Below the pieces are notes generated by a model. That model did no database searches. It saw only the letters and a program-made list of their open reading frames with translations, and had not been told where the DNA came from. The position numbers and the translations under genes were made by a program. Shown one piece after another: positions 1-64,000 of a stretch of 64,000 bases of DNA (within the stretch, counting starts at the first letter, position 1; each line of letters opens with the position of its first letter). Source of the DNA: Metabacillus sediminilitoris. GTDB taxonomy: Bacteria > Bacillota > Bacilli > Bacillales > Bacillaceae. Where the stretch lies: positions 1,187,501 through 1,251,500 of the forward strand of contig NZ_CP046266.1 of the NCBI RefSeq assembly GCF_009720625.1, in the 5' to 3' direction.

Positions 1-59
1 AACGAAATAAATAAAAACTAGATTGCTATTCATATCTCTTTAGGAGGAGGAAATAGAGC

Positions 60-1241
60 ATGAAATTTCTCATCTTCATTCTCGGACTAATCACTATTTT
101 TTTACTGGCTTTTCTTGTAAGCAGCAATCGCAAACAAATAAAATATAAACCGATTGCAATCATGCTAGTTATACAGTTAATTTTGACGTATTTCTTGTTA
201 AATACGCGTGTCGGGCTTATCTTGATACAAGGGATTTCCAATGTGTTTGGAACGTTGATGGAATACGCGGCATCAGGTGTTAATTTCGTATTTGGCGGGT
301 TGGCAAATGAAGGGGCATTTCCATTTTTCCTTAATGCATTACTTCCAATCGTTTTTATTGCTGTGTTAATTGGAATCTTACAGCATTTTAAAATTTTGCC
401 TATTATCATCAGAGGGATCGGTTTATTATTAAGCAAAATAAATGGCTTGGGAAAATTAGAATCATATAATGCTGTTGCTGCAGCGATTATCGGGCAAGGT
501 GAAGTATTCATTACAGTAAAAGATCAATTGAGTCAATTGCCTAAAAATCGTTTATACACGCTTTGTGCATCTTCCATGTCAACGGTTTCTATGTCAATTG
601 TCGGTTCGTATATGACGATGATTGATCCGAAGTATGTGGTTACGGCACTTGTTTTGAACTTATTCAGCGGATTTATCATCGTCCATATTGTAAACCCTTA
701 CACGGTACGAGAAGAGGAAGATATTTTAGAATTGCAAGAGGAAGAAAAACAAACATTTTTTGAAATGCTGGGCGAATATATTATGCTCGGATTTGCCATT
801 GCTGTCACTGTTGCAGCGATGCTGATCGGATTTGTGGCATTAATCACAGCGATTAATGGCGTATTCGACTCTATCTTTGGCATTACGTTCCAAACTTTAT
901 TAGGATATGTGTTCTCGCCGCTTGCCTTCATTATGGGAATTCCGGCATCGGAAATGTTGGAAGCAGGTAAAATCATGGCGACAAAATTAGTGACAAACGA
1001 GTTTGTTGCTATGCTCGATTTATCAAAAGCAGCGGCAGATTTATCGCCGCGATCTGTTGGCATTTTATCAATATTCCTCGTTTCATTTGCCAATTTTTCT
1101 TCAATTGGGATTATTGCAGGAGCGACGAAGAGCATCGACCAGAAACAAGCAAATGTAGTTTCCCAATTTGGGTTAAAGCTTTTATTTGGAGCCACTTTAG
1201 TCAGTTTATTATCCGGTACGATTGTAAGCGTTATGCTTTGA
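60..1241 (+). CDS. nupC: NupC-type concentrative nucleoside transporter
   Basis: This 393-residue polytopic membrane protein belongs to the concentrative nucleoside transporter (CNT) family, which imports nucleosides with protons or sodium. Length and sequence follow Bacillus NupC closely. The N-terminal membrane segments carry the stretch EYAASGVNFVFGGL, the central gate region contains ESYNAVAAAIIGQGEVF, and the C-terminal core contains NEFVAML and SFANFSSIGIIAG, all hallmarks of the family. An AGGAGGAGG ribosome site lies about ten bases before the ATG. It stands alone and is followed by a strong terminator, so it is probably monocistronic. The family assignment is secure. Which nucleosides it prefers cannot be read from the sequence. 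Confidence 0.93.
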   Translation: MKFLIFILGLITIFLLAFLVSSNRKQIKYKPIAIMLVIQLILTYFLLNTRVGLILIQGISNVFGTLMEYAASGVNFVFGGLANEGAFPFFLNALLPIVFIAVLIGILQHFKILPIIIRGIGLLLSKINGLGKLESYNAVAAAIIGQGEVFITVKDQLSQLPKNRLYTLCASSMSTVSMSIVGSYMTMIDPKYVVTALVLNLFSGFIIVHIVNPYTVREEEDILELQEEEKQTFFEMLGEYIMLGFAIAVTVAAMLIGFVALITAINGVFDSIFGITFQTLLGYVFSPLAFIMGIPASEMLEAGKIMATKLVTNEFVAMLDLSKAAADLSPRSVGILSIFLVSFANFSSIGIIAGATKSIDQKQANVVSQFGLKLLFGATLVSLLSGTIVSVML

Positions 1242-1321
1242 TCAATTGATTATCTAGAAAAACTTAGAGGCCGATTTTGAAGTGACTCCAAAAATTTAGA
1301 CAAGTAATATATGAAACTATC

Positions 1322-1362
1322 AAGGATTGGATCCTGTACTCTACAGGACACAATCCTTTTAG
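1322..1362 (+). terminator. Rho-independent terminator after nupC
   Basis: AAGGATTG pairs with CAATCCTT and the inner ATCCTGTA with TACAGGA around a short loop, followed by TTTT. It lies about 80 bases after the nupC stop. Confidence 0.75.
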
Positions 1363-1510
1363 TTATTCCTTGATTCGTATGCTTGTAATACTAAATATAT
1401 TATTCTAATTTAAAAAGAGACCAACCTCTAGACTTGGGTATATAGTAGATGAACTTATGTATACGATTCTATCTAGGGAGACGATTAAACTTAAATATCA
1501 TTATGCTTTT

Positions 1511-1547
1511 AAAGGCTTACTTTTATTGTAAGCCCTTTATTTTTAAT
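1511..1547 (+). terminator. Terminator-like hairpin
   Basis: AAAGGCTTAC pairs with GTAAGCCCTTT across a short T-rich loop and is followed by ATTTTTAATAAAT. No intact gene directly precedes it, so it may be left from a lost gene. The rest of 1242-1610 shows nothing else recognisable. Confidence 0.5.
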
Positions 1548-1609
1548 AAATAAAAAGACAAGATTCAAAATAAACTCTAAAAGGGGAGCAGGGAGAAAAC
1601 AACAACTAG

Positions 1610-1946
1610 AGGCACCAGAGTTTAAAGAGATCAAACAAATAATTCTTGAAAGCTATTGAGTTGGTCATTGATGAATTTACTATGCACTTTGAAATCAACG
1701 CAGTGGAAGAAATTGATACAAAAACAAATAAAGATTTTTTTAGTGGAGAAGAAAGTCAATGGCAAGGTAATTGGGAAAGTAAAATTAGCGAAGCAGTGGT
1801 AATAAAAATAGATAAGGGGATGAGTGTAGGCTGGATAGGGTATGACGGGCATAGCCTTGTTATACGGTCATACCACACAAACTTCTCTAGTACTTGCAAA
1901 AAAATCACTAGAATTTGTAAAACCAATAAAATGTGAGTATGAATAA
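1610..1946 (+). pseudogene. Frameshifted remnant of a small unrecognised protein
   Basis: A coding-like reading can be stitched from three frames. KEIKQIILE is read up to about 1650. The frame then shifts into AIELVIDEFTMHFEINAVEE and continues through a Trp/Gly-rich segment (SVGWIGYDGHSLVIRSYH). Near 1880 it shifts again into QTSLVLAKKSLEFVKPIK, ending at the stop at 1946. The longest single frame would need a TTG start at 1646 that directly follows an in-frame TAA and has no ribosome site. The protein family is not recognised. A degraded gene explains the frame pattern better than a short real protein does. Confidence 0.45.
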
Positions 1947-2035
1947 ACCTTATTGTACTTTATTAACGGGTGCTTGATTCTACAGCTATAAGAAATTCAT
2001 ATATATAGAGTAAAAGCTAACAGGAGTAGAAATCA

Positions 2036-3313
2036 TTGGACAAACAAAATAACAGATTTAGATGGGTTATATTTGCTTCTGTAATGTTTACTTATTTATT
2101 AATGGCGAGCCAACGAACCGCTCCAGGATTGATTACAGACCAAGTGATGAAGGATTTTAATGTAACTGCATCAACGATTGGGTTACTGACAAGTATACAA
2201 TTTTTTGTATACACAGGTTTGCAAATTCCAATGGGTATTTTGGCTGATCGTTTTGGGCCCAATTATTTTTTAATTATAGGTGCACTACTTACAGGGTTAG
2301 GTACAATTATTTATAGTCTTGGTACGCATGAAGTTGTCTTATTTTTCGCAAGAATAATGACGGGGACGGGGGATGCGACCATCTGGGTAAATATGGTGTT
2401 AATTTTGGGCCAATGGTTTAATGCAAAGGAATTTGTTCGATTAATTGGTCTGGCTGGAATGACAGGAAGCCTTGGTTTCGTTTTGGCGACAGTCCCTTTC
2501 TCTGCATGGATTGTCTTACTTGGTTGGAGGACAGCATTTTTTTCAGCAGGAGTATTATTATGTTTAAGCGGAATTCTCCTTTATTTTGTACTCTTAAAAA
2601 AACCAAAACAAATCTTTCTTAATGAATCGGTATTGGTTAAAAATGAAATACAACGTGAAAAAACATTGGTTTTATTACGAAGAATGTTTTCGAATCGGCA
2701 AGCATGGGCTTTATTCTTTTGTCACTTTGGGGTTGTCGGTGCGTATGTAGGATTTATCAGTTCGTGGGCAGTACCCTATGGGATGAATGTGTATGGAATG
2801 ACACGTTCAGATGCGAGTCAGCTCATTATGATTGGTCTTATCGGTGCGCTTATAGGTGCTCCTCTAACGAGCTGGATTTCAAGTAGGTTAGAAACAATTA
2901 AACAGCCTTATGTTGTTATTCATATCACTACTTTATTGAGTTGGTCTTCCTTTCTTTTTTTTAAAGGGAATCCGCCATTTTCCTTTTTAATTATGCTCTT
3001 CTTTATCATTGGCTTTGGATATGGGGCAAGTGCCTTAACATTTGCTGTGGTTCGTCAATCTTTTCCTATAATAGAATCTGGCATTGTCTCTGGGTTTGCG
3101 AATACGGGTGGATTTCTAAGTGCCGTATTGCTGCCAAGTATTTTTGGAAATGTATTGGATCATTTTCAGTCTGCTTCAGGTAGTATCGGTGATGGATATT
3201 ACTTCGGTTTTATCACTCCAGTTATCTTCTCCATGATAGGCTTAATTGGAGTGATTTGTATTAAGGAAAGGCGACAGGAGGCAGGACGTAAAACCAATCT
3301 CCACTTATCTTAA
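2036..3313 (+). CDS. Major facilitator superfamily transporter
   Basis: A 425-residue protein with about twelve hydrophobic segments and the MFS signature after the second helix (GILADRFGPNYF). The N-terminal half starts with RWVIFASVMFTYLLMASQ and a periplasmic loop reading APGLITDQVMKDFNV, a pattern common in the anion:cation symporter-like branch of the MFS. The halves are joined by a charged segment near residues 185-215. The start is a TTG with AGGAG nine bases upstream; no better ATG exists. No neighbour hints at the substrate. Family confidence is high, but the transported compound is unknown. Confidence 0.85.
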   Translation: MDKQNNRFRWVIFASVMFTYLLMASQRTAPGLITDQVMKDFNVTASTIGLLTSIQFFVYTGLQIPMGILADRFGPNYFLIIGALLTGLGTIIYSLGTHEVVLFFARIMTGTGDATIWVNMVLILGQWFNAKEFVRLIGLAGMTGSLGFVLATVPFSAWIVLLGWRTAFFSAGVLLCLSGILLYFVLLKKPKQIFLNESVLVKNEIQREKTLVLLRRMFSNRQAWALFFCHFGVVGAYVGFISSWAVPYGMNVYGMTRSDASQLIMIGLIGALIGAPLTSWISSRLETIKQPYVVIHITTLLSWSSFLFFKGNPPFSFLIMLFFIIGFGYGASALTFAVVRQSFPIIESGIVSGFANTGGFLSAVLLPSIFGNVLDHFQSASGSIGDGYYFGFITPVIFSMIGLIGVICIKERRQEAGRKTNLHLS

Positions 3314-3713
3314 AGAGTGTCGCTAAAATGTATGAAGTTAAAGTAATAGAGCATTTCTTCAATAGCCGGTGACACCTGATGATGGTTAGAAAAGTCTTAA
3401 TAAGTAATTACTCCCCATTTTCAATGTCATTTAACCATAATTATCTTTAGCTTAACAATGATCTACAGCAATCAGGCGCTATCTCTACAAGATTAGCGCT
3501 TATTTTTATTTTGGGCCAGATGTTAAAGGGACGAGTAAAAGTTATCATCTTCGTAGATGATACAGAAATGCTTTGCTTTATTGAGACATATATGTAAATA
3601 ATGAAAAACTTTTTCATTTTTGAAAATATACTCCCAAATTTGAAAAAATATTGTATATATCTATAAAATCCAGTTAATACTTCATCTAGATATTAAAGCA
3701 TTAGGAGTGGTAT
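3314..3713. other. Gene-free stretch, no recognised element
   Basis: AT-rich sequence with short unconvincing frames. A small inverted repeat (GTTATCATCT/AGATGATAC) lies near 3541-3563. The last 100 bases are very AT-rich and probably hold the promoter of the HTH gene that follows. Confidence 0.4.
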
Positions 3714-3944
3714 ATGCTGATGTGGGGTTTGGGGAAAAAACGAAGTAAAGTTGGTCAATTTATTGATAAGCGCGGGTTTACTCAAGAGGATTTAATTAGA
3801 GCAGCTAAAATCAGCAGAAGTACAGCAAGTAGAATATGTTCCGATCCTGATTATTCACCTACAGCAACCACCATAAAAAAAGTAATGATCGCTATACGAC
3901 AATTAGACCAAAATGCAAGAGTAGATGATTTCTTTGATATGTAG
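3714..3944 (+). CDS. Small XRE-type helix-turn-helix regulator
   Basis: A 76-residue protein that is essentially one helix-turn-helix domain. FIDKRGFTQEDLIRAAKIS forms the first helices and the turn, SRSTASRICSDPDYSPTATT the recognition helix and following loop, and a final helix KKVMIAIRQL precedes the tail DDFFDM. Such solo XRE proteins act as DNA-binding regulators, often of phage or element origin. The ATG follows AGGAGTGG at good spacing. The next gene starts 12 bases later behind its own GGAGG site, so the two form a small operon closed by the hairpin at 4210. What it regulates is unknown. Confidence 0.75.
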   Translation: MLMWGLGKKRSKVGQFIDKRGFTQEDLIRAAKISRSTASRICSDPDYSPTATTIKKVMIAIRQLDQNARVDDFFDM

Positions 3945-3956
3945 GAGGTATATATA

Positions 3957-4172
3957 ATGAAAATCGAAACACAGGAAATGATAGCTACTGTAATAAAAGA
4001 ATTCGATCATTTAAAATTGATATGGATTAGAGATAAAGGTTACATCATTTTCAATTCAATTAATGAGGATATAACCTTAGTTAGATTTGGAGAAGATAAA
4101 GACCAAGCTTTAAAGAATTTTGATCTTATGGTTTTTAATTACCTTAAAGAGACTTATAAAATCGTTATCTAA
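3957..4172 (+). CDS. Small hypothetical protein paired with the HTH gene
   Basis: A 71-residue acidic protein of unrecognised family with a GGAGG ribosome site. It reads as an alternating beta/alpha protein (KLIWIRDKGYIIFNSINEDITLVRF, then a C-terminal helix AFF-like DLMVFNYLKETYKIVI in part). It has no signal peptide or membrane segment. Tight coupling to the upstream HTH gene suggests a shared role, for example a partner or sensor of the regulator, but this is inference from position only. A terminator follows within 40 bases. Confidence 0.6.
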   Translation: MKIETQEMIATVIKEFDHLKLIWIRDKGYIIFNSINEDITLVRFGEDKDQALKNFDLMVFNYLKETYKIVI

Positions 4173-4209
4173 AGGCAGTAACTAAGGATTGGAAATATCG
4201 ATAAATAAA

Positions 4210-4240
4210 GGATAAGTCTCTCGAGGTTTGTCCTCTTTAA
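4210..4240 (+). terminator. Terminator of the HTH operon
   Basis: GGATAAGTCTC pairs with GAGGTTTGTCC (three G-T wobbles) over a two-base loop, followed by TCTTTAAA. Confidence 0.6.
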
Positions 4241-4375
4241 AATTCAGTTTTAATGTACATTCATTTTTGCACCTTAACCAGACATTCCAAGGGTTTCCTA
4301 GGTTTTCAATCTAAAAGTTTTTGAAAAAAATTTAATCTTTCTTTGGCATTACCCTAAGTTATAATATCAATACCA

Positions 4376-4690
4376 CTATAATTCTTTTTTTAGTTTTGTC
4401 TCCATTAATTGCTCTTTTTGCCTGTTTACACTTAGATATCCTATGTCATAGGGATTCTGCGCTTTACTAGCATTCATCTTTCCTGCTTCAATGGCTTCTA
4501 CCATTTCTGAAATACCATCTTTCCCAATGACAGGAATTTTTACCTCTTTTTCCTCTAATGTTTTTTTACACATCTAGAGCTAATCGATCACTAGTAGCAA
4601 CTACTCCTTGAATATTAGGGAATTTTCGTAAGACTGTTTCAATGACTTCTAACACTTTACTAAGCAAGTAGAATTATTCAGTCTTCTCCC
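4376..4690 (-). pseudogene. Decayed sugar-binding protein (C-terminal part)
   Basis: On the minus strand the C-terminal third of a periplasmic-binding-protein-like sugar-binding protein can be read. One frame gives NIQGVVATSDRLALDV. An in-frame stop at about 4574 then interrupts it, and it continues with VKIPVIGKDGISEMVEAIEAGKM and AQNPYDIGYLSV before fading. The intact gene at 50600-51475 carries the matching segments (DIKGVFATNDILALDA, IPVIGSDGTKGML, AQNPYDMGYLSV), so the two are paralogues. The N-terminal two thirds are missing or too decayed to follow. It is a non-functional remnant. Confidence 0.7.
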
Positions 4691-4880
4691 TTAAAAAAAT
4701 AGCCAAGAACCAGCGGATTAAAACGTAACTGTTATTGTCCGTTCTGAAACACTTACTATATTTGGATTTTTTTCTAATTCCTAAATTTGAAAATCTGTAT
4801 ATAAATTCCTTATTAAGATAATCCTCCGTTCATATTCATTAAGTTTATTATAAACGGGATTTTTTTGAGAGGTACAAAAA

Positions 4881-4930
4881 ACCCCGAATATAGGGCACCT
4901 TTTTTAGTGGTGTCCATTATTCGGGGTATA
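4881..4930 (-). terminator. Bipartite terminator hairpin (minus strand)
   Basis: ACCCCGAATA pairs with TATTCGGGGT, and inside it GGGCACC pairs with GGTGTCC. Read on the minus strand the stem is followed by TTTTTT, as in a rho-independent terminator. No intact minus-strand gene feeds it, so it is probably a relic. Confidence 0.5.
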
Positions 4931-4935
4931 GTTCA

Positions 4936-4999
4936 TAACGAAGGGGCGCTTTAATTAAACAAGCAGCATAAAGGGATCTTCAATCGAAGATCCTTTTTA
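4936..4999 (+). repeat. Bacillus-type intergenic repeat unit with terminator
   Basis: The segment AACGAAGGGGCGCTTTAATT followed by AAACAAGCAG resembles the GGGGC(A/G)-type intergenic repeat seen at 13446, 17046, 20348 and 23222. It ends in a perfect hairpin (GGATCTTC/GAAGATCC, 4974-4996) followed by TTTTT. This copy carries no insertion. Confidence 0.45.
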
Positions 5000-5081
5000 A
5001 TTACCGATAACAATCAATTATGTAAACTTATGGATTTTTTGTTATTTTATAGGTTATTATATTTTGGAAGGAGGCTAATAT

Positions 5082-5258
5082 ATGAAAGCAAATACAGGTG
5101 ATGAAATTATATCTAAAACTGGTGTAAAAGGAATCGTGGAAAAAGTAAATGAGAACTCGGTGATCATAAATATTACAGAAAACCACTCGCAGCAAGAGTT
5201 TGAAGGAAATAAAACGGTGGTTGCTCATAAAAATTATAAAATCCTAAATATCCATTAA
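5082..5258 (+). CDS. YkvS/DUF2187 family small protein
   Basis: A 58-residue protein with a strong GGAAGGAGG ribosome site. It shows the compact beta-barrel pattern of the DUF2187 (YkvS-like, KOW-related) family. GDEIISKTGVKGIVEKVNENSVIINI forms the first strands, and VVAHKNYKIL the last, close to the family pattern of a glycine-bounded turn and a terminal V-x-H-K-x-Y-K-I. These proteins are common in Bacillus, and their role is not established. It is a single gene with its own terminator. The neighbouring DNA is debris, yet this frame is intact, which suggests selection. Confidence 0.75.
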   Translation: MKANTGDEIISKTGVKGIVEKVNENSVIINITENHSQQEFEGNKTVVAHKNYKILNIH

Positions 5259-5286
5259 TAAAATAGTTATCACTTTATAAAAAACA

Positions 5287-5316
5287 AAAACGCCCAATTT
5301 GGAGCGTTTTTTTGTT
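5287..5316 (+). terminator. Terminator after the DUF2187 gene
   Basis: ACGCCCAATTTGGAGCGT folds into a short GC stem with an AAAA upstream side and a TTTTTTT tail. The following 300 bases, up to the LacI gene, show no supported gene. Confidence 0.7.
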
Positions 5317-5622
5317 ATCGATCAAAAAGGTGTCAATGACAACAGCTTGGTATATGAATGAAGGAATACAACCTAATACATTCTGAGATTGGCAAAGTTA
5401 GAAGTTGAAAAAAAGCAATTTGCAAGGTTGGCAATTATCACTTTTCGCAAAAGGACATAGCAGTATAGTACCAAAAGAGATACTGAGCGTAATTAATTCA
5501 TAGCTTAAATAATATGTCCCGAATAATTTGATTGATTAAAATTCATTGCAATAGGCATCTTTACTAAAGTAAAATAATATGAAACTGATTTCATGTTTAT
5601 ACTAAAAGTGGAGTGAGAGCAA

Positions 5623-6615
5623 GTGGCTACAATATCAGATGTTGCAAAATTATCCGGATTATCGAAAACAACCGTTTCACGTGTAATAAATAATCATCCG
5701 TATGTTTCGGACAAAAAGAGAGAATTAGTACTAAATGCTATGAAAGAGCTTGGTTATACACCAAATCCTTCTGCAAGAAGGCTAAGAGGACAGTTAACGA
5801 CTACGATAGGTGTTATTGTCCCTAGAATTGTCAATCCATTCTTTTCATATTTAGTTAATTCGATTGAGCAGGCCGCCTATAAAATGGGGTACCAAGTATT
5901 GATTGGCCAAAGTTATGAAGATAAAGAAAAAGAATTAGCATTCCTAAACTTATTAAAAACAAAGCAAGTAGATGGAATTATTATGACTTCAATTGAAAAT
6001 GATTGGGATATGATAGAGTCATATAAGGAATACGGCTCAATTTTATTATGCAATGATTACGTCAATCAATCAGAAGTTCCAATGATCCGGTTGGATCAAA
6101 CAAAAGGGGCATATTTAGGTGTTAAGCATTTAATTGAAAAGGGTCATAAAAAAATTGCTTACTGTACTGGTGGATTGTTTGATGAGCAGGGGAAAGGGAA
6201 AGATCGTAATCAAGGGTTTCAAAAAGCGTTACATGAGGCGGGTATTAAGATCAATCCGAAATGGATTTTTGTAGACCAACATACGATTGAGGATGGTAAA
6301 CAGGTAATGAAGCAAATTCTAGAGATGGAAGATCGCCCAACTGCTATTTTTACTGGAAGTGATGAAGTTGCTGGTGGAATCATGATCCAAGCAAAAGAAT
6401 TGGGTTTAACTGTTCCTTCTGACCTTGCAATTATTGGGTTTGATGATCAGCCAATTGCAGAAATACTAGATCCAAAGCTAACGACTATTCGACAACCAGT
6501 AGATCTAATGGGAGAAAAATCAATTGAAGTGATGATAGAGATGCTTGAAAATCCAAAACTGGAGATTCAAAACTACGAGTTGCCAATCGAGTTGATTGTT
6601 CGACAATCCACATAG
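5623..6615 (+). CDS. LacI-family regulator of the alpha-glucoside locus
   Basis: A 330-residue LacI/GalR repressor. The N-terminal DNA-binding domain is canonical (ATISDVAKLSGLSKTTVSRV, residues 2-21, with the hinge helix ending NPSARRLR near residue 54). A periplasmic-binding-protein-like sensor domain follows from about residue 60, with TAIFTGSDEVAGGIM and LAIIGFDDQPIAEILDPKLTT as typical late motifs. The start is GTG behind GGAGTGAGAG. It precedes a glucosidase and a PTS permease whose promoter region holds three near-palindromes of the GGAACCGATACC type, the obvious operators. The inducer is probably an alpha-glucoside or its phosphate. Confidence 0.9.
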   Translation: MATISDVAKLSGLSKTTVSRVINNHPYVSDKKRELVLNAMKELGYTPNPSARRLRGQLTTTIGVIVPRIVNPFFSYLVNSIEQAAYKMGYQVLIGQSYEDKEKELAFLNLLKTKQVDGIIMTSIENDWDMIESYKEYGSILLCNDYVNQSEVPMIRLDQTKGAYLGVKHLIEKGHKKIAYCTGGLFDEQGKGKDRNQGFQKALHEAGIKINPKWIFVDQHTIEDGKQVMKQILEMEDRPTAIFTGSDEVAGGIMIQAKELGLTVPSDLAIIGFDDQPIAEILDPKLTTIRQPVDLMGEKSIEVMIEMLENPKLEIQNYELPIELIVRQST

Positions 6616-6636
6616 TTATGTAAAGGATGCCTATCG

Positions 6637-6682
6637 ATTATAAAGTGAAACTCTCATTACAGTTTCACTTTATAATCCTTAG
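6637..6682 (+). terminator. Terminator after the LacI gene
   Basis: ATTATAAAGTGAAACT pairs perfectly with AGTTTCACTTTATAAT over an eight-base loop. It is AT-rich with a weak T tail. It separates the regulator from the operon it probably controls. Confidence 0.55.
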
Positions 6683-6732
6683 AAAATAAAGGTATTCACA
6701 TTTTGAAAGTTAGGAGGTATAAAAATTTCTAA

Positions 6733-6770
6733 AGAAAGCGTTGACAGAAATCAAAAACTAAAAGTATAAT
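6733..6770 (+). promoter_or_regulatory. Promoter with overlapping cre site
   Basis: TTGACA (6741-6746) and TATAAT (6765-6770) are separated by 18 bases. AGAAAGCGTTGACA (6733-6746) matches the CcpA cre consensus TGWNANCGNTNWCA at all but the first base and covers the -35 box. This suggests glucose repression of the glucosidase-PTS operon. Confidence 0.7.
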
Positions 6771-6778
6771 TTAAAATA

Positions 6779-6793
6779 GAAACCGGTTCCATC
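6779..6793 (+). promoter_or_regulatory. LacI-type operator O1
   Basis: AAACCGGTTCCAT is a near-palindrome with the central CG typical of LacI-family operators. It lies just downstream of the -10 box, where binding would block initiation. Confidence 0.6.
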
Positions 6794-6817
6794 AACGAAA
6801 TAATTTTTTTATTTACA

Positions 6818-6835
6818 TATGGAACCGATACCATA
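6818..6835 (+). promoter_or_regulatory. LacI-type operator O2
   Basis: TATGGAACCGATACCATA is an imperfect palindrome sharing GGAACCGATACC with O3. Confidence 0.65.
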
Positions 6836-6927
6836 TAGTTTTTTTAGATTTGCAATCATTTTTTTATCATAAGTGTTAATTTATTCGCACTTTACTTAAG
6901 ATGTCATAGGGTATTTTTTTATACCTG

Positions 6928-6945
6928 CATGGAACCGATACCACA
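6928..6945 (+). promoter_or_regulatory. LacI-type operator O3
   Basis: CATGGAACCGATACCACA repeats the O2 core 110 bases downstream. The spacing would allow looping between bound dimers or a roadblock in the long leader. A short inverted repeat GGTAT/ATACC lies just upstream. Confidence 0.65.
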
Positions 6946-6996
6946 AATGATTATCTTAAAAATATATTAAATATATACAATGATGGAGGGGACAAC

Positions 6997-8688
6997 ATGG
7001 AGAAGAAGTGGTGGCAAAAAGAAGTTATTTATCAAATTTATCCTAAAAGCTTTTATGACTCCAATAATGATGGGATAGGAGATATAAAAGGAATTACACA
7101 AAAACTAGATTACTTACAATCTTTGGGTATTACGATGGTTTGGATTTGCCCAATATATCAATCACCAATGGCAGATAATGGGTATGATATCTCAGATTAT
7201 TATCGGTTAAATCCAGAGTTCGGTAATATGAAAGATCTAGACGAATTAATTGATAAGGCAAAAGAAAAGGGAATAAAAATTGTCCTTGATCTAGTTATAA
7301 ATCATACATCAGATGAACATCCATGGTTCCAAGATTTACTTGAGAACCCACATAATAGTAAATATAGAGATTATTATATTGTGAAATCAGGAAAAGACGG
7401 TCAGCCTCCTACAAATTGGCGCTCTGTATTCGGTGGCAGTGTATGGGAGCCTTTGAAAAATACAGAAGAGTACTATTTTCATTCCTTTGATGTGAAACAA
7501 CCTGACTTAAATTGGGAAAACAAGCAAGTCAGAGAAGAATTATATAAAATGGTTAATTACTGGTTGGATAAGGGCATTGCAGGGTTTAGAGTAGATGCCA
7601 TAACGTTTATAAAGAAAGATCAAAACTATGATAATCTCCCTGCAGATGGCGTAGATGGGCTTGTAAAATGTACAAAAAAGGCTCGTAATCAACCGGGCAT
7701 AAAAGAATTCCTACATGAATTAAAAGATGAAACCTTTTCCAAGTATGATTGTGTAACGATTGGCGAAGCTCCAGGAGTACCTTATGAGCAATACGATGAT
7801 TACATTGGGGACAATGGCTATTTTTCAATGATTTTTGATTTTCGATATGCAGACCTTGATGTAGCCTCTGGTAGTGAGTGGTTTAAGAGAGTCGACTGGG
7901 ATGTACTAGACCTTAAGAAATTAATCTTTACTAGCCAAAAGGAAATCCAAAAAGCAGGCTGGGGTGCAAACTTTTTAGAAAATCATGACCAAAATCGATC
8001 GATAAGTAAATATATAAAAGAAGAGAATCGCAACTACTTCTCTGCGACAATGCTGGGAGCGTTGTTTTTCTATCTTCGCGGAACACCTTTTATTTATCAA
8101 GGTCAAGAAATTGGAATGACAAACTTCGAACGGAAAAGTATTGAGGAATTCGATGATATTTCAAGTATTGATCAGTACTATCGTTCCATGAATGAAGGCT
8201 TTAGTGAAAAAGAGGCATTACACTTTATTAATTTACGAAGCCGTGATAACTCAAGAACGCCATTTCATTGGAATTCAAAAGAATATGGTGGCTTTTCAAA
8301 AGTTAAGCCTTGGTTAGGAATGAACGAGAATTACAAAACGATCAACGTCGAGCAACAAGAGCAGGACCCGGATTCCGTCCTGAATTTTTATAAAACAATC
8401 ATTCGAGTTAGACAGTCAAATGAATGTTTAATTTATGGCGAGTTTGAGCCTATTTTAGAAGAACACCCTACGATTATTGCTTATAAACGTAAATTGAATA
8501 ATGAAGAAGTTGTTTGCTATTTCAATTTTTCTTCAGAAACTCAAAAAGTCAAATTTGAACATAATAATTATTATTTTTTATTAAACAATTACAAAGATGA
8601 AAAAGAAACGATAAGTGAAAACGAATTTTCTTTGAAACCATATCAAGCACTAGTACTTCAACAGAAAGAAGCGAGCTATTATGAGTGA
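6997..8688 (+). CDS. GH13 alpha-glucosidase (oligo-1,6-glucosidase type)
   Basis: A 563-residue cytoplasmic glycoside hydrolase of family 13, subfamily 31 by sequence and length. The catalytic triad is visible: nucleophile Asp200 in GFRVDAITF, acid/base Glu257 in TIGEAPG and the transition-state stabiliser Asp331 in ENHDQNRS. The start WWQKEVIYQIYPKSFYD, the MADNGYDISDYY loop and the INHTSDEHPWF region are typical of oligo-1,6-glucosidases and of related alpha-glucosidases and trehalose-6-phosphate hydrolases. GGAGG precedes the ATG. It overlaps the next gene by eight bases, so it most likely hydrolyses the sugar brought in by that PTS. Whether the substrate is a free or phosphorylated alpha-glucoside is not settled. 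Confidence 0.88.
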   Translation: MEKKWWQKEVIYQIYPKSFYDSNNDGIGDIKGITQKLDYLQSLGITMVWICPIYQSPMADNGYDISDYYRLNPEFGNMKDLDELIDKAKEKGIKIVLDLVINHTSDEHPWFQDLLENPHNSKYRDYYIVKSGKDGQPPTNWRSVFGGSVWEPLKNTEEYYFHSFDVKQPDLNWENKQVREELYKMVNYWLDKGIAGFRVDAITFIKKDQNYDNLPADGVDGLVKCTKKARNQPGIKEFLHELKDETFSKYDCVTIGEAPGVPYEQYDDYIGDNGYFSMIFDFRYADLDVASGSEWFKRVDWDVLDLKKLIFTSQKEIQKAGWGANFLENHDQNRSISKYIKEENRNYFSATMLGALFFYLRGTPFIYQGQEIGMTNFERKSIEEFDDISSIDQYYRSMNEGFSEKEALHFINLRSRDNSRTPFHWNSKEYGGFSKVKPWLGMNENYKTINVEQQEQDPDSVLNFYKTIIRVRQSNECLIYGEFEPILEEHPTIIAYKRKLNNEEVVCYFNFSSETQKVKFEHNNYYFLLNNYKDEKETISENEFSLKPYQALVLQQKEASYYE

Positions 8689-10126
8689 AAACAAATACGA
8701 ACGTATTGGAAAAGAAATTGTTAACGTCATTGGTGAGGATAATATAGAGTCATATGTTCATTGTGCAACAAGATTGCGATTTTCGGTTAAAGATCGCGAG
8801 AAGATTGATGATGAAGCAATTGAAAAGATTGATGAAGTTAAAGGTGTGTTTTTTAATGCAGGGCAATACCAGGTTATATTAGGAACTGGTACTGTTAATA
8901 AGGTTTACTCAGCTTTAAGAGGTGACCAACCTGACCGAGAGGATGTGCAAGTGAAGAAGGGTGAATCTTCTTCTAAAAACGAAAAGGGAATAAGAAAGGC
9001 TGTACGTACGTTGGCCGATATCTTTATCCCGATTATCCCAATTATTGGGGCAACGGGTTTATTCCTTGGTTTAAAGGGTGTGTTATTTAGTGATGCACTA
9101 TTAAGCTTAATGGGTATGAACATTGATGATATTCCTAGTTATCTAGTCACTCTTATATCTGTTCTGACAGATACTGCTTTTGCCTTCTTGCCAGCATTAA
9201 TTTGTTGGTCAGCATTTAGAAATTTCGGCGGTATGCCTATTATTGGTTTTGTCCTTGGGTTAATGCTTGTTTCCCCAGCCCTTCCAAATGCTTATGCGGT
9301 AGCAGATATCAATAGTGGGGTAGAACCGATTATGGCTTTCGGATTCATACCGGTTGTTGGTTACCAAGGTAGTGTATTAACGGCTCTCGTTGTTGGGATT
9401 CTGGGAGCAAAACTTGAGAAGAAGTTACGAGTTGTTATGCCGAATGCATTAGATTTAATTTTTACACCTTTCTTTGTTTTATTATGTATGATGATTACAG
9501 GTTTGCTCATTTTAGGGCCTTTATTGCATTTTGTGGAAGCGGGATTAATAACGGTTGTTACACAACTTATTGATGCTCCTCTTGGTATTGGAGGATTGTT
9601 AATTGGTTTTATCTATCCGTTAGCCGTTATGACGGGAATGCATCACCTGTTTATTATGATTGAAACAACATTGCTTGCAAATACAGGGTTTAATCCGCTT
9701 ATTACGTTATGTGCGATGTATGGTTTTGCAAATGCAGGTACTTGTTTGGCGATTACAATTAAAGCGAAAAAAAGTACGGTAAAGGTTATGGGGGCAAGTG
9801 CAACTGCTACACAATTACTTGGTGTTAGTGAACCTGCGCTGTTTGGTGTCGTGATGAGGTACAGTATGAATCCACTTTATGTGATGATTGCTTGCTCGGC
9901 AGTTGGAGGCGCAATTCTATCCTTATTAAACATTCAAGCGAATTCATATGGGTTGGCCGTAGTGCTGTCTCCTTTAATGTACATTTATGAGTGGAATCAG
10001 CTCCTTGCTTATCTAGTGGTTTCTATTTTGATCTTTGCTGCCGCACTTATCATCACTTACTTATTTGCAGTTCCAAAAGAAGTGATGATAGAAGATCAAG
10101 AAGAGAAAATAAGCAATGTGAGCTAA
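8681..10126 (+). CDS. PTS EIIBC permease, alpha-glucoside/sucrose/trehalose type
   Basis: A 481-residue PTS transporter of the glucose superfamily. The N-terminal EIIB domain carries the phosphorylation site Cys28 in YVHCATRLRFSV. The EIIC membrane domain starts near residue 105 (LADIFIPIIPIIGATGLFLG) and contains the conserved substrate-region motif GMHHLFIMIE. No EIIA domain is fused, so phosphate must come from a IIA-Glc protein encoded elsewhere. The gene starts inside the end of the GH13 gene, indicating translational coupling. The substrate is probably an alpha-disaccharide; sucrose, trehalose and maltose are all possible. The LacI repressor and cre site upstream suggest specific induction plus glucose repression. 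Confidence 0.88.
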   Translation: MSENKYERIGKEIVNVIGEDNIESYVHCATRLRFSVKDREKIDDEAIEKIDEVKGVFFNAGQYQVILGTGTVNKVYSALRGDQPDREDVQVKKGESSSKNEKGIRKAVRTLADIFIPIIPIIGATGLFLGLKGVLFSDALLSLMGMNIDDIPSYLVTLISVLTDTAFAFLPALICWSAFRNFGGMPIIGFVLGLMLVSPALPNAYAVADINSGVEPIMAFGFIPVVGYQGSVLTALVVGILGAKLEKKLRVVMPNALDLIFTPFFVLLCMMITGLLILGPLLHFVEAGLITVVTQLIDAPLGIGGLLIGFIYPLAVMTGMHHLFIMIETTLLANTGFNPLITLCAMYGFANAGTCLAITIKAKKSTVKVMGASATATQLLGVSEPALFGVVMRYSMNPLYVMIACSAVGGAILSLLNIQANSYGLAVVLSPLMYIYEWNQLLAYLVVSILIFAAALIITYLFAVPKEVMIEDQEEKISNVS

Positions 10127-10372
10127 TAGTTAATTCATTGTTATCGAGATTATAGTTTTATCCATATTAACATGATTCTATTATAATAGTTTGAACAAAA
10201 AGATTGGTCGGGTGAAGGAATAAAGATAATATTGTAGTGTAGTGTCGATTGGTTTGTCACCGACGGTCAGCATTATTCCTATGAAGAAATAGCTGCTTAT
10301 TACGTGTTAGCAAATCAACCGTTCAAACGAATATGAAACGAGCTGAAAACAAAATAATGCAGCGATAATTCG
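10127..10372. other. Debris after the PTS gene
   Basis: No intact gene. One frame near 10262-10330 reads HYSYEEIAAYYVLANQPFKR before stopping. It looks like part of a real protein, but the family is not recognised. Confidence 0.4.
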
Positions 10373-10408
10373 AGAGCCTTTTCTGTTTAGCTTGAAAAGG
10401 CTCTTTTT
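10373..10408 (+). terminator. Strong terminator
   Basis: GAGCCTTTTC pairs with GAAAAGGCTC over a ten-base loop and is followed by TTTTTG. It may serve the glucosidase-PTS operon or a lost gene. Confidence 0.75.
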
Positions 10409-10483
10409 GTCATACGGTTGCACCCGTAGATAGGTAAAATCACTTAAGATTTTCTATAGCAGTTTTTATTTCGTCAAGTTAAA

Positions 10484-10882
10484 TTGACCATTTCTGTTAA
10501 ACAATTCGGATGCATGCCTTCATCTGGTGTTTTCGACGGAGTTCAGTCACTCATGACCGAGATTCACCCTGAAGCGATTTTTCTTCCAATTGAAACAATG
10601 GGAGATGGGGTAATTAACGTTTATAGCAGAATACAAATGATGTTGTTTAAGGCTAAACAAGCTGCCTAGAAAGAATTTGATGAAGCTTTAGCTAAAAAGG
10701 GCTTTTCCGTAGAGCAGCTTCAGAATAACAATTTCAGCCGTTCGCCCATAACGGAACCTTTGAAAGTAAGCAAACATACTGTTGCTTGTACATCAGCAAA
10801 CGTCGTTTATCATTTTCACGAGATTCCAAACAGGTTTTCTTTTCGCCGAATAAAGAAAAAGAAGCATAACGCATTAGATTAA
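10484..10882 (+). pseudogene. C-terminal fragment of a CoA-dehydratase activase-related protein
   Basis: The fragment opens with TISVKQFGCMPSSGVFDGVQ and runs through HPEAIFLPIETMGDGVINVYSRIQMMLFKAKQAA. This is the C-terminal signature of the large activase / 2-hydroxyacyl-CoA dehydratase-related proteins (BadF/HgdC-type with DUF2229). An in-frame TAG at about 10667 interrupts it. The same frame then stays open (KEFDEALAKKGFSVEQL, later NNNFSRSPITEPLKVSK) to the TAA at 10880. More than 1,000 upstream residues expected for the family are missing. It is a truncated, nonsense-mutated remnant. Confidence 0.8.
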
Positions 10883-10946
10883 ATAGGATAGTTAAAGGTA
10901 CTGCATCATTTCAGAATTTTTGTACGCTAATAAAATTCAGCCTAAA

Positions 10947-10983
10947 AAAAGTCGATTTCATATAAATAAATCGACTTTTTTAA
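10947..10983 (+). terminator. Terminator after the activase remnant
   Basis: AAAAAGTCGATTT pairs with AAATCGACTTTTT, giving a textbook hairpin with a T tail. From here to 11314 the sequence is AT-rich with no supported gene. Confidence 0.75.
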
Positions 10984-11314
10984 TTGTCTTATTCTTAACG
11001 CCATTCATTTGATTATTAACAGAAATCCCCAATAAATGATATCTCACTTTGTAACTTTGATATACTAACCTGCTTGTCTAACACACCTTGTATACGATCA
11101 ATGATTTGTATGGATTTTAATCAATTATTTTTTAAACTATTATCACCCTTATGTTATTTACTTGGTATATCTTTATTTAGATTTGTAGTTGTTTTCGAAA
11201 CCTATTAATTGGTTTTTTTAGAATATTACCCTGATTAACAGGTAAACTAAATTTGTTTATGGGGGTTTTAATACAATATTAATTTATAGCTAGTAGGTAC
11301 CCAAAAATAATGAG

Positions 11315-11345
11315 AATAGGGACTTTCTTAAGAAAGTCCCTATTG
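11315..11345 (-). terminator. Perfect palindrome, probable terminator
   Basis: A 30-base perfect palindrome with arms AATAGGGACTTTCTT and AAGAAAGTCCCTATT. It lies 50 bases beyond the 3' end of the minus-strand gene and is followed on that strand by a TTATTTTT run. The plus-strand side has AAAAAA, so it may act in both directions. Confidence 0.6.
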
Positions 11346-11393
11346 AAAAAAACCTCTATTGATTATTATTGTTCTTATTAAGAATTTTAGGTG

Positions 11394-11654
11394 TTATATC
11401 TTCAGTAAATTCATTAGAAAATATACTTGGTTTTTTAATGGTATTCTCGTATTATTTCGAAGGTTGTTATATCCTTCTCGGATTTTTTGTACCCATCTTG
11501 TATTACGGCTTCCGATTACACCAAGTGTCGTTAAGCCAAGTAATGACCATAATATCATGCTACCGTTATTCGTTTTTTTATTTCCAAACATGTTAAAGAA
11601 ACGCTGATTACTTCTTCCTCTTATTAATGAAAAAAGAGTGTTAAAATTGTTCAT
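11394..11654 (-). CDS. Small basic membrane-associated hypothetical protein
   Basis: An 86-residue protein starting MNNFNTLFSL, chosen because AGGGGGAATCAG lies just before this ATG. A longer in-frame start 13 codons upstream has no ribosome site. The first 30 residues are rich in Arg and Asn (RGRSNQRFF), a single hydrophobic segment SMILWSLLGLTTLGVIG follows, and the tail is basic (RNTRWVQKIREGYNNLRNN). Small proteins of this layout, with one membrane span flanked by Arg/Asn-rich ends, occur in Bacillus genomes without known function. The family is not named here with confidence. Confidence 0.6.
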   Translation of the reverse strand: MNNFNTLFSLIRGRSNQRFFNMFGNKKTNNGSMILWSLLGLTTLGVIGSRNTRWVQKIREGYNNLRNNTRIPLKNQVYFLMNLLKI

Positions 11655-11779
11655 TCTGATTCCCCCTATTTGTTCTTGTTTTGAGACAATCATATTTTGT
11701 CTTTAATCCACAGATAATAGTGTTATATAAGGATAATTACTGAAAAAGCTCTAGTATCTATGTTGGGAGGTTTAAATCG

Positions 11780-12418
11780 ATGAGAAAAGGGTTAATTTTT
11801 GCGATAATATATGGTGTCATCCTCCTTACTGTCTATTATTATAGAGCTTTCTTATTTAGATGGTTAAATGACAGTGATTTTTCACAAATTCCTTTAATGT
11901 TCTTTCTGTCGGTAGTGTTAAGTGTGGTTCCAATTATTCCATTTTCAGTTTTTGCTGGAATGATGGGGGCAAAATATGGGATTTGGATTGGTAGTATGAT
12001 TAACTGGTTTGGCTCAGTGGGTGGTGCAATAATCTTTTTTGTTCTGGCACGTTATTTTTTTATTCATGAATTTGAACAATATGTAATTCGATATAAAGCT
12101 TTTAAAAATTTGAATGGTATTATTAATCGGAGTCCTTTTATTACCGTATTGCTCACCCGATTAATTTATGTTATTCCTCCTCTGGTAATTAACATCTATT
12201 CTGGGTTAAGCACTATGTCATTTAAAACATATTTTTTTTCAACCGCCATTGGTCAGGTTCCTGCAATGATCGTTTATGCCTATTTAGGAAATCAATTATT
12301 TACTTCTTTTCAAACATTCGTGCAAGTTCTTGCTTTATACATAGCTTTTATTCTAGTTGTTTTGTTTCTTTACCGAAGGTGGCTTAAAGGGAAAAAATCA
12401 AAGGTTGCACTAGAGTAA
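11780..12418 (+). CDS. TVP38/TMEM64 (VTT-domain) membrane protein
   Basis: A 212-residue integral membrane protein of the DedA/VTT superfamily. The conserved core is visible as PIIPFSVFAGMMGAKYGIWIGSMINWFGSVGGAIIFFVLARYF (about residues 53-95), and the later RSPFITVLLTRLIYVIPPLVINIYSGLS matches the second half of the domain. These proteins are linked to lipid scrambling and membrane homeostasis. GGAGG precedes the ATG. It is a single gene flanked by a minus-strand small gene and a dead resolvase. The C-terminus is a short basic tail. Family confidence is high, but no specific role can be given. Confidence 0.85.
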   Translation: MRKGLIFAIIYGVILLTVYYYRAFLFRWLNDSDFSQIPLMFFLSVVLSVVPIIPFSVFAGMMGAKYGIWIGSMINWFGSVGGAIIFFVLARYFFIHEFEQYVIRYKAFKNLNGIINRSPFITVLLTRLIYVIPPLVINIYSGLSTMSFKTYFFSTAIGQVPAMIVYAYLGNQLFTSFQTFVQVLALYIAFILVVLFLYRRWLKGKKSKVALE

Positions 12419-12644
12419 TAATATCAATGGATAGCGTTACTCAAGAGGAAAGTAGTGTATTTTTGCAGTAATTGATGATGCTTAGATATATACAGTAAAT
12501 TGAAATTTCACCACTTCTGGCCTGGGCCATATTATTGAACAAGAGATGGAATTATTAGAAAGTGAATCGAAGCTAAGGGTATTCCTTTCTTTATAGAGGG
12601 AGTCAGTTTAAGAAATAATTGTAACCAAAATAAAGGAGATTCAG

Positions 12645-13258
12645 ATGGACGTTTGAAAGTTTTGGATACATACGAGTCATCAAAATGAAGGACGACAACT
12701 TGAAGCTATGAAAAAAATGGGTGTAGACGAAAGAGACGTCTTCATGGATAAACAGAGTGGTAAAGATTTTGACCGAGTTCAGTATCAATTGCTCAAAAGA
12801 ATTATACGTAAAGGCGATGTGCTCTATATTCATTCCTTAGATCGATTTGGTCGAAATAAAAAAGGGATTTTGCAGGAGAGGAATGATATTACGAAGATAT
12901 CCAGGCAGACATTGTGGTAGTGGATATGCTTTTATTGGACACGACACAATACAAGGATTAGCTTAGGTATCTTTATTGCGGATCTTGTTTTACAGATTAT
13001 TTCTTGGATGGCACAAGAAGAACGAGATCGCATTCGGAAACGGTAGCGTGAAGGAATTGATATAGCTTTGCAAAATGGCGCAGCATTTGGTCGATCAAAA
13101 GTACAGGTTAAAGAAGAATTCAAAGAAGTCTATATGATCGTTGGAAAGCAGGAGAGATGACAGCCGTTAAAGCCATGGGCAAATTAGGTGTTAAAAAGAC
13201 AACTTTTTATAAGTTAGTTAAGGAATATGAAAAAGACTTTAAAAAGGTCAATATATAA
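12645..13258 (+). pseudogene. Degraded serine resolvase/invertase
   Basis: A resolvase can be followed across several frames. NEGRQLEAMKKMGVDERDVFMDKQSGKDF and then RKGDVLYIHSLDRFGRNKK make up the catalytic domain after its first strand. A shifted frame then gives LGIFIADLVLQIISWMAQEERDRIRKR, and after a stop REGIDIALQNGAAFGRSKVQVKEEF and the C-terminal helix-turn-helix end KKTTFYKLVKEYEKDF. The N-terminus around the catalytic Ser is scrambled (a stop lies in the first codons and the RVS-S motif is lost). The gene is inactive and was probably carried by a lost transposon or plasmid. Confidence 0.85.
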
Positions 13259-13282
13259 TAAAAGAAACCCTTCAATAAAAGA

Positions 13283-13312
13283 AGCATCTGCTTGCAAGCA
13301 GATGCTCTTTCA
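13283..13312 (+). terminator. Terminator after the resolvase remnant
   Basis: A 24-base perfect palindrome with arms AGCATCTGCTTG and CAAGCAGATGCT is followed by CTTT. Confidence 0.65.
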
Positions 13313-13431
13313 ATAAAAAGCGGAATACATTATTAGCTTTGGGATGAATAAATAGGGTGCATATCTTCAACAAACGGGCCAGATTGTTGAGTAACTCATT
13401 TTCAAATGGATATTTTAGAAGAGATTGTGAA

Positions 13432-13470
13432 GAAATGTACTTAAACTAAAGGGGCAGGTTAGTTGAAGTA
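13432..13470 (+). repeat. Empty copy of the IS110 target repeat
   Basis: TGTACTTAAACTAAAGGGGC followed by AGGTTAGTTGAAG matches both flanks of the occupied sites. The left half is like the flank of element C (TGTACTTAAA, 21627-21635), and the right half is like the flank of element B (CTAAAGGGGCAGGTTAGTT, from 17046). It appears to be an unoccupied target. Confidence 0.7.
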
Positions 13471-13492
13471 AAATTTTTCCCGAAATCATAGA

Positions 13493-13530
13493 AAAAAGCC
13501 GATTACCATAGTTAAAATCTGCTTTTTTCA
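13493..13530 (-). terminator. Bidirectional terminator
   Basis: AAAAAAGCCGATT pairs imperfectly with AATCTGCTTTTTT. It lies just beyond the 3' end of the minus-strand cupin remnant. Confidence 0.5.
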
Positions 13531-13541
13531 TAGTACTTCCA

Positions 13542-13832
13542 TTATAATTTATTAAACCATTCATCACTGACAGGATCTAACCATTCCGTTTCGCCCGGTG
13601 TCATAGCTAAGTGTGCAAACCAACTGTCTTTTGTCGCACCGTGCCAATGTTTTACATTTGGCGGAATGTTCACCACATCTCCCGTTTTGAGTAACCGAGA
13701 ATGGTTTTTCTTCTTCTTGATACCAACCCTCACCGCCGGTAACCAACAAAACTTGTCCGACTTTATGAGAATGCCAGTGTTACGAGCTCTTGGAGCAAAG
13801 GTTACATTTATTGCCGGCTTTTTTGTTATTCA
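13542..13832 (-). pseudogene. Frameshifted cupin-domain protein, N-terminally truncated
   Basis: Three frames together give a cupin. NVTFAPRAR is followed, after a shift, by HWHSHKVGQVLLVTGGEGWYQEEEKPFS. A second shift leads to RLLKTGDVVNIPPNVKHWHGATKDSWFAHLAM, ending TEWLDPVSDEWFNKL. The metal-binding histidines of both cupin motifs (HWHSH and KHWHG) are present, but the frames are broken twice. The N-terminus would lie where the IS110 tandem now begins. The DNA on the far side of the tandem does not continue the gene, so truncation may predate the insertion. Confidence 0.8.
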
Positions 13833-13961
13833 ACTACTATGAAAATTAAATTATGTAAGGAAGAAAAGAAGGCAATACTAAAGAAGACGCAGCTCATTCA
13901 TTTTTAAAAAAAGGAGAGCGCCTGATTCATAGGCAATTAAAAAGCTAATCTTTAGACTGGA

Positions 13962-15185
13962 TCAGGATGCTTCTGTTTCTGTCAGCGAAACGGTGTAGCC
14001 TAAGCTTTCAAGTCGTCGAAGCGAATGACGTACAATTGATTGTGCTCTTTGTTTATCAAAGTAGTCTTCACCTAAGTCTACATACATTTCTTTTCGTGTT
14101 AAAAGATAGTAACATATTCGCAATATGGCATGAGAGACAACAATAGCAGCGCGTTTTGTACCCTTGCGGGCAGCTGTACGTCGATACAATGCCCCAAGGT
14201 AGTTTTTAGATCCTCTTACTGAGTGAGCTGCTTCTTGTAAGGCTGATTTTAAATATTTATTCCCTTTCTTAGTTTTGGAAGATTTTCTTTTACCAGCACT
14301 TTCGTTTTGTCCTGGAACTAACCCTGCCCAAGAACACATATGAGCAGCGCTTGGAAATTGATTTTTAACATCAGTTCCAATCTCAGCTAGAATCTGTTCT
14401 GCCATACGGGTAGCGACACCTGGAATTGAATCTAAACGTTCAACGTCATCTTGATAAGAACTCATTCTTTCTGCAATTTCATTATCAAGCTTCTCGATTT
14501 GATCTGTAAGAAAATCAATGTGAGTGATAATTGTTTTAAGCATCATTCGCTGATGAGGGCTAATGTAGCCTCGTAATGCTAACTCTAGTTCCTCTTTTTT
14601 CTTTTTCAATGTTCTGCGAGCGAAGCTTGCGAGCTTTACGGGATCATCTTCTCCATCAGCAATCGCACGAAGCATCTCCATAGCGGAAACACCCTTAATT
14701 TGTGACACAACTGAACCCAGTTTAATGTTAGCACCTTCTAACACTTTTTGGATTCGATTTTGTTGTCTCGCCCGTTCTTGAATGATACTTCTACGGTATC
14801 GAACTAATTCTCGTAATTCTCTTTGATCTCGATTGGGAATATAGCTAGCTTTTATTAATCCATGACGAAGAAGCTTCGCAATCCACTCAGCATCATTTAC
14901 ATCAGTTTTCCGTCCAGGAACAGCTTTAATGTGTTGTGCATTGACTACTAAAAATTCAATTCCCTCACTTTCTAGTAAATTCACAATTGGCTTCCAGTAT
15001 ACGCTGGTGCTTTCCATGGCAACATGAGAACAATTGTGTTCCTTAATCCAGTCTAATAGTTTTAACAAAAACACGGTTTTCGTTGAAAAAGTTTGAATCT
15101 CCTTTCCTTCTGGTGTAAGAATACATGCGGTGATAGAGTCTTTATGAACGTCCATCCCACATGCTCGTTCAATGATTACATCCAT
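13962..15185 (-). CDS. IS110-family transposase, copy A
   Basis: A 407-residue transposase of the DEDD type. The RuvC-like N-terminal domain has Asp12 (CGMDVHKDS), Glu58 ([10 protein letters not shown]), Asp95 and Asp98 (GRKTDVNDAEW). A helical linker follows, and the C-terminal Tnp20 domain has [30 protein letters not shown] and the serine of QNESAGKRK that supplies the second catalytic residue in this family. It is full length and intact, with an AGAGAGG ribosome site before the ATG. The protein is identical to that of copy B. IS110 recombinases act together with a structured RNA encoded by the element. Confidence 0.95.
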   Translation of the reverse strand: MDVIIERACGMDVHKDSITACILTPEGKEIQTFSTKTVFLLKLLDWIKEHNCSHVAMESTSVYWKPIVNLLESEGIEFLVVNAQHIKAVPGRKTDVNDAEWIAKLLRHGLIKASYIPNRDQRELRELVRYRRSIIQERARQQNRIQKVLEGANIKLGSVVSQIKGVSAMEMLRAIADGEDDPVKLASFARRTLKKKKEELELALRGYISPHQRMMLKTIITHIDFLTDQIEKLDNEIAERMSSYQDDVERLDSIPGVATRMAEQILAEIGTDVKNQFPSAAHMCSWAGLVPGQNESAGKRKSSKTKKGNKYLKSALQEAAHSVRGSKNYLGALYRRTAARKGTKRAAIVVSHAILRICYYLLTRKEMYVDLGEDYFDKQRAQSIVRHSLRRLESLGYTVSLTETEAS

Positions 15186-15442
15186 TTTAATTTTCCTCTC
15201 TACGACATATTAGTGGAGGCTGGTGCAACAACCAGAACAGGGATTAATCTACTATGAGTGCTTCCGCAAGGGAGCAACAGTCAGTGGTGCACCGTGGTCG
15301 AAGGAGTCAGACTAAAGGGTGGGCTCTAACGCACCATAGTTTATCGACCTTCCTCTCCCAGCCGTAGAATCAGTATTGACGGTTCTAGACCATTTTCATT
15401 CTCTGTGGTGCAGCGCTGATTTTTGCGCTGCATGGGCGGCTA
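15186..15442 (-). ncRNA. Putative bridge (seeker) RNA region of IS110 copy A
   Basis: The non-coding leader is highly structured. A terminal hairpin (TGCAGCGC/GCGCTGCA, 15410-15432) is followed by a GGTGC/GCACC stem enclosing a loop with CTAAAGGG (15312-15319). Next come a GCTTCC/GGGAGC hairpin and a segment with CTACTATGA (15249-15257) beside a CTGGT/ACCAG hairpin. CTACTATGA is identical to the element's own end (CTACTATGA at 13834 and 15440), as expected of a donor guide. CTAAAGGG equals the right-flank target at 17046. RNA existence is inferred from IS110 biology and from covariation with element C. Confidence 0.75.
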
Positions 15443-15567
15443 CTATGAAAATTAAATTATGTAAGGAAGAAAAGAAGGCAATACTAAAGAAGACGCAGCT
15501 CATTCATTTTTAAAAAAAGGAGAGCGCCTGATTCATAGGCAATTAAAAAGCTAATCTTTAGACTGGA

Positions 15568-16791
15568 TCAGGATGCTTCTGTTTCTGTCAGCGAAACGGT
15601 GTAGCCTAAGCTTTCAAGTCGTCGAAGCGAATGACGTACAATTGATTGTGCTCTTTGTTTATCAAAGTAGTCTTCACCTAAGTCTACATACATTTCTTTT
15701 CGTGTTAAAAGATAGTAACATATTCGCAATATGGCATGAGAGACAACAATAGCAGCGCGTTTTGTACCCTTGCGGGCAGCTGTACGTCGATACAATGCCC
15801 CAAGGTAGTTTTTAGATCCTCTTACTGAGTGAGCTGCTTCTTGTAAGGCTGATTTTAAATATTTATTCCCTTTCTTAGTTTTGGAAGATTTTCTTTTACC
15901 AGCACTTTCGTTTTGTCCTGGAACTAACCCTGCCCAAGAACACATATGAGCAGCGCTTGGAAATTGATTTTTAACATCAGTTCCAATCTCAGCTAGAATC
16001 TGTTCTGCCATACGGGTAGCGACACCTGGAATTGAATCTAAACGTTCAACGTCATCTTGATAAGAACTCATTCTTTCTGCAATTTCATTATCAAGCTTCT
16101 CGATTTGATCTGTAAGAAAATCAATGTGAGTGATAATTGTTTTAAGCATCATTCGCTGATGAGGGCTAATGTAGCCTCGTAATGCTAACTCTAGTTCCTC
16201 TTTTTTCTTTTTCAATGTTCTGCGAGCGAAGCTTGCGAGCTTTACGGGATCATCTTCTCCATCAGCAATCGCACGAAGCATCTCCATAGCGGAAACACCC
16301 TTAATTTGTGACACAACTGAACCCAGTTTAATGTTAGCACCTTCTAACACTTTTTGGATTCGATTTTGTTGTCTCGCCCGTTCTTGAATGATACTTCTAC
16401 GGTATCGAACTAATTCTCGTAATTCTCTTTGATCTCGATTGGGAATATAGCTAGCTTTTATTAATCCATGACGAAGAAGCTTCGCAATCCACTCAGCATC
16501 ATTTACATCAGTTTTCCGTCCAGGAACAGCTTTAATGTGTTGTGCATTGACTACTAAAAATTCAATTCCCTCACTTTCTAGTAAATTCACAATTGGCTTC
16601 CAGTATACGCTGGTGCTTTCCATGGCAACATGAGAACAATTGTGTTCCTTAATCCAGTCTAATAGTTTTAACAAAAACACGGTTTTCGTTGAAAAAGTTT
16701 GAATCTCCTTTCCTTCTGGTGTAAGAATACATGCGGTGATAGAGTCTTTATGAACGTCCATCCCACATGCTCGTTCAATGATTACATCCAT
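15568..16791 (-). CDS. IS110-family transposase, copy B
   Basis: The 407-residue product is residue-for-residue identical to copy A, including the DEDD residues Asp12, Glu58, Asp95 and Asp98 and the C-terminal QNESAGKRK serine motif. Unlike A, whose leader abuts B, this copy has a leader that abuts native DNA. Transcription entering A from B's end could make A more active than a single copy, since upstream of A's leader lies the end of B rather than random DNA. That expression effect is inference. Confidence 0.95.
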   Translation of the reverse strand: MDVIIERACGMDVHKDSITACILTPEGKEIQTFSTKTVFLLKLLDWIKEHNCSHVAMESTSVYWKPIVNLLESEGIEFLVVNAQHIKAVPGRKTDVNDAEWIAKLLRHGLIKASYIPNRDQRELRELVRYRRSIIQERARQQNRIQKVLEGANIKLGSVVSQIKGVSAMEMLRAIADGEDDPVKLASFARRTLKKKKEELELALRGYISPHQRMMLKTIITHIDFLTDQIEKLDNEIAERMSSYQDDVERLDSIPGVATRMAEQILAEIGTDVKNQFPSAAHMCSWAGLVPGQNESAGKRKSSKTKKGNKYLKSALQEAAHSVRGSKNYLGALYRRTAARKGTKRAAIVVSHAILRICYYLLTRKEMYVDLGEDYFDKQRAQSIVRHSLRRLESLGYTVSLTETEAS

Positions 16792-17048
16792 TTTAATTTT
16801 CCTCTCTACGACATATTAGTGGAGGCTGGTGCAACAACCAGAACAGGGATTAATCTACTATGAGTGCTTCCGCAAGGGAGCAACAGTCAGTGGTGCACCG
16901 TGGTCGAAGGAGTCAGACTAAAGGGTGGGCTCTAACGCACCATAGTTTATCGACCTTCCTCTCCCAGCCGTAGAATCAGTATTGACGGTTCTAGACCATT
17001 TTCATTCTCTGTGGTGCAGCGCTGATTTTTGCGCTGCATGGGCGGCTA
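16792..17048 (-). ncRNA. Putative bridge RNA region of IS110 copy B
   Basis: Same sequence as the copy A leader. The donor-like CTACTATGA is at 16855-16863 and the target-like CTAAAGGG at 16918-16925. The latter equals the first eight bases of the actual right flank (CTAAAGGG, 17046-17053). On the other target side the transcript segment UUCGACCA can pair with the left-flank TAGTTGAA (minus-strand sense) with one wobble and one mismatch. Confidence 0.75.
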
Positions 17049-17340
17049 AAGGGGCAGGTTAGTTTAAGAAGGATTTCAAATCTTACTCATTGAATAAACT
17101 AATTGAAACAAACCACATAGCTTGTTCGGGGGGATAGGTTTTGTCGGAAATTGAATCAGCATTATCTATTAGTTTGAGGTAACGGGACAGGGTAACAGAA
17201 GATAAGAGTTGGAAAAAAATATTAATCCCTCCTGCGTAACAGCATGTTTTTAAACTGTCTACACAAAAGGGATTATATGAATTAATTAATTAACTGAGTT
17301 TGAGAAAGAGTATTCAAAAAAGTTCAGTAGGTCTCTTGGT
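17049..17340. other. Stretch between IS110 B and the DUF218 gene
   Basis: It begins with the right half of the target repeat. TAATCCCT (17222-17229) and AGGGATTA (17268-17275) could form a long-looped terminator for the minus-strand gene, followed on that strand by a TTTTTTT run. No gene is supported. Confidence 0.35.
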
Positions 17341-18483
17341 TTATCTTTGGAGTCCAGGGTATTGCCAGATGCCAGAAGTCCTTAGAAGGTCACGGTAGAT
17401 AACTAGAATTTCATCCTTAGATACCTTCTGCGCTTCCTCTATAGATGGGTAATCTAAATACACGACATTAGTAAAGTCTCTGTCGCTGTTTTTTCCATTC
17501 AATTTAGCATAAAAATCGCTAGCTTCATTAAACACTGTTAACGCTCTTCTTATGTGGCTTGCACTTGTAACAAGCGTTACATCTTTTATTCCCTCTTTTT
17601 CTAGCTTTTCAGTTGAGAAAAGAGCATTTTCTACTGTATCTGTTGATTTATTTTCGAGAATAATTCTATCTTTTTCAATTCCTTGAGTTTGTAACCAGTT
17701 ACTCATTGCATCGGCTTCGGTGATTCCTTGTTTTGGAACTCCTCCTGATACAATAATTTTGGAATTTGGATATTGTTTTGCTATGGCAATACCTGCTTTT
17801 AAACGTTCAATAAGAGGTTCTTTCATAGAACCATCTTCTGCAAGAGCGTATCCAAGTATAACAATTGCATGGTCTTTTTGGGGCAGATTAGCTGGTGGTG
17901 CAGTGTTTAATTTTTCATTGATAACAGAATCTGTTGTTTCTAACTTTTGAAGATATTCATTTGCCTTTTTAGAATCAATTTGTTTTAACTTTGAAATCGA
18001 GTTTTTATATGAAGAATTGTCTCCAATTGCTTTAGAATAAAGTCCTTGAAGAAGATTAGCATTAAAATTTTCTGGATCTAAATTTAATATCTGTTCATAT
18101 GTTCCTAAAGCTTCTGATGTTTTTTTCTGAATGATTTGTGTTGATGCAAGTGAAAATTTTAAATCCAGATCGTAAGGATCAAGTAACACTGCTTCTTTAA
18201 ATGCATTTTCAACTACATCATATTTACCTTTTAGTGTAATTCCCTTAAAAATTTCTTTTTCTGCTTGTTTTATATCTCCGCCATGCCAGTAATAGTACAT
18301 GGCCATTTCTTTATAGTGTTCGATTCTATCTGATGTAGGCTCATCATTTTTTATTGCTGTATTCACAGTTTCAGTGTTTGCAGCCATTGTTGGTTCTGAA
18401 ACAGCTGCATACGCTGTAGAGAAAGTTGCAGTTGATATAGTTAGAACTAGAGCTAAAGCGAGTTTCTTATTTAGATATTTCAT
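17341..18483 (-). CDS. Exported TPR-like + DUF218 (YdcF-type) protein
   Basis: A 380-residue protein. The chosen start (MKYLNKK) follows AGAGGAGGACATT; the longer frame upstream has no such site. A signal peptide is clear (LALALVLTISTATFSTAYA). Residues about 50-190 are helical repeats of TPR style (AFKEAVLLDPYDLDLKFSLA, TYEQILNLDPENFNANLLQG). The C-terminal half is a DUF218 domain with AIVILGYAL, KIIVSGGVPKQGITEADAM, ENKSTDTVENALFS and VTLVTSASHIRRAL, the conserved pocket motifs of the YdcF family. Such proteins are exported and tied to the cell envelope, but the substrate is unknown. A hairpin ATAGCGTT/AACGCTAT lies just upstream, near the promoter. Confidence 0.8.
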   Translation of the reverse strand: MKYLNKKLALALVLTISTATFSTAYAAVSEPTMAANTETVNTAIKNDEPTSDRIEHYKEMAMYYYWHGGDIKQAEKEIFKGITLKGKYDVVENAFKEAVLLDPYDLDLKFSLASTQIIQKKTSEALGTYEQILNLDPENFNANLLQGLYSKAIGDNSSYKNSISKLKQIDSKKANEYLQKLETTDSVINEKLNTAPPANLPQKDHAIVILGYALAEDGSMKEPLIERLKAGIAIAKQYPNSKIIVSGGVPKQGITEADAMSNWLQTQGIEKDRIILENKSTDTVENALFSTEKLEKEGIKDVTLVTSASHIRRALTVFNEASDFYAKLNGKNSDRDFTNVVYLDYPSIEEAQKVSKDEILVIYRDLLRTSGIWQYPGLQR

Positions 18484-18862
18484 AATGTCCTCCTCTTTCG
18501 AATAACTCATATTTTTTGTTCATAGCGTTTTAACGCTATTTTAAAATAACATTACTTTGTTAAGCTAATGTGAATAAACTGTATTAGTTCTGTAAATAAG
18601 CACTAATAAAACTGGATTTAACATTACTAACCAACTTTTTACCATATAAATTTAGGTAAGGGAAAAATAGTATAAGAAGTAAAGGTAAAATGTTATCTTA
18701 GCTGCCGTTGGGTGGCAATTTTAACTAAACCAGCTAATAGTATGTCAATATTTTTCAATAAAAATATAAAAAATCACATGCTATACTAAAAATAAGCATG
18801 TCAAATAACCTTCCGTTAGTCTAATTTTGGAAGGTTTTGTGTTATTTAGTTAGATTTAGGTT

Positions 18863-20098
18863 CTAAGCTATATCTTGGAAAGTAGTTCTATTCTTTAAAA
18901 GGGCAAATATCCAATGTAATAGCTTATTTACACAAGCTATTACAGCTACTTTGAAGGGCTTTCCTTCTTCACGTTTCTTGTCGTAAAACTCTCTCATTTT
19001 TTTGTTTCGAGGGATGATTTCATCCGTCGTTTTCTTCTTACGACAATCACGAATGGCACAACGAACGACCATATATAAGGCATGACGAAGCCTACTAGAT
19101 CCTCGTTTTGTTATCCGATTCTTTGTGGCTGTAAACTTACCAGATTCAAATACACTAGGATCGATCCCAGCGAAAGCTACAAGTTTCTTAGGATTATTAA
19201 ATCGATCTATCTCACCAATTTCAGAAATAATCGTTGCCGCGATTTTTTCACCGATACCAGGGATAGATTTGATGATATTATATTCTTCAATTTCTTTTGC
19301 GAGGGCATCTATCTCTGACTCTAACTTTGATAGATGCTCTTTGTATTGAAGAAGAATATTTATATACATACCCAGACTTAAAATATGACTCTGATAAACT
19401 GTCTTTTCAAAAGGGTTACGAGCCGCCGCAGCTTTTAGTTGAATCGCTTTTTCATTAGCCCATTTGATTGATCTACTATTACATAATTCAAATATCTTGT
19501 CTCTAATTGTTTCTTCACTAGCTCTCAAAATATCTTCAGAAGAGGGAAACTCTGAAAGAGTTAAGAGTGACACCACAGAATATAAATCTCCAAATACCCC
19601 TTTATATTCAGGATATACTTGTTCAAGCACAGCCTGAAATTGAAGTTTTGTTTGAATCATGACTCCAGTTATATTTTCATGTTGCCTTGTAAGATTACGA
19701 AGGTTTAGTAACTGGACTCCACGCTTTTTATATGGCTCTAACTCTTCTTTATAGAACAACTCACAAAGTAAATAAGCATCAACTGCGTCTGTTTTAACTT
19801 TCCTTAAACTAGAACTTCTTGCCTTATATGAAATCAATGGATTAAGGATAATCAATAAATATCCTCGTTCTTCTAAATAATGAACGAGAGGAGTTTGGTA
19901 ATGCCCAGTAGCTTCTAAAATGACTGAAGGCTTCTTTCCAGACTCTCTTTTCACATCCTCAAGAAACACTACAAGTGAATTAAGACCCTCAACAGTATGA
20001 GAAACTTTAAAGCTCTTACGATATGGATTGCCTTTATCTAAAAATGCTTGAACTTGACTCTCACCTTTTGAAACATCCAGACCCACGACTGGATTCAT
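18863..20098 (-). CDS. IS110-family transposase, element D
   Basis: A 411-residue DEDD transposase. Asp8 (GLDVSKGESQ), Glu62 (VILEATGHY), Asp104 and Asp107 (VKTDAVDAY) form the RuvC-like site. The C-terminal Tnp20 domain has SIPGIGEKIAATIISEIG, KLVAFAGIDPSVFESGKF (with the catalytic-type serine before GK) and KRGSSRLRHALY. It is intact, with a GGAGGAG ribosome site. It belongs to a different branch of the family from elements A-C and is closely related to element E, from which it differs throughout and by a short insertion near the C-terminus. Confidence 0.95.
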   Translation of the reverse strand: MNPVVGLDVSKGESQVQAFLDKGNPYRKSFKVSHTVEGLNSLVVFLEDVKRESGKKPSVILEATGHYQTPLVHYLEERGYLLIILNPLISYKARSSSLRKVKTDAVDAYLLCELFYKEELEPYKKRGVQLLNLRNLTRQHENITGVMIQTKLQFQAVLEQVYPEYKGVFGDLYSVVSLLTLSEFPSSEDILRASEETIRDKIFELCNSRSIKWANEKAIQLKAAAARNPFEKTVYQSHILSLGMYINILLQYKEHLSKLESEIDALAKEIEEYNIIKSIPGIGEKIAATIISEIGEIDRFNNPKKLVAFAGIDPSVFESGKFTATKNRITKRGSSRLRHALYMVVRCAIRDCRKKKTTDEIIPRNKKMREFYDKKREEGKPFKVAVIACVNKLLHWIFALLKNRTTFQDIA

Positions 20099-20349
20099 TC
20101 TAAATCTCCTCCTAAACTAGTAAATTTGCCAGTAACCCCTAATTCCTCCATGCAGTATCACAGCTTCGCTTGTTATACGAGATTTAAGTCCCAACCAGCC
20201 TCAATCATGTTTCTACAAGTAGGGGGCGAACGGTTTACTTGACGGGGTCAAGCCCCACGGGCAGTTACGTTCTACCCTGGCTACTGTAATAATAAAATCA
20301 TATAAAAAATGATCAACCAGAAATATCTGGCTGACCTTATAATACGAAC
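20099..20349 (-). ncRNA. Putative bridge RNA region of IS110 element D
   Basis: In transposase sense the leader starts at the GTT core and contains CGTATTAT, then a terminator-like hairpin (GGTCAGCCAG/CTGGTTGATC, followed by TTTTTT). A loop follows containing CTGCCCGT (plus-strand ACGGGCAG, 20257-20264). The native flank next to the element is the same eight-mer ending in the core (ACGGGCAG, 20348-20355). Further on, GGCTGGTTGGGAC resembles the element's own 3' end AGCTGGTTTAGTT over seven bases. This is consistent with target- and donor-guide loops. Confidence 0.75.
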
Positions 20350-20385
20350 GGGCAGGTTAGCAAAAGAAGGTATATTATAAGGATA

Positions 20386-20417
20386 AAGCAGACTGCTTAA
20401 ATAGCAGTCTGCTTTTT
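20386..20417 (+). terminator. Strong terminator of the repeat unit
   Basis: AAGCAGACTGCT pairs with AGCAGTCTGCTT over TAAAT, followed by TTTTTT. It follows the GGGCAGGTTAG repeat, as hairpins also do at 4974. Confidence 0.7.
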
Positions 20418-20557
20418 TGAAGAAATATTTATAAACTATAGACCTTCTGCAGCGATTGCTTTTCTAATGGTATTTGCCATTCTTATTTTCTTTAAAGGTT
20501 CGTATATTTCCGAGTTGAAAAAGGCTTCGATGTTCTGTTTTTAAGGAAGCTTGAGGA

Positions 20558-21388
20558 TCACAAGCCTTGTTGGCTTTCCAATCCCCCGCTCTCTGCCATC
20601 ATCAAGTCGTTCTTGTAGGCAGCTATCGCCAATTCATACCTCACTTTTTTACCTACTTCTACGAAATCCGCTTCCTTCACAACACCTGTTAATGAATATC
20701 GGTGACCCCTGAAATCCACGTTCAGTTCGGTGATTTGGTTGAATTTGAAACTCTCCACGGGAACGCCGTTCTCATCCTTTAACAAGTATTCCCCGTACTT
20801 CTCATTACATGTATTTGCCACTTCCTCTATCACCTTGTAAGCATCGTCTGGATTTTGCCTATAGTTGAGGACAAGGCTTTCGTTCACCCGGCGCATGCCC
20901 CGATTCCCGTTCTGAAGTTCCGTGATGTTGCTATAGGAGACCGTATAGAGGTATCCGTCATATTGGCGGATCTTCAGATGACGCATGCTGATTTCCTCGA
21001 TTTTCCCCTGACGATTTCCATTAATGATTACATAATCTCCGTGATGGATCTGGCGCTCAAACAAGTAGGTCAGCCCCATAATGTAATCGCGGATGATATG
21101 CTGGAGGATCAATGCCAAGGCACTAGCCAGAACGACCGAACCAGTGACAAGTTTTGTCAGGTCGAAGAAATTGCTAAGCACAAAAATAAAGAAGATCACA
21201 AGTCCCAATACCTTTGTCACCTGGTTGGAGAAATGCATCAATGTCTCTTCCCGCTTTTCATCCAAGATGCTCGTTTTGTCAAAGAAAAGCTTGATGGATT
21301 TGCGGATCAAATAAACCGTAATTATAATAAGCAGGGCCACCGTTAAAATTTGTACGGGCAACTGCTTGAACAGTCCCAAGAAATCCAT
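20558..21388 (-). CDS. MscS-family mechanosensitive channel
   Basis: A 276-residue protein. The ATG at 21388 is preferred over an upstream GTG because GGGAG sits seven bases before it. Two or three N-terminal membrane helices are followed by the MscS pore region and beta domain: LVTGSVVLASALALILQHIIRDYIMGLTYLFERQIHHGDYVIINGNRQGKIEEISMRHLKIR in two overlapping parts. The GDYV-x-G-x-I pattern and the conserved downstream strand are clear. Small MscS proteins release solutes under hypo-osmotic stress. Its codon use is visibly richer in G and C than its neighbours (for example the stretch around 20700-20770), which suggests a different history. It lies between two IS110 elements. Confidence 0.85.
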   Translation of the reverse strand: MDFLGLFKQLPVQILTVALLIIITVYLIRKSIKLFFDKTSILDEKREETLMHFSNQVTKVLGLVIFFIFVLSNFFDLTKLVTGSVVLASALALILQHIIRDYIMGLTYLFERQIHHGDYVIINGNRQGKIEEISMRHLKIRQYDGYLYTVSYSNITELQNGNRGMRRVNESLVLNYRQNPDDAYKVIEEVANTCNEKYGEYLLKDENGVPVESFKFNQITELNVDFRGHRYSLTGVVKEADFVEVGKKVRYELAIAAYKNDLMMAESGGLESQQGL

Positions 21389-21758
21389 TCTATCAACTCC
21401 CACTTTTTTACACTATTCCAAAGGAATGCGGATAAGGAGAAAACCTTCCTTTCCCAACAAACCTTAACGATAGCAAGGTTTCATTAAAAAAGAAGCCCTC
21501 TCCGTGCTTTTTGAGGAACGATTATATTGCCAATAATTTGTTTTCAACTGCTGAATGAATTTTAAAAGATATAGAGATAAAGGTCAATGAAAGAGAATTG
21601 AACCTGGGCAAAAAGTGTGAAAGATTGTACTTAAACTACCATGAAAATTAACTTCTGTTAGATCCGAAAAATGGCAATACTTAAATAGACGCAGCTCATT
21701 CATCTTTTTAAAAGGGGAGAGCGTCTGATCATTGGTGTTTATTTACTTGTTTAATGGA

Positions 21759-22976
21759 TTAGGAAGCTTCTGTTATTGTAACCGTATAGCCTAAGTTTTC
21801 TAGTCTTCGAACCGAATGGCGTACAATTGATACCTGTCTTTGTTTATCAAAGTAGTCTTCGCCTAAGTCTACATACATTTCTTTTCTAGTTAACAGGTAA
21901 TATGCGATCCGTAATATCGCATGGGCAACTACTATAGCTGCTCTTTTGTTGCCTTTTCGTCCTGCTGTTCGTCGATACAATGCACCAAGATAGTTTTTTG
22001 ACCCTCTGACTGATTGAGCTGCTTCAGTTAATGCTGATCTTAAATACTTATTTCCTTTTTTAGATTTAGTTGATTTTCTTTTCCCAGCACTTTCATTATG
22101 TCCAGGTACGAGAGCTGCCCATGAACAAAGATGTGCCGCAGTTGGAAATTGATTTTGAACATCAGTACCGATTTCAGCTAGGATTTGTTCAGCCATTCTT
22201 CTGGCGATTCCAGGAATCGAATCTAGTCTTTCAATATCTTCTTCATACGAGTTTACTCGTTGGGCTATCTCTTGATCTAACATTTCAATTTGCTCAGTTA
22301 GAAAATCAATGTGAGTTAAAATCGTTTTAAGCATTAAGCGTTGATGTGGGTTAACATAGCCCTGAAGTGCTAATTCAAGTTCTGCTTTTTTCTTTTTCAT
22401 TGTACGACGAGCGAAGTTTGCTAGTTTCTCAGGATCATCCTCGCCGTCAGCGATAGCTCGAAGCATATCCTTCGAGGAAACCCCCATAATATCTGAAACG
22501 ACAGAGCCTAGTTTGATATTGGCTCCTTCTAAAACTTTTTGAATTCGATTATGTTGTCTTGCACGTTCTTCGATAATACTGCGGCGATAACGGACAAGTT
22601 CCCTCAGCTCTCTTTGAATACGGTTTGGAATGAAACTCGCTTTGAGTAAACCATGGCGAAGAAGTTGGGCAATCCATTCGGCATCTTTAACGTCGGTCTT
22701 ACGACCGGGGAGTGCCTTCATGTGTTGGGCGTTTACTACTAGAAACTCAATCCCTTCAGATTCTAGTAGGTTAACGATAGGTTTCCAATAAACACTCGTG
22801 CTTTCCATTGCGACATGAGTACAGTCATGTTCCTTAATCCAGTCGATTAACTTAAGCAGAAAAACTGTTTTGGTAGGAAACGTTTGAATCTCCTTTCCAT
22901 CAGGTGTCATAATACATGCAGTGATATTGTCCTTATGAACATCCATACCACATGCTCTTTCAATGATTACATCCAT
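21759..22976 (-). CDS. IS110-family transposase, element C
   Basis: A 405-residue DEDD transposase closely related to copies A and B but with many substitutions. Asp12 (CGMDVHKDN), Glu58 ([10 protein letters not shown]), Asp95 and Asp98 ([11 protein letters not shown]) are kept, as are [37 protein letters not shown] in the C-terminal domain and the ending [13 protein letters not shown]. It is intact. Divergence from A and B shows that it arrived separately rather than by local copying. Confidence 0.95.
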
Positions 22977-23224
22977 TGAAATTCTTCCTTTCTAGGCTTG
23001 TAAATTGGAGGCTGGTGCAACAATCAGAATAAGGATTAATCTACCATGAGTGCTTCCCGTAAGGGAGCGACAGTTTGTGGTGCACCGTGGTCGTTGGAGT
23101 CAGACTAACGGATGGGCTCTAAGGCACCATAGTTTATCGACCTTCCTCTCCCAGCCTTAGAAGCAGTATGGACGATTTTCATTCTTTGTGGTGAAGCGCC
23201 GATTTTGCGCTTCATGGATGGCTA
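22977..23224 (-). ncRNA. Putative bridge RNA region of IS110 element C
   Basis: It aligns with the A/B leader along its whole length, with compensatory changes. The terminal hairpin is TGAAGCGC/GCGCTTCA (23192-23214) where A has TGCAGCGC/GCGCTGCA. The CTGGT stem pairs with ATCAG instead of ACCAG. The donor-like segment is CTACCATGA (23041-23049), matching this element's own end CTACCATGA (21636-21644), whereas A/B have CTACTATGA in both places. The target-like loop reads CTAACGGATGGG (23105-23116) against the flank CTAAAGGGTGCG, nine of twelve identical. Confidence 0.78.
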
Positions 23225-23232
23225 AAGGGTGC

Positions 23233-23481
23233 GTTCGTATTATGAGGTTAACCAGTTTTTACTGGTTGACCTTTTTTATATAGGACCTATTATATCGGTA
23301 GCCAGGGTAGGACGTACGGGTGCGTGGGACCATGATCTCGTCAACTAAACTGTCCGCCCCCTACTTGAAGAAACATGTTTGAGGCTGGTTGGGACAACGA
23401 TCTCGTATAACAAGCGAAGCTATGATACTGCAAGAGGAATAGGGGCTACTGGCAAAACAAATGGAGAGGAAGAGATAAAGA
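23233..23481 (+). ncRNA. Putative bridge RNA region of IS110 element E
   Basis: The layout matches D. GTT-CGTATTAT is followed by a terminator-like hairpin (GGTTAACCAG/CTGGTTGACC then TTTTTT, 23246-23277), compensatory to that of D. The loop then contains GGGTGCGT (23318-23325), identical to the left target plus core GGGTGCGT (23227-23234). About 20 bases on, CGTCAAC can pair with the right target GTTGATG at all seven positions, one of them a G-T wobble. D has CTGCCCGT at the same loop position, matching its own target. Confidence 0.78.
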
Positions 23482-24684
23482 ATGAATCCAGTAATCGGTC
23501 TGGATGTTTCAAAAGGGGAAAGCCAGGTTCAAGCATTTTTAGATAAAGGAAAGCCGTTTGGAAAAAGTTTTAGTGTATCACACACGACTGAGGGACTAGA
23601 TGCCTTACTTCATTATTTGAAAGTGGTAGAAAATGAGACTGGTATAAAACCAAGTGTAATATTAGAATCGACGGGACATTATCACACTCCTGTCATTCAG
23701 TTTTTAGAGGAACAGAATTATTTATACATTATGATCAATCCTTTACTGTCTTATCAGGCAAAAAAATCGAGTTTGCGAAATGTGAAAACAGATGAAATAG
23801 ATGCTTTTCGCTTGTGTGAACTGTATTACAAAGAAGAGCTTGAACCCTATAAAAAAAGGGGTATCCAACGTTTAAACCTTCGTCATCTTACTAGACAACA
23901 TGAAACCCTTACGGGTTTGTATGTTCAAGCTAAGTTACAGTTTCATGCGATTTTAGATCAAGTGTTTCCTGAATATAAAGGGGTATTTGGAGATTTGTAT
24001 TCAAAAGTTTCTCTAAACATACTCCTGGAATTTAGTACGTCAGAATCTGTGGTACAGGCTGGAGAAAACAAGGTAACCGATAAAATAGCGAGTTTATGTA
24101 TGAGTCGTTCGGAACGTTGGGCACAAGAAAGGGCAAAGAAGCTTTATGAAGCAGCTCAGCGTAACCCATTTAAGAGCATAGTCTATCAAAGTCATTTGAT
24201 AAGCCTTGAAATGTATATTCAACTGCTTCTCCAATACCAAGAGCATCTAGCAAAGTTAGATGATCAAATAGATGCCCTGGCAGGAGAAATAGAAGAATAT
24301 AAGATTATCCAGTCGATTCCCGGTATCGGAGAAAAAATCGCGGCAACGATTATTTCTGAAATTGGAGAAATCGAACGGTTTAATCACCCTAAAAAATTGG
24401 TTGCCTTCTCTGGAATCGATCCAAGTGTACATTCATCGGGGAAATTTACAGCGACGATTAATCGAATCACCAAGAGAGGCTCAAGCAGACTGCGACATGC
24501 CTTATATATGGCTGTTCTCTGTGGGATCAGATCCTCTCGTAATAAGAAGCTAAAAGAGTTCTATGATCGAAAGCGAGAAGAAGGAAAACCTTTTAAAGTC
24601 GCAATGATTGCATGTGTAAATAAGCTTATTCATTGGATTTATGCCTTACTAAAACGTAAAGAAGCTTTCCTGGATTTAGCTTAA
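23482..24684 (+). CDS. IS110-family transposase, element E
   Basis: A 400-residue DEDD transposase of the same branch as element D. Asp8 (GLDVSKGESQ), Glu62 (VILESTGHY), Asp104 and Asp107 (VKTDEIDAF) are present, together with SIPGIGEKIAATIISEIGEI, VAFSGIDPSVHSSGKF and KRGSSRLRHALY in the C-terminal domain. It is shorter than D because a segment of about a dozen residues between ALYMAVLCGIRSSRNKK and KEFYDRKREEGK is absent. It is intact, with a GGAGAGGAAGAG ribosome site. Confidence 0.95.
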   Translation: MNPVIGLDVSKGESQVQAFLDKGKPFGKSFSVSHTTEGLDALLHYLKVVENETGIKPSVILESTGHYHTPVIQFLEEQNYLYIMINPLLSYQAKKSSLRNVKTDEIDAFRLCELYYKEELEPYKKRGIQRLNLRHLTRQHETLTGLYVQAKLQFHAILDQVFPEYKGVFGDLYSKVSLNILLEFSTSESVVQAGENKVTDKIASLCMSRSERWAQERAKKLYEAAQRNPFKSIVYQSHLISLEMYIQLLLQYQEHLAKLDDQIDALAGEIEEYKIIQSIPGIGEKIAATIISEIGEIERFNHPKKLVAFSGIDPSVHSSGKFTATINRITKRGSSRLRHALYMAVLCGIRSSRNKKLKEFYDRKREEGKPFKVAMIACVNKLIHWIYALLKRKEAFLDLA

Positions 24685-24821
24685 CAAAAACAATTAGGCA
24701 AAACATGAAAAACCTTCCAATATAAATGAGGAAGGTTATTTGGCATGAATATTTTTAGTATATCATTTTGTTTATAGGATTTTTATTGAAAAATGTTGAC
24801 ATCCTATTAGCTGGTTTAGTT

Positions 24822-25055
24822 GATGAAGGATTAAGTGATTTTATGAATGAGGCTATATAACAGTTATTCCATTAAAGGGCGCGATCCTGGAACATGGATA
24901 AGCGTTCGTTTTTCATTTTTAGGGCCAGTTGAAAAGCAGAGAAGAAACAATACAAATATAGGTATTATAGAAAATAAAATGACAAATGATTATAAAGAGA
25001 TGTATTAAATGTGAATGCGATATACCGTTTCAATATTTTGTTTAAAAACCTTTAT
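24822..25055. other. Repeat-like debris right of element E
   Basis: It contains TTAAAGGGCGCGATCCTGGA (from about 24883), another Bacillus-style intergenic motif. No gene is supported. Confidence 0.3.
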
Positions 25056-25541
25056 TTATGCCGGTTTTCGAATTAACTTTAATTGCCAAGGTAACCAAAA
25101 ACCAAAAACAATAATGAATACAGGGATAGAAAACCAAGTATGCCATCCTTTTAATTTCATATATCCTACTTGAACAAGCATCCATTCAGACAAGAAGGAC
25201 AAGAGAGTAAAAAGGGTAACATATATCCATTTCTTTTCCTGTTTAAAATAGTTAAGAAATATTACAGCATAACAGGAAGGGATGAAACCATAACATATCA
25301 AATCACCAATTCCTTCTTGCTTGGGGTCACGACCTAAATCAAATACATCTAAGTAATTTAACATAATGAACACATCTATTATTATTGCTACATAGCCAAT
25401 CGTACCAAAGATAAGACAAATCTCTCTCCAACTTAATCGTTTCGGCATGAAAATCATATAAATAAAAGCGATAGTACCTTATGTAATTGGAAACCATATA
25501 CCTTTTGCTGACAAATCTAAGTTTTGTATAATTTTCTCCAT
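25056..25541 (-). pseudogene. Five-helix membrane protein with a nonsense codon (CBO0543-like)
   Basis: The reading frame starts at 25541 with AGGAGGAATATT before the ATG (EKIIQNLDLSAKGIWFPIT) and is stopped by TAA at codon 21. It stays open in the same frame to 25056 (TIAFIYMIFMPKRLSWREIC onward, 140 further residues). The protein would have about five membrane helices and resembles the CBO0543 group of uncharacterised Bacillus/Clostridium membrane proteins, though that name is tentative. A downstream ATG could restart translation but has no ribosome site. It is most likely a recent single-base inactivation. Confidence 0.7.
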
Positions 25542-25874
25542 AATATTCCTCCTAAGTTTTAATCGATACCTATATATCCTTAAATTTAACTACTATTATT
25601 TGTTGATTTTTAAATAGATATGCTCGTAAGTCTTAAATAGATTGATTAAGGACTTATTTATTTAGAATAATTGTAATATAATATGGGCTTTTCCTTTTAG
25701 ACATTCTTATTTAACTATTGGGCCATTTTCTGAATATTAGAAGGAATTAACTTTTTGTAAATGGAAGTTTGTTAAAAGATGTATTTTGTTTTATAGGGAA
25801 GTTTTTAAATAAGAAGGTTTGTATTTGATGTTAAATAAGAATTACAAAAATGGCTATGGTTAGGGGGATTTAAC
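25542..25874. other. AT-rich intergenic region
   Basis: No coding frame or stable hairpin was seen. It probably holds the promoters of the divergent genes on either side. Confidence 0.4.
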
Positions 25875-26567
25875 ATGAAGGTTATTGGCCTTATTGGTGG
25901 AATGAGTTGGGAATCATCTGTTGAGTATTATCGGATTATTAACGAAGAAGTGAAAAGAAGGTTAGGAGGGTTACATTCTGGAAGATGCCTTTTATACAGC
26001 GTTGACTTTGAAGAAATTGAGCGTTTTCAGTCAGAGGGCGATTGGAAAAAAGCTGGTGAAACATTGGGTGACGTTGCACATTCTCTAGAAAAAGGGGGCG
26101 CAGATTTTATCGTTATTTGTACCAATACCATGCACAAGGTTATAAATGATATACAGGAAAAAATTAACATCCCTATTATACATATTGCTGATGCAACAGC
26201 TAATAAAATCAATGAGCAAGGAATTAGTTCCGTAGGATTACTTGGCACAAGGTATACTATGGAGCAAGATTTTTACAAATCACGTTTAGAATATAATGGT
26301 ATAAAGGTTATCGTTCCAAATCCTAATGAAAGAGAGATTGTAAACAAGATTATTTATGAAGAGTTATGTTTAGGTAAGGTTCAACAAAAATCAAGGGATT
26401 ATTATAAAAAGGTTATCCAAAATTTAATCGAAACTGGAGCTGAAGGAATTATATTAGGCTGTACAGAAATTGGATTATTAATAAAATCCGAGGATTCCGA
26501 TGTTCCTCTGTTTGACACAACTTATATACATGCTATTGAAGCAGTAAATATGTCCTTAAAGATATAG
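25875..26567 (+). CDS. Aspartate/glutamate racemase family protein
   Basis: A 230-residue enzyme of the PLP-independent Asp/Glu racemase superfamily. The start MKVIGLIGGMSWESSVEYY is the signature of the aspartate racemase branch. The catalytic cysteine pair is Cys82 (VICTNTMHK) and Cys196 (ILGCTEIGLL). These enzymes interconvert L- and D-amino acids; related YgeA/RacX proteins accept a broad range. TAGGGGG precedes the ATG. It is a single gene with debris on both sides. D-amino acid supply for the wall or for biofilm control is a family-level possibility, not shown here. Confidence 0.88.
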   Translation: MKVIGLIGGMSWESSVEYYRIINEEVKRRLGGLHSGRCLLYSVDFEEIERFQSEGDWKKAGETLGDVAHSLEKGGADFIVICTNTMHKVINDIQEKINIPIIHIADATANKINEQGISSVGLLGTRYTMEQDFYKSRLEYNGIKVIVPNPNEREIVNKIIYEELCLGKVQQKSRDYYKKVIQNLIETGAEGIILGCTEIGLLIKSEDSDVPLFDTTYIHAIEAVNMSLKI

Positions 26568-26902
26568 TGATTTCTGCAGCTCTTTCGCAAATCACCAAAA
26601 TAAAACACGTTTTTAGTTCCTAATTAAGTGACGTTCTATATCCTTAAAAAATGGGTATAAACAAAGCTCCATTTATTACATCGGATTATGTGAAATAGGC
26701 AGAAAAGGAATATTTTATTGTTGTTCCTCAATCGGGTCATTATATTGAATTAGAGGTGCATAAAACTCTTCTTTCCTGAAAATCAGGAGCAAATTCAACA
26801 ATATGTAATTCAGTACCAAAATCCAACACATGGTTCGAGTAATCAACTATATCGATAAAATAAAAAAATATCAGGTTAAAAAAGAGTAAAAGTTAAAAGA
26901 GG

Positions 26903-26937
26903 GTGCCCAAAATTATAACTTTTGGGCACGTTTTTTC
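26903..26937 (+). terminator. Terminator
   Basis: GTGCCCAAAA pairs with TTTTGGGCAC over seven bases, followed by GTTTTTTC. It may terminate the racemase gene or the remnant after it. Confidence 0.75.
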
Positions 26938-26947
26938 TGATTATAAG

Positions 26948-26984
26948 CATCATTGAGTATTTTTCACAGAAATACTCAATGATG
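26948..26984. repeat. Perfect 15-base inverted repeat
   Basis: CATCATTGAGTATTT pairs perfectly with AAATACTCAATGATG over seven bases. No T tail follows, so it is more likely a repeat or protein site than a terminator. Confidence 0.5.
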
Positions 26985-27301
26985 TCAAAACATTAGCGAC
27001 TATTCTTTCAAGAATCTAAATCATAAACTCACTATTCATATAAAATCTAACTGGCAAAGTATTTCGAAGTAACAGGAGCCAGTACGTTGCCTGATGCTAT
27101 ATAGAAGGACTTACTAAATACATGTACAATAAAAGGAAACATTCATTCACTTTTTATTTGTGAATTTCTTTTCTATATCATTTAAGTAACATTTTTTAGG
27201 GAAACTAGGTCTACAACCAATATTACTTAATCTTCGTCGGTGTGAGAAATTGGGTGTAGACTTTCCTTTTTTGTATTCGATCATAAAATTTAAAACGATT
27301 A

Positions 27302-27766
27302 TTATGAATTTACTGCCCTTTTATAATCTGAAACAAATTTTCTGATTTCTTGTATCGGTATTTCTAAATTAATAACCATTTGAATGAGTTCAACCCATTC
27401 TTTATCTAATTCTTCTACTGTATTGTTTACCTCCTGACTAAACATTGCTGTTTCCCGATCAGAATCAGATGGTAATTCAGCAATATTTCTCACATCAGAT
27501 TCTTCTTTCTGATAACCCTGAGATTCTTCATATAGCAGTTCCCACTGTTCATATAAGCTTTTAGCTGTTTGATAGTCATCGTAATTAACTTTTAAATCTG
27601 TCTGTAGTCTTTCTTTTAATCCACGGAATGACTCTTCCCATTCTTCTAGGCTTTTTAAATCAAAAAGTTTTGAAAAACTTGGTTTTCTACTTTCCCAGTG
27701 AAAATAAAAATGATTACACCACTTCAACAAATCTTCTCGGTATTGTCTTTGATTTTTTATTTCCAT
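27302..27766 (-). CDS. Acidic helical protein with C-terminal SinI-like domain
   Basis: A 154-residue soluble, charged protein. Residues 1-110 are predicted helical and rich in Trp and Glu (KSLEEWEESFRGLKERL, AKSLYEQWELLYEES) and match no family I can name. The C-terminal 37 residues (LDKEWVELIQMVINLEIPIQEI then RKFV) closely follow the Bacillus SinI antirepressor (LDQEWVELM-x(8)-I-x(3)-EIRKYL), the segment that binds SinR and takes apart its tetramer. SinI itself is under 60 residues, so this is an unusual fusion. It could act as an antirepressor gated by the N-terminal part. AGGAGAGCG precedes the start. Nearby genes give no further clue. Confidence 0.72.
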   Translation of the reverse strand: MEIKNQRQYREDLLKWCNHFYFHWESRKPSFSKLFDLKSLEEWEESFRGLKERLQTDLKVNYDDYQTAKSLYEQWELLYEESQGYQKEESDVRNIAELPSDSDRETAMFSQEVNNTVEELDKEWVELIQMVINLEIPIQEIRKFVSDYKRAVNS

Positions 27767-28417
27767 ACATCGCTCTCCTAAGTCCTTGGATTTTTAAGGT
27801 GAACACAAATTTATTCTATGTTCCACTAATGTCCTAGGAATAGACGTTAACCTAAATATTCCCACAAAAACAACATGAAATCTAAACTATTTATGGGCAA
27901 TGTGAAAAGTACCTTCAACTGAGAAGATCCTTTCAGTTGCTTATTTAACTTAAGCTACCTGATAGTTACCGGCGTAGGATTTCAGAGAAGTACCCCAGAA
28001 TTGATAAAGCTAAATATAGTTGAGTTGTTATTCTTGCTGAACTGAAGTTTGCCAGGGCGGAGCGCAGCTCGACCTATGGCCAACGACAATTATTCATTCT
28101 AGTAATAAAAAAGGTTCGGAAGATTTTCTAAAGCGTGTGCAATATACGTTAGAGAATATGAATATTGGACCTATAAGTGGTATGTGTTAGAAAATCTTAA
28201 CCGTGACTTATTGGGTATATTTTTCTTAAATAGTTAACAGAAGCCTATATTCAAAACTTTGCAGATCGAATGTTCGAATCTGCAAAGAAAGATATGTGTA
28301 TAAAAGAGCAGAAATCCCTTAGAAAACATAGGGGGGGATGAAATTCAATCTTCAAACAAAGAAGGTAGTTGATATAAAATAAAGCGTAGATCCTTTTTGA
28401 TTTTTAAGTAACGGTCC
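27767..28417. other. Gene-free stretch with one coding-like fragment
   Basis: At about 28100-28185 one frame reads KKGSEDFLKRVQYTLENMNI then GPISGMC before a stop. It is not recognised. TTTGCAGAT/ATCTGCAAA (28258-28286) forms a hairpin. No intact gene is seen. Confidence 0.35.
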
Positions 28418-29557
28418 TTAAAATTGGGTTGAAAACTTTAATTCAGGCATCCATTTTTTCATATGGTTTTTAATTTCATTATATAATGATTCATTACCAT
28501 TTATCATAGCGAGAGGGGTAACATAATAATTACTATCCACAAATGTAGGTATAAATAAAGGTTCTTTTAGCGTAATGATTGTTTCATCATTTTTAACTAT
28601 TTTATCAACTTTTATTTGCATAATGCCGCCGATATCTTTATAGTCTCCAGTTTGACCAGAAAAAAAATTTCCTAGAGAGTATGCAACAATCGAACGTCTT
28701 CCGTCTTCTCTTTTAATCCATTCCATTGGTTGAAGAACGTGAGGATGATGACCGATGATAATATCAGCACCAGCTAGTGCTAATTGCCTAGCCAATTGGA
28801 TCTGTTCCTCATTTGGTAACCTTTGATATTCTTTTCCAAAGTGAAGACTGACGACAACAACGTCAGATATTCCTTTTGCACTTGAAATGTCTTTTTTTAT
28901 CTTATTTTCATCTATCAGGTTAACTAAATACTGTTTATCATTTGGGATTTTTATACCATTCGTACCATAGGTATAAGCTAAAAAGGAGAAAATAATACCA
29001 TTCTTTTCTATTATTCTGATTTTCCTTTGATCTTCTAAAGAAACATAAGAACCAGTATAATGCATACCGATCTTATTCCAGTAAGTAATTGCACTTTGTA
29101 TTGCATCTTCTCCACGATCTAATGTATGATTGTTTGCTAGTGTTACTATATCGACCCCACTATGCTTTAACGCATCACCCACTTCATGAGGACTGTTAAA
29201 AGAAGGATATGACGAAAGGCCAATTTTAGTACCACCTATCATCGATTCTTGATTCGCAACAGTAATATCTGCCTTTTCTAAGTATGGTTTAACTTGTTTT
29301 AGATGAGATACAAAGTTATACTTTCCGTTTCCGATATGTGCTGGATTGTATACCCGGTCATGTATAAGAACGTCACCAATTGCAGACAACGAAGCTGTGT
29401 AAGTTTTATTATTTTCTTTTGAAAGGATCACGTTATTTTCTGATTCTGAAGTGTCCTTAACTTGAAAATCATCATAATGAGGTTCTTCCGTATTATTTAG
29501 GACAAAAAAACTTAAAAAAATAGTTAATGATGTAAATAAAAATAAAAACTTTTTCAT
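28418..29557 (-). CDS. CapA-family metallophosphatase-fold protein
   Basis: A 379-residue membrane-anchored protein. An N-terminal signal anchor (KKFLFLFTSLTIFLSFFVL) is followed by the CapA/PGA-synthesis domain with GDVLIHDRVY, VANQESMIGG, VDIVTLANNHTLDRG, VVVVSLHFGKEYQRLPNEEQ and IIIGHHPHVLQPMEW, the usual metal-ligand motifs, ending with AYSLGNFFSGQ. CapA proteins take part in poly-gamma-glutamate capsule synthesis, and many genomic homologues stand alone, as here, with unknown targets. No capB/C genes are nearby, so a capsule role is not supported by context. The ATG is preceded by an AGGAAGAA ribosome site. Confidence 0.88.
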   Translation of the reverse strand: MKKFLFLFTSLTIFLSFFVLNNTEEPHYDDFQVKDTSESENNVILSKENNKTYTASLSAIGDVLIHDRVYNPAHIGNGKYNFVSHLKQVKPYLEKADITVANQESMIGGTKIGLSSYPSFNSPHEVGDALKHSGVDIVTLANNHTLDRGEDAIQSAITYWNKIGMHYTGSYVSLEDQRKIRIIEKNGIIFSFLAYTYGTNGIKIPNDKQYLVNLIDENKIKKDISSAKGISDVVVVSLHFGKEYQRLPNEEQIQLARQLALAGADIIIGHHPHVLQPMEWIKREDGRRSIVAYSLGNFFSGQTGDYKDIGGIMQIKVDKIVKNDETIITLKEPLFIPTFVDSNYYVTPLAMINGNESLYNEIKNHMKKWMPELKFSTQF

Positions 29558-30086
29558 CAGTATTCTTCCTTTTCTTAAAAATCATTGTTTTTAGTTCTGC
29601 AGATCAGCTTTAAATATGTAATGTTATTCTTTCATGAAAGAATCATATTTAACCGTGCAGATTATAATTGTATTCCCGAAACGTGGCTACTGGTAGTGCT
29701 AATGGATGGTTAAAATACCAATATTTCAAAAAAAGTGAAATTAATATTCGAGTAGAACAAGGATATGAAATTGCAAGACCACTTTAATTGTTTTTAAAAG
29801 CAGTTGAAGATAACCAAATTCTATATTTATGTAGGAGGTAAAGTAGTGAAAATGGCTCAAGATGAATGGTTTTTCCTCCTTATTCAAGTAACGGACGCAT
29901 TTCTTAAGTAAGGAAGATCTTCATTTAATGGACTATTAATTAACATTTAAATATGTTGATAAATCAGACAAAAATGAATGAGGAAAAATAATGGGCATTT
30001 ATAAGATTTGTCATAATACAAAAATTGTATTTTTTAAATATGAAAGCTAGTATTAAATGGAGACAAAGATGTGGAAGGAAGACAAC
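29558..30086. other. Gene-free stretch with a short coding-like fragment
   Basis: Around 29680-29787 one frame reads VATGSANGWLKYQYFKKSEI then NIRVEQGYEIARPL to a stop. It is not recognised. The last 100 bases are AT-rich and probably contain the promoter of the MFS gene. Confidence 0.35.
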
Positions 30087-31223
30087 ATGGATAAAAGAGT
30101 GTATTTTTTAATGGTCATATCATTTGTTATTGGAATGGTTGAACTGATTATCAGCGGGATTCTAGATCTAATAGCAGAAGATTTACAGGTAAGTTTGGCG
30201 CAAGTAGGATTGCTGATTACTGTATTTGCTTTAATAATGGCAATCGCCTCTCCAATTTTATTAGTAATAACAGCCAAGGTAGAACGAAAAAAGTTAACAT
30301 TAATCTGTTTATACATATTTTTAATAGGATGTATCATTACAGTATTGAGCCCGAACTTTACCATTTTATTTATTGCACGAATCATTTTAGCTCTGAGTGG
30401 GGCATTATTAATCATTTTATGTTTAGTTATGGCTCCAAGTTTAGTAGAGGAAAAATACCGGGGCAGAGCAATTGGATTTGTATCAATGGGGGTCAGTGCT
30501 TCACTTGTTTTAGGAGTACCGATTGGCCTTTTACTTGGTAATGCTTTTGGATGGAGAGCACCATTTATATTGATAACTGGTTTAACAGCTTTATCAATCA
30601 TTGGTGTTCATTTCTTTATGGACAGCATACAACCAAAAACACAAGTTCCGTTAAAAGTTCAATTAGCTTCATTAAAAAGCCCTAAAATTACATTTGCTAT
30701 AATGACTACGTTTCTTTATATGTCTGGTCATACCGTTATATATGCATATTTTAGTCCATACATCCAGACGACTACTGATCTGGATGGGGGATGGGTGAGT
30801 ATAGTGTATTTAATTTTTGGGGTGGCTGCAGTGAGTGGAGGAGGTATTGGAGGTGTTTTGGCTGATTTGTTTGGGTCAAAACGATCTATTTTATTGGCAC
30901 TCATTCTGTTTTCTTTTGTATTTTTTATTTTACCTTTTACGACAGAAATATTTCCGATGCTATTTCTTACGCTAATTATATGGGGGATTTTAAGCTGGGC
31001 GATTTCACCGGCCATGCAAACTTATTTAATCGAAACATCTCCTAAAACCTCTGATATTCAGCAGAGTTTAAATAATTCCGCCCTTCATTTAGGTGTAGCG
31101 GTTGGTTCTATTATTGGTGGTATGGTCGTTGAAGAGCTATCAATTGAACACAATCCATTTGTTGGAGGAATATTGATTATTTTATCTTTATTTACTATCG
31201 TCATTTCATTTAAAAGCAGATAG
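30087..31223 (+). CDS. MFS transporter, DHA1/AraJ-like
   Basis: A 378-residue MFS carrier. The start MDKRVYFLMVISFVIGMVEL is chosen because GGAAGGA lies just upstream; a longer frame begins ten codons earlier without a ribosome site. Twelve membrane segments can be traced. The region after helix 2 (ITAKVERKKLTLICLYIF) and helix 5 (VSMGVSASLVLGVPIGLLLG) match the motif C-like pattern of the drug:H+ antiporter family. The best guess is export of a small molecule. It is a lone gene between a CapA-like gene and an amidohydrolase. Confidence 0.85.
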   Translation: MDKRVYFLMVISFVIGMVELIISGILDLIAEDLQVSLAQVGLLITVFALIMAIASPILLVITAKVERKKLTLICLYIFLIGCIITVLSPNFTILFIARIILALSGALLIILCLVMAPSLVEEKYRGRAIGFVSMGVSASLVLGVPIGLLLGNAFGWRAPFILITGLTALSIIGVHFFMDSIQPKTQVPLKVQLASLKSPKITFAIMTTFLYMSGHTVIYAYFSPYIQTTTDLDGGWVSIVYLIFGVAAVSGGGIGGVLADLFGSKRSILLALILFSFVFFILPFTTEIFPMLFLTLIIWGILSWAISPAMQTYLIETSPKTSDIQQSLNNSALHLGVAVGSIIGGMVVEELSIEHNPFVGGILIILSLFTIVISFKSR

Positions 31224-31582
31224 GGGATTAGATTATCTGAAGGGACCAGAATACTCTCGAGGCGTAGGATTTTCCTCGTCCATTCATGGAAAAAGGACCT
31301 AAAAAACAACCCTCAGAAGGATCTATAGAAGCGTTACAAGCTAAACATGATGATTACGTATGATTTAAAAAGTTACATACCTTTATTCAAGAAATGGAAA
31401 AGTCACAGAACAGGACAAAGTGCAATTATCCATTATCTTCATGGAATAAAAAATGCCGGAAAAATATCTAATACTTCTAAAAATAAATCAGCTGGAAGCC
31501 CTGTTGTTGAATAAATAGCAGTTTGAAATGTTTTGCGCCACATGTAATGCATTTTAGAAAAATATTCAAAGGATGACGAGCT
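31224..31582. other. Gene-free stretch with broken frames
   Basis: Several short overlapping frames are interrupted by stops. No family is recognised and no clear terminator is seen. Confidence 0.3.
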
Positions 31583-32770
31583 ATGAAAAGTATATTAATG
31601 GAAATGTTGGAGTCCCGTAAAGATGAGATTATTAAAATTCGCAGACATTTACACGAAAATCCCGAACTTTCTTTCAAAGAAGAAAAAACTGCTCAATATA
31701 TTATTGATTTTTATAAAGGTAAGAATGTAGAAGTCCAATCGAATGTAGGAAATGGATACGGAGTTGTCGTGACAATCAAAGGTGGAAAGTCCGGAAAAAC
31801 CATTGGTCTGCGCGCTGATTTTGATGCGCTTCCAATTGTCGAAGAAACGGATGTACCATTTAAATCCAAAAATGAAGGTGTTATGCATGCATGTGCCCAT
31901 GATGGCCATACAGCCTATTTATTAATCTTGGCGGATTGCTTAATTACATTAAAAGATGAAATTCCTGGTACTATCAAAATTATTCATCAACATGCGGAAG
32001 AAGTGCCACCAGGCGGGGCAAGGAGTATCGTGGAATCCGGCTTGCTAGACGACTTAGATAATGTATTTGGTATCCACCTGCTGCCAATGGATGAAGCGGG
32101 AGTTGTTGGTTATCACGCTGGTTATTCTTTTAACGGAAGGGCTTATTTAAAATTAAAAATTCAAGGCAGAGGCGGTCATGGATCCTCACCACATCTAGCG
32201 AATGATGCCATTGTGGCTGGTTCTCATTTTGTCACCGCCGCTCAAACGATTATTAGCCGTCGTTTAAGTCCTTTTGATATTGGCGTGATTACGATTGGAT
32301 CTTTTGATGGAAAAGGGACATTCAATGTCATTAAAGACAGTGTAGAGCTTGAAGGCGATATCCGTTATATGACTGTTGAAACAAAAGAAACAATTGAAAA
32401 AGAAGTTAAACGACTTGTAAAAGGTCTTGAAGTAGAATTTGGTGTAACATGTGAGCTAACATATACGAATGATTATCCACCTTTATATAATGATCCTGCA
32501 TTAACAGAAAGGGTTGCTGAGTTCCTTATGAATGCAAATGATAAAGATATTAAAGAAGTGAAGGAATTTCCAGCAATGCCGCCATCTGAAGACTTTGCTT
32601 ACTATGCTGAAAAATTCCCTTCTTGCTTCTTTTACATTGCATGTACACCTAAAAGAGTAGAAAAACCTTATTTTAATCATCATCCTAAATTTGATATCGA
32701 TGAAGATGCCCTGCTCGTGGCAGCAAAAGCAGTGGGATATGTTGTTTGCGGGTATTATGAATTAGATTAG
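31583..32770 (+). CDS. M20D-family amidohydrolase (hippurate/N-acyl amino acid hydrolase type)
   Basis: A 395-residue cytoplasmic metallo-amidohydrolase. The family pattern is complete: RRHLHENPELSFKEEKTAQY at the N-terminus, GLRADFDALPI, HACAHDGHTA (the Cys and His metal ligands), HQHAEEVPPGGA with the catalytic Glu-Glu pair, and FNHHPKFDIDEDAL at the end. The dimerisation domain includes GRGGHGSSPH. Members release an amino acid from an N-acyl group (hippurate to glycine plus benzoate, N-acetyl amino acids, indole conjugates). It lies immediately upstream of the glycine riboswitch-cycA locus, so glycine release is an attractive but unproven role. Confidence 0.88.
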   Translation: MKSILMEMLESRKDEIIKIRRHLHENPELSFKEEKTAQYIIDFYKGKNVEVQSNVGNGYGVVVTIKGGKSGKTIGLRADFDALPIVEETDVPFKSKNEGVMHACAHDGHTAYLLILADCLITLKDEIPGTIKIIHQHAEEVPPGGARSIVESGLLDDLDNVFGIHLLPMDEAGVVGYHAGYSFNGRAYLKLKIQGRGGHGSSPHLANDAIVAGSHFVTAAQTIISRRLSPFDIGVITIGSFDGKGTFNVIKDSVELEGDIRYMTVETKETIEKEVKRLVKGLEVEFGVTCELTYTNDYPPLYNDPALTERVAEFLMNANDKDIKEVKEFPAMPPSEDFAYYAEKFPSCFFYIACTPKRVEKPYFNHHPKFDIDEDALLVAAKAVGYVVCGYYELD

Positions 32771-32988
32771 AAAAAAGAATAATTTGTACGTTATGGTTTA
32801 TAGATGATCATATCTTAACAGTGTATTAGATTAGCAATACAATTACCGAGTCAAGCTACTAAGAATGGTGATCCTGACAGTGGGGTGTGATGGAAGACTT
32901 ATATGTACGGTGCGAAAGTGGTGCAGACTGCTCCATAAATAAACTATCTATGAATAGATAATAAAATCTATACTAATAGAACTAGAAT
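32771..32988. other. G-rich intergenic stretch of unclear origin
   Basis: The segment 32861-32940 (GGTGATCCTGACAGTGGGGT onward, later ATATGTACGGTGCGAAAG) is unlike the surrounding AT-rich DNA. It recalls the 3' region of a mobile intron, but I cannot fold it into a convincing domain V. Confidence 0.25.
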
Positions 32989-33027
32989 AAACCAGGTTGA
33001 GGATTTTATTTTCTCAACCTGGTTTGA
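32989..33027 (+). terminator. Terminator-like hairpin
   Basis: AAACCAGGTTGAG pairs with CTCAACCTGGTTT over ten bases. The T tail is weak. Confidence 0.6.
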
Positions 33028-33172
33028 ATATAGATTTGTTTATTGGCTTTTCTACTATCTATGTTAGGGTTAATAACTGTAAAGTTTATCTGTAGTAGAT
33101 AGATACCTAAAAACAACTTTCCTCCAAAGCATTTTTAAAAATTGAAATTAATAATGAATTCTGAATATTAAG

Positions 33173-33201
33173 TTGACTTTTTGCTTTTAATAGAATAGGA
33201 T
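33173..33201 (+). promoter_or_regulatory. Promoter of the first glycine riboswitch
   Basis: TTGACT and TAGGAT are separated by 17 bases, about 20 bases before the riboswitch begins. Confidence 0.5.
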
Positions 33202-33219
33202 ATATTTAATTGTATATTA

Positions 33220-33426
33220 GCGGATGAATATTGTGGGAGAGACTAAACGCATTGTTTAGCACCGAAGGAGCAAGTTCTAATAAATTTGGAATCAAACTCT
33301 CAGGTAAAAAGGACTACAATAGGACGCATCTCTGGAGAGAGCCATGTGCCACCAAAGGAGTTAAACTCTCAGGTAAAAGGACAGAGAAAAATAGGAAAAT
33401 GCCTATTTTTCTCTGTCCTTTTTTTG
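33220..33426 (+). promoter_or_regulatory. Tandem glycine riboswitch with terminator (1)
   Basis: There are two glycine aptamers in a row. The first (33220-33310) has TTGTGGGAGAGA, CACCGAAGGAGCAAG and CTCTCAGGTAAAA. The second (33311-33385) has CTCTGGAGAGAG, CACCAAAGGAG and CTCTCAGGTAAAAGGACAG. The expression platform is a long terminator (AGGACAGAGAAAAATAGG/CCTATTTTTCTCTGTCCT then TTTTTT, 33378-33426) that overlaps the second aptamer's P1, as in known ON switches. The first complete gene after it is the CycA-like permease, 400 bases away. Confidence 0.93.
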
Positions 33427-33598
33427 TTAGAGAAAGATAGGTATAAGCAAAAGGAGGAGGATAAGCACAAGACTATCAATGCAGCTATCAATCTTCATTC
33501 TGTTTTGATTATAGTGATTGATGACCTTATTTCGTTAAAAGGCTATTTTTAGCTACATTACACAATCAAAAGTTAAAGAAACTGCCCTGTGAAAAAAG

Positions 33599-33700
33599 TT
33601 AGGAGCCTTGGATTTAACCATGTTAGTGATTGGAGTCATTATTGAAACAGGAATCTTTGTATAGACAGGGATGACTGCTGCATGCAGATCCTGCCTGAGT
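33599..33700 (+). pseudogene. Fragment of an APC-family amino acid permease N-terminus
   Basis: One frame reads LGALDLTMLVIGVIIETGIF then V, an in-frame stop, then TGMTAA. This is the first membrane helix pattern of amino acid permeases (LG-x-LDL-x(3)-GIGAIIGTGIFV). A further unrecognised open fragment behind AAGGAGGAGG lies at about 33466-33552. Together they suggest that the gene originally controlled by the riboswitch was lost. Confidence 0.55.
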
Positions 33701-33718
33701 ATTTATTTTATCCAAATT

Positions 33719-33732
33719 TGTAAGCGCTTTTT
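33719..33732 (+). promoter_or_regulatory. Candidate cre site before cycA
   Basis: TGTAAGCGCTTTTT matches twelve of fourteen positions of the CcpA consensus TGWNANCGNTNWCA, about 100 bases before the permease start. Confidence 0.45.
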
Positions 33733-33827
33733 TGGTCAGATTAACTCATAATACTAAACTTTTATTGGGATATTAATTTAAAATTATAATTGCAAATATC
33801 CTAGAAAAGTAGAGAGAGGAAAATCGT

Positions 33828-35216
33828 ATGCAGGAGCAAAAATTGGAAAGAGGTCTTAAGAACAGGCACGTACAACTAATCGCTATTGGCGGGGCTATCG
33901 GAACGGGATTATTTCTCGGAGCAGGAAAATCTATACATTTAGCAGGACCATCGATTTTAATTGCTTACATGATTACAGGTGTCATTTGTTTTTTAATCAT
34001 GCGCGCACTTGGAGAATTACTCTTAAGCAATTTGAACTATCATTCTTTTGTTGACTTTGTAAGAGACTATTTAGGTAATATGGCAGCTTTTGTGACCGGC
34101 TGGACCTACTGGTTTTGCTGGATTTCAATCGCAATGGCTGACTTAACAGCAGTTGGACTCTATACCCAGTATTGGTTTCCCTCTGTACCACAGTGGATGC
34201 CGGGGTTAATTGCCCTTGTTATTTTGCTAATTATGAACCTAGCAACTGTAAAACTTTTTGGCGAAATGGAATTCTGGTTCGCATTAATCAAAGTCATTGC
34301 GATACTAGCCCTAATTGTCATTGGTATTTTCATGATTATTAAAGGCTTTTCCACAAATTCAGGCGCAGCCAGTTTCACGAATCTATGGAGCCACGATGGT
34401 ATGTTCCCAAATGGCATAAATGGCTTTATCCTTTCATTCCAAATGGTAGTGTTTGCGTTTGTTGGCATTGAACTTGTAGGTCTTACTGCAGGTGAAACAG
34501 AAGATCCAGAGAGAGTTATTCCAAAAGCAATAAATAATATCCCTATTCGAATTATCATTTTCTATATTGGGGCACTTATTGTCATTATGAGTGTTTATCC
34601 GTGGAACGCCATCGTCCCAACGGAAAGCCCTTTCGTTCAAGTATTCGTAGCAGTTGGTATCGCTGCAGCTGCTGGTATCGTCAATTTTGTTGTCCTAACA
34701 TCCGCTGCTTCGGCATGTAACAGCGCCATCTTCAGTACAAGCCGAATGGTATACTCACTTGCCAAAGATAAAAATGCACCTGTACCATTTGCAAAACTTG
34801 ATGCCCGTAAAGTACCTTCCAATGCATTGTTCTTTTCAACTGTCGTCATTCTTATTTCCGTTGTGTTGAACTATATAATGCCAGAGGGAGTATTCACACT
34901 GATTACAAGTATTTCTACAGTATGTTTCATCTTTATTTGGGGAATTACAGTCATCAGTCATTTGAAATACCGCAAAACAAGACCAGATCTAGCGAAACTG
35001 AACAAATTTAAATTGCCGTTTTATCCATTTGCCAATTACTTGATCCTTGCTTTCCTAGCGTTCGTTCTTGTCGTGCTAGCACTTGCGGAAGATACTCGTA
35101 TTGCCTTGTTTGTAACTCCTGTTTGGTTTATTTTGCTGATCGCGATTTATAAGATGCGGAAAATGAATGCAACTCATGCAGATCAGGCGAATCAAGAACA
35201 GGTAGCGGAAAATTAA
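33828..35216 (+). CDS. cycA: D-serine/D-alanine/glycine-type amino acid permease
   Basis: A 462-residue APC-superfamily permease (amino acid transporter family) with twelve membrane segments. The opening LKNRHVQLIAIGGAIGTGLF followed by LGAGKSIHLAGPSI is the substrate-binding first helix. GELLLSNLNYHSFVDFVRDYLG and VFAFVGIELVGLTAGETEDPE are shared with the CycA branch that transports glycine, D-alanine and D-serine. The ATG follows AGAGAGAGGA. The glycine riboswitch upstream and the glycine catabolic operon downstream both support glycine as the main substrate. The branch assignment is strong and the exact specificity inferred. Confidence 0.88.
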   Translation: MQEQKLERGLKNRHVQLIAIGGAIGTGLFLGAGKSIHLAGPSILIAYMITGVICFLIMRALGELLLSNLNYHSFVDFVRDYLGNMAAFVTGWTYWFCWISIAMADLTAVGLYTQYWFPSVPQWMPGLIALVILLIMNLATVKLFGEMEFWFALIKVIAILALIVIGIFMIIKGFSTNSGAASFTNLWSHDGMFPNGINGFILSFQMVVFAFVGIELVGLTAGETEDPERVIPKAINNIPIRIIIFYIGALIVIMSVYPWNAIVPTESPFVQVFVAVGIAAAAGIVNFVVLTSAASACNSAIFSTSRMVYSLAKDKNAPVPFAKLDARKVPSNALFFSTVVILISVVLNYIMPEGVFTLITSISTVCFIFIWGITVISHLKYRKTRPDLAKLNKFKLPFYPFANYLILAFLAFVLVVLALAEDTRIALFVTPVWFILLIAIYKMRKMNATHADQANQEQVAEN

Positions 35217-35439
35217 GAGGTATCGGTACTCTTTTCGCTTTTATCGATGTATCAATTGGCTAAACTCAGCCAGATTTGGAAAGGAAATTTAAAGTACTGT
35301 TTGTTCCGCTGCTGCCAATATTAGCGAACCTATTTTGTGGCTATTTAGTTCTTCAATTGCCCGCAAGTACTTAGAATAGCTTTATAACATGGTTAATCAT
35401 CGGGCTAGTTATTTATTTCACTTACAAAATAAAAAATGT

Positions 35440-35488
35440 TGTTAACGCTTACAAAAAGATTGACATTCCTATTTCCAACAATTATTCT
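35440..35488 (+). promoter_or_regulatory. cre site and promoter of the glycine operon
   Basis: TGTTAACGCTTACA (35440-35453) fits the cre consensus TGWNANCGNTNWCA at every position. TTGACA (35460-35465) and TATTCT (35483-35488) are 17 bases apart; an alternative -10, TATAAT, lies at 35492-35497. CcpA bound just upstream of the -35 box could repress or activate. The overlap suggests carbon control of glycine catabolism. Confidence 0.7.
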
Positions 35489-35510
35489 AAATATAATGAA
35501 AATTCAATAT

Positions 35511-35748
35511 GAGCGGATGACGGTTGTGGGAGAGAGCAAGAAACAAGCCACCGAAGGAGCAAGTTCCAAAAAGACCCTTGGAACAAATCTCTCAGGTAGA
35601 TGGAACCACAACGGGACGCACCTCTGGAGAGCGCGTATATAGAGTACGCCACCAAAGGGGAAGACTCTATGAATAATGGAGTTAAACTCTCAGGTAAAAG
35701 GACAGAGAAGGGTAGAGAACGCTATGCTACCCTTTTCTGTCCTTTTTT
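35511..35748 (+). promoter_or_regulatory. Tandem glycine riboswitch with terminator (2)
   Basis: Aptamer 1 (35511-35602) has GGTTGTGGGAGAGAG, CACCGAAGGAGCAAG and CTCTCAGGTAGA. Aptamer 2 (35603-35705) has CCTCTGGAGAG, CGCCACCAAAGGGG and CTCTCAGGTAAAAGGACAG. The terminator AGGACAGAGAAGGGTAG/CTACCCTTTTCTGTCCT with TTTTTT (35699-35748) competes with the second aptamer. It sits 165 bases before glyA and should turn the whole catabolic operon on when glycine is abundant. Confidence 0.95.
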
Positions 35749-35913
35749 GCGTGCAAAAAAGGGAGTAGAGCGTCTTGTCTCGCTGCAGTTTTCTTGGAAA
35801 AGAAGATTTGTAGCGAGAAAGAGATTTTAGTGTTTTCAGCTATTCTAAAATTTTCAAAACATTGTTTGATACAGCCGAAGGAAGTCTGGACAAAATTTCA
35901 AGGAGGAGTAGAA

Positions 35914-37164
35914 ATGAGTTTACAAAAAAATGATCCAATAATTTTTGAAGCCATCGAGAAGGAGAAGCATCGCCAACATCAAACACTGGAGTTGATTGCA
36001 TCAGAAAACTTTGTAAGCCAGGACGTATTAGAAGCGATGGGAACCGTGATGACTAATAAATATGCAGAAGGTTATCCAGGAAAGCGTTACTATGGCGGTT
36101 GCGAATTTGTCGATGTGGCAGAACAAACAGCTATAGAGCGCCTCACCAAGCTGTTTGGTGCGAAATATGCCAATGTTCAACCTCACTCAGGTGCACAAGC
36201 AAATCTCGCTGTTTTTTACGCGCTGCTTCAACCAGGTGATAAAGTGATGGGAATGAACCTTTCTCATGGTGGCCACTTAACTCATGGAAGCCCTGTCAGC
36301 ATTTCAGGAAAATGGTTTGAGATTGTGTCTTATGGAGTGAGAGAAGATACTCACTTGATTGACTATGATGAGCTGGAAGCAATCGCGAAGAAAGAAAAAC
36401 CAAAATTGATTATTGCAGGGGCAAGTGCCTATCCAAGAACGATAGATTTTGCACGCTTTAAGGAAATTGCAGATCAAGTTGGAGCCAAATTCATGGTAGA
36501 CATGGCTCACATTGCAGGACTTGTTGCAGCCGGTCTCCATCCATCACCAATCCCATATGCAGATGTGGTGACAAGCACTACTCATAAAACATTGAGAGGA
36601 CCGCGCGGTGGTATCGTTTTAACAAATGATGAAAGAATGATAAAAGCCATTAATAAAGCTGTATTCCCGGGAATTCAAGGCGGGCCTCTTATGCACATTA
36701 TTGCGGCGAAGGCAGTTGCCTTCCAAGAAGCACTACAGCCAGGTTTCAAGGTCTATGCCAAACAAATTATCGAAAATGCAGGCATACTTGGTGAAGAATT
36801 AAAGAAAAACGGCGCAACCCTGGTATCTGGCGGCACAGACAACCATATTGTACTGCTAGATGTTCGCTCATGGGACTTAACAGGAAAAGAAGCAGAGAAG
36901 CTGCTTGAAGAAGCCGGTATTACCGTCAACAAAAATACAATTCCATATGATCCTCAAAGTCCGTTTGTTACAAGTGGAATCCGCATGGGAACAGCGGCGT
37001 TAACAACACGTGGAATGAAAAAAGAAGAAATGGTGCAGATCGCGAAAGTCATCGCAGCTGTTTTAAAGAGCAAAGGGGAGACATACGTTCTTGAACAAGC
37101 AAAAGAAACAACAAAAGAGATTTGTGAAATGTATCCATTATTTCAACAACCAATCACCGTGTAA
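35914..37164 (+). CDS. glyA: Serine hydroxymethyltransferase
   Basis: A 416-residue PLP enzyme interconverting serine plus THF with glycine plus methylene-THF. The start [17 protein letters not shown] follows AAGGAGGAG; the frame is open further upstream, but without a site. Lys225 in [14 protein letters not shown] binds [29 protein letters not shown] and HSGAQAN are family hallmarks. As first gene behind a glycine riboswitch it most likely runs toward serine, condensing glycine with the methylene-THF made by the Gcv complex. Bacilli normally carry a housekeeping glyA elsewhere, so this may be a dedicated second copy. Confidence 0.93.
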
Positions 37165-37176
37165 GAAAGGAGTATC

Positions 37177-37659
37177 ATGATGGAATTTCAAAGTTGTTTT
37201 GACATTATCGGTCCTATCATGGTAGGACCATCCAGTTCTCATACAGCTGGTGTTGTTTCGATTGGGAAGTTCATTCATGAATTGGTAGGCGGATGTCCAG
37301 AAGAAGCAACGATTATTTTCTACGATTCTTTTACCGAAACACATCAAGGTCATGGAACAGATAAAGCCCTTCTTGGCGGATTGCTTGGAATGGAAACAGA
37401 TGATGCACGGATTAAACATTCGATCGAGCTGACCTCACAATATGGACTATTCTATGAATTTCAACTTGAAGACAGTTGTCCGTACTTTGAACATCCGAAT
37501 ACAACGGTTGTTACGGCAAAACGCGGGGAATGTGTAGTAAAAGTAGGTGGTGCATCACTTGGCGGTGGCTTATCTAAAATCTTTATGATTGACGAAGAGA
37601 TGGTAGATATTCGCTTAAGCGCTGGTGATAACTTTGCAGTCCTTGCTAGTCAGTATTAA
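37177..37659 (+). CDS. sdaAB: L-serine dehydratase beta subunit lacking the ACT domain
   Basis: A 160-residue beta subunit of the iron-sulfur L-serine dehydratase (serine to pyruvate and ammonia). The start FDIIGPIMVGPSSSHTAGVV and the later HGHGTDKALLGGLLG carry the conserved catalytic Ser/His region. Bacillus SdaAB is about 220 residues because a regulatory ACT domain follows. Here the protein stops at LSAGDNFAVLASQY, and the next gene begins 29 bases later, so the ACT domain is absent rather than frameshifted. Loss of this domain could change serine feedback. It starts 12 bases after glyA behind AAGG. Confidence 0.9.
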   Translation: MMEFQSCFDIIGPIMVGPSSSHTAGVVSIGKFIHELVGGCPEEATIIFYDSFTETHQGHGTDKALLGGLLGMETDDARIKHSIELTSQYGLFYEFQLEDSCPYFEHPNTTVVTAKRGECVVKVGGASLGGGLSKIFMIDEEMVDIRLSAGDNFAVLASQY

Positions 37660-37688
37660 CCAAGAGGAAAGGTACTGGTGGAGACAAT

Positions 37689-38573
37689 ATGGTGGAAATT
37701 CAGTCTATGAAAGAACTGATCGAAGCTTGTGAAAGAGAACAAAAAACAATTGGTGAAATCATGCTGATGATGGAAATAGAAAAATCGCGAAAAGATAAAG
37801 AAACGATCATTAGTATGATGGCAGAACGACTAATCAAAATGAAGGAGGCAGTTGAAGGCGGTACAAAAGATGCCTCAGCTGCTCCAAGTGGCATTTCCGG
37901 CGGTGATGCCGTTAAAATGAGCGATTATGTAAATCAAGGTAGAGCCCTATCAGGAAACTATATAAGCGATGCGATGACTTTTTCACTGGCCACCTCTGAA
38001 AGCAATGCGCGAATGGGGGTCATTGTGGCTACTCCAACAGCTGGAGCAGCCGGCATTTTACCCGGAGTATTGTTCTCTCTACACAAAAATGATGGCACTT
38101 CCTATAAAGATTTAGTCATGGGATTGTTCACAGCAAGTGCACTTGGTTATGTCATTGCGAACCGTTCCTTTATTTCAGGAGCCGCAGGAGGATGCCAGGC
38201 GGAGGTCGGTTCGGCAACAGCCATGGCAGCAGGAACGATTGTTGAATTAAAAGGCGGAACCCCAAAACAAGCGGTGAATGCAACAGCACTTGCTTTGAAA
38301 TCACTTTTAGGTTTAGTTTGTGATCCTGTTGCAGGACTAGTTGAAGTACCTTGTATTAAGCGCAATGTCATTGGTACTTCCATTGCTTTTTCATCTGCTG
38401 ATTTATCTCTAGCTGGCGTGGAAAGCCGCATTCCATGTGATGAAGTGATTGAGGCCATGTACAAAATCGGAAAAGAAATGCCTAGAACACTTAGAGAAAC
38501 AGCGCTTGGCGGTCTGGCGATGACTGAAACAGGTAAAAAGGTAAAAGAACAGTTATTTTGTAAGAGATCTTAA
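37689..38573 (+). CDS. sdaAA: L-serine dehydratase alpha subunit
   Basis: A 294-residue catalytic subunit that, with SdaAB, deaminates L-serine to pyruvate using a [4Fe-4S] cluster. Cysteines expected as cluster ligands lie in [26 protein letters not shown] and [15 protein letters not shown]-like [17 protein letters not shown] near residue 60 matches the substrate region. It is separated from sdaAB by 29 bases and from gcvT by 14, within one operon. Together with GlyA it turns the serine formed from two glycines into pyruvate, which gives the operon its catabolic direction. Confidence 0.93.
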
Positions 38574-38587
38574 TCGGAGGTGTATCA

Positions 38588-39703
38588 ATGAGTACAAGAA
38601 CAGTTTTAAAGCGAACACCGCTTTTTGAAGTATATAAAAAATATGGAGCAAAAGTCATTGATTTTGGAGGTTGGGAACTTCCGGTACAGTTTTCCAGCAT
38701 TTTAGAAGAGCATGATGCTGTCCGAAAGGAAGCAGGACTCTTTGATGTCTCTCATATGGGCGAAGTGCTCGTTGAAGGGAAAGATGCAGAAAGCTATATT
38801 AACTACCTTGTAACAAACGATGTAGCAAAGATTAGCATTAATCAAGCACAATATACAGCGATGTGTTATCCGGACGGAGGTACAGTAGATGATTTATTAG
38901 TATATAAATTGGAAAACGAAAAATATTTACTCGTTATTAATGCTTCAAACATTGAGAAAGATTTCGAGTGGATGAAGCAGAATTTAAAAGGAGAAGTGAC
39001 ACTTAAAAATATTTCAAGTGACACTGCACAACTTGCTATCCAAGGACCAAAGGCAGAAAGTATTTTGCAAAATTTAACAGATGTTAATTTATCAGAAATA
39101 GGCTTTTTCACCTTTGCTCAAAATGTAAATATTGGTGGAATCGATGGCGTTCTCGTATCTCGTACAGGCTACACAGCAGAAGACGGTTTTGAGCTTTATT
39201 TAGCTAATGAAAAAGTGGAAGCACTTTGGAATAAGCTTCTAGAAGTAGGTACCGAAGATGGCTTAAAGCCATGTGGACTTGGTGCACGTGACACTCTTCG
39301 TCTTGAAGGACGTCTTGCGCTGTATGGTCAAGAGCTCTCAAGTGAAATCAGCCCACTTGAAGCAGGAATTGGTTTTGCTGTAAAAACGAACAAAGAAAGT
39401 GATTTTATCGCTAAAGCAGCACTTACAGAACAAAAAGAAAAAGGACTAAAACGAAAAATAGTTGGTATTGAAGTAACAGGAAGAGGAATCGCTCGTCACG
39501 GTTACAAAGTATTTTCTGAAGATGGAAAAGAAATTGGTGTCGTAACATCAGGAACACAATCACCATCTTTAAAGAAAAGCATCGGTCTAGCATTAATTTC
39601 AGCAGAACACGCTAAAGTAGATATGCAATTAAAAGTGGAAATCCGTAATAAGCAAATTGACGCAGTTGTTGTCAAAACACCATTCTATAAAAAAGGTAAA
39701 TAA
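38588..39703 (+). CDS. gcvT: Glycine cleavage T protein (aminomethyltransferase)
   Basis: A 371-residue T protein, which moves the aminomethyl group from lipoylated GcvH to THF, giving methylene-THF and ammonia. [20 protein letters not shown] and [19 protein letters not shown] at the N-terminus, [14 protein letters not shown] in the middle and [20 protein letters not shown] are typical. The ATG follows CGGAGG. It heads the Gcv block. A 147-base gap separates it from gcvH without a clear terminator, so read-through is likely. Confidence 0.95.
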
Positions 39704-39850
39704 AATGAAAAGAGACATAATGTAATTTTTTCAGAAATTAGTAATTCCTAGTCATCGTGCATTCTATATGCATATTTCAGGTGAAATTCATTTTATTAAA
39801 ATTCGAATAAATCATAGTAAAAACTATTTATGTGAAGGGATGAAAAATCA

Positions 39851-40246
39851 ATGACAAATGCGACAGCAAACTTACTATATAGCAAGGAACATGAGTGGGT
39901 ATTAAAATTAGATGGAAATCGTGTGCGAATTGGAATCACTGATTATGCACAAAAGGCGTTAGGAGATATCGTTTTTGTTGAAAACCCATCTGTTGATGAT
40001 GATGTAACAGCTAATGAATCAATGGGAACAATCGAGTCAGTTAAAGCAGTTTCTGAATTGTTCTCACCTGTATCAGGTACGGTTGTTACTGTCAATGAGA
40101 ATTTAGAGGATGCTCCTGAGACAATTAACGAACATCCATATGATGCAGGTTGGTTAGTTGAAGTAGAAGTTTCCAATCTAGAAGATTTAGAATCTCTTTT
40201 AAAAGAAGAAGAGTACGAGGCATTCATTAATGAGGGAGAGGAATAA
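39851..40246 (+). CDS. gcvH: Glycine cleavage H protein
   Basis: A 131-residue lipoyl carrier shuttling intermediates between the P, T and L proteins. The lipoylated residue is Lys65 in [10 protein letters not shown], within the barwin-like fold that starts [28 protein letters not shown] and the C-terminal [14 protein letters not shown] are conserved. The ATG follows GAAGGG at a longish spacing. The stop overlaps the ribosome site of gcvPA. Lipoate is presumably attached through the LipA encoded downstream together with transferases elsewhere. Confidence 0.95.
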
Positions 40247-40247
40247 T

Positions 40248-41600
40248 ATGACAGCAACATATAGATACCTTCCAGACACGGAACAAGATCAAAAGGAAAT
40301 GCTTGACCTTTTAAATGTCTCCTCAATAGATGAGTTGTTTGAAGACATTCCAGCTGAAATTCGACTAGAAGGCGAATTAAACATTCCAGCAGCGGTTCCT
40401 GAGCCGTTACTAATGAAAAAAATGCAGCAGCTTTCTTCACAAAATAAAAATGCAAATAATTACCCAATGTTTCTAGGTGCAGGCACATATGATCACTACA
40501 TTCCAAGTGTAGTAGATCATATGATTTCAAGATCTGAATTTTACACAGCTTATACACCGTATCAACCAGAAATTAGCCAAGGTGAGTTACAAGCTATTTT
40601 TGAATTTCAAACAATGGTAAGTGAATTGACAGGAATGGATGTTGCCAATTCTTCCATGTACGATGGCTTTACTTCACTTGCTGAAGCTGCGTCACTTGCA
40701 GTTGCGTCAACAAAACGATCAAAAGTGCTTATATCAAAGGCAGTTCATCCTGAATCCCGTGCGATAATAAATCCGGTTTCATTAGGTCAAGGATACACTG
40801 TTGAAGAAGTAGATCTTGCTACTGATGTTACAGATTTAGTGAAGTTACAGGAACAAATTGGCAAGGATACTTCAGCAGTAATTGTTCAATACCCGAATTT
40901 CTTCGGTTCTATTGAAGATCTAGCAGAAATTAAAAAGATTGCAGATGCACACGGAGCACTGTTGATTGTAAGTGCAAATCCACTTGCACTTGCACTGTTA
41001 CAAGCACCAGGTAAACTTGGAGCAGATATTGTGATAGGTGATATGCAACCACTTGGAATACCGATGTCCTTTGGTGGACCACACTGTGGATATTTCGCAG
41101 TGAGTAAAAAATTCATGCGTAAAATACCAGGACGAATTGTAGGACAAACAACAGATGAACAAGGAAAACGTGGATTTGTGTTAACATTGCAAGCACGTGA
41201 ACAACATATTCGCCGTGATAAAGCGACATCCAATATTTGTTCCAATCAGGCATTAAATGCTCTTGCTTCTTCTATTTGTATGACGGCACTTGGAAAGCAA
41301 GGAGTTCGTCATATGGCGCAGCTGAACTTTGAGAAGGCTGATTACATGGCAAAGCGTCTACAAGAAAAAGGATTTACTATTAAGAATCAATCTCCATTCT
41401 TTAATGAATTTGTTGTGGAGCTTCCTCGTCCAGTTAAAGAAGTTAATGAAAAAGCTCTTGAAGCTGGAATAATTGGTGGGTATGACTTAGGAATTGATTA
41501 TGGCTTTGACAACCAAATGCTTATTGCCGTAACAGAACAACGAACAAAAGAAGAGATTGACCAATTTGTAAAAGTATTGGAGGACGTTGTAAATGGTTGA
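40248..41600 (+). CDS. gcvPA: Glycine dehydrogenase (decarboxylating) subunit 1
   Basis: A 450-residue first half of the split P protein typical of Bacillus. The start [20 protein letters not shown] is selected because GGGAGAGGA precedes it; a six-codon longer frame overlaps gcv[41 protein letters not shown] and [10 protein letters not shown] are family motifs. This subunit contributes structure and part of the active site, while the PLP lysine is in the partner. It overlaps gcvPB by eight bases, indicating coupled translation and equal amounts of the two subunits. Confidence 0.95.
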
Positions 41601-43083
41601 ATATAATGATGTAATTTTTGAAATCAGCCGTCCAGGCCGTGTTGGTTCAAGCCTACCGGAAAGTGATGTTGACACAGTCAATTTAGAAGATAAACTTCCA
41701 AAGCACTTGATCCGTGATGAAGCAGCAGAGCTTCCGGAAGTATCAGAGCTTCAGCTTGTACGCCATTATACAGCGCTTTCTAATAAAAACCATGGTATTG
41801 ATAATGGATTTTATCCACTTGGCTCTTGTACGATGAAATATAATCCGAAAATTAACGAAAATGTAGCTCGTTTAGAGGGCTTTAGTCGTATTCATCCCTA
41901 TCAGTCGGAAGAAACGGTTCAAGGAGCATTAGAGCTTTTATATCATTTACAAGAAGAGTTAGCGGTAATCACAGGTATGGATGCAGTAACTTTACAGCCA
42001 TCTGCAGGGGCTCAAGGAGAATGGACCGGATTAATGATGGTTAAAGCCTACCTTGAGCAAAAAGGAGAAAAAAGAACAAAGGTACTTGTTCCGGACTCAG
42101 CCCACGGTACAAACCCTGCCAGTGCCACCGTTGCCGGGTTTAAAACGGTCACAATTCCATCTAATGAGAAGGGTCTAGTCGACTTAGAAGAATTAAAGAA
42201 GCATGTTGACCAGGATACTGCCGCATTGATGCTAACAAATCCTAATACACTAGGATTATTTGAAAAAGAAATTGTGGAAATTGCAAATGTTATCCATGAA
42301 GCAGGCGGATTACTTTACTATGATGGTGCAAATTCAAATGCGATTTTAGGGAAAACAACACCGGGAAAAATGGGTTTTGACATCGTGCATTTAAATCTTC
42401 ATAAGACTTTTACTGGGCCTCATGGAGGCGGTGGCCCTGGAGCTGGTCCAGTAGGTGTAAATGAAAAACTTATTCCATATCTACCAATACCTCGCGTTGA
42501 AAAAGACGGTGACAAATATGTATTAAACTCTAATCACCCACTTTCAATGGGTCGTGTAAAAGGATATTATGGAAACTTCGGTATTTTGGTTCGTGCGTAC
42601 ACTTATATTCGTACGATGGGACCAGAAGGACTACGTCAAGTGTCAGAAAGTGCAGTGCTTCATGCGAATTACCTTCGTAAAAAGCTTGAGCCGTATTTTG
42701 ATGCACCGTATTCACAAGTTTGTAAGCATGAATTTGTTTTATCTGGGTCCAGACAGAAAAAACTTGGCGTTAGAACACTCGATATGGCAAAACGTCTGCT
42801 TGATTTCGGCTACCATCCACCGACAATCTACTTCCCGTTAAATGTAGAGGAGTGTTTGATGATTGAGCCGACCGAAACAGAGTCAAAAGAAACCATGGAT
42901 GCCTTTGCAGAAGTGATGATTCAAATCGCTAAAGAAGTGGAAGAAAATCCAGATATCGTATTAGAGGCACCGCATACTACGATCATTGGCCGATTAGATG
43001 AAGTTCAAGCAGCAAGACAACCTATCTTGCGTTATATAAAAGAGGAAGCGGTAGAGCAAGAAAAAGAAACCGTAAAAGCATAA
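41593..43083 (+). CDS. gcvPB: Glycine dehydrogenase (decarboxylating) subunit 2
   Basis: A 496-residue second half of the split P protein. Lys271 in [17 protein letters not shown] forms the PLP Schiff base, and the glycine-rich loop after it is diagnostic. [22 protein letters not shown] sequence ([15 protein letters not shown]) and [12 protein letters not shown] are also conserved. With GcvPA it decarboxylates glycine and loads the aminomethyl group onto GcvH. It is the last gene of the tight gcv block. 340 bases separate it from lipA. Confidence 0.95.
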
Positions 43084-43424
43084 AATCATCGTTGTGGGGG
43101 AGCATCCCCCTACTAATGATTAGTTGTGGAGCTCACGTTATCCAGAGTGAAAATGAGTGATCTCGAGAGCTTAGTAGATTTAGTTAGATTGAGCCAGGTT
43201 ATTCCACCTGTTAATCTTCTCGCCTTCTTAAGCCTTGAGCAGGGAGAAACTAATTGTAAAGTTGAAAATACACTACCAGGAATAAAGGAAAAGAGTAAAG
43301 AATTTTCTCACTCGTTCATTCTTGGTAGTTTCAAATAAAAACTAAATAAATACTGAAGAATATAAGTATCGTAAATATGGCTTATTTAAGTCTATGTTAT
43401 GTTCCCGTTATAGGAGTGAATGAT
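43084..43424. other. Intergenic region between gcvPB and lipA
   Basis: A GTGGGGGA/TCCCCCTAC hairpin (43093-43113) without T tail lies just after gcvPB and may be a processing or pausing site. A 70-codon open frame here has no ribosome site and no family resemblance and is not called. Confidence 0.4.
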
Positions 43425-44303
43425 ATGACCATTGATTATGTTCGTAAACCAGAGTGGCTCAAAATTAAATTAAATACCAATGAAGAGTATACAGGCCTAA
43501 AAAAAATGATGCGGGAAAAAAAGCTTCATACGGTCTGTGAAGAAGCAAAATGCCCTAATATTCATGAATGCTGGGCTGTACGCAAAACAGCAACCTTTAT
43601 GATTTTAGGAAGTGTATGCACACGTGCCTGCCGATTCTGTGCGGTTCAAACAGGGCTTCCTACTGAACTTGATTGGGAAGAGCCAGAACGTGTGGCAGAA
43701 TCAGTGGAGCAGATGGGCTTAAAGCATGTCGTGATTACGGCTGTTGCCCGTGATGATCTAAAAGACGGCGGAGCTCGAGTTTTTGCTGAGACGGTACGGG
43801 CAGTGAGGCGCCGCAATCCGTTTTGCAGCATTGAAGTTCTTCCATCCGATATGAATGGAGAATATGACAACTTAAAAACATTAATGGATGCAAAGCCAGA
43901 TATTTTAAATCACAACATTGAAACCGTAAAACGGTTATCCCCGAGAGTTCGTGCACGTGCAACATATGAACGTTCTCTTGAGTTTTTAAAACGAGCAAAA
44001 CAAATGAATGCCAATATTCCAACGAAATCAAGCATTATGATTGGTCTAGGAGAAACAAAAGAAGAAATCATGGAAACGATGGATGATCTTCGGGCTAACG
44101 AAGTTGACATTATGACAATTGGTCAATATTTGCAGCCAACCAAACGTCATTTGAGAGTCAAAAAATATTGGAGCCCACAGGAATTCAATGAATTGAAGGA
44201 AATTGCCATGTCAAAAGGGTTTAGTCATTGTGAAGCAGGTCCACTCGTTCGTTCTTCCTATCATGCGGATGAACAGGTCCTGGCAGCAAAAGTGAATGTG
44301 TAA
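43425..44303 (+). CDS. lipA: Lipoyl synthase
   Basis: A 292-residue radical-SAM enzyme that inserts two sulfurs into octanoyl-protein to make lipoyl groups. The auxiliary cluster ligands are Cys38, Cys43 and Cys49 ([12 protein letters not shown]), and the radical-SAM cluster ligands Cys65, Cys69 and Cys72 (CTRACRFC). The terminal RSSYHAD motif is present. The start [11 protein letters not shown] follows TAGGAGTG; a longer frame upstream begins with a hydrophobic stretch unlike LipA. Its place after gcvPB fits the need to lipoylate GcvH during glycine catabolism. Confidence 0.95.
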
Positions 44304-44342
44304 TCATGATATATAAGACATTGGCGAGAAGGAGAGGATTTG

Positions 44343-44642
44343 ATGGTTATCTCATTAACAGAGGCGGCATTGAACAAGATGAAAGCAATGGGGTTGAAGG
44401 AAGAACAATCTCCTCGAATCGATGCCGATGTAGCTGGCGGATGCGGACTGTCTGTCAAATTTATTCTTGTTTTTGATGAGCAGCGACGAAATGACACAGT
44501 TATTGAATATGGAGGTATTCAATTTCGTATCGACCGTTTTACAAAGCGCTATTTAAATGAAGAAACGCAAATTGATTATACTGATGAACACGGCTTTCTA
44601 GTTGGAGAGAGCTTTATCTCAAGTGCATGCGCAATTGACTAA
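44343..44642 (+). CDS. HesB/IscA-like iron-sulfur scaffold protein
   Basis: A 99-residue protein with the HesB/IscA fold: MVISLTEAALNKMKAMGL, then DVAGGCGLSVKFILVF, then a C-terminal FLVGESFISSACAID. Classical A-type carriers have three cysteines, the last two as C-x-C. Here only one C-terminal cysteine remains, a variant seen in the YneR/HesB-like group, so cluster binding is uncertain. It starts 40 bases after lipA behind AAGGAGAGG, overlapping no other gene. LipA sacrifices its auxiliary cluster each turnover, so a nearby cluster-repair protein would make sense, but this is inference. Confidence 0.75.
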   Translation: MVISLTEAALNKMKAMGLKEEQSPRIDADVAGGCGLSVKFILVFDEQRRNDTVIEYGGIQFRIDRFTKRYLNEETQIDYTDEHGFLVGESFISSACAID

Positions 44643-44657
44643 CAGGAGGAAGTTTAT

Positions 44658-45010
44658 TTGCAACAATTAGGTACAGAACGAGTAAAAAGAGGTATAGCAT
44701 AAATGCAAAAAGGCGGCTTCATTATGAATGTCGTGAGCGTTGAGCAGGCAAAAATGGCTAAGAAGCAGTAGCAGTAGCTGTAGTGACTCTTGAGCATGTA
44801 CCGGCAGACATCCGTGCAGCAGGCGGAGTAGGGTAATTGCGAATTTTTCAACAGGACTTTGTACTGCAATGATAGGTATTGAAATTTTAACATTGAGCCA
44901 CTCATAACGAATGCAGGAACGTGGTTGGTAGGGTACAAATAGACTGGGAGAGTTCAAGGGAATTTGAGATACTCAATTTACTTATCCTAGTTTTACTATC
45001 GGTATTAATG
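44658..45010 (+). pseudogene. Fused remnant of pdxS and pdxT (PLP synthase)
   Basis: Behind an intact AGGAGGAAG ribosome site, LQQLGTERVKRGIA is followed by a stop, then MQKGGFIMNVVSVEQAKMAK and, after a one-base shift, AVAVAVVTLEHVPADIRAAG. This is the N-terminus of PdxS (GTERVKRGMAEMQKGG, VPADIRAAGG). After a large deletion, GLCTAMIGIEIL and NECRNVVGRVQIDWES recall the GTCAG and VERNSFGRQVDSFE segments of PdxT. The PdxS part is certain, the PdxT part probable. The pair is dead, so PLP must come from a functional copy elsewhere. Confidence 0.78.
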
Positions 45011-45176
45011 GAAATGGGAACCTTCTTTTCTAAAAGTTGTCATCAAAGAATAGTGTTGATTTCTGGTTGTCAGAGTAGCAGAAAAATGGATATAAAAACT
45101 TGTATTCATTTTATGGAGGATACTTAGGATTTCTAGATGAACAAAATTTGATAAATGGTAGAAAGGAAGAAGGTTT

Positions 45177-45392
45177 ATGATTTTGAAAAAGGCACTAGAT
45201 TTAAGTAAGAATATAGATGACTATAGACAGAATATGTACGAATTGAAAAGGAATAAAGGCATATTTGATTCAGATGTTATAAAAATCAATCATTAATTAA
45301 ATGGAGAAATTATCATGTTGCAAAAAATGATAGATATCATTCGATCTTCACCAACAGGAACCTTTCGTTATCAGGATTTACTAATATATTGA
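45177..45392 (+). pseudogene. Spo0E-like fragment and following remnant
   Basis: After GAAAGGAAGAAGG an ATG opens a 39-codon frame (DLSKNIDDYRQNMYELKRNK then GIFDSDVIKINH) that ends in TAA. The same frame continues LNGEIIML. The pattern I-x(3)-R-x(2)-M-x(2)-L and DSDVIKI-x(3)-LN resembles Spo0E-like aspartyl-phosphate phosphatases, where the stop would sit in the middle of the helix. The continuation MIDIIRSSPTGTFRYQDLL is not recognised. It is probably a dead or truncated gene. Confidence 0.4.
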
Positions 45393-45580
45393 GCCTGTGA
45401 GCACCACTTAAAATATATCAACATTCAACTTTAACAAAGCCTTTCCAAAAGAAAGATACCCAACTAATAGTTATCTTTCAAACAAAAGGACGGAGGAGTC
45501 CATCACAAGTTTTGTATATCTTTTTCTGTACTTTTTGTATTTTAAGCATTTCAAATTAAACACAAAAGGAGAGGTATAAG
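45393..45580. other. Leader region of lpdA
   Basis: GAAAGATA/TATCTTTC (45451-45479) forms a hairpin before lpdA. AAGGAGAGG lies just before the lpdA ATG. No gene is seen. The lack of a clear riboswitch suggests that lpdA has its own promoter here or is read through. Confidence 0.4.
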
Positions 45581-46981
45581 ATGATAAAAGAATATGATGT
45601 TGTCATCATTGGTGGCGGTACAGGCGGATATGTTGCTGCTATTCGTGCATCTCAATTAGGTTTAAAAGCTGCAGTAGTTGAAAAGGGGAAGCTCGGTGGA
45701 ACATGCCTTCATGCCGGTTGTATTCCTAGCAAAGCATTATTAAGAAGTGCTGAAGTATATACTACTACAAAAAATGCAGAAGAGTTTGGTGTCATTGCCC
45801 CTGAAGTTGGACTGGATTTCTTAAAAGTACAGAAACGGAAAGAAGAAATTACGACTCGATTATTTAAAGGTGTTCAACATTTAATGAAAAAAGGCAAAAT
45901 TGATGTTTATGAGGGGAAAGGAAGTATTTTAGAGTCAAGAGATGTTTTAGTAGAAATGAACAACGAAGAACGGGAAATCATTCTAAACTCTCGAAATATT
46001 TTAATCGCAACAGGATCTCGTCCAAGAACACTCCCCGGTCTAGAAGCGGATGGACAATATGTGATGACATCTGATGAAGCATTGCAAATGGAAGAGCTGC
46101 CAAATTCTATTATCATTGTTGGCGGCGGTGTTATTGGAATCGAATGGGCATCGATGCTCGTTGACTTCGGATTAGAAGTAACCGTGATTGAATATGCAGA
46201 TCACATATTACCGACAGAAGATAAAGATGTTTCAAAGGAACTACAGCGTTTAATGAAGAAAAAAGGCGTCAAAATCGTAACAGGGGCAAAGGTGCTTCCA
46301 GAAACGTTAGAAAAAGGTGAGGGTGTTTCAATTAAGGCGGAGCATAAAGGGAAAGAAACGCTATTTACTGCAGATAAATTATTAGTATCCGTCGGGCGAT
46401 TGCCAAATGTGGAAGGAATTGGAATTGGAAATACTACGATTGAAATGGAGCGCGGTTTTATTCAAACAAATGAGTACTACCAAACAAATGAACTAAACAT
46501 TTATGCAATCGGTGATGTAATTGGCGGATTGCAGCTTGCTCATGTTGCCTCACATGAAGGAATCATCGCAATTGAACATATGACAGGCGAAAATCCTTCA
46601 CCACTTGATTCGACTCTTGTTTCAAAATGTGTATACAGCAGACCGGAAGTAGCGAGTGTAGGATTAACCGAGGATGAGGCAAAGGAGAAAGGCTATCGAG
46701 TAAAGACAGGGAAATTCTCCTTCCGTGCAATAGGAAAGGCTCTTGTTTTTGGTGAATCAGATGGTTTTGTCAAACTTGTTGTTGAAGAAGAGTCTAATAA
46801 GCTATTAGGAGCGCATATGGTTGGGCCGCACGTAACTGATATGATTACAGAAGCAGGTATTGCTCGAGTATTGAATGCAACAGCCATGGATATTGCCCAT
46901 ACGATTCATCCCCATCCAACATTAGCTGAAGCGATTGGTGAAGCAGCATTAGCAGTAGATGGTAAGGAGATTCATGCTTAG
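45581..46981 (+). CDS. lpdA: Dihydrolipoyl dehydrogenase
   Basis: A 466-residue FAD enzyme, the L protein that re-oxidises dihydrolipoyl-GcvH with NAD. The FAD-binding GGGTGGYVAAIRASQLG, the redox pair Cys42/Cys47 (GGTCLHAGCIPSK), the NAD-binding GGGVIGIEWASMLVDFG and the C-terminal HPHPTLAEA with the catalytic His are all present. Bacilli also have Lpd enzymes in the 2-oxo-acid dehydrogenase operons. The location here, after gcv and lipA, points to a version dedicated to glycine cleavage. Confidence 0.95.
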   Translation: MIKEYDVVIIGGGTGGYVAAIRASQLGLKAAVVEKGKLGGTCLHAGCIPSKALLRSAEVYTTTKNAEEFGVIAPEVGLDFLKVQKRKEEITTRLFKGVQHLMKKGKIDVYEGKGSILESRDVLVEMNNEEREIILNSRNILIATGSRPRTLPGLEADGQYVMTSDEALQMEELPNSIIIVGGGVIGIEWASMLVDFGLEVTVIEYADHILPTEDKDVSKELQRLMKKKGVKIVTGAKVLPETLEKGEGVSIKAEHKGKETLFTADKLLVSVGRLPNVEGIGIGNTTIEMERGFIQTNEYYQTNELNIYAIGDVIGGLQLAHVASHEGIIAIEHMTGENPSPLDSTLVSKCVYSRPEVASVGLTEDEAKEKGYRVKTGKFSFRAIGKALVFGESDGFVKLVVEEESNKLLGAHMVGPHVTDMITEAGIARVLNATAMDIAHTIHPHPTLAEAIGEAALAVDGKEIHA

Positions 46982-47137
46982 AGCTAAGGAAATCGTGCAA
47001 TAGTATTGTTCTAATGAAAACGCGACTTATGATGAACGTTTTAAATAAATTGTGTTGATACATTCTATTCTGTTATTTTGAAGGCACTTCTCTTTTTAAA
47101 CATTTTAAGATCAAATTTAAAGAATGGGGGAAGGGTA

Positions 47138-48007
47138 TTGAATACAACAGTAAATCATAACCTAGCCAAATTATTAATTTCTTGTCCAGAAAAGCCTGGT
47201 ATTATCTCGACTGTAACTAACTTTTTATTAGAACATAAAGCGAATATTGTACATTTTGATCAACATACAACCGATCCACAAGCAGGTAAATTCTTTATGC
47301 GTATCGAGTTTGATTTGGAAGATTTCGATTCTTCATTTGAAAAACTTGAACAAGATCTACATGTGTTGGCCCAGAATTATGCTTTAGATTGGACGTTGAG
47401 CAGCAAAAAACAGATGAAGCGAATGGCCATCTTTGTTTCTAAAGCGGATCATGCTCTTATGGAACTGATTTGGCGATGGAAATCCAAGGAAATTGAAGTG
47501 GAAATTCCCATGGTGATCAGTAATCATGCTGATTTAAAAGAAGTAGTTGAGGGTTATGGCATCCCTTATTATCATATCCCAATGATTAAAGAAAAGAAAG
47601 AAGACGCTGAACAAAAGGCATTAGAACTATTGGAAGGGAAAGTAGACTTTATTGTCCTGGCAAGATATATGCAAATTCTTTCCCCTAATTTTATTTCCAA
47701 GTTTCCAAATCAAATTATTAACATCCATCATTCTTTCTTACCAGCATTTGTTGGAGCAAATCCTTATGTGAGAGCGTTTAACCGCGGAGTGAAGTTAATT
47801 GGAGCAACTGCACACTATGTAACCAATGATCTTGATGAAGGACCCATTATTGAACAAGATGTACAGCGGATAAATCATCGCTATACAGCAGAAGATTTAA
47901 AAATTGCCGGACGTCATGTGGAAAGAAGAGTTCTTGCCGAAGCCGTTTCCTGGCATGTTGAAGATAAAGTAATTGTTCATGGTAATAAAACGATTGTTTT
48001 TGCATGA
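47138..48007 (+). CDS. purU: Formyltetrahydrofolate deformylase
   Basis: A 289-residue enzyme that hydrolyses 10-formyl-THF to formate and THF. An N-terminal ACT domain (LLISCPEKPGIISTVTNFLL) is followed by a formyl-transferase fold with MAIFVSKADHALMEL, VISNHAD, INIHHSFLPAF and GATAHYVTNDLDEGPIIEQD carrying the catalytic His and Asp. The start is a TTG behind GGGGGAAGGG, and an upstream in-frame TTG lacks such a site. In this context PurU would return THF and dispose of excess one-carbon units produced by glycine cleavage. Confidence 0.92.
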   Translation: MNTTVNHNLAKLLISCPEKPGIISTVTNFLLEHKANIVHFDQHTTDPQAGKFFMRIEFDLEDFDSSFEKLEQDLHVLAQNYALDWTLSSKKQMKRMAIFVSKADHALMELIWRWKSKEIEVEIPMVISNHADLKEVVEGYGIPYYHIPMIKEKKEDAEQKALELLEGKVDFIVLARYMQILSPNFISKFPNQIINIHHSFLPAFVGANPYVRAFNRGVKLIGATAHYVTNDLDEGPIIEQDVQRINHRYTAEDLKIAGRHVERRVLAEAVSWHVEDKVIVHGNKTIVFA

Positions 48008-48207
48008 GTTGATTTCATTACGAAGTTTCTCGTGCAAGACTATCTTTTCCTTAAAAGCAGTCAAGCACTGTCTCAAAAGTCAAGGCTGCTTTTCATGGTT
48101 CACCTGTTTGAATGATCATGCGGTATATGATCTAAAGAGATAAGAAAGAGAAATATGAGGGGATTTTCACAACTAAGTTTAAACTAAGATCATAGGAGAT
48201 GAGGTCA

Positions 48208-48396
48208 TTGGCAGGAACTGAGCTTTTATCAGATGTCATTAATATGTCTTTAGCTATTCTTTGGATATTGCTCTTTCTTCAAAATAAACGAAAGCGTACG
48301 GTAAACTTTGTACATATCATACTCCTTGTTTTTGCACTTGTTATATTACCTATTTCACTTTATCAAGTGATCAATAGTTGGTGGTTTATGTAAACA
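48208..48396 (+). CDS. Small two-helix membrane protein
   Basis: A roughly 61-residue protein with two hydrophobic segments (DVINMSLAILWILLFLQ and VHIILLVFALVILPISLYQV) joined by a basic loop NKRKRTVNF. A TTG at 48208 is chosen because AGGAG lies nine bases before it; the ATG at 48199 is too close to that site. It has no recognised family. It follows purU by 200 bases and may be unrelated to glycine metabolism. Confidence 0.5.
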
Positions 48397-48866
48397 GGAT
48401 GATGATGCTTCGTTGTTTATTATCGAAGGTCTTCTCTGCTGTTCATTCAAAGTATCGCACTCTATCTCGTGGGACCCGGATAATTGGAATCATGGTTAAA
48501 ATAATCAAGTGGCAAATGGAAAAAACAACTTTCACTTGAAAGTCCGGTGAAACCATGAGTATTGTGGCGAAAGATTTACCTATCAACTTTTTATTGATTC
48601 TCCTACCCTTATTTTTGGTGAAGATGTTTTAACTCCTAAAATATACAAAGCAATTTGAACAATTAAAGGATTGAAAGATTGCTAATTAATAAAAAACAGA
48701 GCTGACCCAAAAAGACACTTAAAATGACCTTTTGAATCAGTCCTATTTTTTGGTTTTGGTGCAAAAATAACCAAACTAAATATTCCTCTTTAATGTAACA
48801 AACATTTTGGCTCTTTCTTACTTAAATGCTTTACACTAAAAGATACAAAAGCAAGGAGGAAGAAAA
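48397..48866. other. Gene-free stretch before the OsmC gene
   Basis: Only short frames with stops. AT-rich from 48640. A promoter for the OsmC-like gene is expected near 48790-48850, but no strong consensus pair stands out. Confidence 0.35.
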
Positions 48867-49319
48867 ATGGCAGAACATAGTTTTCATTTGAAAGCAACCT
48901 GGCCCGGATTACGTAATGATGTTGGAGAAATTGAAACTGGCAATTTAATAACAAAAATCTCTATCCCACCGGAAATGGATGGTCCCGGAATAGGGACCAA
49001 TCCCGACGAAATGCTTCTTGGCGCAGCAGCAACCTGTTATATTATTACTCTAGCTGCTATGATGGAGCGCAGTCAATTGGATAAGGCCGGTTTAACAATG
49101 ACGTCAGAAGGAATTGTTGATGTAACCAAAGGCATCATTACGTATAAGAAAATTATCCATCGTCCTGAAATTGTATTGAAACAAAATGCCTCCGACCGAG
49201 ACAAAAGATTGGTATATATACTTGCTGAGAAAGCAGAAAACTCCTGTATGATTAGTCGGGCAATTCGAGGTAATGTAGAAATTCAATTACAAACAACTGT
49301 TAAAATAGTTTCTGAATAA
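48867..49319 (+). CDS. OsmC/Ohr-family peroxiredoxin-like protein
   Basis: A 150-residue protein of the OsmC/Ohr family, which reduces organic peroxides. The two catalytic cysteines are Cys57 (GAAATCYIITL) and Cys127 (AENSCMISRAI), and the N-terminal NPDEMLLGA box is conserved. It differs from classical Ohr in the first strands (FHLKATWPGLRNDVGEIETG) and fits the YhfA/SACOL1771-like branch. AAGGAGGAAG precedes the ATG. It is a single gene that converges on the minus-strand ykvI. Reductant and peroxide specificity cannot be inferred. Confidence 0.85.
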   Translation: MAEHSFHLKATWPGLRNDVGEIETGNLITKISIPPEMDGPGIGTNPDEMLLGAAATCYIITLAAMMERSQLDKAGLTMTSEGIVDVTKGIITYKKIIHRPEIVLKQNASDRDKRLVYILAEKAENSCMISRAIRGNVEIQLQTTVKIVSE

Positions 49320-49394
49320 TCAATAAGTAAGATTAAAGGTCTCCCGCTAGGTTTTAAACAACTACTATATTGCTGTTATCAATAAAAGTTAAAA

Positions 49395-50459
49395 TTAATT
49401 TTCTATATACAAATTTTCCTTATCCTGTTTCTTAATAATATATGGGGCAATAACTAAAGTAACGATTAAGATGATACCAAGGTAACCGATCAATGGGTGA
49501 AAATAACTGATTAGGTCGGTAAATCCTGCATAACTTGCCACATATCCGACAACCATAGTGTTGATAAAGATTATTTTAAATTTCTTTGTTTCTGACTCTG
49601 CAAAACGAGCTGTAAACGAAAAGAACATTCCAATAGCGGTGTTGTAGATCATCCCAAATATAACTAATGACATCAAAATGCCTAGTATAGGTGATAAATG
49701 ACTACCAATCCCTAACATAGGCATGTCTAAGGCACCAACTTCTTTGATTTTAGAAAATATAGATAAATGGATTAATATAATAAGTATTCCTAAAACAAGT
49801 CCACCAACTAATCCACCTGTTGCAGCTGTTTTGGGACTTTTTTCAGTTCCGCCCATTACAATTGACATCGAAGCTCCTACAGCAACGTTAAATGAAACGT
49901 AATTAATACTGGAAATAAACCAGTTTGGCAGTGTAGTAGGTGTTGTTTGTGCTGCTTGGTTAAGTTCTACAAATGTTCCATCTATAGTTACTAAACTATA
50001 AATGGATATTAACACAACAATAAATATTAAAAATGGGGTAATGCTTCCAATAATGGAAACGACACGATTTACATTTAATAATCCTGTTAAAATGACTAGT
50101 ATAGTCATAAGAGTGGAACCAACAAAGTAAGGGAATCCAAACTGTTGATTCAGGTTAGAACCTGCACCGGCAATCATGACAACTCCTACCCCAAATAATG
50201 TAAAGATAAGAATATAGTCAATAACTTTTCCAAGGTATCGTCCACTAAGTCTGTATATAACTTCTTTATGTGATGTTGTTTTTGTGTGACTACCCAGCCA
50301 CATGCCAATATATGAAAAAAGAACTGTTGCCGTAATCGCTCCCAAAATACCCATTAATCCAAAACTAGTAAAGTATTGCAGTACTTCTTGTCCAGAGGCG
50401 AATCCAGCACCTACAATTACTCCTATAAAGGCACTTCCGATTCTTAAAATATCTATCAC
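49395..50459 (-). CDS. ykvI: YkvI-family membrane transporter
   Basis: A 354-residue membrane protein with ten to eleven helices. The GTG start (VIDILRIGSAFIGVIVGAGF) is preferred because GAAGGAGAG sits just before it; a longer frame from an upstream ATG reads through that site. Conserved stretches ASGQEVLQYFTSFG, MIAGAGSNLNQQFG and NYVSFNVAVGASMSIVMGG match Bacillus YkvI, an uncharacterised carrier with LeuT-like organisation. The first helix has the unwound GAGFASGQE pattern typical of sodium-coupled amino acid carriers. The substrate is unknown. Confidence 0.82.
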   Translation of the reverse strand: MIDILRIGSAFIGVIVGAGFASGQEVLQYFTSFGLMGILGAITATVLFSYIGMWLGSHTKTTSHKEVIYRLSGRYLGKVIDYILIFTLFGVGVVMIAGAGSNLNQQFGFPYFVGSTLMTILVILTGLLNVNRVVSIIGSITPFLIFIVVLISIYSLVTIDGTFVELNQAAQTTPTTLPNWFISSINYVSFNVAVGASMSIVMGGTEKSPKTAATGGLVGGLVLGILIILIHLSIFSKIKEVGALDMPMLGIGSHLSPILGILMSLVIFGMIYNTAIGMFFSFTARFAESETKKFKIIFINTMVVGYVASYAGFTDLISYFHPLIGYLGIILIVTLVIAPYIIKKQDKENLYIEN

Positions 50460-50599
50460 TTTTATCTCTCCTTCTAAATTCATAGAGTCTGATTGTAAGA
50501 ACAAAAATGGAAGTATTTATTATGCCATTATTCATTTTATTTAAAAGAATAGAAAATTCGTTATGAAGATTAAAAGGAGATTGTTCTTATTCCAATAAG

Positions 50600-51475
50600 T
50601 TGTTAGATATACACCAAAAAGTTGTTGTTGTTTTACAAGAATTAAACACTGATTATTCGAAGACCATCAAAGCAGGAATAGAAAAAGGATTTGATGATTT
50701 TAATATAGATGGGAAAGTAATTGCGCCTGATTCACAATATTCAGTTTCAAAACAAATAGTTATGTTGAAAGATGTTCTGAAACAAAATCCAGATGCACTA
50801 ATCGTCACTTCAATTCAACCATCTGCTACTATTCCCATATTCAAGGAGTATCAAAAAAGATGTATACCGGTAATAATGTTGAATCAAGATGCTCGATGGA
50901 AGGATCAAACTACTTTTATTGGGACAGATCATCTTAGATTAGGAAAAAAAGCAGGAGCAATATTATCTTCAATACTGTATCCAGGGGATCAAGTATTGTT
51001 TATTGTCGATTCAAAAACTAATTCCGTTGTGAATGACCGGATTAAGGGAGCAAAAGAGGTTTTAGAAAGTGTGGAAATTGAGATTGTCATAGAACAGCTA
51101 GGATATGACAAATCTGTGAATTTGAAATCAGAAATGAGTAACATATTGCAAACTTATCCTGATATTAAAGGGGTGTTTGCTACAAATGACATCCTAGCTT
51201 TAGATGCACTGAAAGCAATAGAGGAAGAAGAATTAAAGATTCCTGTCATTGGATCGGACGGTACTAAAGGAATGCTGAAAGCTGTTGAAGAGGAGAAGTT
51301 AAGTATTACCTTAGCCCAGAATCCTTATGATATGGGGTACTTAAGTGTAGAGCAAGCATTAAAAGCAATTAAGGGAGAACATGTAGACAAAAGGATTGAT
51401 AGTGGCGTTGATATCGTTACAAAAGATAATGCAAAAACGAGAATGGATTTTTTAACAAAAAATGTATTTAAATGA
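50600..51475 (+). CDS. Sugar-binding protein domain without signal peptide
   Basis: A 291-residue periplasmic-binding-protein-like protein of the ribose/galactose type: VVVVLQELNTDYSKTIKAGI opens the first lobe, then ALIVTSIQPSATIP, DIKGVFATNDILALDAL and IPVIGSDGTKGML, ending AQNPYDMGYLSVEQALKAI. Normal members are exported lipoproteins. Here translation appears to begin with TTG at 50600 directly at the first beta strand, with no signal peptide and a poorly spaced ribosome site. It may be a 5'-truncated gene, or a cytoplasmic sensor. A decayed paralogue lies at 4376-4690. No ABC transporter genes are adjacent. Confidence 0.65.
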   Translation: MLDIHQKVVVVLQELNTDYSKTIKAGIEKGFDDFNIDGKVIAPDSQYSVSKQIVMLKDVLKQNPDALIVTSIQPSATIPIFKEYQKRCIPVIMLNQDARWKDQTTFIGTDHLRLGKKAGAILSSILYPGDQVLFIVDSKTNSVVNDRIKGAKEVLESVEIEIVIEQLGYDKSVNLKSEMSNILQTYPDIKGVFATNDILALDALKAIEEEELKIPVIGSDGTKGMLKAVEEEKLSITLAQNPYDMGYLSVEQALKAIKGEHVDKRIDSGVDIVTKDNAKTRMDFLTKNVFK

Positions 51476-51731
51476 ATATAGGAAATTAACATTTTTATTG
51501 TCTATAAAAGTCTAAAGATAATTTATGAACGTAATAGTTTTTATAATTTAATCCTTATTTTCATCTTATTTTGAGTTTTTAGACTATATTCAAAGAAAGG
51601 GATTGTAACGAATCATCATTAATTGTAATATATTATTAAATAGTATAACATATTTATATGAATATTGGATAAATAGTATAACATAATAACTCTATGAAAC
51701 AATTAAGAGGGAAAGGAATAGGAGGTCGGAT
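51476..51731. other. Promoter region of yqfL-ppdK
   Basis: Very AT-rich. A direct repeat AATAGTATAACATA occurs twice (51639 and 51671), 32 bases apart. It may be a regulatory repeat or a tandem duplication. Confidence 0.4.
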
Positions 51732-52553
51732 GTGAATAAGAAGGAAATTGTTTATGTAGTATCTGATTCGGTTGGCGAAACAGCTGAGCTGATGGTAAAA
51801 GCAGTTGCATCACAATTTGGGGAAAATGTTGAAATCAAACATATTTCCTATGTAGAGGATATTAAAGATCTTAATAATGTCATTACTGCCGCTAAATATA
51901 ATAACTCAATCATTGCCTATACGATCGTCATACCGTCTTTAAAGCAATTTCTTGACCAGCGGGCAGGGGAAGCAGGAATAATGGCGATTGATTTAATGAA
52001 TCCGCTTATGGAAGCATTTATACAAAAATTTAATACGGATCCTGTCAGGCAGCCAAGGCTTATGAGGAAATTAGATGATAACTATTTCCGCAGAGTTGAA
52101 GCGGTTGAGTTCGCAGTAAAATATGATGACGGACAAGATGTAAGAGGGTTAAAACATGCAGATATTGTATTAATTGGAGTTTCTAGAACATCAAAGACAC
52201 CGCTTTCTATGTATTTGGCCCATAAACGATTTAAGGTGGCAAATGTACCTTTAGTACCTGAAATCGCACCTCCTGATGAACTTTTCGATATTCCCAAAAA
52301 TAAATGTGTTGGTTTAATCATAACACCAGACAAACTGAATGAAATTCGCATGGAGCGATTAAAAAATTTAGGGTTAACAACCCAAGCGAATTATGCGAAT
52401 TTGGATCGAATCCTTAAAGAATTAGAATATGCTGAGAAAATTATGAAACGAATAGGTTGTCCGGTCATTAATGTTTCAAATAAAGCGATAGAAGAGACGG
52501 CTGATTTAATACTAGCAATGTTAAAAAAGAGAGGAGCAGTATTACATGGTTAA
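51732..52553 (+). CDS. yqfL: PPDK regulatory kinase/phosphorylase
   Basis: A 273-residue DUF299 protein (PSRP), the bifunctional enzyme that inactivates pyruvate phosphate dikinase by ADP-dependent threonine phosphorylation and reactivates it by phosphorolysis. The nucleotide-binding loop GVSRTSKTPLSMYLAHK is conserved, as are YVVSDSVGETAELMVKAV at the N-terminus and RIGCPVINVSNKAIEETA near the end. The start is GTG behind AGGAGG. It overlaps ppdK by eight bases, so regulator and target are made together. Confidence 0.93.
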   Translation: MNKKEIVYVVSDSVGETAELMVKAVASQFGENVEIKHISYVEDIKDLNNVITAAKYNNSIIAYTIVIPSLKQFLDQRAGEAGIMAIDLMNPLMEAFIQKFNTDPVRQPRLMRKLDDNYFRRVEAVEFAVKYDDGQDVRGLKHADIVLIGVSRTSKTPLSMYLAHKRFKVANVPLVPEIAPPDELFDIPKNKCVGLIITPDKLNEIRMERLKNLGLTTQANYANLDRILKELEYAEKIMKRIGCPVINVSNKAIEETADLILAMLKKRGAVLHG

Positions 52554-55221
52554 ATTTGTTTATATGTTTGATGAGGGGAACAGCCAAAAAAAGGAACTTT
52601 TAGGAGGTAAGGGGGCTAACTTAGCAGAAATGACCCGAATTGGGTTACCCGTTCCTTATGGTTTTACGATAACAACAGAGACCTGTAACACATATTATGA
52701 TGCTGGAAAATCGATTTCAACAGAGATCGAATTTCAGGTTTTAGAAGCCCTTAACATTCTTGAAGAAAAAACAGGTAAAAGACTTGGAGATCCATCAAAT
52801 CCGCTGCTTGTTTCCGTCCGTTCCGGTGCAGTACATTCGATGCCGGGAATGATGGATACAGTTTTAAACCTTGGAATGAATGATGACACTGTGGAGGGGC
52901 TCGCAAAGCTTACAAAAAATCCACGTTTTGCATATGACTCTTATCGCAGGTTCATACAAATGTTTAGTGATGTTGTCCTTCATGTGGATGGTTTTTATTT
53001 TGAGCAATTTTTAGAGGAAATCAGGGAAGAAAAGGGATATGATTCAGATCCTGAAATGTCTGCAGAAGATTGGCAAGAAGTTATTAAAGGATACAAGGAC
53101 ATTGTTAAAAAGCATGCTAAAAGGACTTTTCCTGAGAATCCAAAGGAGCAGTTATTCCTCTCCATCAGTGCTGTATTTGATTCATGGAACAATCAACGTG
53201 CGATTGTATACCGCCGTCTTCAAAAAATTCCTGGTCATCTTGGGACAGCGGTAAACATTCAAAGCATGGTATTTGGTAATATGGGCAACGATTCTGGTAC
53301 TGGCGTTGCTTTTACACGTAACCCATCTACAGGAGAAGCGAAGCTTTACGGTGAATATTTGATAAATGCTCAGGGAGAGGATGTTGTTGCAGGGATTCGT
53401 ACTCCCGAGCCAATTGCTACCCTTCAAGATGAAATGCCAGAAGTATATCAGCAGTTTTCCCGGACATGCGAACTTCTTGAAAAGCATTATAAAGACATGC
53501 AGGACATTGAGTTTACAATCGAGCGTGGAGAACTTTTTATTCTCCAAACCCGGACGGGTAAAAGAACAGCTCAAGCAGCAATTAGAATAGCGGTTGAATT
53601 AGTAAAAGAACAAATTATTAATAAAAAAGAAGCGATTATGCGTGTAGATCCTGATCAGCTTAACCAGCTGCTTCATCGTCGAATTGATGATTCATATGTA
53701 CGGAAACAGTTGGCTAAAGGTCTGCCAGCTTCGCCTGGAGCAGCAACTGGGCAAGTCGTATTTGATGCAGATGATGCAGAAAGATTAGCAAAAGATGAAT
53801 TAAAGGTTATTCTTGTTCGCCCAGATACGACACCTGACGATATTCATGGAATTGTAGCGGCTGGTGCAACGGTTACTAGCCGTGGAGGAATGACAAGCCA
53901 TGCTGCAGTTGTTGCAAGGGGGATGGGAAAGGCTTGTATATGTGGCTGTGAAGCATTAAAAATTGATTTGAAATCAAAGCAGTTTAAAGTAGGAGATACG
54001 ATCGTTAATCAGGGAGATATTATTACAATTGATGGTTCAACTGGTGAAATCTTCTTAGGTGAGATTCCAATGATCGAGCCACAGCTTTCAGACGAGTTTC
54101 AATTGTTACTTAGCTGGGCTGATGAGGAAAGAAAGCTTGGCGTAAGAGCAAATGCCGACAATCCAGAGGATGCTAAAAAAGCTTTTGAATTTGGAGCTGG
54201 CGGAATCGGATTGTGCCGTACAGAGCATATGTTTATGGATGCGAATCGTATCTCAATTGTTCAGGATATGATCCTTGCTGAAACATATGAGGAGAGAGAA
54301 AGCGCTCTCACTAAGCTATTGCCAATGCAACAAGAGGATTTTGTGGGAATCTTTGAAGCTATGCAAGGGCATCCTGTAACCATTCGTTTATTAGATCCTC
54401 CTCTCCACGAGTTTTTGCCGGATAAGGAAGAACTGCTGGTTGAAGTGACAAAACTACAGATCACAGATCCACATTCGAAAGAATTAAAAGATAAGGAACA
54501 TCTTTTAAGAAAGGTACGTCAATTAGATGAATTTAATCCAATGCTGGGGCATCGTGGCTGCCGACTGGGAATGATTTTTCCAGAAATTTACGTCATGCAG
54601 GCAAAAGCAATCTTTTATGCCATTTCGGAAATGATGGAAAAAGGACTGGACGTAAAACCAGAAATTATGATTCCTTTGGTTGGTCATGTAAATGAGTTAA
54701 AAGAAATGCGTCAATTGGTCATTAATGCTGGGCAGCAAGTTAAGGAAGAAACAGGACAAGAATTTGATTATCTGATAGGTACGATGGTTGAAATTCCGCG
54801 AGCAGCCTTAACAGCTGACCAAATTGCCGGGGAGGCGGACTTTTTCTCCTTTGGAACAAATGATTTAACGCAAACTACATTTGGATTTAGTCGTGATGAT
54901 GCAGAGGGTAAGTTCCTCCAAGCCTATATTGAAAACAAAGTTCTGCCAGAAAACCCATTTGTTTCACTTGATCAAGAAGGTGTAGGCAAACTTGTAGAAA
55001 CCGGCGTAAAACTAGGTAGAGAAACAAAACCAGAGTTAAAAACAGGAATTTGCGGAGAACATGGAGGAGAAAAAAATTCGATACAATTCTGCCATAGAGT
55101 AGGATTGGATTACGTAAGCTGTTCACCATACCGTGTACCTCTTGCACGACTTGCAGCAGCTCAAGCTAATATTAAACATGAACAAAAACAGTTTGTAAAT
55201 GAACTTCAAGCTCAAATATAA
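52546..55221 (+). CDS. ppdK: Pyruvate, phosphate dikinase
   Basis: An 891-residue enzyme that converts pyruvate, ATP and phosphate to PEP, AMP and pyrophosphate, and the reverse. The ATP-grasp N-terminal domain includes KGANLAEMTRIGLPVPYGF and SVRSGAVHSMPGMMDTVLN. The phosphohistidine is His452 in GGMTSHAAVVARGMGKACICG-type sequence, and the PEP/pyruvate barrel ends with catalytic Cys836 in ICGEHGGE. It is full length. With the glycine-to-pyruvate island nearby, gluconeogenic use is plausible. Confidence 0.95.
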   Translation: MVKFVYMFDEGNSQKKELLGGKGANLAEMTRIGLPVPYGFTITTETCNTYYDAGKSISTEIEFQVLEALNILEEKTGKRLGDPSNPLLVSVRSGAVHSMPGMMDTVLNLGMNDDTVEGLAKLTKNPRFAYDSYRRFIQMFSDVVLHVDGFYFEQFLEEIREEKGYDSDPEMSAEDWQEVIKGYKDIVKKHAKRTFPENPKEQLFLSISAVFDSWNNQRAIVYRRLQKIPGHLGTAVNIQSMVFGNMGNDSGTGVAFTRNPSTGEAKLYGEYLINAQGEDVVAGIRTPEPIATLQDEMPEVYQQFSRTCELLEKHYKDMQDIEFTIERGELFILQTRTGKRTAQAAIRIAVELVKEQIINKKEAIMRVDPDQLNQLLHRRIDDSYVRKQLAKGLPASPGAATGQVVFDADDAERLAKDELKVILVRPDTTPDDIHGIVAAGATVTSRGGMTSHAAVVARGMGKACICGCEALKIDLKSKQFKVGDTIVNQGDIITIDGSTGEIFLGEIPMIEPQLSDEFQLLLSWADEERKLGVRANADNPEDAKKAFEFGAGGIGLCRTEHMFMDANRISIVQDMILAETYEERESALTKLLPMQQEDFVGIFEAMQGHPVTIRLLDPPLHEFLPDKEELLVEVTKLQITDPHSKELKDKEHLLRKVRQLDEFNPMLGHRGCRLGMIFPEIYVMQAKAIFYAISEMMEKGLDVKPEIMIPLVGHVNELKEMRQLVINAGQQVKEETGQEFDYLIGTMVEIPRAALTADQIAGEADFFSFGTNDLTQTTFGFSRDDAEGKFLQAYIENKVLPENPFVSLDQEGVGKLVETGVKLGRETKPELKTGICGEHGGEKNSIQFCHRVGLDYVSCSPYRVPLARLAAAQANIKHEQKQFVNELQAQI

Positions 55222-55288
55222 AAATGATGACGGGGCAAGCATTTTTAAAGGGTTCTGTTTTAAGGTCAATATAGTTAAATGACATTGA

Positions 55289-55335
55289 AAATGGCGTGTA
55301 AACTGGTAACAGTTTTAGCACGTCATTTTTTTATA
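55289..55335 (+). terminator. Terminator of yqfL-ppdK
   Basis: AATGGCGTGTAAACTG pairs imperfectly with CAGTTTTAGCACGTCATT, followed by TTTTTT. From here to 55596 no gene is seen. Confidence 0.7.
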
Positions 55336-55596
55336 TTATGTGAGCTAAATGATAATAGAAATTCAGTTGGTCTTTCTTTAACAAATGCTAGCTTTTAGCA
55401 TAATAAGAATTAAAAGGCATTTAAGAGGAAAATAAAAATTTGCGATTTACTGTATTTTAAGGTTATTGTGATTTACATTGTTTATTTTTTAATGAGTGAA
55501 GGCCAAGTATTGCATGATAATTGCTACTTAGCCTATTTTGTTTTTAAAGAAATATTCGTTAATCCTCAATATGATCCACTCGATACTTTACGGTAA

Positions 55597-56397
55597 TCAA
55601 TTCTCATTCATGACACCTACTTTTATCCAATCTTTCTCTCTAATCACAGCATCTTTAGACCAATCAATAGGCATTTCTTGATCTGTAATAACACAATCGA
55701 TTGAGGAGAATGACCCTATATGAAAAAGAGCCTTTTGATTAATTTTGGAAGAATCAGTTACAACATAAACATGTCTTGATCTCTTCATCATAATAGAAGA
55801 TGCAGTTGCTTCATCAATATTGTAATCACATATTCCTTCCTTGCTGATTCCTCCACATGAAATAAACGCTTTATCAAAATAAAAGTGCTCTAATAAATGA
55901 TTCGTTAATGATCCAGTAATTGAACGTTGCAGGGGATCAGTCGTTCCACCAAGTACGATTACTTTACCATCAAATAATTGATTTTCTAATCGATTATTTA
56001 GGATTTCGGCTGCTGCTAAAGAGTTGGTTACAATCGTAACATTTTTTACGTTTTTAATTGAACTCGCAATATGAAGGGTTGTTGTCCCTACATCTAGAGC
56101 AACTGTTTCTCCATTCATAATGAAAGTTGCGGCAGCTTCCCCTATCAATTTTTTTTGATTATGAGAGATGCCGACTTTTTTATTAAAATGAGGTTCTTTA
56201 ATCAAACCAAAATATTGAATAGCTCCACCATGAATTCTGCGTAATTTCTTTTTCTCCTCAAGCACGCTTAAATCTTTTCGAATCGTTTCAGGTGTTACGT
56301 TTAATTTTGCTGCTAAATCTACTACATTAATTTTATTTTTTATCTCAAGTTCTCTAATGATTGCTCTATACCTTTCTGCAATTAAAGACTTATTCAT
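55597..56397 (-). CDS. DeoR-family transcriptional regulator
   Basis: A 266-residue DeoR regulator. The start MNKSLIAERYRAIIRELE follows GGGAGGATAAA; a seven-codon longer frame has no site. The helix-turn-helix (INVVDLAAKLNVTPETIRKD) ends in LRRIHGGAI, the family signature. The sugar-phosphate sensor domain has VALDVGTTTLHIASSI, VTIVTNSL and FISCGGISKEGICDYNIDEA. It is divergent from the Tat phosphoesterase gene. The 430-base space between them carries two direct GAAACAAAA-type repeats, probable binding sites. Confidence 0.9.
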   Translation of the reverse strand: MNKSLIAERYRAIIRELEIKNKINVVDLAAKLNVTPETIRKDLSVLEEKKKLRRIHGGAIQYFGLIKEPHFNKKVGISHNQKKLIGEAAATFIMNGETVALDVGTTTLHIASSIKNVKNVTIVTNSLAAAEILNNRLENQLFDGKVIVLGGTTDPLQRSITGSLTNHLLEHFYFDKAFISCGGISKEGICDYNIDEATASSIMMKRSRHVYVVTDSSKINQKALFHIGSFSSIDCVITDQEMPIDWSKDAVIREKDWIKVGVMNEN

Positions 56398-56826
56398 TTT
56401 ATCCTCCCAATGCCTCAATCATTTTGTTTTGTTTTGTTTTAATCAATTATAGAAACCAAATATAAAAAAAAGACTACGAAAATATTAAGTTTTGTAAATG
56501 AAACAAAAATGGTAAGTGAAACAAAATCAAAAAACCTCTTTTTTATCGATCTTTTCTACTAAAAATTTGAGTGTTTTCTTTAATAAATGCGATTAGTGTG
56601 GTTTCTTTGGTTTATTTGTTTTCTGTTTTTTCTTTGTTTTTTTTACTTATCTTTCTAGCATGATTAATAATCTATCAATATTTTTTTTCTATGATGAATA
56701 AGTAGATTACAGGGAGATGGCGGCAGTTCAATTTTAAATAATGATTGCTAGTTTTTGAATTTCCCTCTTTTTTTCTCTTTTCGATTGCTAGGTTCTATTC
56801 ATTTTAAAAAATTGGAGGTAATTTTT
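56398..56826. promoter_or_regulatory. Divergent control region with GAAACAAAA direct repeats
   Basis: GTAAATGAAACAAAA (56494-56508) and GTAAGTGAAACAAAA (56512-56526) form direct repeats 18 bases apart. TTTTGTTTTGTTTTG near 56422 and TTTGTTTTTTTTACTTATC near 56635 are related in the opposite orientation. Such repeats are typical of DeoR-family operators. Confidence 0.6.
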
Positions 56827-58041
56827 ATGAGTAATCAGGATCAAAACAAAGGGCTGGACAGAAGGAGTTTTTTGAAAATAGGAGGAATGAGTACGCTAGC
56901 GTTAACAGCTGCGTCTGCTGGATTGCCGGGAGATTTATTTACGAACAAAGCACATGCAGAAAAACTAGAAAATACTAAACTTCAATTCAACTCAGATGGA
57001 AAGTTTAAAGTCGTACAATTTAACGATACTCAAGATGATGAACGTATTGATCGCAGAACACTTGAACTTATGGAGAAAGTTCTTGACTCAGAAAAGCCGG
57101 ACTTTGTTGTTCTTAACGGTGACAATATATCTGGAGGCTGTGATACGGAATTAGAAATGAAACAAGCCCTAAATAATGTAGCACAACCGATGGAAAAAAG
57201 AGGGATTAAATGGGCAGTTACGTTTGGAAATCATGATGAAGATTCCTCTTCTAAGAGCGGAATGGTCGAGGAGGACATGCTGAAGTTCTATATGCAGTAC
57301 AAATATAATATGAACGAGCCTGGAGAAAAAGGTCTTACTGGAACAGGGAATATGAACCTGTTAATTAAGAAATCGAAAGGTAATAAAGCCGCATTTAACC
57401 TTTGGCTTCTTGATAGTGGTAGATATGCTCCTGCACAAATAGCTGGGCAAGATTTTAAAGGATACCCGACATGGGACTGGCTCCGTTTTAATCAAGTTAA
57501 TTGGTATTATGAGAAATCTAAGAAAATTGAAAAGCAATACGGGTATAAAGTACCTTCGCTCGTGTTCATTCATATCCCTCTTTGGGAACATCGCTTCATG
57601 TGGTATGGCAGTGTGGATAGTAGAACAGCAGCAAATCATGAATTGGCAGTGGCAAAGCATCAAATAGTAGGTGAAAGAAATGAAGATGAATGTCCAGGAC
57701 CGGTTAACGGCGGCTTGTTTTCTGCTATGTTAGATAGGGGAGACGTTAAAGGCGTTTTCTGCGGGCATGATCATATTAACACCTATTGTGGTAACTATTA
57801 TGGAATTTTGCTTGGATATGCTGGAAACACAGGTTTCGGTACGTATGGTCTTTCTGGTGCTGATAGGAATAGACTTCGTGGAGCAAGAGTATTCAATTTA
57901 GATGAAAATAAAGAGGATGTTCTTGTCGAAACTCACATGGTTTTTGCAAAGGATTATGGAATTGATTTAACAGCGAACGATCAAAGTATGAATCCTTTAC
58001 CATTAAATAGTGGAGAAAAGGAAATAGTGATACAAGGGTAA
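56827..58041 (+). CDS. Tat-exported metallophosphoesterase
   Basis: A 404-residue protein with a twin-arginine signal ([20 protein letters not shown], Arg12-Arg13) ending in HAEK. The mature part is a calcineurin-like phosphoesterase: VVLNGDN (metal site), [17 protein letters not shown] and [10 protein letters not shown]. The first motif reads FNDTQ where D-x-H is usual, so one metal ligand is atypical. The start follows TTGGAGG; a longer frame upstream would mask the signal. tatA and tatC follow directly, as in the B. subtilis phoD-tatAd-tatCd arrangement, so this is their likely dedicated cargo. Confidence 0.88.
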
Positions 58042-58099
58042 ATATCATTCATCTATCCGTTTTAATCGTTTGAAAATATATTTTTATGGAGGAAACAAC

Positions 58100-58279
58100 A
58101 TGTTACAAAATATTGGAGTACCTGGACTTATATTAATATTAATTATTGCTCTCATTATATTTGGTCCATCCAAGTTACCTGAAATTGGTCGTGCATTTGG
58201 GAATACATTAAGAGAATTTAAAAGCTCAGCAAAGGATTTAATGTCAGAGGAAAAAGAAGATCGTGGTCAATCTAAGTAA
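58100..58279 (+). CDS. tatA: Twin-arginine translocase TatA
   Basis: A 59-residue TatA. One membrane helix ([22 protein letters not shown]) with the conserved [14 protein letters not shown] hinge is followed by an amphipathic helix and a short acidic tail. The start MLQNIGV follows GGAGGAAACA; a longer frame is not needed. Gram-positive minimal Tat systems use TatA-TatC pairs without TatB. It lies 58 bases after the Tat substrate gene. Confidence 0.93.
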
Positions 58280-58286
58280 AAATGTC

Positions 58287-58316
58287 GAAGATGTAGGTTA
58301 AAGCTTACATCTTCCT
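58287..58316 (+). terminator. Hairpin between tatA and tatC
   Basis: GAAGATGTA pairs with TACATCTTC over about ten bases, followed by CTCTTATTTC. It may lower tatC relative to tatA, giving the high TatA:TatC ratio such systems need. Confidence 0.5.
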
Positions 58317-58349
58317 CTTATTTCTAAAGGGAAGAAGGAAGATCCTTAT

Positions 58350-59099
58350 ATGAAAAATCAAGAGTTAACGTTAGTTAATCACCTTGGAGAATTAAGGAAA
58401 CGAATCATCATTACATTACTCGCCTTTATCTTATTTATATTTGGTGCCTTCATTTTTGTGAAGGACATTTATGAGTGGCTTATTCGCGATCTTAATCGTG
58501 ATTTAGCCGTTTTAGGACCGAGTGAAATTCTTTGGGTATATTTTATGATTTCAGGAGTATGTGCGATCGCGCTTACCATACCAATTGCTGCACATCAAAC
58601 GTGGTTATTTGTAAGACCAGGACTAACGAAAAAAGAACGAAAAATAACATTAGCCTACATTCCTGGATTGTTTACTTTGTTTATTACAGGACTTTCATTC
58701 GGTTATTTTGTCGTGTATCCACTTGTTCTTAACTTTTTATTATCCTTATCTATAGGGCAGTTTGAAACCATGTTTACGGCCGAAAAGTATTTTAAATTTA
58801 TGATTAACTTAACGCTGCCGTTTGGATTTCTATTTGAAATTCCAATCATTGTTATGTTCCTTACTTCTATAGGTGTCATTAATCCGATGCTTCTTTCTAA
58901 GGCTAGAAAGCTGTCGTACTTTTTACTGACCCTCATAGCTATTTTCATAACTCCACCCGATATCATTTCAGATATATTGGTTATCGTACCACTATTCATT
59001 TTATATGAATTTAGTGTCACATTGTCTAAAATCGTCTATCGAAAAAAAATCAAAAAACAATCAAATCGTACAATTATTCCAATAAAAAAACCGTCATAA
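58350..59099 (+). CDS. tatC: Twin-arginine translocase TatC
   Basis: A 249-residue TatC with six membrane helices, the receptor for twin-arginine signals. HLGELRKRIIITLLAFI at the N-terminus, the conserved FVRPGLTKKERKI after helix 2 and FGFLFEIPIIVMFLTSIG are diagnostic. ITPPDIISD near the end is also conserved. The ATG follows GAAGAAGGAAG. Combined with tatA and the upstream phosphoesterase it forms a self-contained export unit. Confidence 0.93.
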   Translation: MKNQELTLVNHLGELRKRIIITLLAFILFIFGAFIFVKDIYEWLIRDLNRDLAVLGPSEILWVYFMISGVCAIALTIPIAAHQTWLFVRPGLTKKERKITLAYIPGLFTLFITGLSFGYFVVYPLVLNFLLSLSIGQFETMFTAEKYFKFMINLTLPFGFLFEIPIIVMFLTSIGVINPMLLSKARKLSYFLLTLIAIFITPPDIISDILVIVPLFILYEFSVTLSKIVYRKKIKKQSNRTIIPIKKPS

Positions 59100-59431
59100 T
59101 CAAATAAAATAACGGCAGGTTTTACATAAATAGATATAGGATTTACAAGTCAAGCAGCTAGAGTATAAATATATTGTCAGTTGATGTTATGTTGATTTCA
59201 ACAAATTCTTACATCGTTTCTACAATTGTGATGATTTTATGATAAAAACTCTGATCAGATGAATGATAGAAGTCTATATTCCGCAATCCCTCTATTAGTT
59301 GGGGAGGCATATTATTAGCTGGTGCCGGCATCTTATCTAAACAGCCGGTAATTGCAATGGTTTTGAACTTTTATAACCAGAGGATGAAAGGTTTATTGTT
59401 GGGGAAAATACACCTGAAAGGAGTGTAATAG
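59100..59431. other. Gene-free stretch after tatC
   Basis: AT-rich, with a short frame near 59280-59370 reading LVGEAYY-like sequence but no recognisable protein. No clear terminator is seen after tatC. Confidence 0.3.
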
Positions 59432-59587
59432 ATGAAAAAACAAAAAAACTCAACTGATAAACCAACAATTGCAGAAGGAATGAATACTGAAGATGAATTG
59501 CAAAAAGATGCCACCCCAGAGGAAATTTCTAGAGGAGAGTATACAAACGTAACTACCCTCTCTTTAGATGAAAATGATCCAAGCTAA
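59432..59587 (+). CDS. Small acidic hypothetical protein
   Basis: A 51-residue hydrophilic protein behind GAAAGGAGTG with its own terminator. It starts with a lysine/asparagine-rich MKKQKNSTDKPTIAEGMNTE and continues DELQKDATPEEISRGEYTNV before an acidic tail SLDENDPS. Small proteins of this style are widespread in Bacillus, some linked to spores, but the family is not certain. The intact frame, good ribosome site and terminator make it a credible gene. Confidence 0.6.
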   Translation: MKKQKNSTDKPTIAEGMNTEDELQKDATPEEISRGEYTNVTTLSLDENDPS

Positions 59588-59611
59588 CTTATTTTAGGAC
59601 GAATTTTTATT

Positions 59612-59640
59612 ACACCGTTTATTGAAAACGGTGTTTTTAT
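59612..59640 (+). terminator. Terminator of the small acidic protein gene
   Basis: ACACCGTTT pairs with AAACGGTGT over a short loop, followed by TTTTATT. Confidence 0.8.
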
Positions 59641-60325
59641 TTATTTTTATTGATTACTTATTATAAATAAAAAAGCTTTTAAAAGCCTACTTAGCATGCG
59701 GTTTCCTATAATGATGATTATGTTGCGACAAGAAGTCGCTTTTATATAGTCTGGCTCACGCTGCTAGTTTAGACGCAAAAACTATCCTTGTCCAAAACTG
59801 TGGGACTGGTATAGGGCTCGTGCGTTACATGCGTAAATAGTGGAAACAGATAGTCAGTGCACGACTCGGAACACTGCTATGGAAGATCAGTAGGTTAAAG
59901 ATAGTGCACAGAGATTTGCTTGGGTATTGGCAAGAAGAAAAGTAGATTCATAAAGCGGCTGTGAGCGTCCCGTATCTTGCCCGGAGTAAAGAACCATAAC
60001 CTCATTGTATCTATAAAAAGATTAGAGGGACCCGTTATTTTTGAGTAAAAAAGTAGAAAAAGAACATGGCTATCATAGACGGTCTTTTTGCGCAATAAGA
60101 AAACCACCTTCTTTATCATGAATGATAATATTTAATAATTTTCTTGTATTTCGAACTGCGAAAATGAAATTCTAATGTCGTCTTTTTCCATTGTGTCCTT
60201 GCCTACTTTTTTTATTTCATCAATACTAGTCAATTGAAATAATCTGCTATACTCACTATTGCCTTTCTAAACTAGCCTATAAACCACTTTTTTATACTTA
60301 AAGTCGATATGGATATATTTAAATA
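59641..60325. other. Unexplained non-coding stretch
   Basis: The part 59725-60030 is less AT-rich than its surroundings (CGACTCGGAACACTGC, GGCTGTGAGCGTCCCGTATC). No frame is longer than about 70 codons without stops; one reads AKTILVQNCGTGIGLVRYMR. A GCGAC/GTCGC hairpin lies near 59736. It may be a decayed gene or a structured RNA. No family was recognised. Confidence 0.35.
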
Positions 60326-60354
60326 CTCCACCCGAGTAAGTAAAATGGGTGGAG
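60326..60354 (-). terminator. Terminator-like hairpin after the AraC gene
   Basis: CTCCACCC (60326-60333) pairs with GGGTGGAG (60347-60354). On the minus strand it is followed by TATTTAAATAT. Confidence 0.5.
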
Positions 60355-60405
60355 GTAATTATGCAATATCATGACATTATTGTCTTAACTTTGGTACCGA
60401 TTGAA

Positions 60406-61650
60406 TTACTGTTCGCGAAATTTAAAATACCCATTTTTAAATTGTTTTGGTGTTACTCTTTCAATTTTTTTAAATACTTTTATAAAATGGCTTTGGTCAT
60501 GAAAATTTAGGAGACTGGAAATATCTGAAGAAGAATAGCTAGTATAAGTCAATAAGTTTTTTGCTTCGTTTACCTTGACCTCATGGATATATTGACGAAG
60601 CGAAATTCCAACTTCTTTTTTAAATAGTACTGAAAGATAATTCGGATTCATTGAAGTTAAATCAGCTAGTTGTGTTAGGGTTATATCTTCGTATAGATGA
60701 GTAAATATATAATTTTGACACATGTTAATTGGTTTGGAATATTTATATTTTTTGCTATGTGCAACTCTTTCTGCGAACTCTAATAAGGCACTTTCCGTTA
60801 ATTTGGTGACTTCCTTGCTCTCGTTTAATTCCTCAAGTTTCTGTATAAATAAATCACTAAGGTTGTAGGCAATTTCTTGAAAAAGTCCGCCCTCTACTGC
60901 AGCTCTTGTGGCGAGTGCGATGATTGAGATACCTAGATTTTTTTGGCTCCGTAAATAACTAGTTTTCGAAAGTATTCCTAATTTCCCCTGTTTAAGAATG
61001 GCATGAAAAGTTTCTCTTAGTTCATCCTTTCTCCCCATTTTTACACAATCCAAAATTTTCCTTTCAACTGAAATGTCCGTATGAACTTTGTTATTTTGAA
61101 GTTGTTCAGTTATATGTATGTCTGGTTGTTCTATATCATCTTCTTCTCTTTCCATTATTTCATTATTTTTTAAGATATCTACCAATTCTAATTTTTGTTG
61201 ATAAACCATGTAGTGAAGGACCATGCTTAAATTAATAAAATCATAATTATTTAAAACGGGAATTTGCTTATAATAATGGATCATTTCTTCCTTGGTTGCT
61301 ATTATATTATGATCTCTAAAGAGGCCATTAATGGTTTCTTCTGTCATCCTAAAATTCATAACAGGACCAACTGCGATCGTTCCGATAAATTGATCATTTG
61401 AATAGATACTGATTGAGAAATACTTTTCAAGGTATTTAGATTCCTTAAGTATTGGGACACGATAAGTAGTAGTACCTGAAAATAGTTGAACTATTATAGC
61501 CTCATGTGAGGGATACAACGGATTACGAGAAAAATCGGTTAATATCTCATATACTAAATTCCCCTTTTTATCAAATAAGAAGATTGGTATTTTATGCAAG
61601 TTAAATACTAATCTACAAATATATTGTAAACCTTCAAGTGAGTTAAGCAT
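60406..61650 (-). CDS. AraC-family transcriptional regulator
   Basis: A 414-residue regulator. The C-terminal 100 residues are the AraC double helix-turn-helix (CQNYIFTHLYEDITLTQLAD, MNPNYLSVLFKKEVGISLRQ, and the second motif SSSDISSLLNFHDQSHFIKV followed by VTPKQFK). The long N-terminal part contains no classical cupin. It begins with a PAS/PocR-like hydrophobic segment (VFNLHKIPIFLFDKKGNLVY) and a central helical region, a layout common in Bacilli next to glycoside hydrolase genes. It is divergent from beta-glucuronidase and probably controls it. Confidence 0.88.
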   Translation of the reverse strand: MLNSLEGLQYICRLVFNLHKIPIFLFDKKGNLVYEILTDFSRNPLYPSHEAIIVQLFSGTTTYRVPILKESKYLEKYFSISIYSNDQFIGTIAVGPVMNFRMTEETINGLFRDHNIIATKEEMIHYYKQIPVLNNYDFINLSMVLHYMVYQQKLELVDILKNNEIMEREEDDIEQPDIHITEQLQNNKVHTDISVERKILDCVKMGRKDELRETFHAILKQGKLGILSKTSYLRSQKNLGISIIALATRAAVEGGLFQEIAYNLSDLFIQKLEELNESKEVTKLTESALLEFAERVAHSKKYKYSKPINMCQNYIFTHLYEDITLTQLADLTSMNPNYLSVLFKKEVGISLRQYIHEVKVNEAKNLLTYTSYSSSDISSLLNFHDQSHFIKVFKKIERVTPKQFKNGYFKFREQ

Positions 61651-61760
61651 TTTTAAACCCCCTAGAACAAGTAAATGTAATTGAAAATTATGTGTAATTT
61701 TTACTTTTTATCTGTAAAACATACCATAATGTTATAAAAATAAAAACTATAATCATTTTA

Positions 61761-61774
61761 AGAAATCGGTTTCA
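61761..61774 (+). promoter_or_regulatory. Candidate cre site before uidA
   Basis: AGAAATCGGTTTCA matches the cre consensus at all but the first base, with a near-perfect palindrome GAAATCGGTTTC. It lies 59 bases before the beta-glucuronidase start in the divergent control region. Confidence 0.55.
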
Positions 61775-61832
61775 AAAGTTTAGTAGAGATTAATATCCTA
61801 GGTAAAAAGGAAGAACGGGGGAGTCAACAAAT

Positions 61833-63623
61833 ATGTTATACCCAATTATAACTGAAACACGTAGTGTCATTGACTTAAATGGTATCTGGCGGTTTAAAGT
61901 GGATAAAGGTGAAGGACTTCATGAAAAGTGGTATAAAAACGGATTAACAGACTCGATCAGTATGGCTGTACCATCTTCTTTTAATGATGTTGGTGTTACT
62001 GGTGATATTCGTAATCATGTTGGTTTGGTATGGTACGAGCGAGAATTTATTGTTCCAGAACTATTTTCAACAGAGCGTATTGTTCTTCGATTCGGATCAG
62101 CCACACATAAAGCAAAAGTATATATCAATGGGGAGCTAGTAATTGAGCATAAAGGTGGATTTTTACCATTTGAAGCAGAGCTTAACGAATACTTGCAGAG
62201 TGGAAAGAATCGATTAACTGTTGCGGTTGATAATATATTAGATGAAACAACTTTACCTGTTGGTTTTTACAAAGAACGTGAGGTTGAAGGTATAGGGAAA
62301 GTAATAAGGAATCAACCAAATTTTGATTTTTTTAACTATGCTGGTCTGCATCGACCAGTAAAGGTATATACAACACCGAAAACATTTTTACAGGATGTTG
62401 CTGTTGTTACTGATACTGATGGGACTGTTCAATATAAAGTTGATATTGTTGGGAATGCAGAAGTAACAGTGAGTGCTATAGACGAAAGTGGTTTAACTGT
62501 AGCGTCAGCATCAGGGGAAGAAGGATCTCTTTATATATCAAACGTAAAACTGTGGGAACCTTTAAATGCATATCTTTATACATTAAAAATCGAACTTATT
62601 AAAGATGGTAAGGTGGTTGATGTATATGAACAGCCATTTGGTGTACGTTCAGTAGAAATAAAAGATGGTAAGTTCCTAATTAACAATAAACCATTTTATT
62701 TTAAAGGATTCGGTAAACATGAAGATACTGCAATTCACGGCAGAGGATTTGACGAAGCTGCAAATGTCATGGATTTCAACTTAATGAAATGGATTGGTGC
62801 AAATTCCTTCCGTACTGCACACTATCCGTATTCAGAGGAAATCATGCGTTTGGCAGACAGTGAAGGTATTGTTGTGATTGATGAGACTCCAGCTGTTGGT
62901 GTTCATTTAAATTTTGCTGCTACTTTCTTTGGTGGAAGGGAGTTTCGTAATACATGGGAACATATTGGAACATACGACCATCATTGCCAGGTAATTAAAG
63001 ATTTAATTGCACGGGATAAAAATCATCCGAGTGTTGTTATGTGGTCTATTGCAAACGAACCAGCTTCAGAGGAGGAAGGTGCTCGTGAATATTTTGAGCC
63101 TCTTGTGAATTTGGCAAAAGAAATTGATCCGCAGAAGAGGCCTGTTACAATCGTAACTCATGTAGAGTCAAGCCCAGAAAAATGTCAGATCGCTGAAATT
63201 GTCGATATACTTGCCTTAAATCGTTACTATGGATGGTATATCGAAGGTGGTGAATGGGATATCGTCAAAGCATATCTTGGGAAAGAACTGGACGGCTGGA
63301 GAAAACGATGCCCTGGAAAACCAATTATGTTCACAGAGTATGGTGCAGATACGATAGCAGGTTTGCATGATGTTGACCCTGTTATGTTTACAGAAGAATT
63401 TCAGGTTGAATTCTACCGTTCAAGTCATGAAGTTTTTGATGAATATAAGGAATTTATTGGTGAGCAAGTGTGGAACTTTGCTGATTTTGCTACAAGTCAA
63501 GGAATAGTGCGTGTTCAAGGTAATAAAAAAGGTATTTTCACCCGTGATCGTAAACCAAAGGCTGTTGCACACCATTTAAGAGAGCGTTGGAAAGAAATAC
63601 CGGACTTTGGTTATAAAGGTTAA
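61833..63623 (+). CDS. uidA: Beta-glucuronidase (GH2)
   Basis: A 596-residue GH2 enzyme. The jelly-roll domain ([30 protein letters not shown]), the Ig-like domain and the TIM barrel are in order. Acid/base Glu409 (SIANEPAS) and nucleophile Glu502 (MFTEYGAD) align with E. coli 413 and 504. The glucuronide-selective N-x-K motif (Asn564 and Lys566 in VQGNKKGIF) is present, which separates it from beta-galactosidases. No signal peptide, so it acts inside the cell. A carrier of the glucuronide type follows. Confidence 0.93.
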
Positions 63624-63638
63624 AAGACAAACGGTTAC

Positions 63639-63679
63639 ACAAAGTCAAAGTACTGGTTAAGCCAACACTTTGACTTTGT
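63639..63679 (+). repeat. Inverted repeat after uidA
   Basis: ACAAAGTCAAAGT pairs perfectly with ACTTTGACTTTGT over 15 bases. No T tail follows. It may be an attenuator between uidA and the carrier gene. Confidence 0.5.
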
Positions 63680-63792
63680 AAATAATATAGCTTGAATTTT
63701 AGATTTTAATGAAAGGGCTTTCTTGATAAGGAATATTCCAACTTTTTATATCTTTAAATGAGATCGCTTAATTTAATAAGGGGGTAGGGATT

Positions 63793-64000
63793 ATGTCAAA
63801 TTCAACGAATAATAAAGCAAAACTATGGCAAGTTGCCTTTTTTACGCTAAACAACACATCCACGAATCTTCACGCTTTTATACTAGGGTTTGTTACTTAT
63901 TATGCTACAGGGATTGCAGGACTTGCTGTGATGATAATCAGTTCGGTTTTAATGGCAGCACGGCTATTCGATGGAATAATTGATCCGGCCATTGGATATA
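63793..64000 (+). CDS. GPH-family sugar/glucuronide carrier (partial, runs off the window)
   Basis: The first 69 residues of a membrane carrier. NNKAKLWQVAFFTLNNTSTN, then AVMIISSVLMAARLFDGIID, then PAIGY match the glycoside-pentoside-hexuronide:cation symporter family, whose conserved RLFD-x-I-x-DP-x-x-G lies after helix 2. AAGGGGGTAGGG precedes the ATG. With uidA upstream a glucuronide is the likely cargo, taken up with a cation. The 3' part is outside the window. Confidence 0.8.
   Translation, partial: MSNSTNNKAKLWQVAFFTLNNTSTNLHAFILGFVTYYATGIAGLAVMIISSVLMAARLFDGIIDPAIGY

Follow-up and report, generated by a model that had tools for sequence, protein, structure and literature searches.

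The closest described relatives of the elements reported here are insertion sequences of the IS110 group. Bridge RNAs, the covariation of guides with targets (5,511 pairs) and tolerance at the core were published in 2024 (PMC11208160, PMC11208158), and REP targeting by IS110 elements is on record in PMC1525189. IS621 combines a DEDD plus Ser recombinase with a non-coding RNA in its left end (PMC11208160, PMC11208158). A target loop is followed by a donor loop, which together carry the left and right target guides (LTG, RTG) and the left and right donor guides (LDG, RDG), with a G.T pair in the RDG and with handshake positions (PMC11208158). IS621 also inserts into REP elements (PMC1525189). 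Two elements of a Bacillales genome, called E and D here, are alike in each of these respects, their RNA being a predicted one. A sequence-only reading of the locus had taken the two to be apparently undescribed, and among the PMC papers listed none was on them by title or start of the abstract; an ISfinder entry may exist.

The window, meaning the whole stretch of DNA that was analysed, comprises 64,000 nt (positions 1,187,501-1,251,500) inside a genome of 5.6 Mb. Five IS110-type open reading frames (A, B, C, D and E) lie between 13.9 and 24.7 kb of the window. E and D form one clade, with transposases 71% identical, which agrees with the earlier view that they are the same IS110 type inserted in different sequences; A, B and C belong to another IS110 type. 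Element E spans 23236-24817 on the plus strand, its ends set by comparison of copies and by uninterrupted repeats, and encodes a transposase of 400 aa at 23482-24684 (plus). Its left end is CGTATTATGAGG and its right end is GCTGGT plus the donor core TT, read on the plus strand. The left end is the longer, with 246 bases before the ATG and 133 after the stop. D spans 18727-20346 on the minus strand, with a transposase of 411 aa at 18863-20098 (minus), and C, also on the minus strand, spans 21636-23224, with its transposase at 21759-22976. The genome holds four copies of E at 100% (rounded) protein identity, in addition to D, its sister L006, and the relatives L007 and L008.

Two further arrangements were seen in the window. 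A and B, which are alike in translation, stand in tandem at 13962-16791. Near 15442 the right end of B directly meets the left end of A (flank CATAG, then TAGCC), as if a circle junction had become part of the chromosome. Two glycine riboswitches lie at 33220-33388 and 35614-35715. They precede what we take to be an amino-acid permease-like ORF and a glyA-like ORF, respectively, and the latter presumably heads a glycine-cleavage-like gene cluster.

Membership in the IS110 group is seen in the proteins. Those of A, C, D and E, the four tested, match the IS110 models NF033542, PF01548 and PF02371, with an NF033542 score of 254 bits against a cut-off of 140, which corresponds to a DEDD RuvC domain and a Transposase_20 domain with the catalytic Ser. 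The residues D, E, D, D and Ser of E align with those of IS621, the numbering offset being taken from the alignment. The guide-bearing predicted RNA sits in the left end, unlike the non-coding RNA in the right end that marks the IS1111 group. Against the Tas nuclease model NF052498, E scored 41.5 bits and D 41, both below the cut-off of 100. TIGR-Tas systems carry a tandem interspaced guide RNA array; the predicted leader fold shows one two-loop RNA.

The sequence-only reading started from an octamer shared by leader and flank. In E, GGGTGCGT stands both in the flank (23227-23234) and in the leader (23318-23325); in D, CTGCCCGT is the complement of the flank at 20348-20355 and of the leader at 20257-20264, at the same loop position. 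Both matches were recovered. The core GT assumed there was not, as the two bases at that place are GT, AA, GT and TT in the four copies of E. Because uninterrupted repeat copies in the fetched loci (GGGTGCG-TT-AGTTG, GCGCCCG-AT-TGTTG, CTGCCCCG-TT-AGTTT and similar) place the core one base further right, it is defined here as WT (TT or AT). The left target of E is then GGGTGCG (23227-23233, plus), followed by the core TT of the left junction (23234-23235, plus). Its left target guide, GGGTGCG (23318-23324, plus), is identical to the flank and would pair with the bottom strand, and the base T at 23325 (plus) lies opposite the core. In D, on the minus strand, the left target CTGCCCG is at 20349-20355, the core TT at 20347-20348, and the left target guide CTGCCCG at 20258-20264, at the same loop position as in E.

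The four copies of E all adjoin GGGTGC and keep the leader guide GGGTGCG, and their sites fit GGGTGC-N-WT-WGTT. Right junctions are mostly GCTGGT-TT, with GT-AT in one subclade; from their sequences, both are read as the donor's form. The origin of the left core, from target or donor strand, overlaps with the natural variation of empty sites. A single-base core T was considered and rejected, since it fails to explain three Ts at the right junction. At core position 8, 136 of 156 loci have T and 18 have A. The T expected of IS110 follows at position 9, but its constancy is partly by construction, because that T belongs to the anchor used for finding ends.

The comparison rests on loci of the same clade. 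Eighty were the best 80 of 115 from one scan of genome contigs; 60 near relatives gave 27 places and 19 new loci; and a search of 397 genomes of the order, which matched in 49, gave at least 29 loci with the best four or fewer candidates per genome scored, with 57 further places from it extracted as stretches. A search of 21 genomes of the genus returned no new loci, and the clade set is without matches in 27 plasmid records. L011-L029 were excluded from it as other IS110 types, together with the fragments L015 and L027 among them. Set A, of 110 loci, served to define the registers, and set B, of 86 loci, was extracted with rules fixed on A. From these 196 loci, 20 without leader anchors, 6 without a usable left end and 7 duplicates were removed to leave 163 (92 in set A, 71 in set B), with the right flank usable in 156. 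A FastTree transposase tree was built from 136 rows, omitting the 27 of 163 loci with an ORF shorter than 330 aa.

The agreement between guide and flank is real and exceeds chance. Across the 163 loci, which carry 33 distinct left guides, the identity of the own guide to the left flank averages 5.53 of 7. Permuted pairs average 3.54 with an sd of 0.10, and none of 20,000 permutations exceeded 3.95; the resulting z of 20.5 overstates the independence of the loci, since they share kinship. Set A gives 5.58 against 3.63 permuted, and the 71 loci of the held-out set B give 5.47 against 3.44. In strict register the match is 7/7 in 71 and at least 6/7 in 106 of the 163 loci. The sequence-only reading had proposed aligning the loops of all copies with their flanks, and would have been refuted by loops unrelated to their own flanks; with one base of register slack the match is found in most copies, 134 of 163 reaching at least 6/7. 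This level is attained by 114 of the 136 tree rows, whereas permutations given equal slack average 23.4 and never exceed 39. In strict register, just 97 of 163 flanks find no better guide than their own among the 33 distinct ones. Twenty-nine loci stay below 6/7 even with slack, including L008, L103, L145, L051, L039 and L058; of these, L008, in the same genome as E, carries the guide TGGCCC at a GGGTGC site, and L058 adjoins the right end of another copy.

The register itself shows some play. L116, L123 and L129, with guide GCGCTTG, stand at GCGCTTTG, which exceeds the guide by one T, and several CTGCCC guides are found at CTGCCCC sites. From these sequences, one extra target base beside the core seems to be tolerated. 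Such slack has precedent, because off-target sites of IS621 seemingly tolerate insertions in the target (PMC11208160).

The match could in principle be a by-product of all elements using few kinds of one repeat, with no guide RNA involved. The targets are indeed classes of one palindromic repeat, and even permuted pairs reach 3.54 of 7. Given that the loci are related, relatives with different guides were paired, starting with the nearest, along branch-disjoint paths. The own guide then fits the left flank better than the swapped guide in 27 of 30 pairs, with 3 ties and none reversed (sign p 1.5e-8); these pairs depend on a single FastTree tree, where support is poor for 35 of the 111 inner branches. 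With slack, 28 pairs favour the own guide and 2 are tied, again with none reversed. Differing guides are found at correspondingly differing sites, which contradicts a by-product of the repeat. The same is seen at the level of single bases: L191 and L190 (GCATCAG/GCATTAG) differ by one base in guide and flank alike, as do L146 and L172 (CTGCCCG/CTGCACG), the latter pair scoring only with one-base slack. We regard the by-product explanation as extremely improbable.

The right-hand side provides weaker evidence of the same kind. The right target of E is AGTTGAT (24818-24824, plus). Its right target guide is GTCAACT (23340-23346, plus), followed by the core-pairing AA (23347-23348, plus). The pairing described earlier between CGTCAAC (23339-23345) and GTTGATG (24819-24825) is reproduced at 7/7 positions, one of them a wobble. 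The right guide of D, GTCAAGT (20237-20243, minus), predicts ACTTGAC, where the actual flank is AGTTAAA (18720-18726, minus; 4/7); its sister L006 has the same right guide and the flank ACTTTAA (5/7). Over the first six bases, wobble included, own right guides score 4.55 against 3.93 permuted (n=156). Over the first five bases, the own guide exceeds the swapped one in 28 of 38 path-disjoint pairs, with 5 ties and 5 reversed (p 6.6e-5). These right-side counts retain four probable miscalled right ends (L046, L078, L209, L213) and four right guides one base out of register (L104, L200, L203, L207).

When the leader columns of the 156 loci were scanned without guidance against 26 flank positions, the 12 top cells all fell in guide segments. 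Six lie on the LTG diagonal (84-89 by -8 to -3, same base), four are one base off it, and two, 112 by +1 and 111 by +2, belong to the right guide and are complementary. The third right-guide position, 110 by +3, ranks 30th, below unrelated cells. The target loop is thus found to match the left target on the bottom strand and the right target on the top strand, with covariation, as in IS110 elements, the right side being the weaker.

The leader has a predicted fold in keeping with these assignments. RNAalifold on 31 leaders, picked as diverse from 44, gives a 5' hairpin and then two stem-loops of the same plan, an arrangement resembling that of bridge RNAs. In E these would correspond to a 5' hairpin at 23246-23271, a target-binding stem-loop at 23305-23359 and a donor-binding stem-loop at 23364-23434, all on the plus strand. 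In the first predicted stem, the LTG and RTG sit in an internal loop below an apical GGGA/TCCC stem; the second carries GGCTGGTT and CAAGCGAA. The fold has 49 pairs, 19 of them with at least one double change, and a covariation term of -2.99 of -49.2 kcal/mol, computed without a shuffled control. A leader with no conserved structure would have spoken against the sequence-only reading; what these 31 leaders give is a predicted fold that is conserved and in places shows compensatory changes.

The position of both guides within this fold bears on another explanation, in which the leader acts as DNA and its homology to the target drives insertion without RNA. In its favour, the left guide has the same sequence as the left flank, but the right guide, a few bases away on the same strand, is complementary instead. 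Both lie inside a conserved, RNA-like predicted fold with some compensatory changes, and the homologous IS621 recombinase requires the RNA in vitro (PMC11208160). A purely DNA-based role is accordingly given almost no weight against a bridge RNA.

In the donor loop of that bridge RNA, the left donor guide GGCTGGTT (23383-23390, plus) is nearly invariant and matches the right end AGCTGGT-T. The right donor guide CAAGCG-AA, together with the donor-loop handshake position GC, occupies 23411-23420 (plus), and its GCGAA pairs with TT-CGT of the left end with one wobble. The donor loop is thereby complementary to the element's own ends, as in IS110 elements. Covariation of donor guides with the ends could not show, because the donor-guide columns are nearly invariant. 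Within the fold, GCT from the left donor guide is also paired with AGC from its right counterpart. Conservation of these columns is relevant to whether the active form is instead a short processed seekRNA with the target loop alone. ISEc21, itself an IS110 member, uses a seekRNA of 58-74 nt (PMC11187229). Conservation is much stronger in the donor-guide columns here than in the target guides, which speaks for use of the donor guides, although it may have other causes. A short form is considered unlikely, with a modest share of probability left to it, and the full two-loop bridge RNA is preferred.

Handshake positions, a concept described in PMC11208158, have candidates in both loops. The AC of E at 23349-23350 (plus), which follows the core-pairing AA, is complementary to the donor GT and, by analogy with the handshake guides of IS621 (PMC11208158), would fit it at positions 6-7. 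In the donor loop, leader position 185 (23419 in E) carries C in 33 loci, each of which has G at flank -2 (target position 7); in the 123 loci where position 185 is G, flank -2 is G in 64, T in 26, C in 21 and A in 12. The association has a Fisher p of 2.8e-7 over 133 rows, with just 3 changes on the tree and a scan rank of 29. Judging from these alignments, changes at target position 7 may be accompanied by a switch of the donor-loop handshake base.

The joined ends of E (24796-24817 to 23236) would form a -35/-10-like pair, TTGACA-18-TATTAT, whose TTGACA is at 24796-24801 (plus). TTGACA with TATTAT or TAATAT, 17-18 bases apart across the joined ends, occurs in 150 of 157 loci and in 0.4% of 20,000 random 64-mers; the -10 part sits in the anchor used for the left end, which leaves the -35 part and the spacing as the independent features.

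How guides and sites come to agree can be judged from identical copies. The sequence-only reading had suggested target-guide exchange by a bridge RNA: the guide function is supported, and the exchange is not. Were the guide segment copied from the insertion site each time, guide and flank would likewise be the same, and some near relatives do differ at 3-4 of 7 guide bases. However, among 15 groups of identical transposases (37 members), none has more than one LTG or RTG, and yet 10 of the groups are mixed in their left flanks and 14 in their right flanks (one of the 14 includes a missing right flank). Moreover, 21 of the 37 members fit their own guide at less than 7/7. Guides fixed in identical copies with differing flanks mean that the guide is not rewritten at insertion. 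Templated capture is rejected as the rule and retains only a very slight probability.

The guides are better described as inherited and differing between lineages. On the tree of 136 rows, the left guide shows 45 parsimony changes. Changes per column are 11.7 for the LTG and 13.9 for the RTG, against 0.6 for the LDG and 1.8 for the RDG, so that the rate in target-guide columns is some 6 to 23 times that in donor-guide columns. Compared with donor guides and stems, the target guides are fast, but not uniquely so: high values are also reached by the apical loop (15.7) and by the 5' hairpin with the linker (7.5).

The flanks resemble halves of a REP-like palindrome of the TTGAACTAA ... TTAGTTCAA type, in which GGGTGC and GCACCC are one motif in opposite reading directions. 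Uninterrupted GGGTGCNWTWGTT has 4 matches in the 5.6 Mb genome and 0 in the reversed control, and four more sites are taken by E. A longer, over-specified GGGTGC pattern had 0 matches in this genome. The pattern CAACTAAN{6,10}TTAGTT gave 8 matches (4 + 4, two palindromic places being counted on both strands) against 11 (7 + 4) in the reversed control, and is thus uninformative. All 7 matches of SYRCCCNWTWGTTNAANNA in this genome, 5 of them GCACCC, fall between 1.12 and 2.56 Mb and read on the reverse strand; on so few copies, a strand bias of the repeat is possible.

The other IS110 type of the window uses the same repeat, with two subtypes whose guides end in CCGTTAG and CCTTTAG. Among the 12 copies of this second type seen, one being half of the tandem, CCGT flanks accompany 4 of 5 CCGTTAG guides and CCTT flanks 6 of 6 CCTTTAG guides. 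In this genome (L017-L029), guide and flank agree in 10 of 11 copies outside the tandem, and the exception is element C. C and E (together 21636-24817) lie in one repeat copy, and the bases between them hold the left target of E. By pattern, two IS110 types about ten bases apart in one palindromic repeat copy occur in 4 of 163 loci (the E/C locus, L033, L076 and L108). L073 probably has the same arrangement: the pattern missed it, but a type-1 end can be seen by eye in the right flank.

Taken together, E and D are almost certainly IS110-group elements guided by a bridge RNA encoded in the leader. The left non-coding end probably encodes and would be transcribed into this RNA, with its 5' hairpin, target-binding loop and donor-binding loop. 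In the donor loop, GGCTGGTT and CAAGCGAA would recognize the element's own right and left ends, which they match. In complex with the RNA, the DEDD/Ser recombinase would then exchange strands, joining circle and target at the core; the targets are copies of the REP-like palindromic repeat. Guides pass on with the element and vary among lineages, presumably by mutation, and where the guide has changed the element is found at a correspondingly changed site. A more tentative proposal, which we hold to be rather unlikely, is that the clade is a natural experiment in bridge-RNA retargeting, in which sites change with guides, an extra or missing base on the core side seems to be accepted, the handshake base may switch, and some guide changes are perhaps replacements of a block of the loop.

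The mechanism of E and D is ordinary for IS110, and their value is a dense natural series of guide changes. With sister-pair controls and purely from sequence, the series supports natural Bacillales IS110 elements following RNA guides, and it makes testable how a guide moves between targets without stranding the element. It also contains dozens of natural guide/target matches with a WT core, which could widen the toolbox of bridge recombinases.

Several features set the clade apart from IS621. The core is TT or AT in the clade and CT in IS621, which tolerates GT, AT and TT; the right guide can reach 7 bases, compared with 4 in the structure of IS621; and the target is a Bacillales repeat rather than the E. 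coli REP. The transposase has 400-411 aa, against 326 in IS621, with similarity (E-value 1.4e-29) in two separate stretches. ISEc21 (PMC11187229) shares with E and D an upstream non-coding region in which the bottom-strand match lies 5' of the top-strand match, and a promoter formed at the circle junction, but differs from them in target and host. Natural redirection was described there in one relative, ISMch6, whereas the E/D clade offers many guide changes. ISPpu9, ISPpu10 and ISPa11, like E and D, insert in palindromic extragenic repeats, but these are repeats of Pseudomonas, and the main text of PMC1525189 is without the words Bacillus or Firmicutes.
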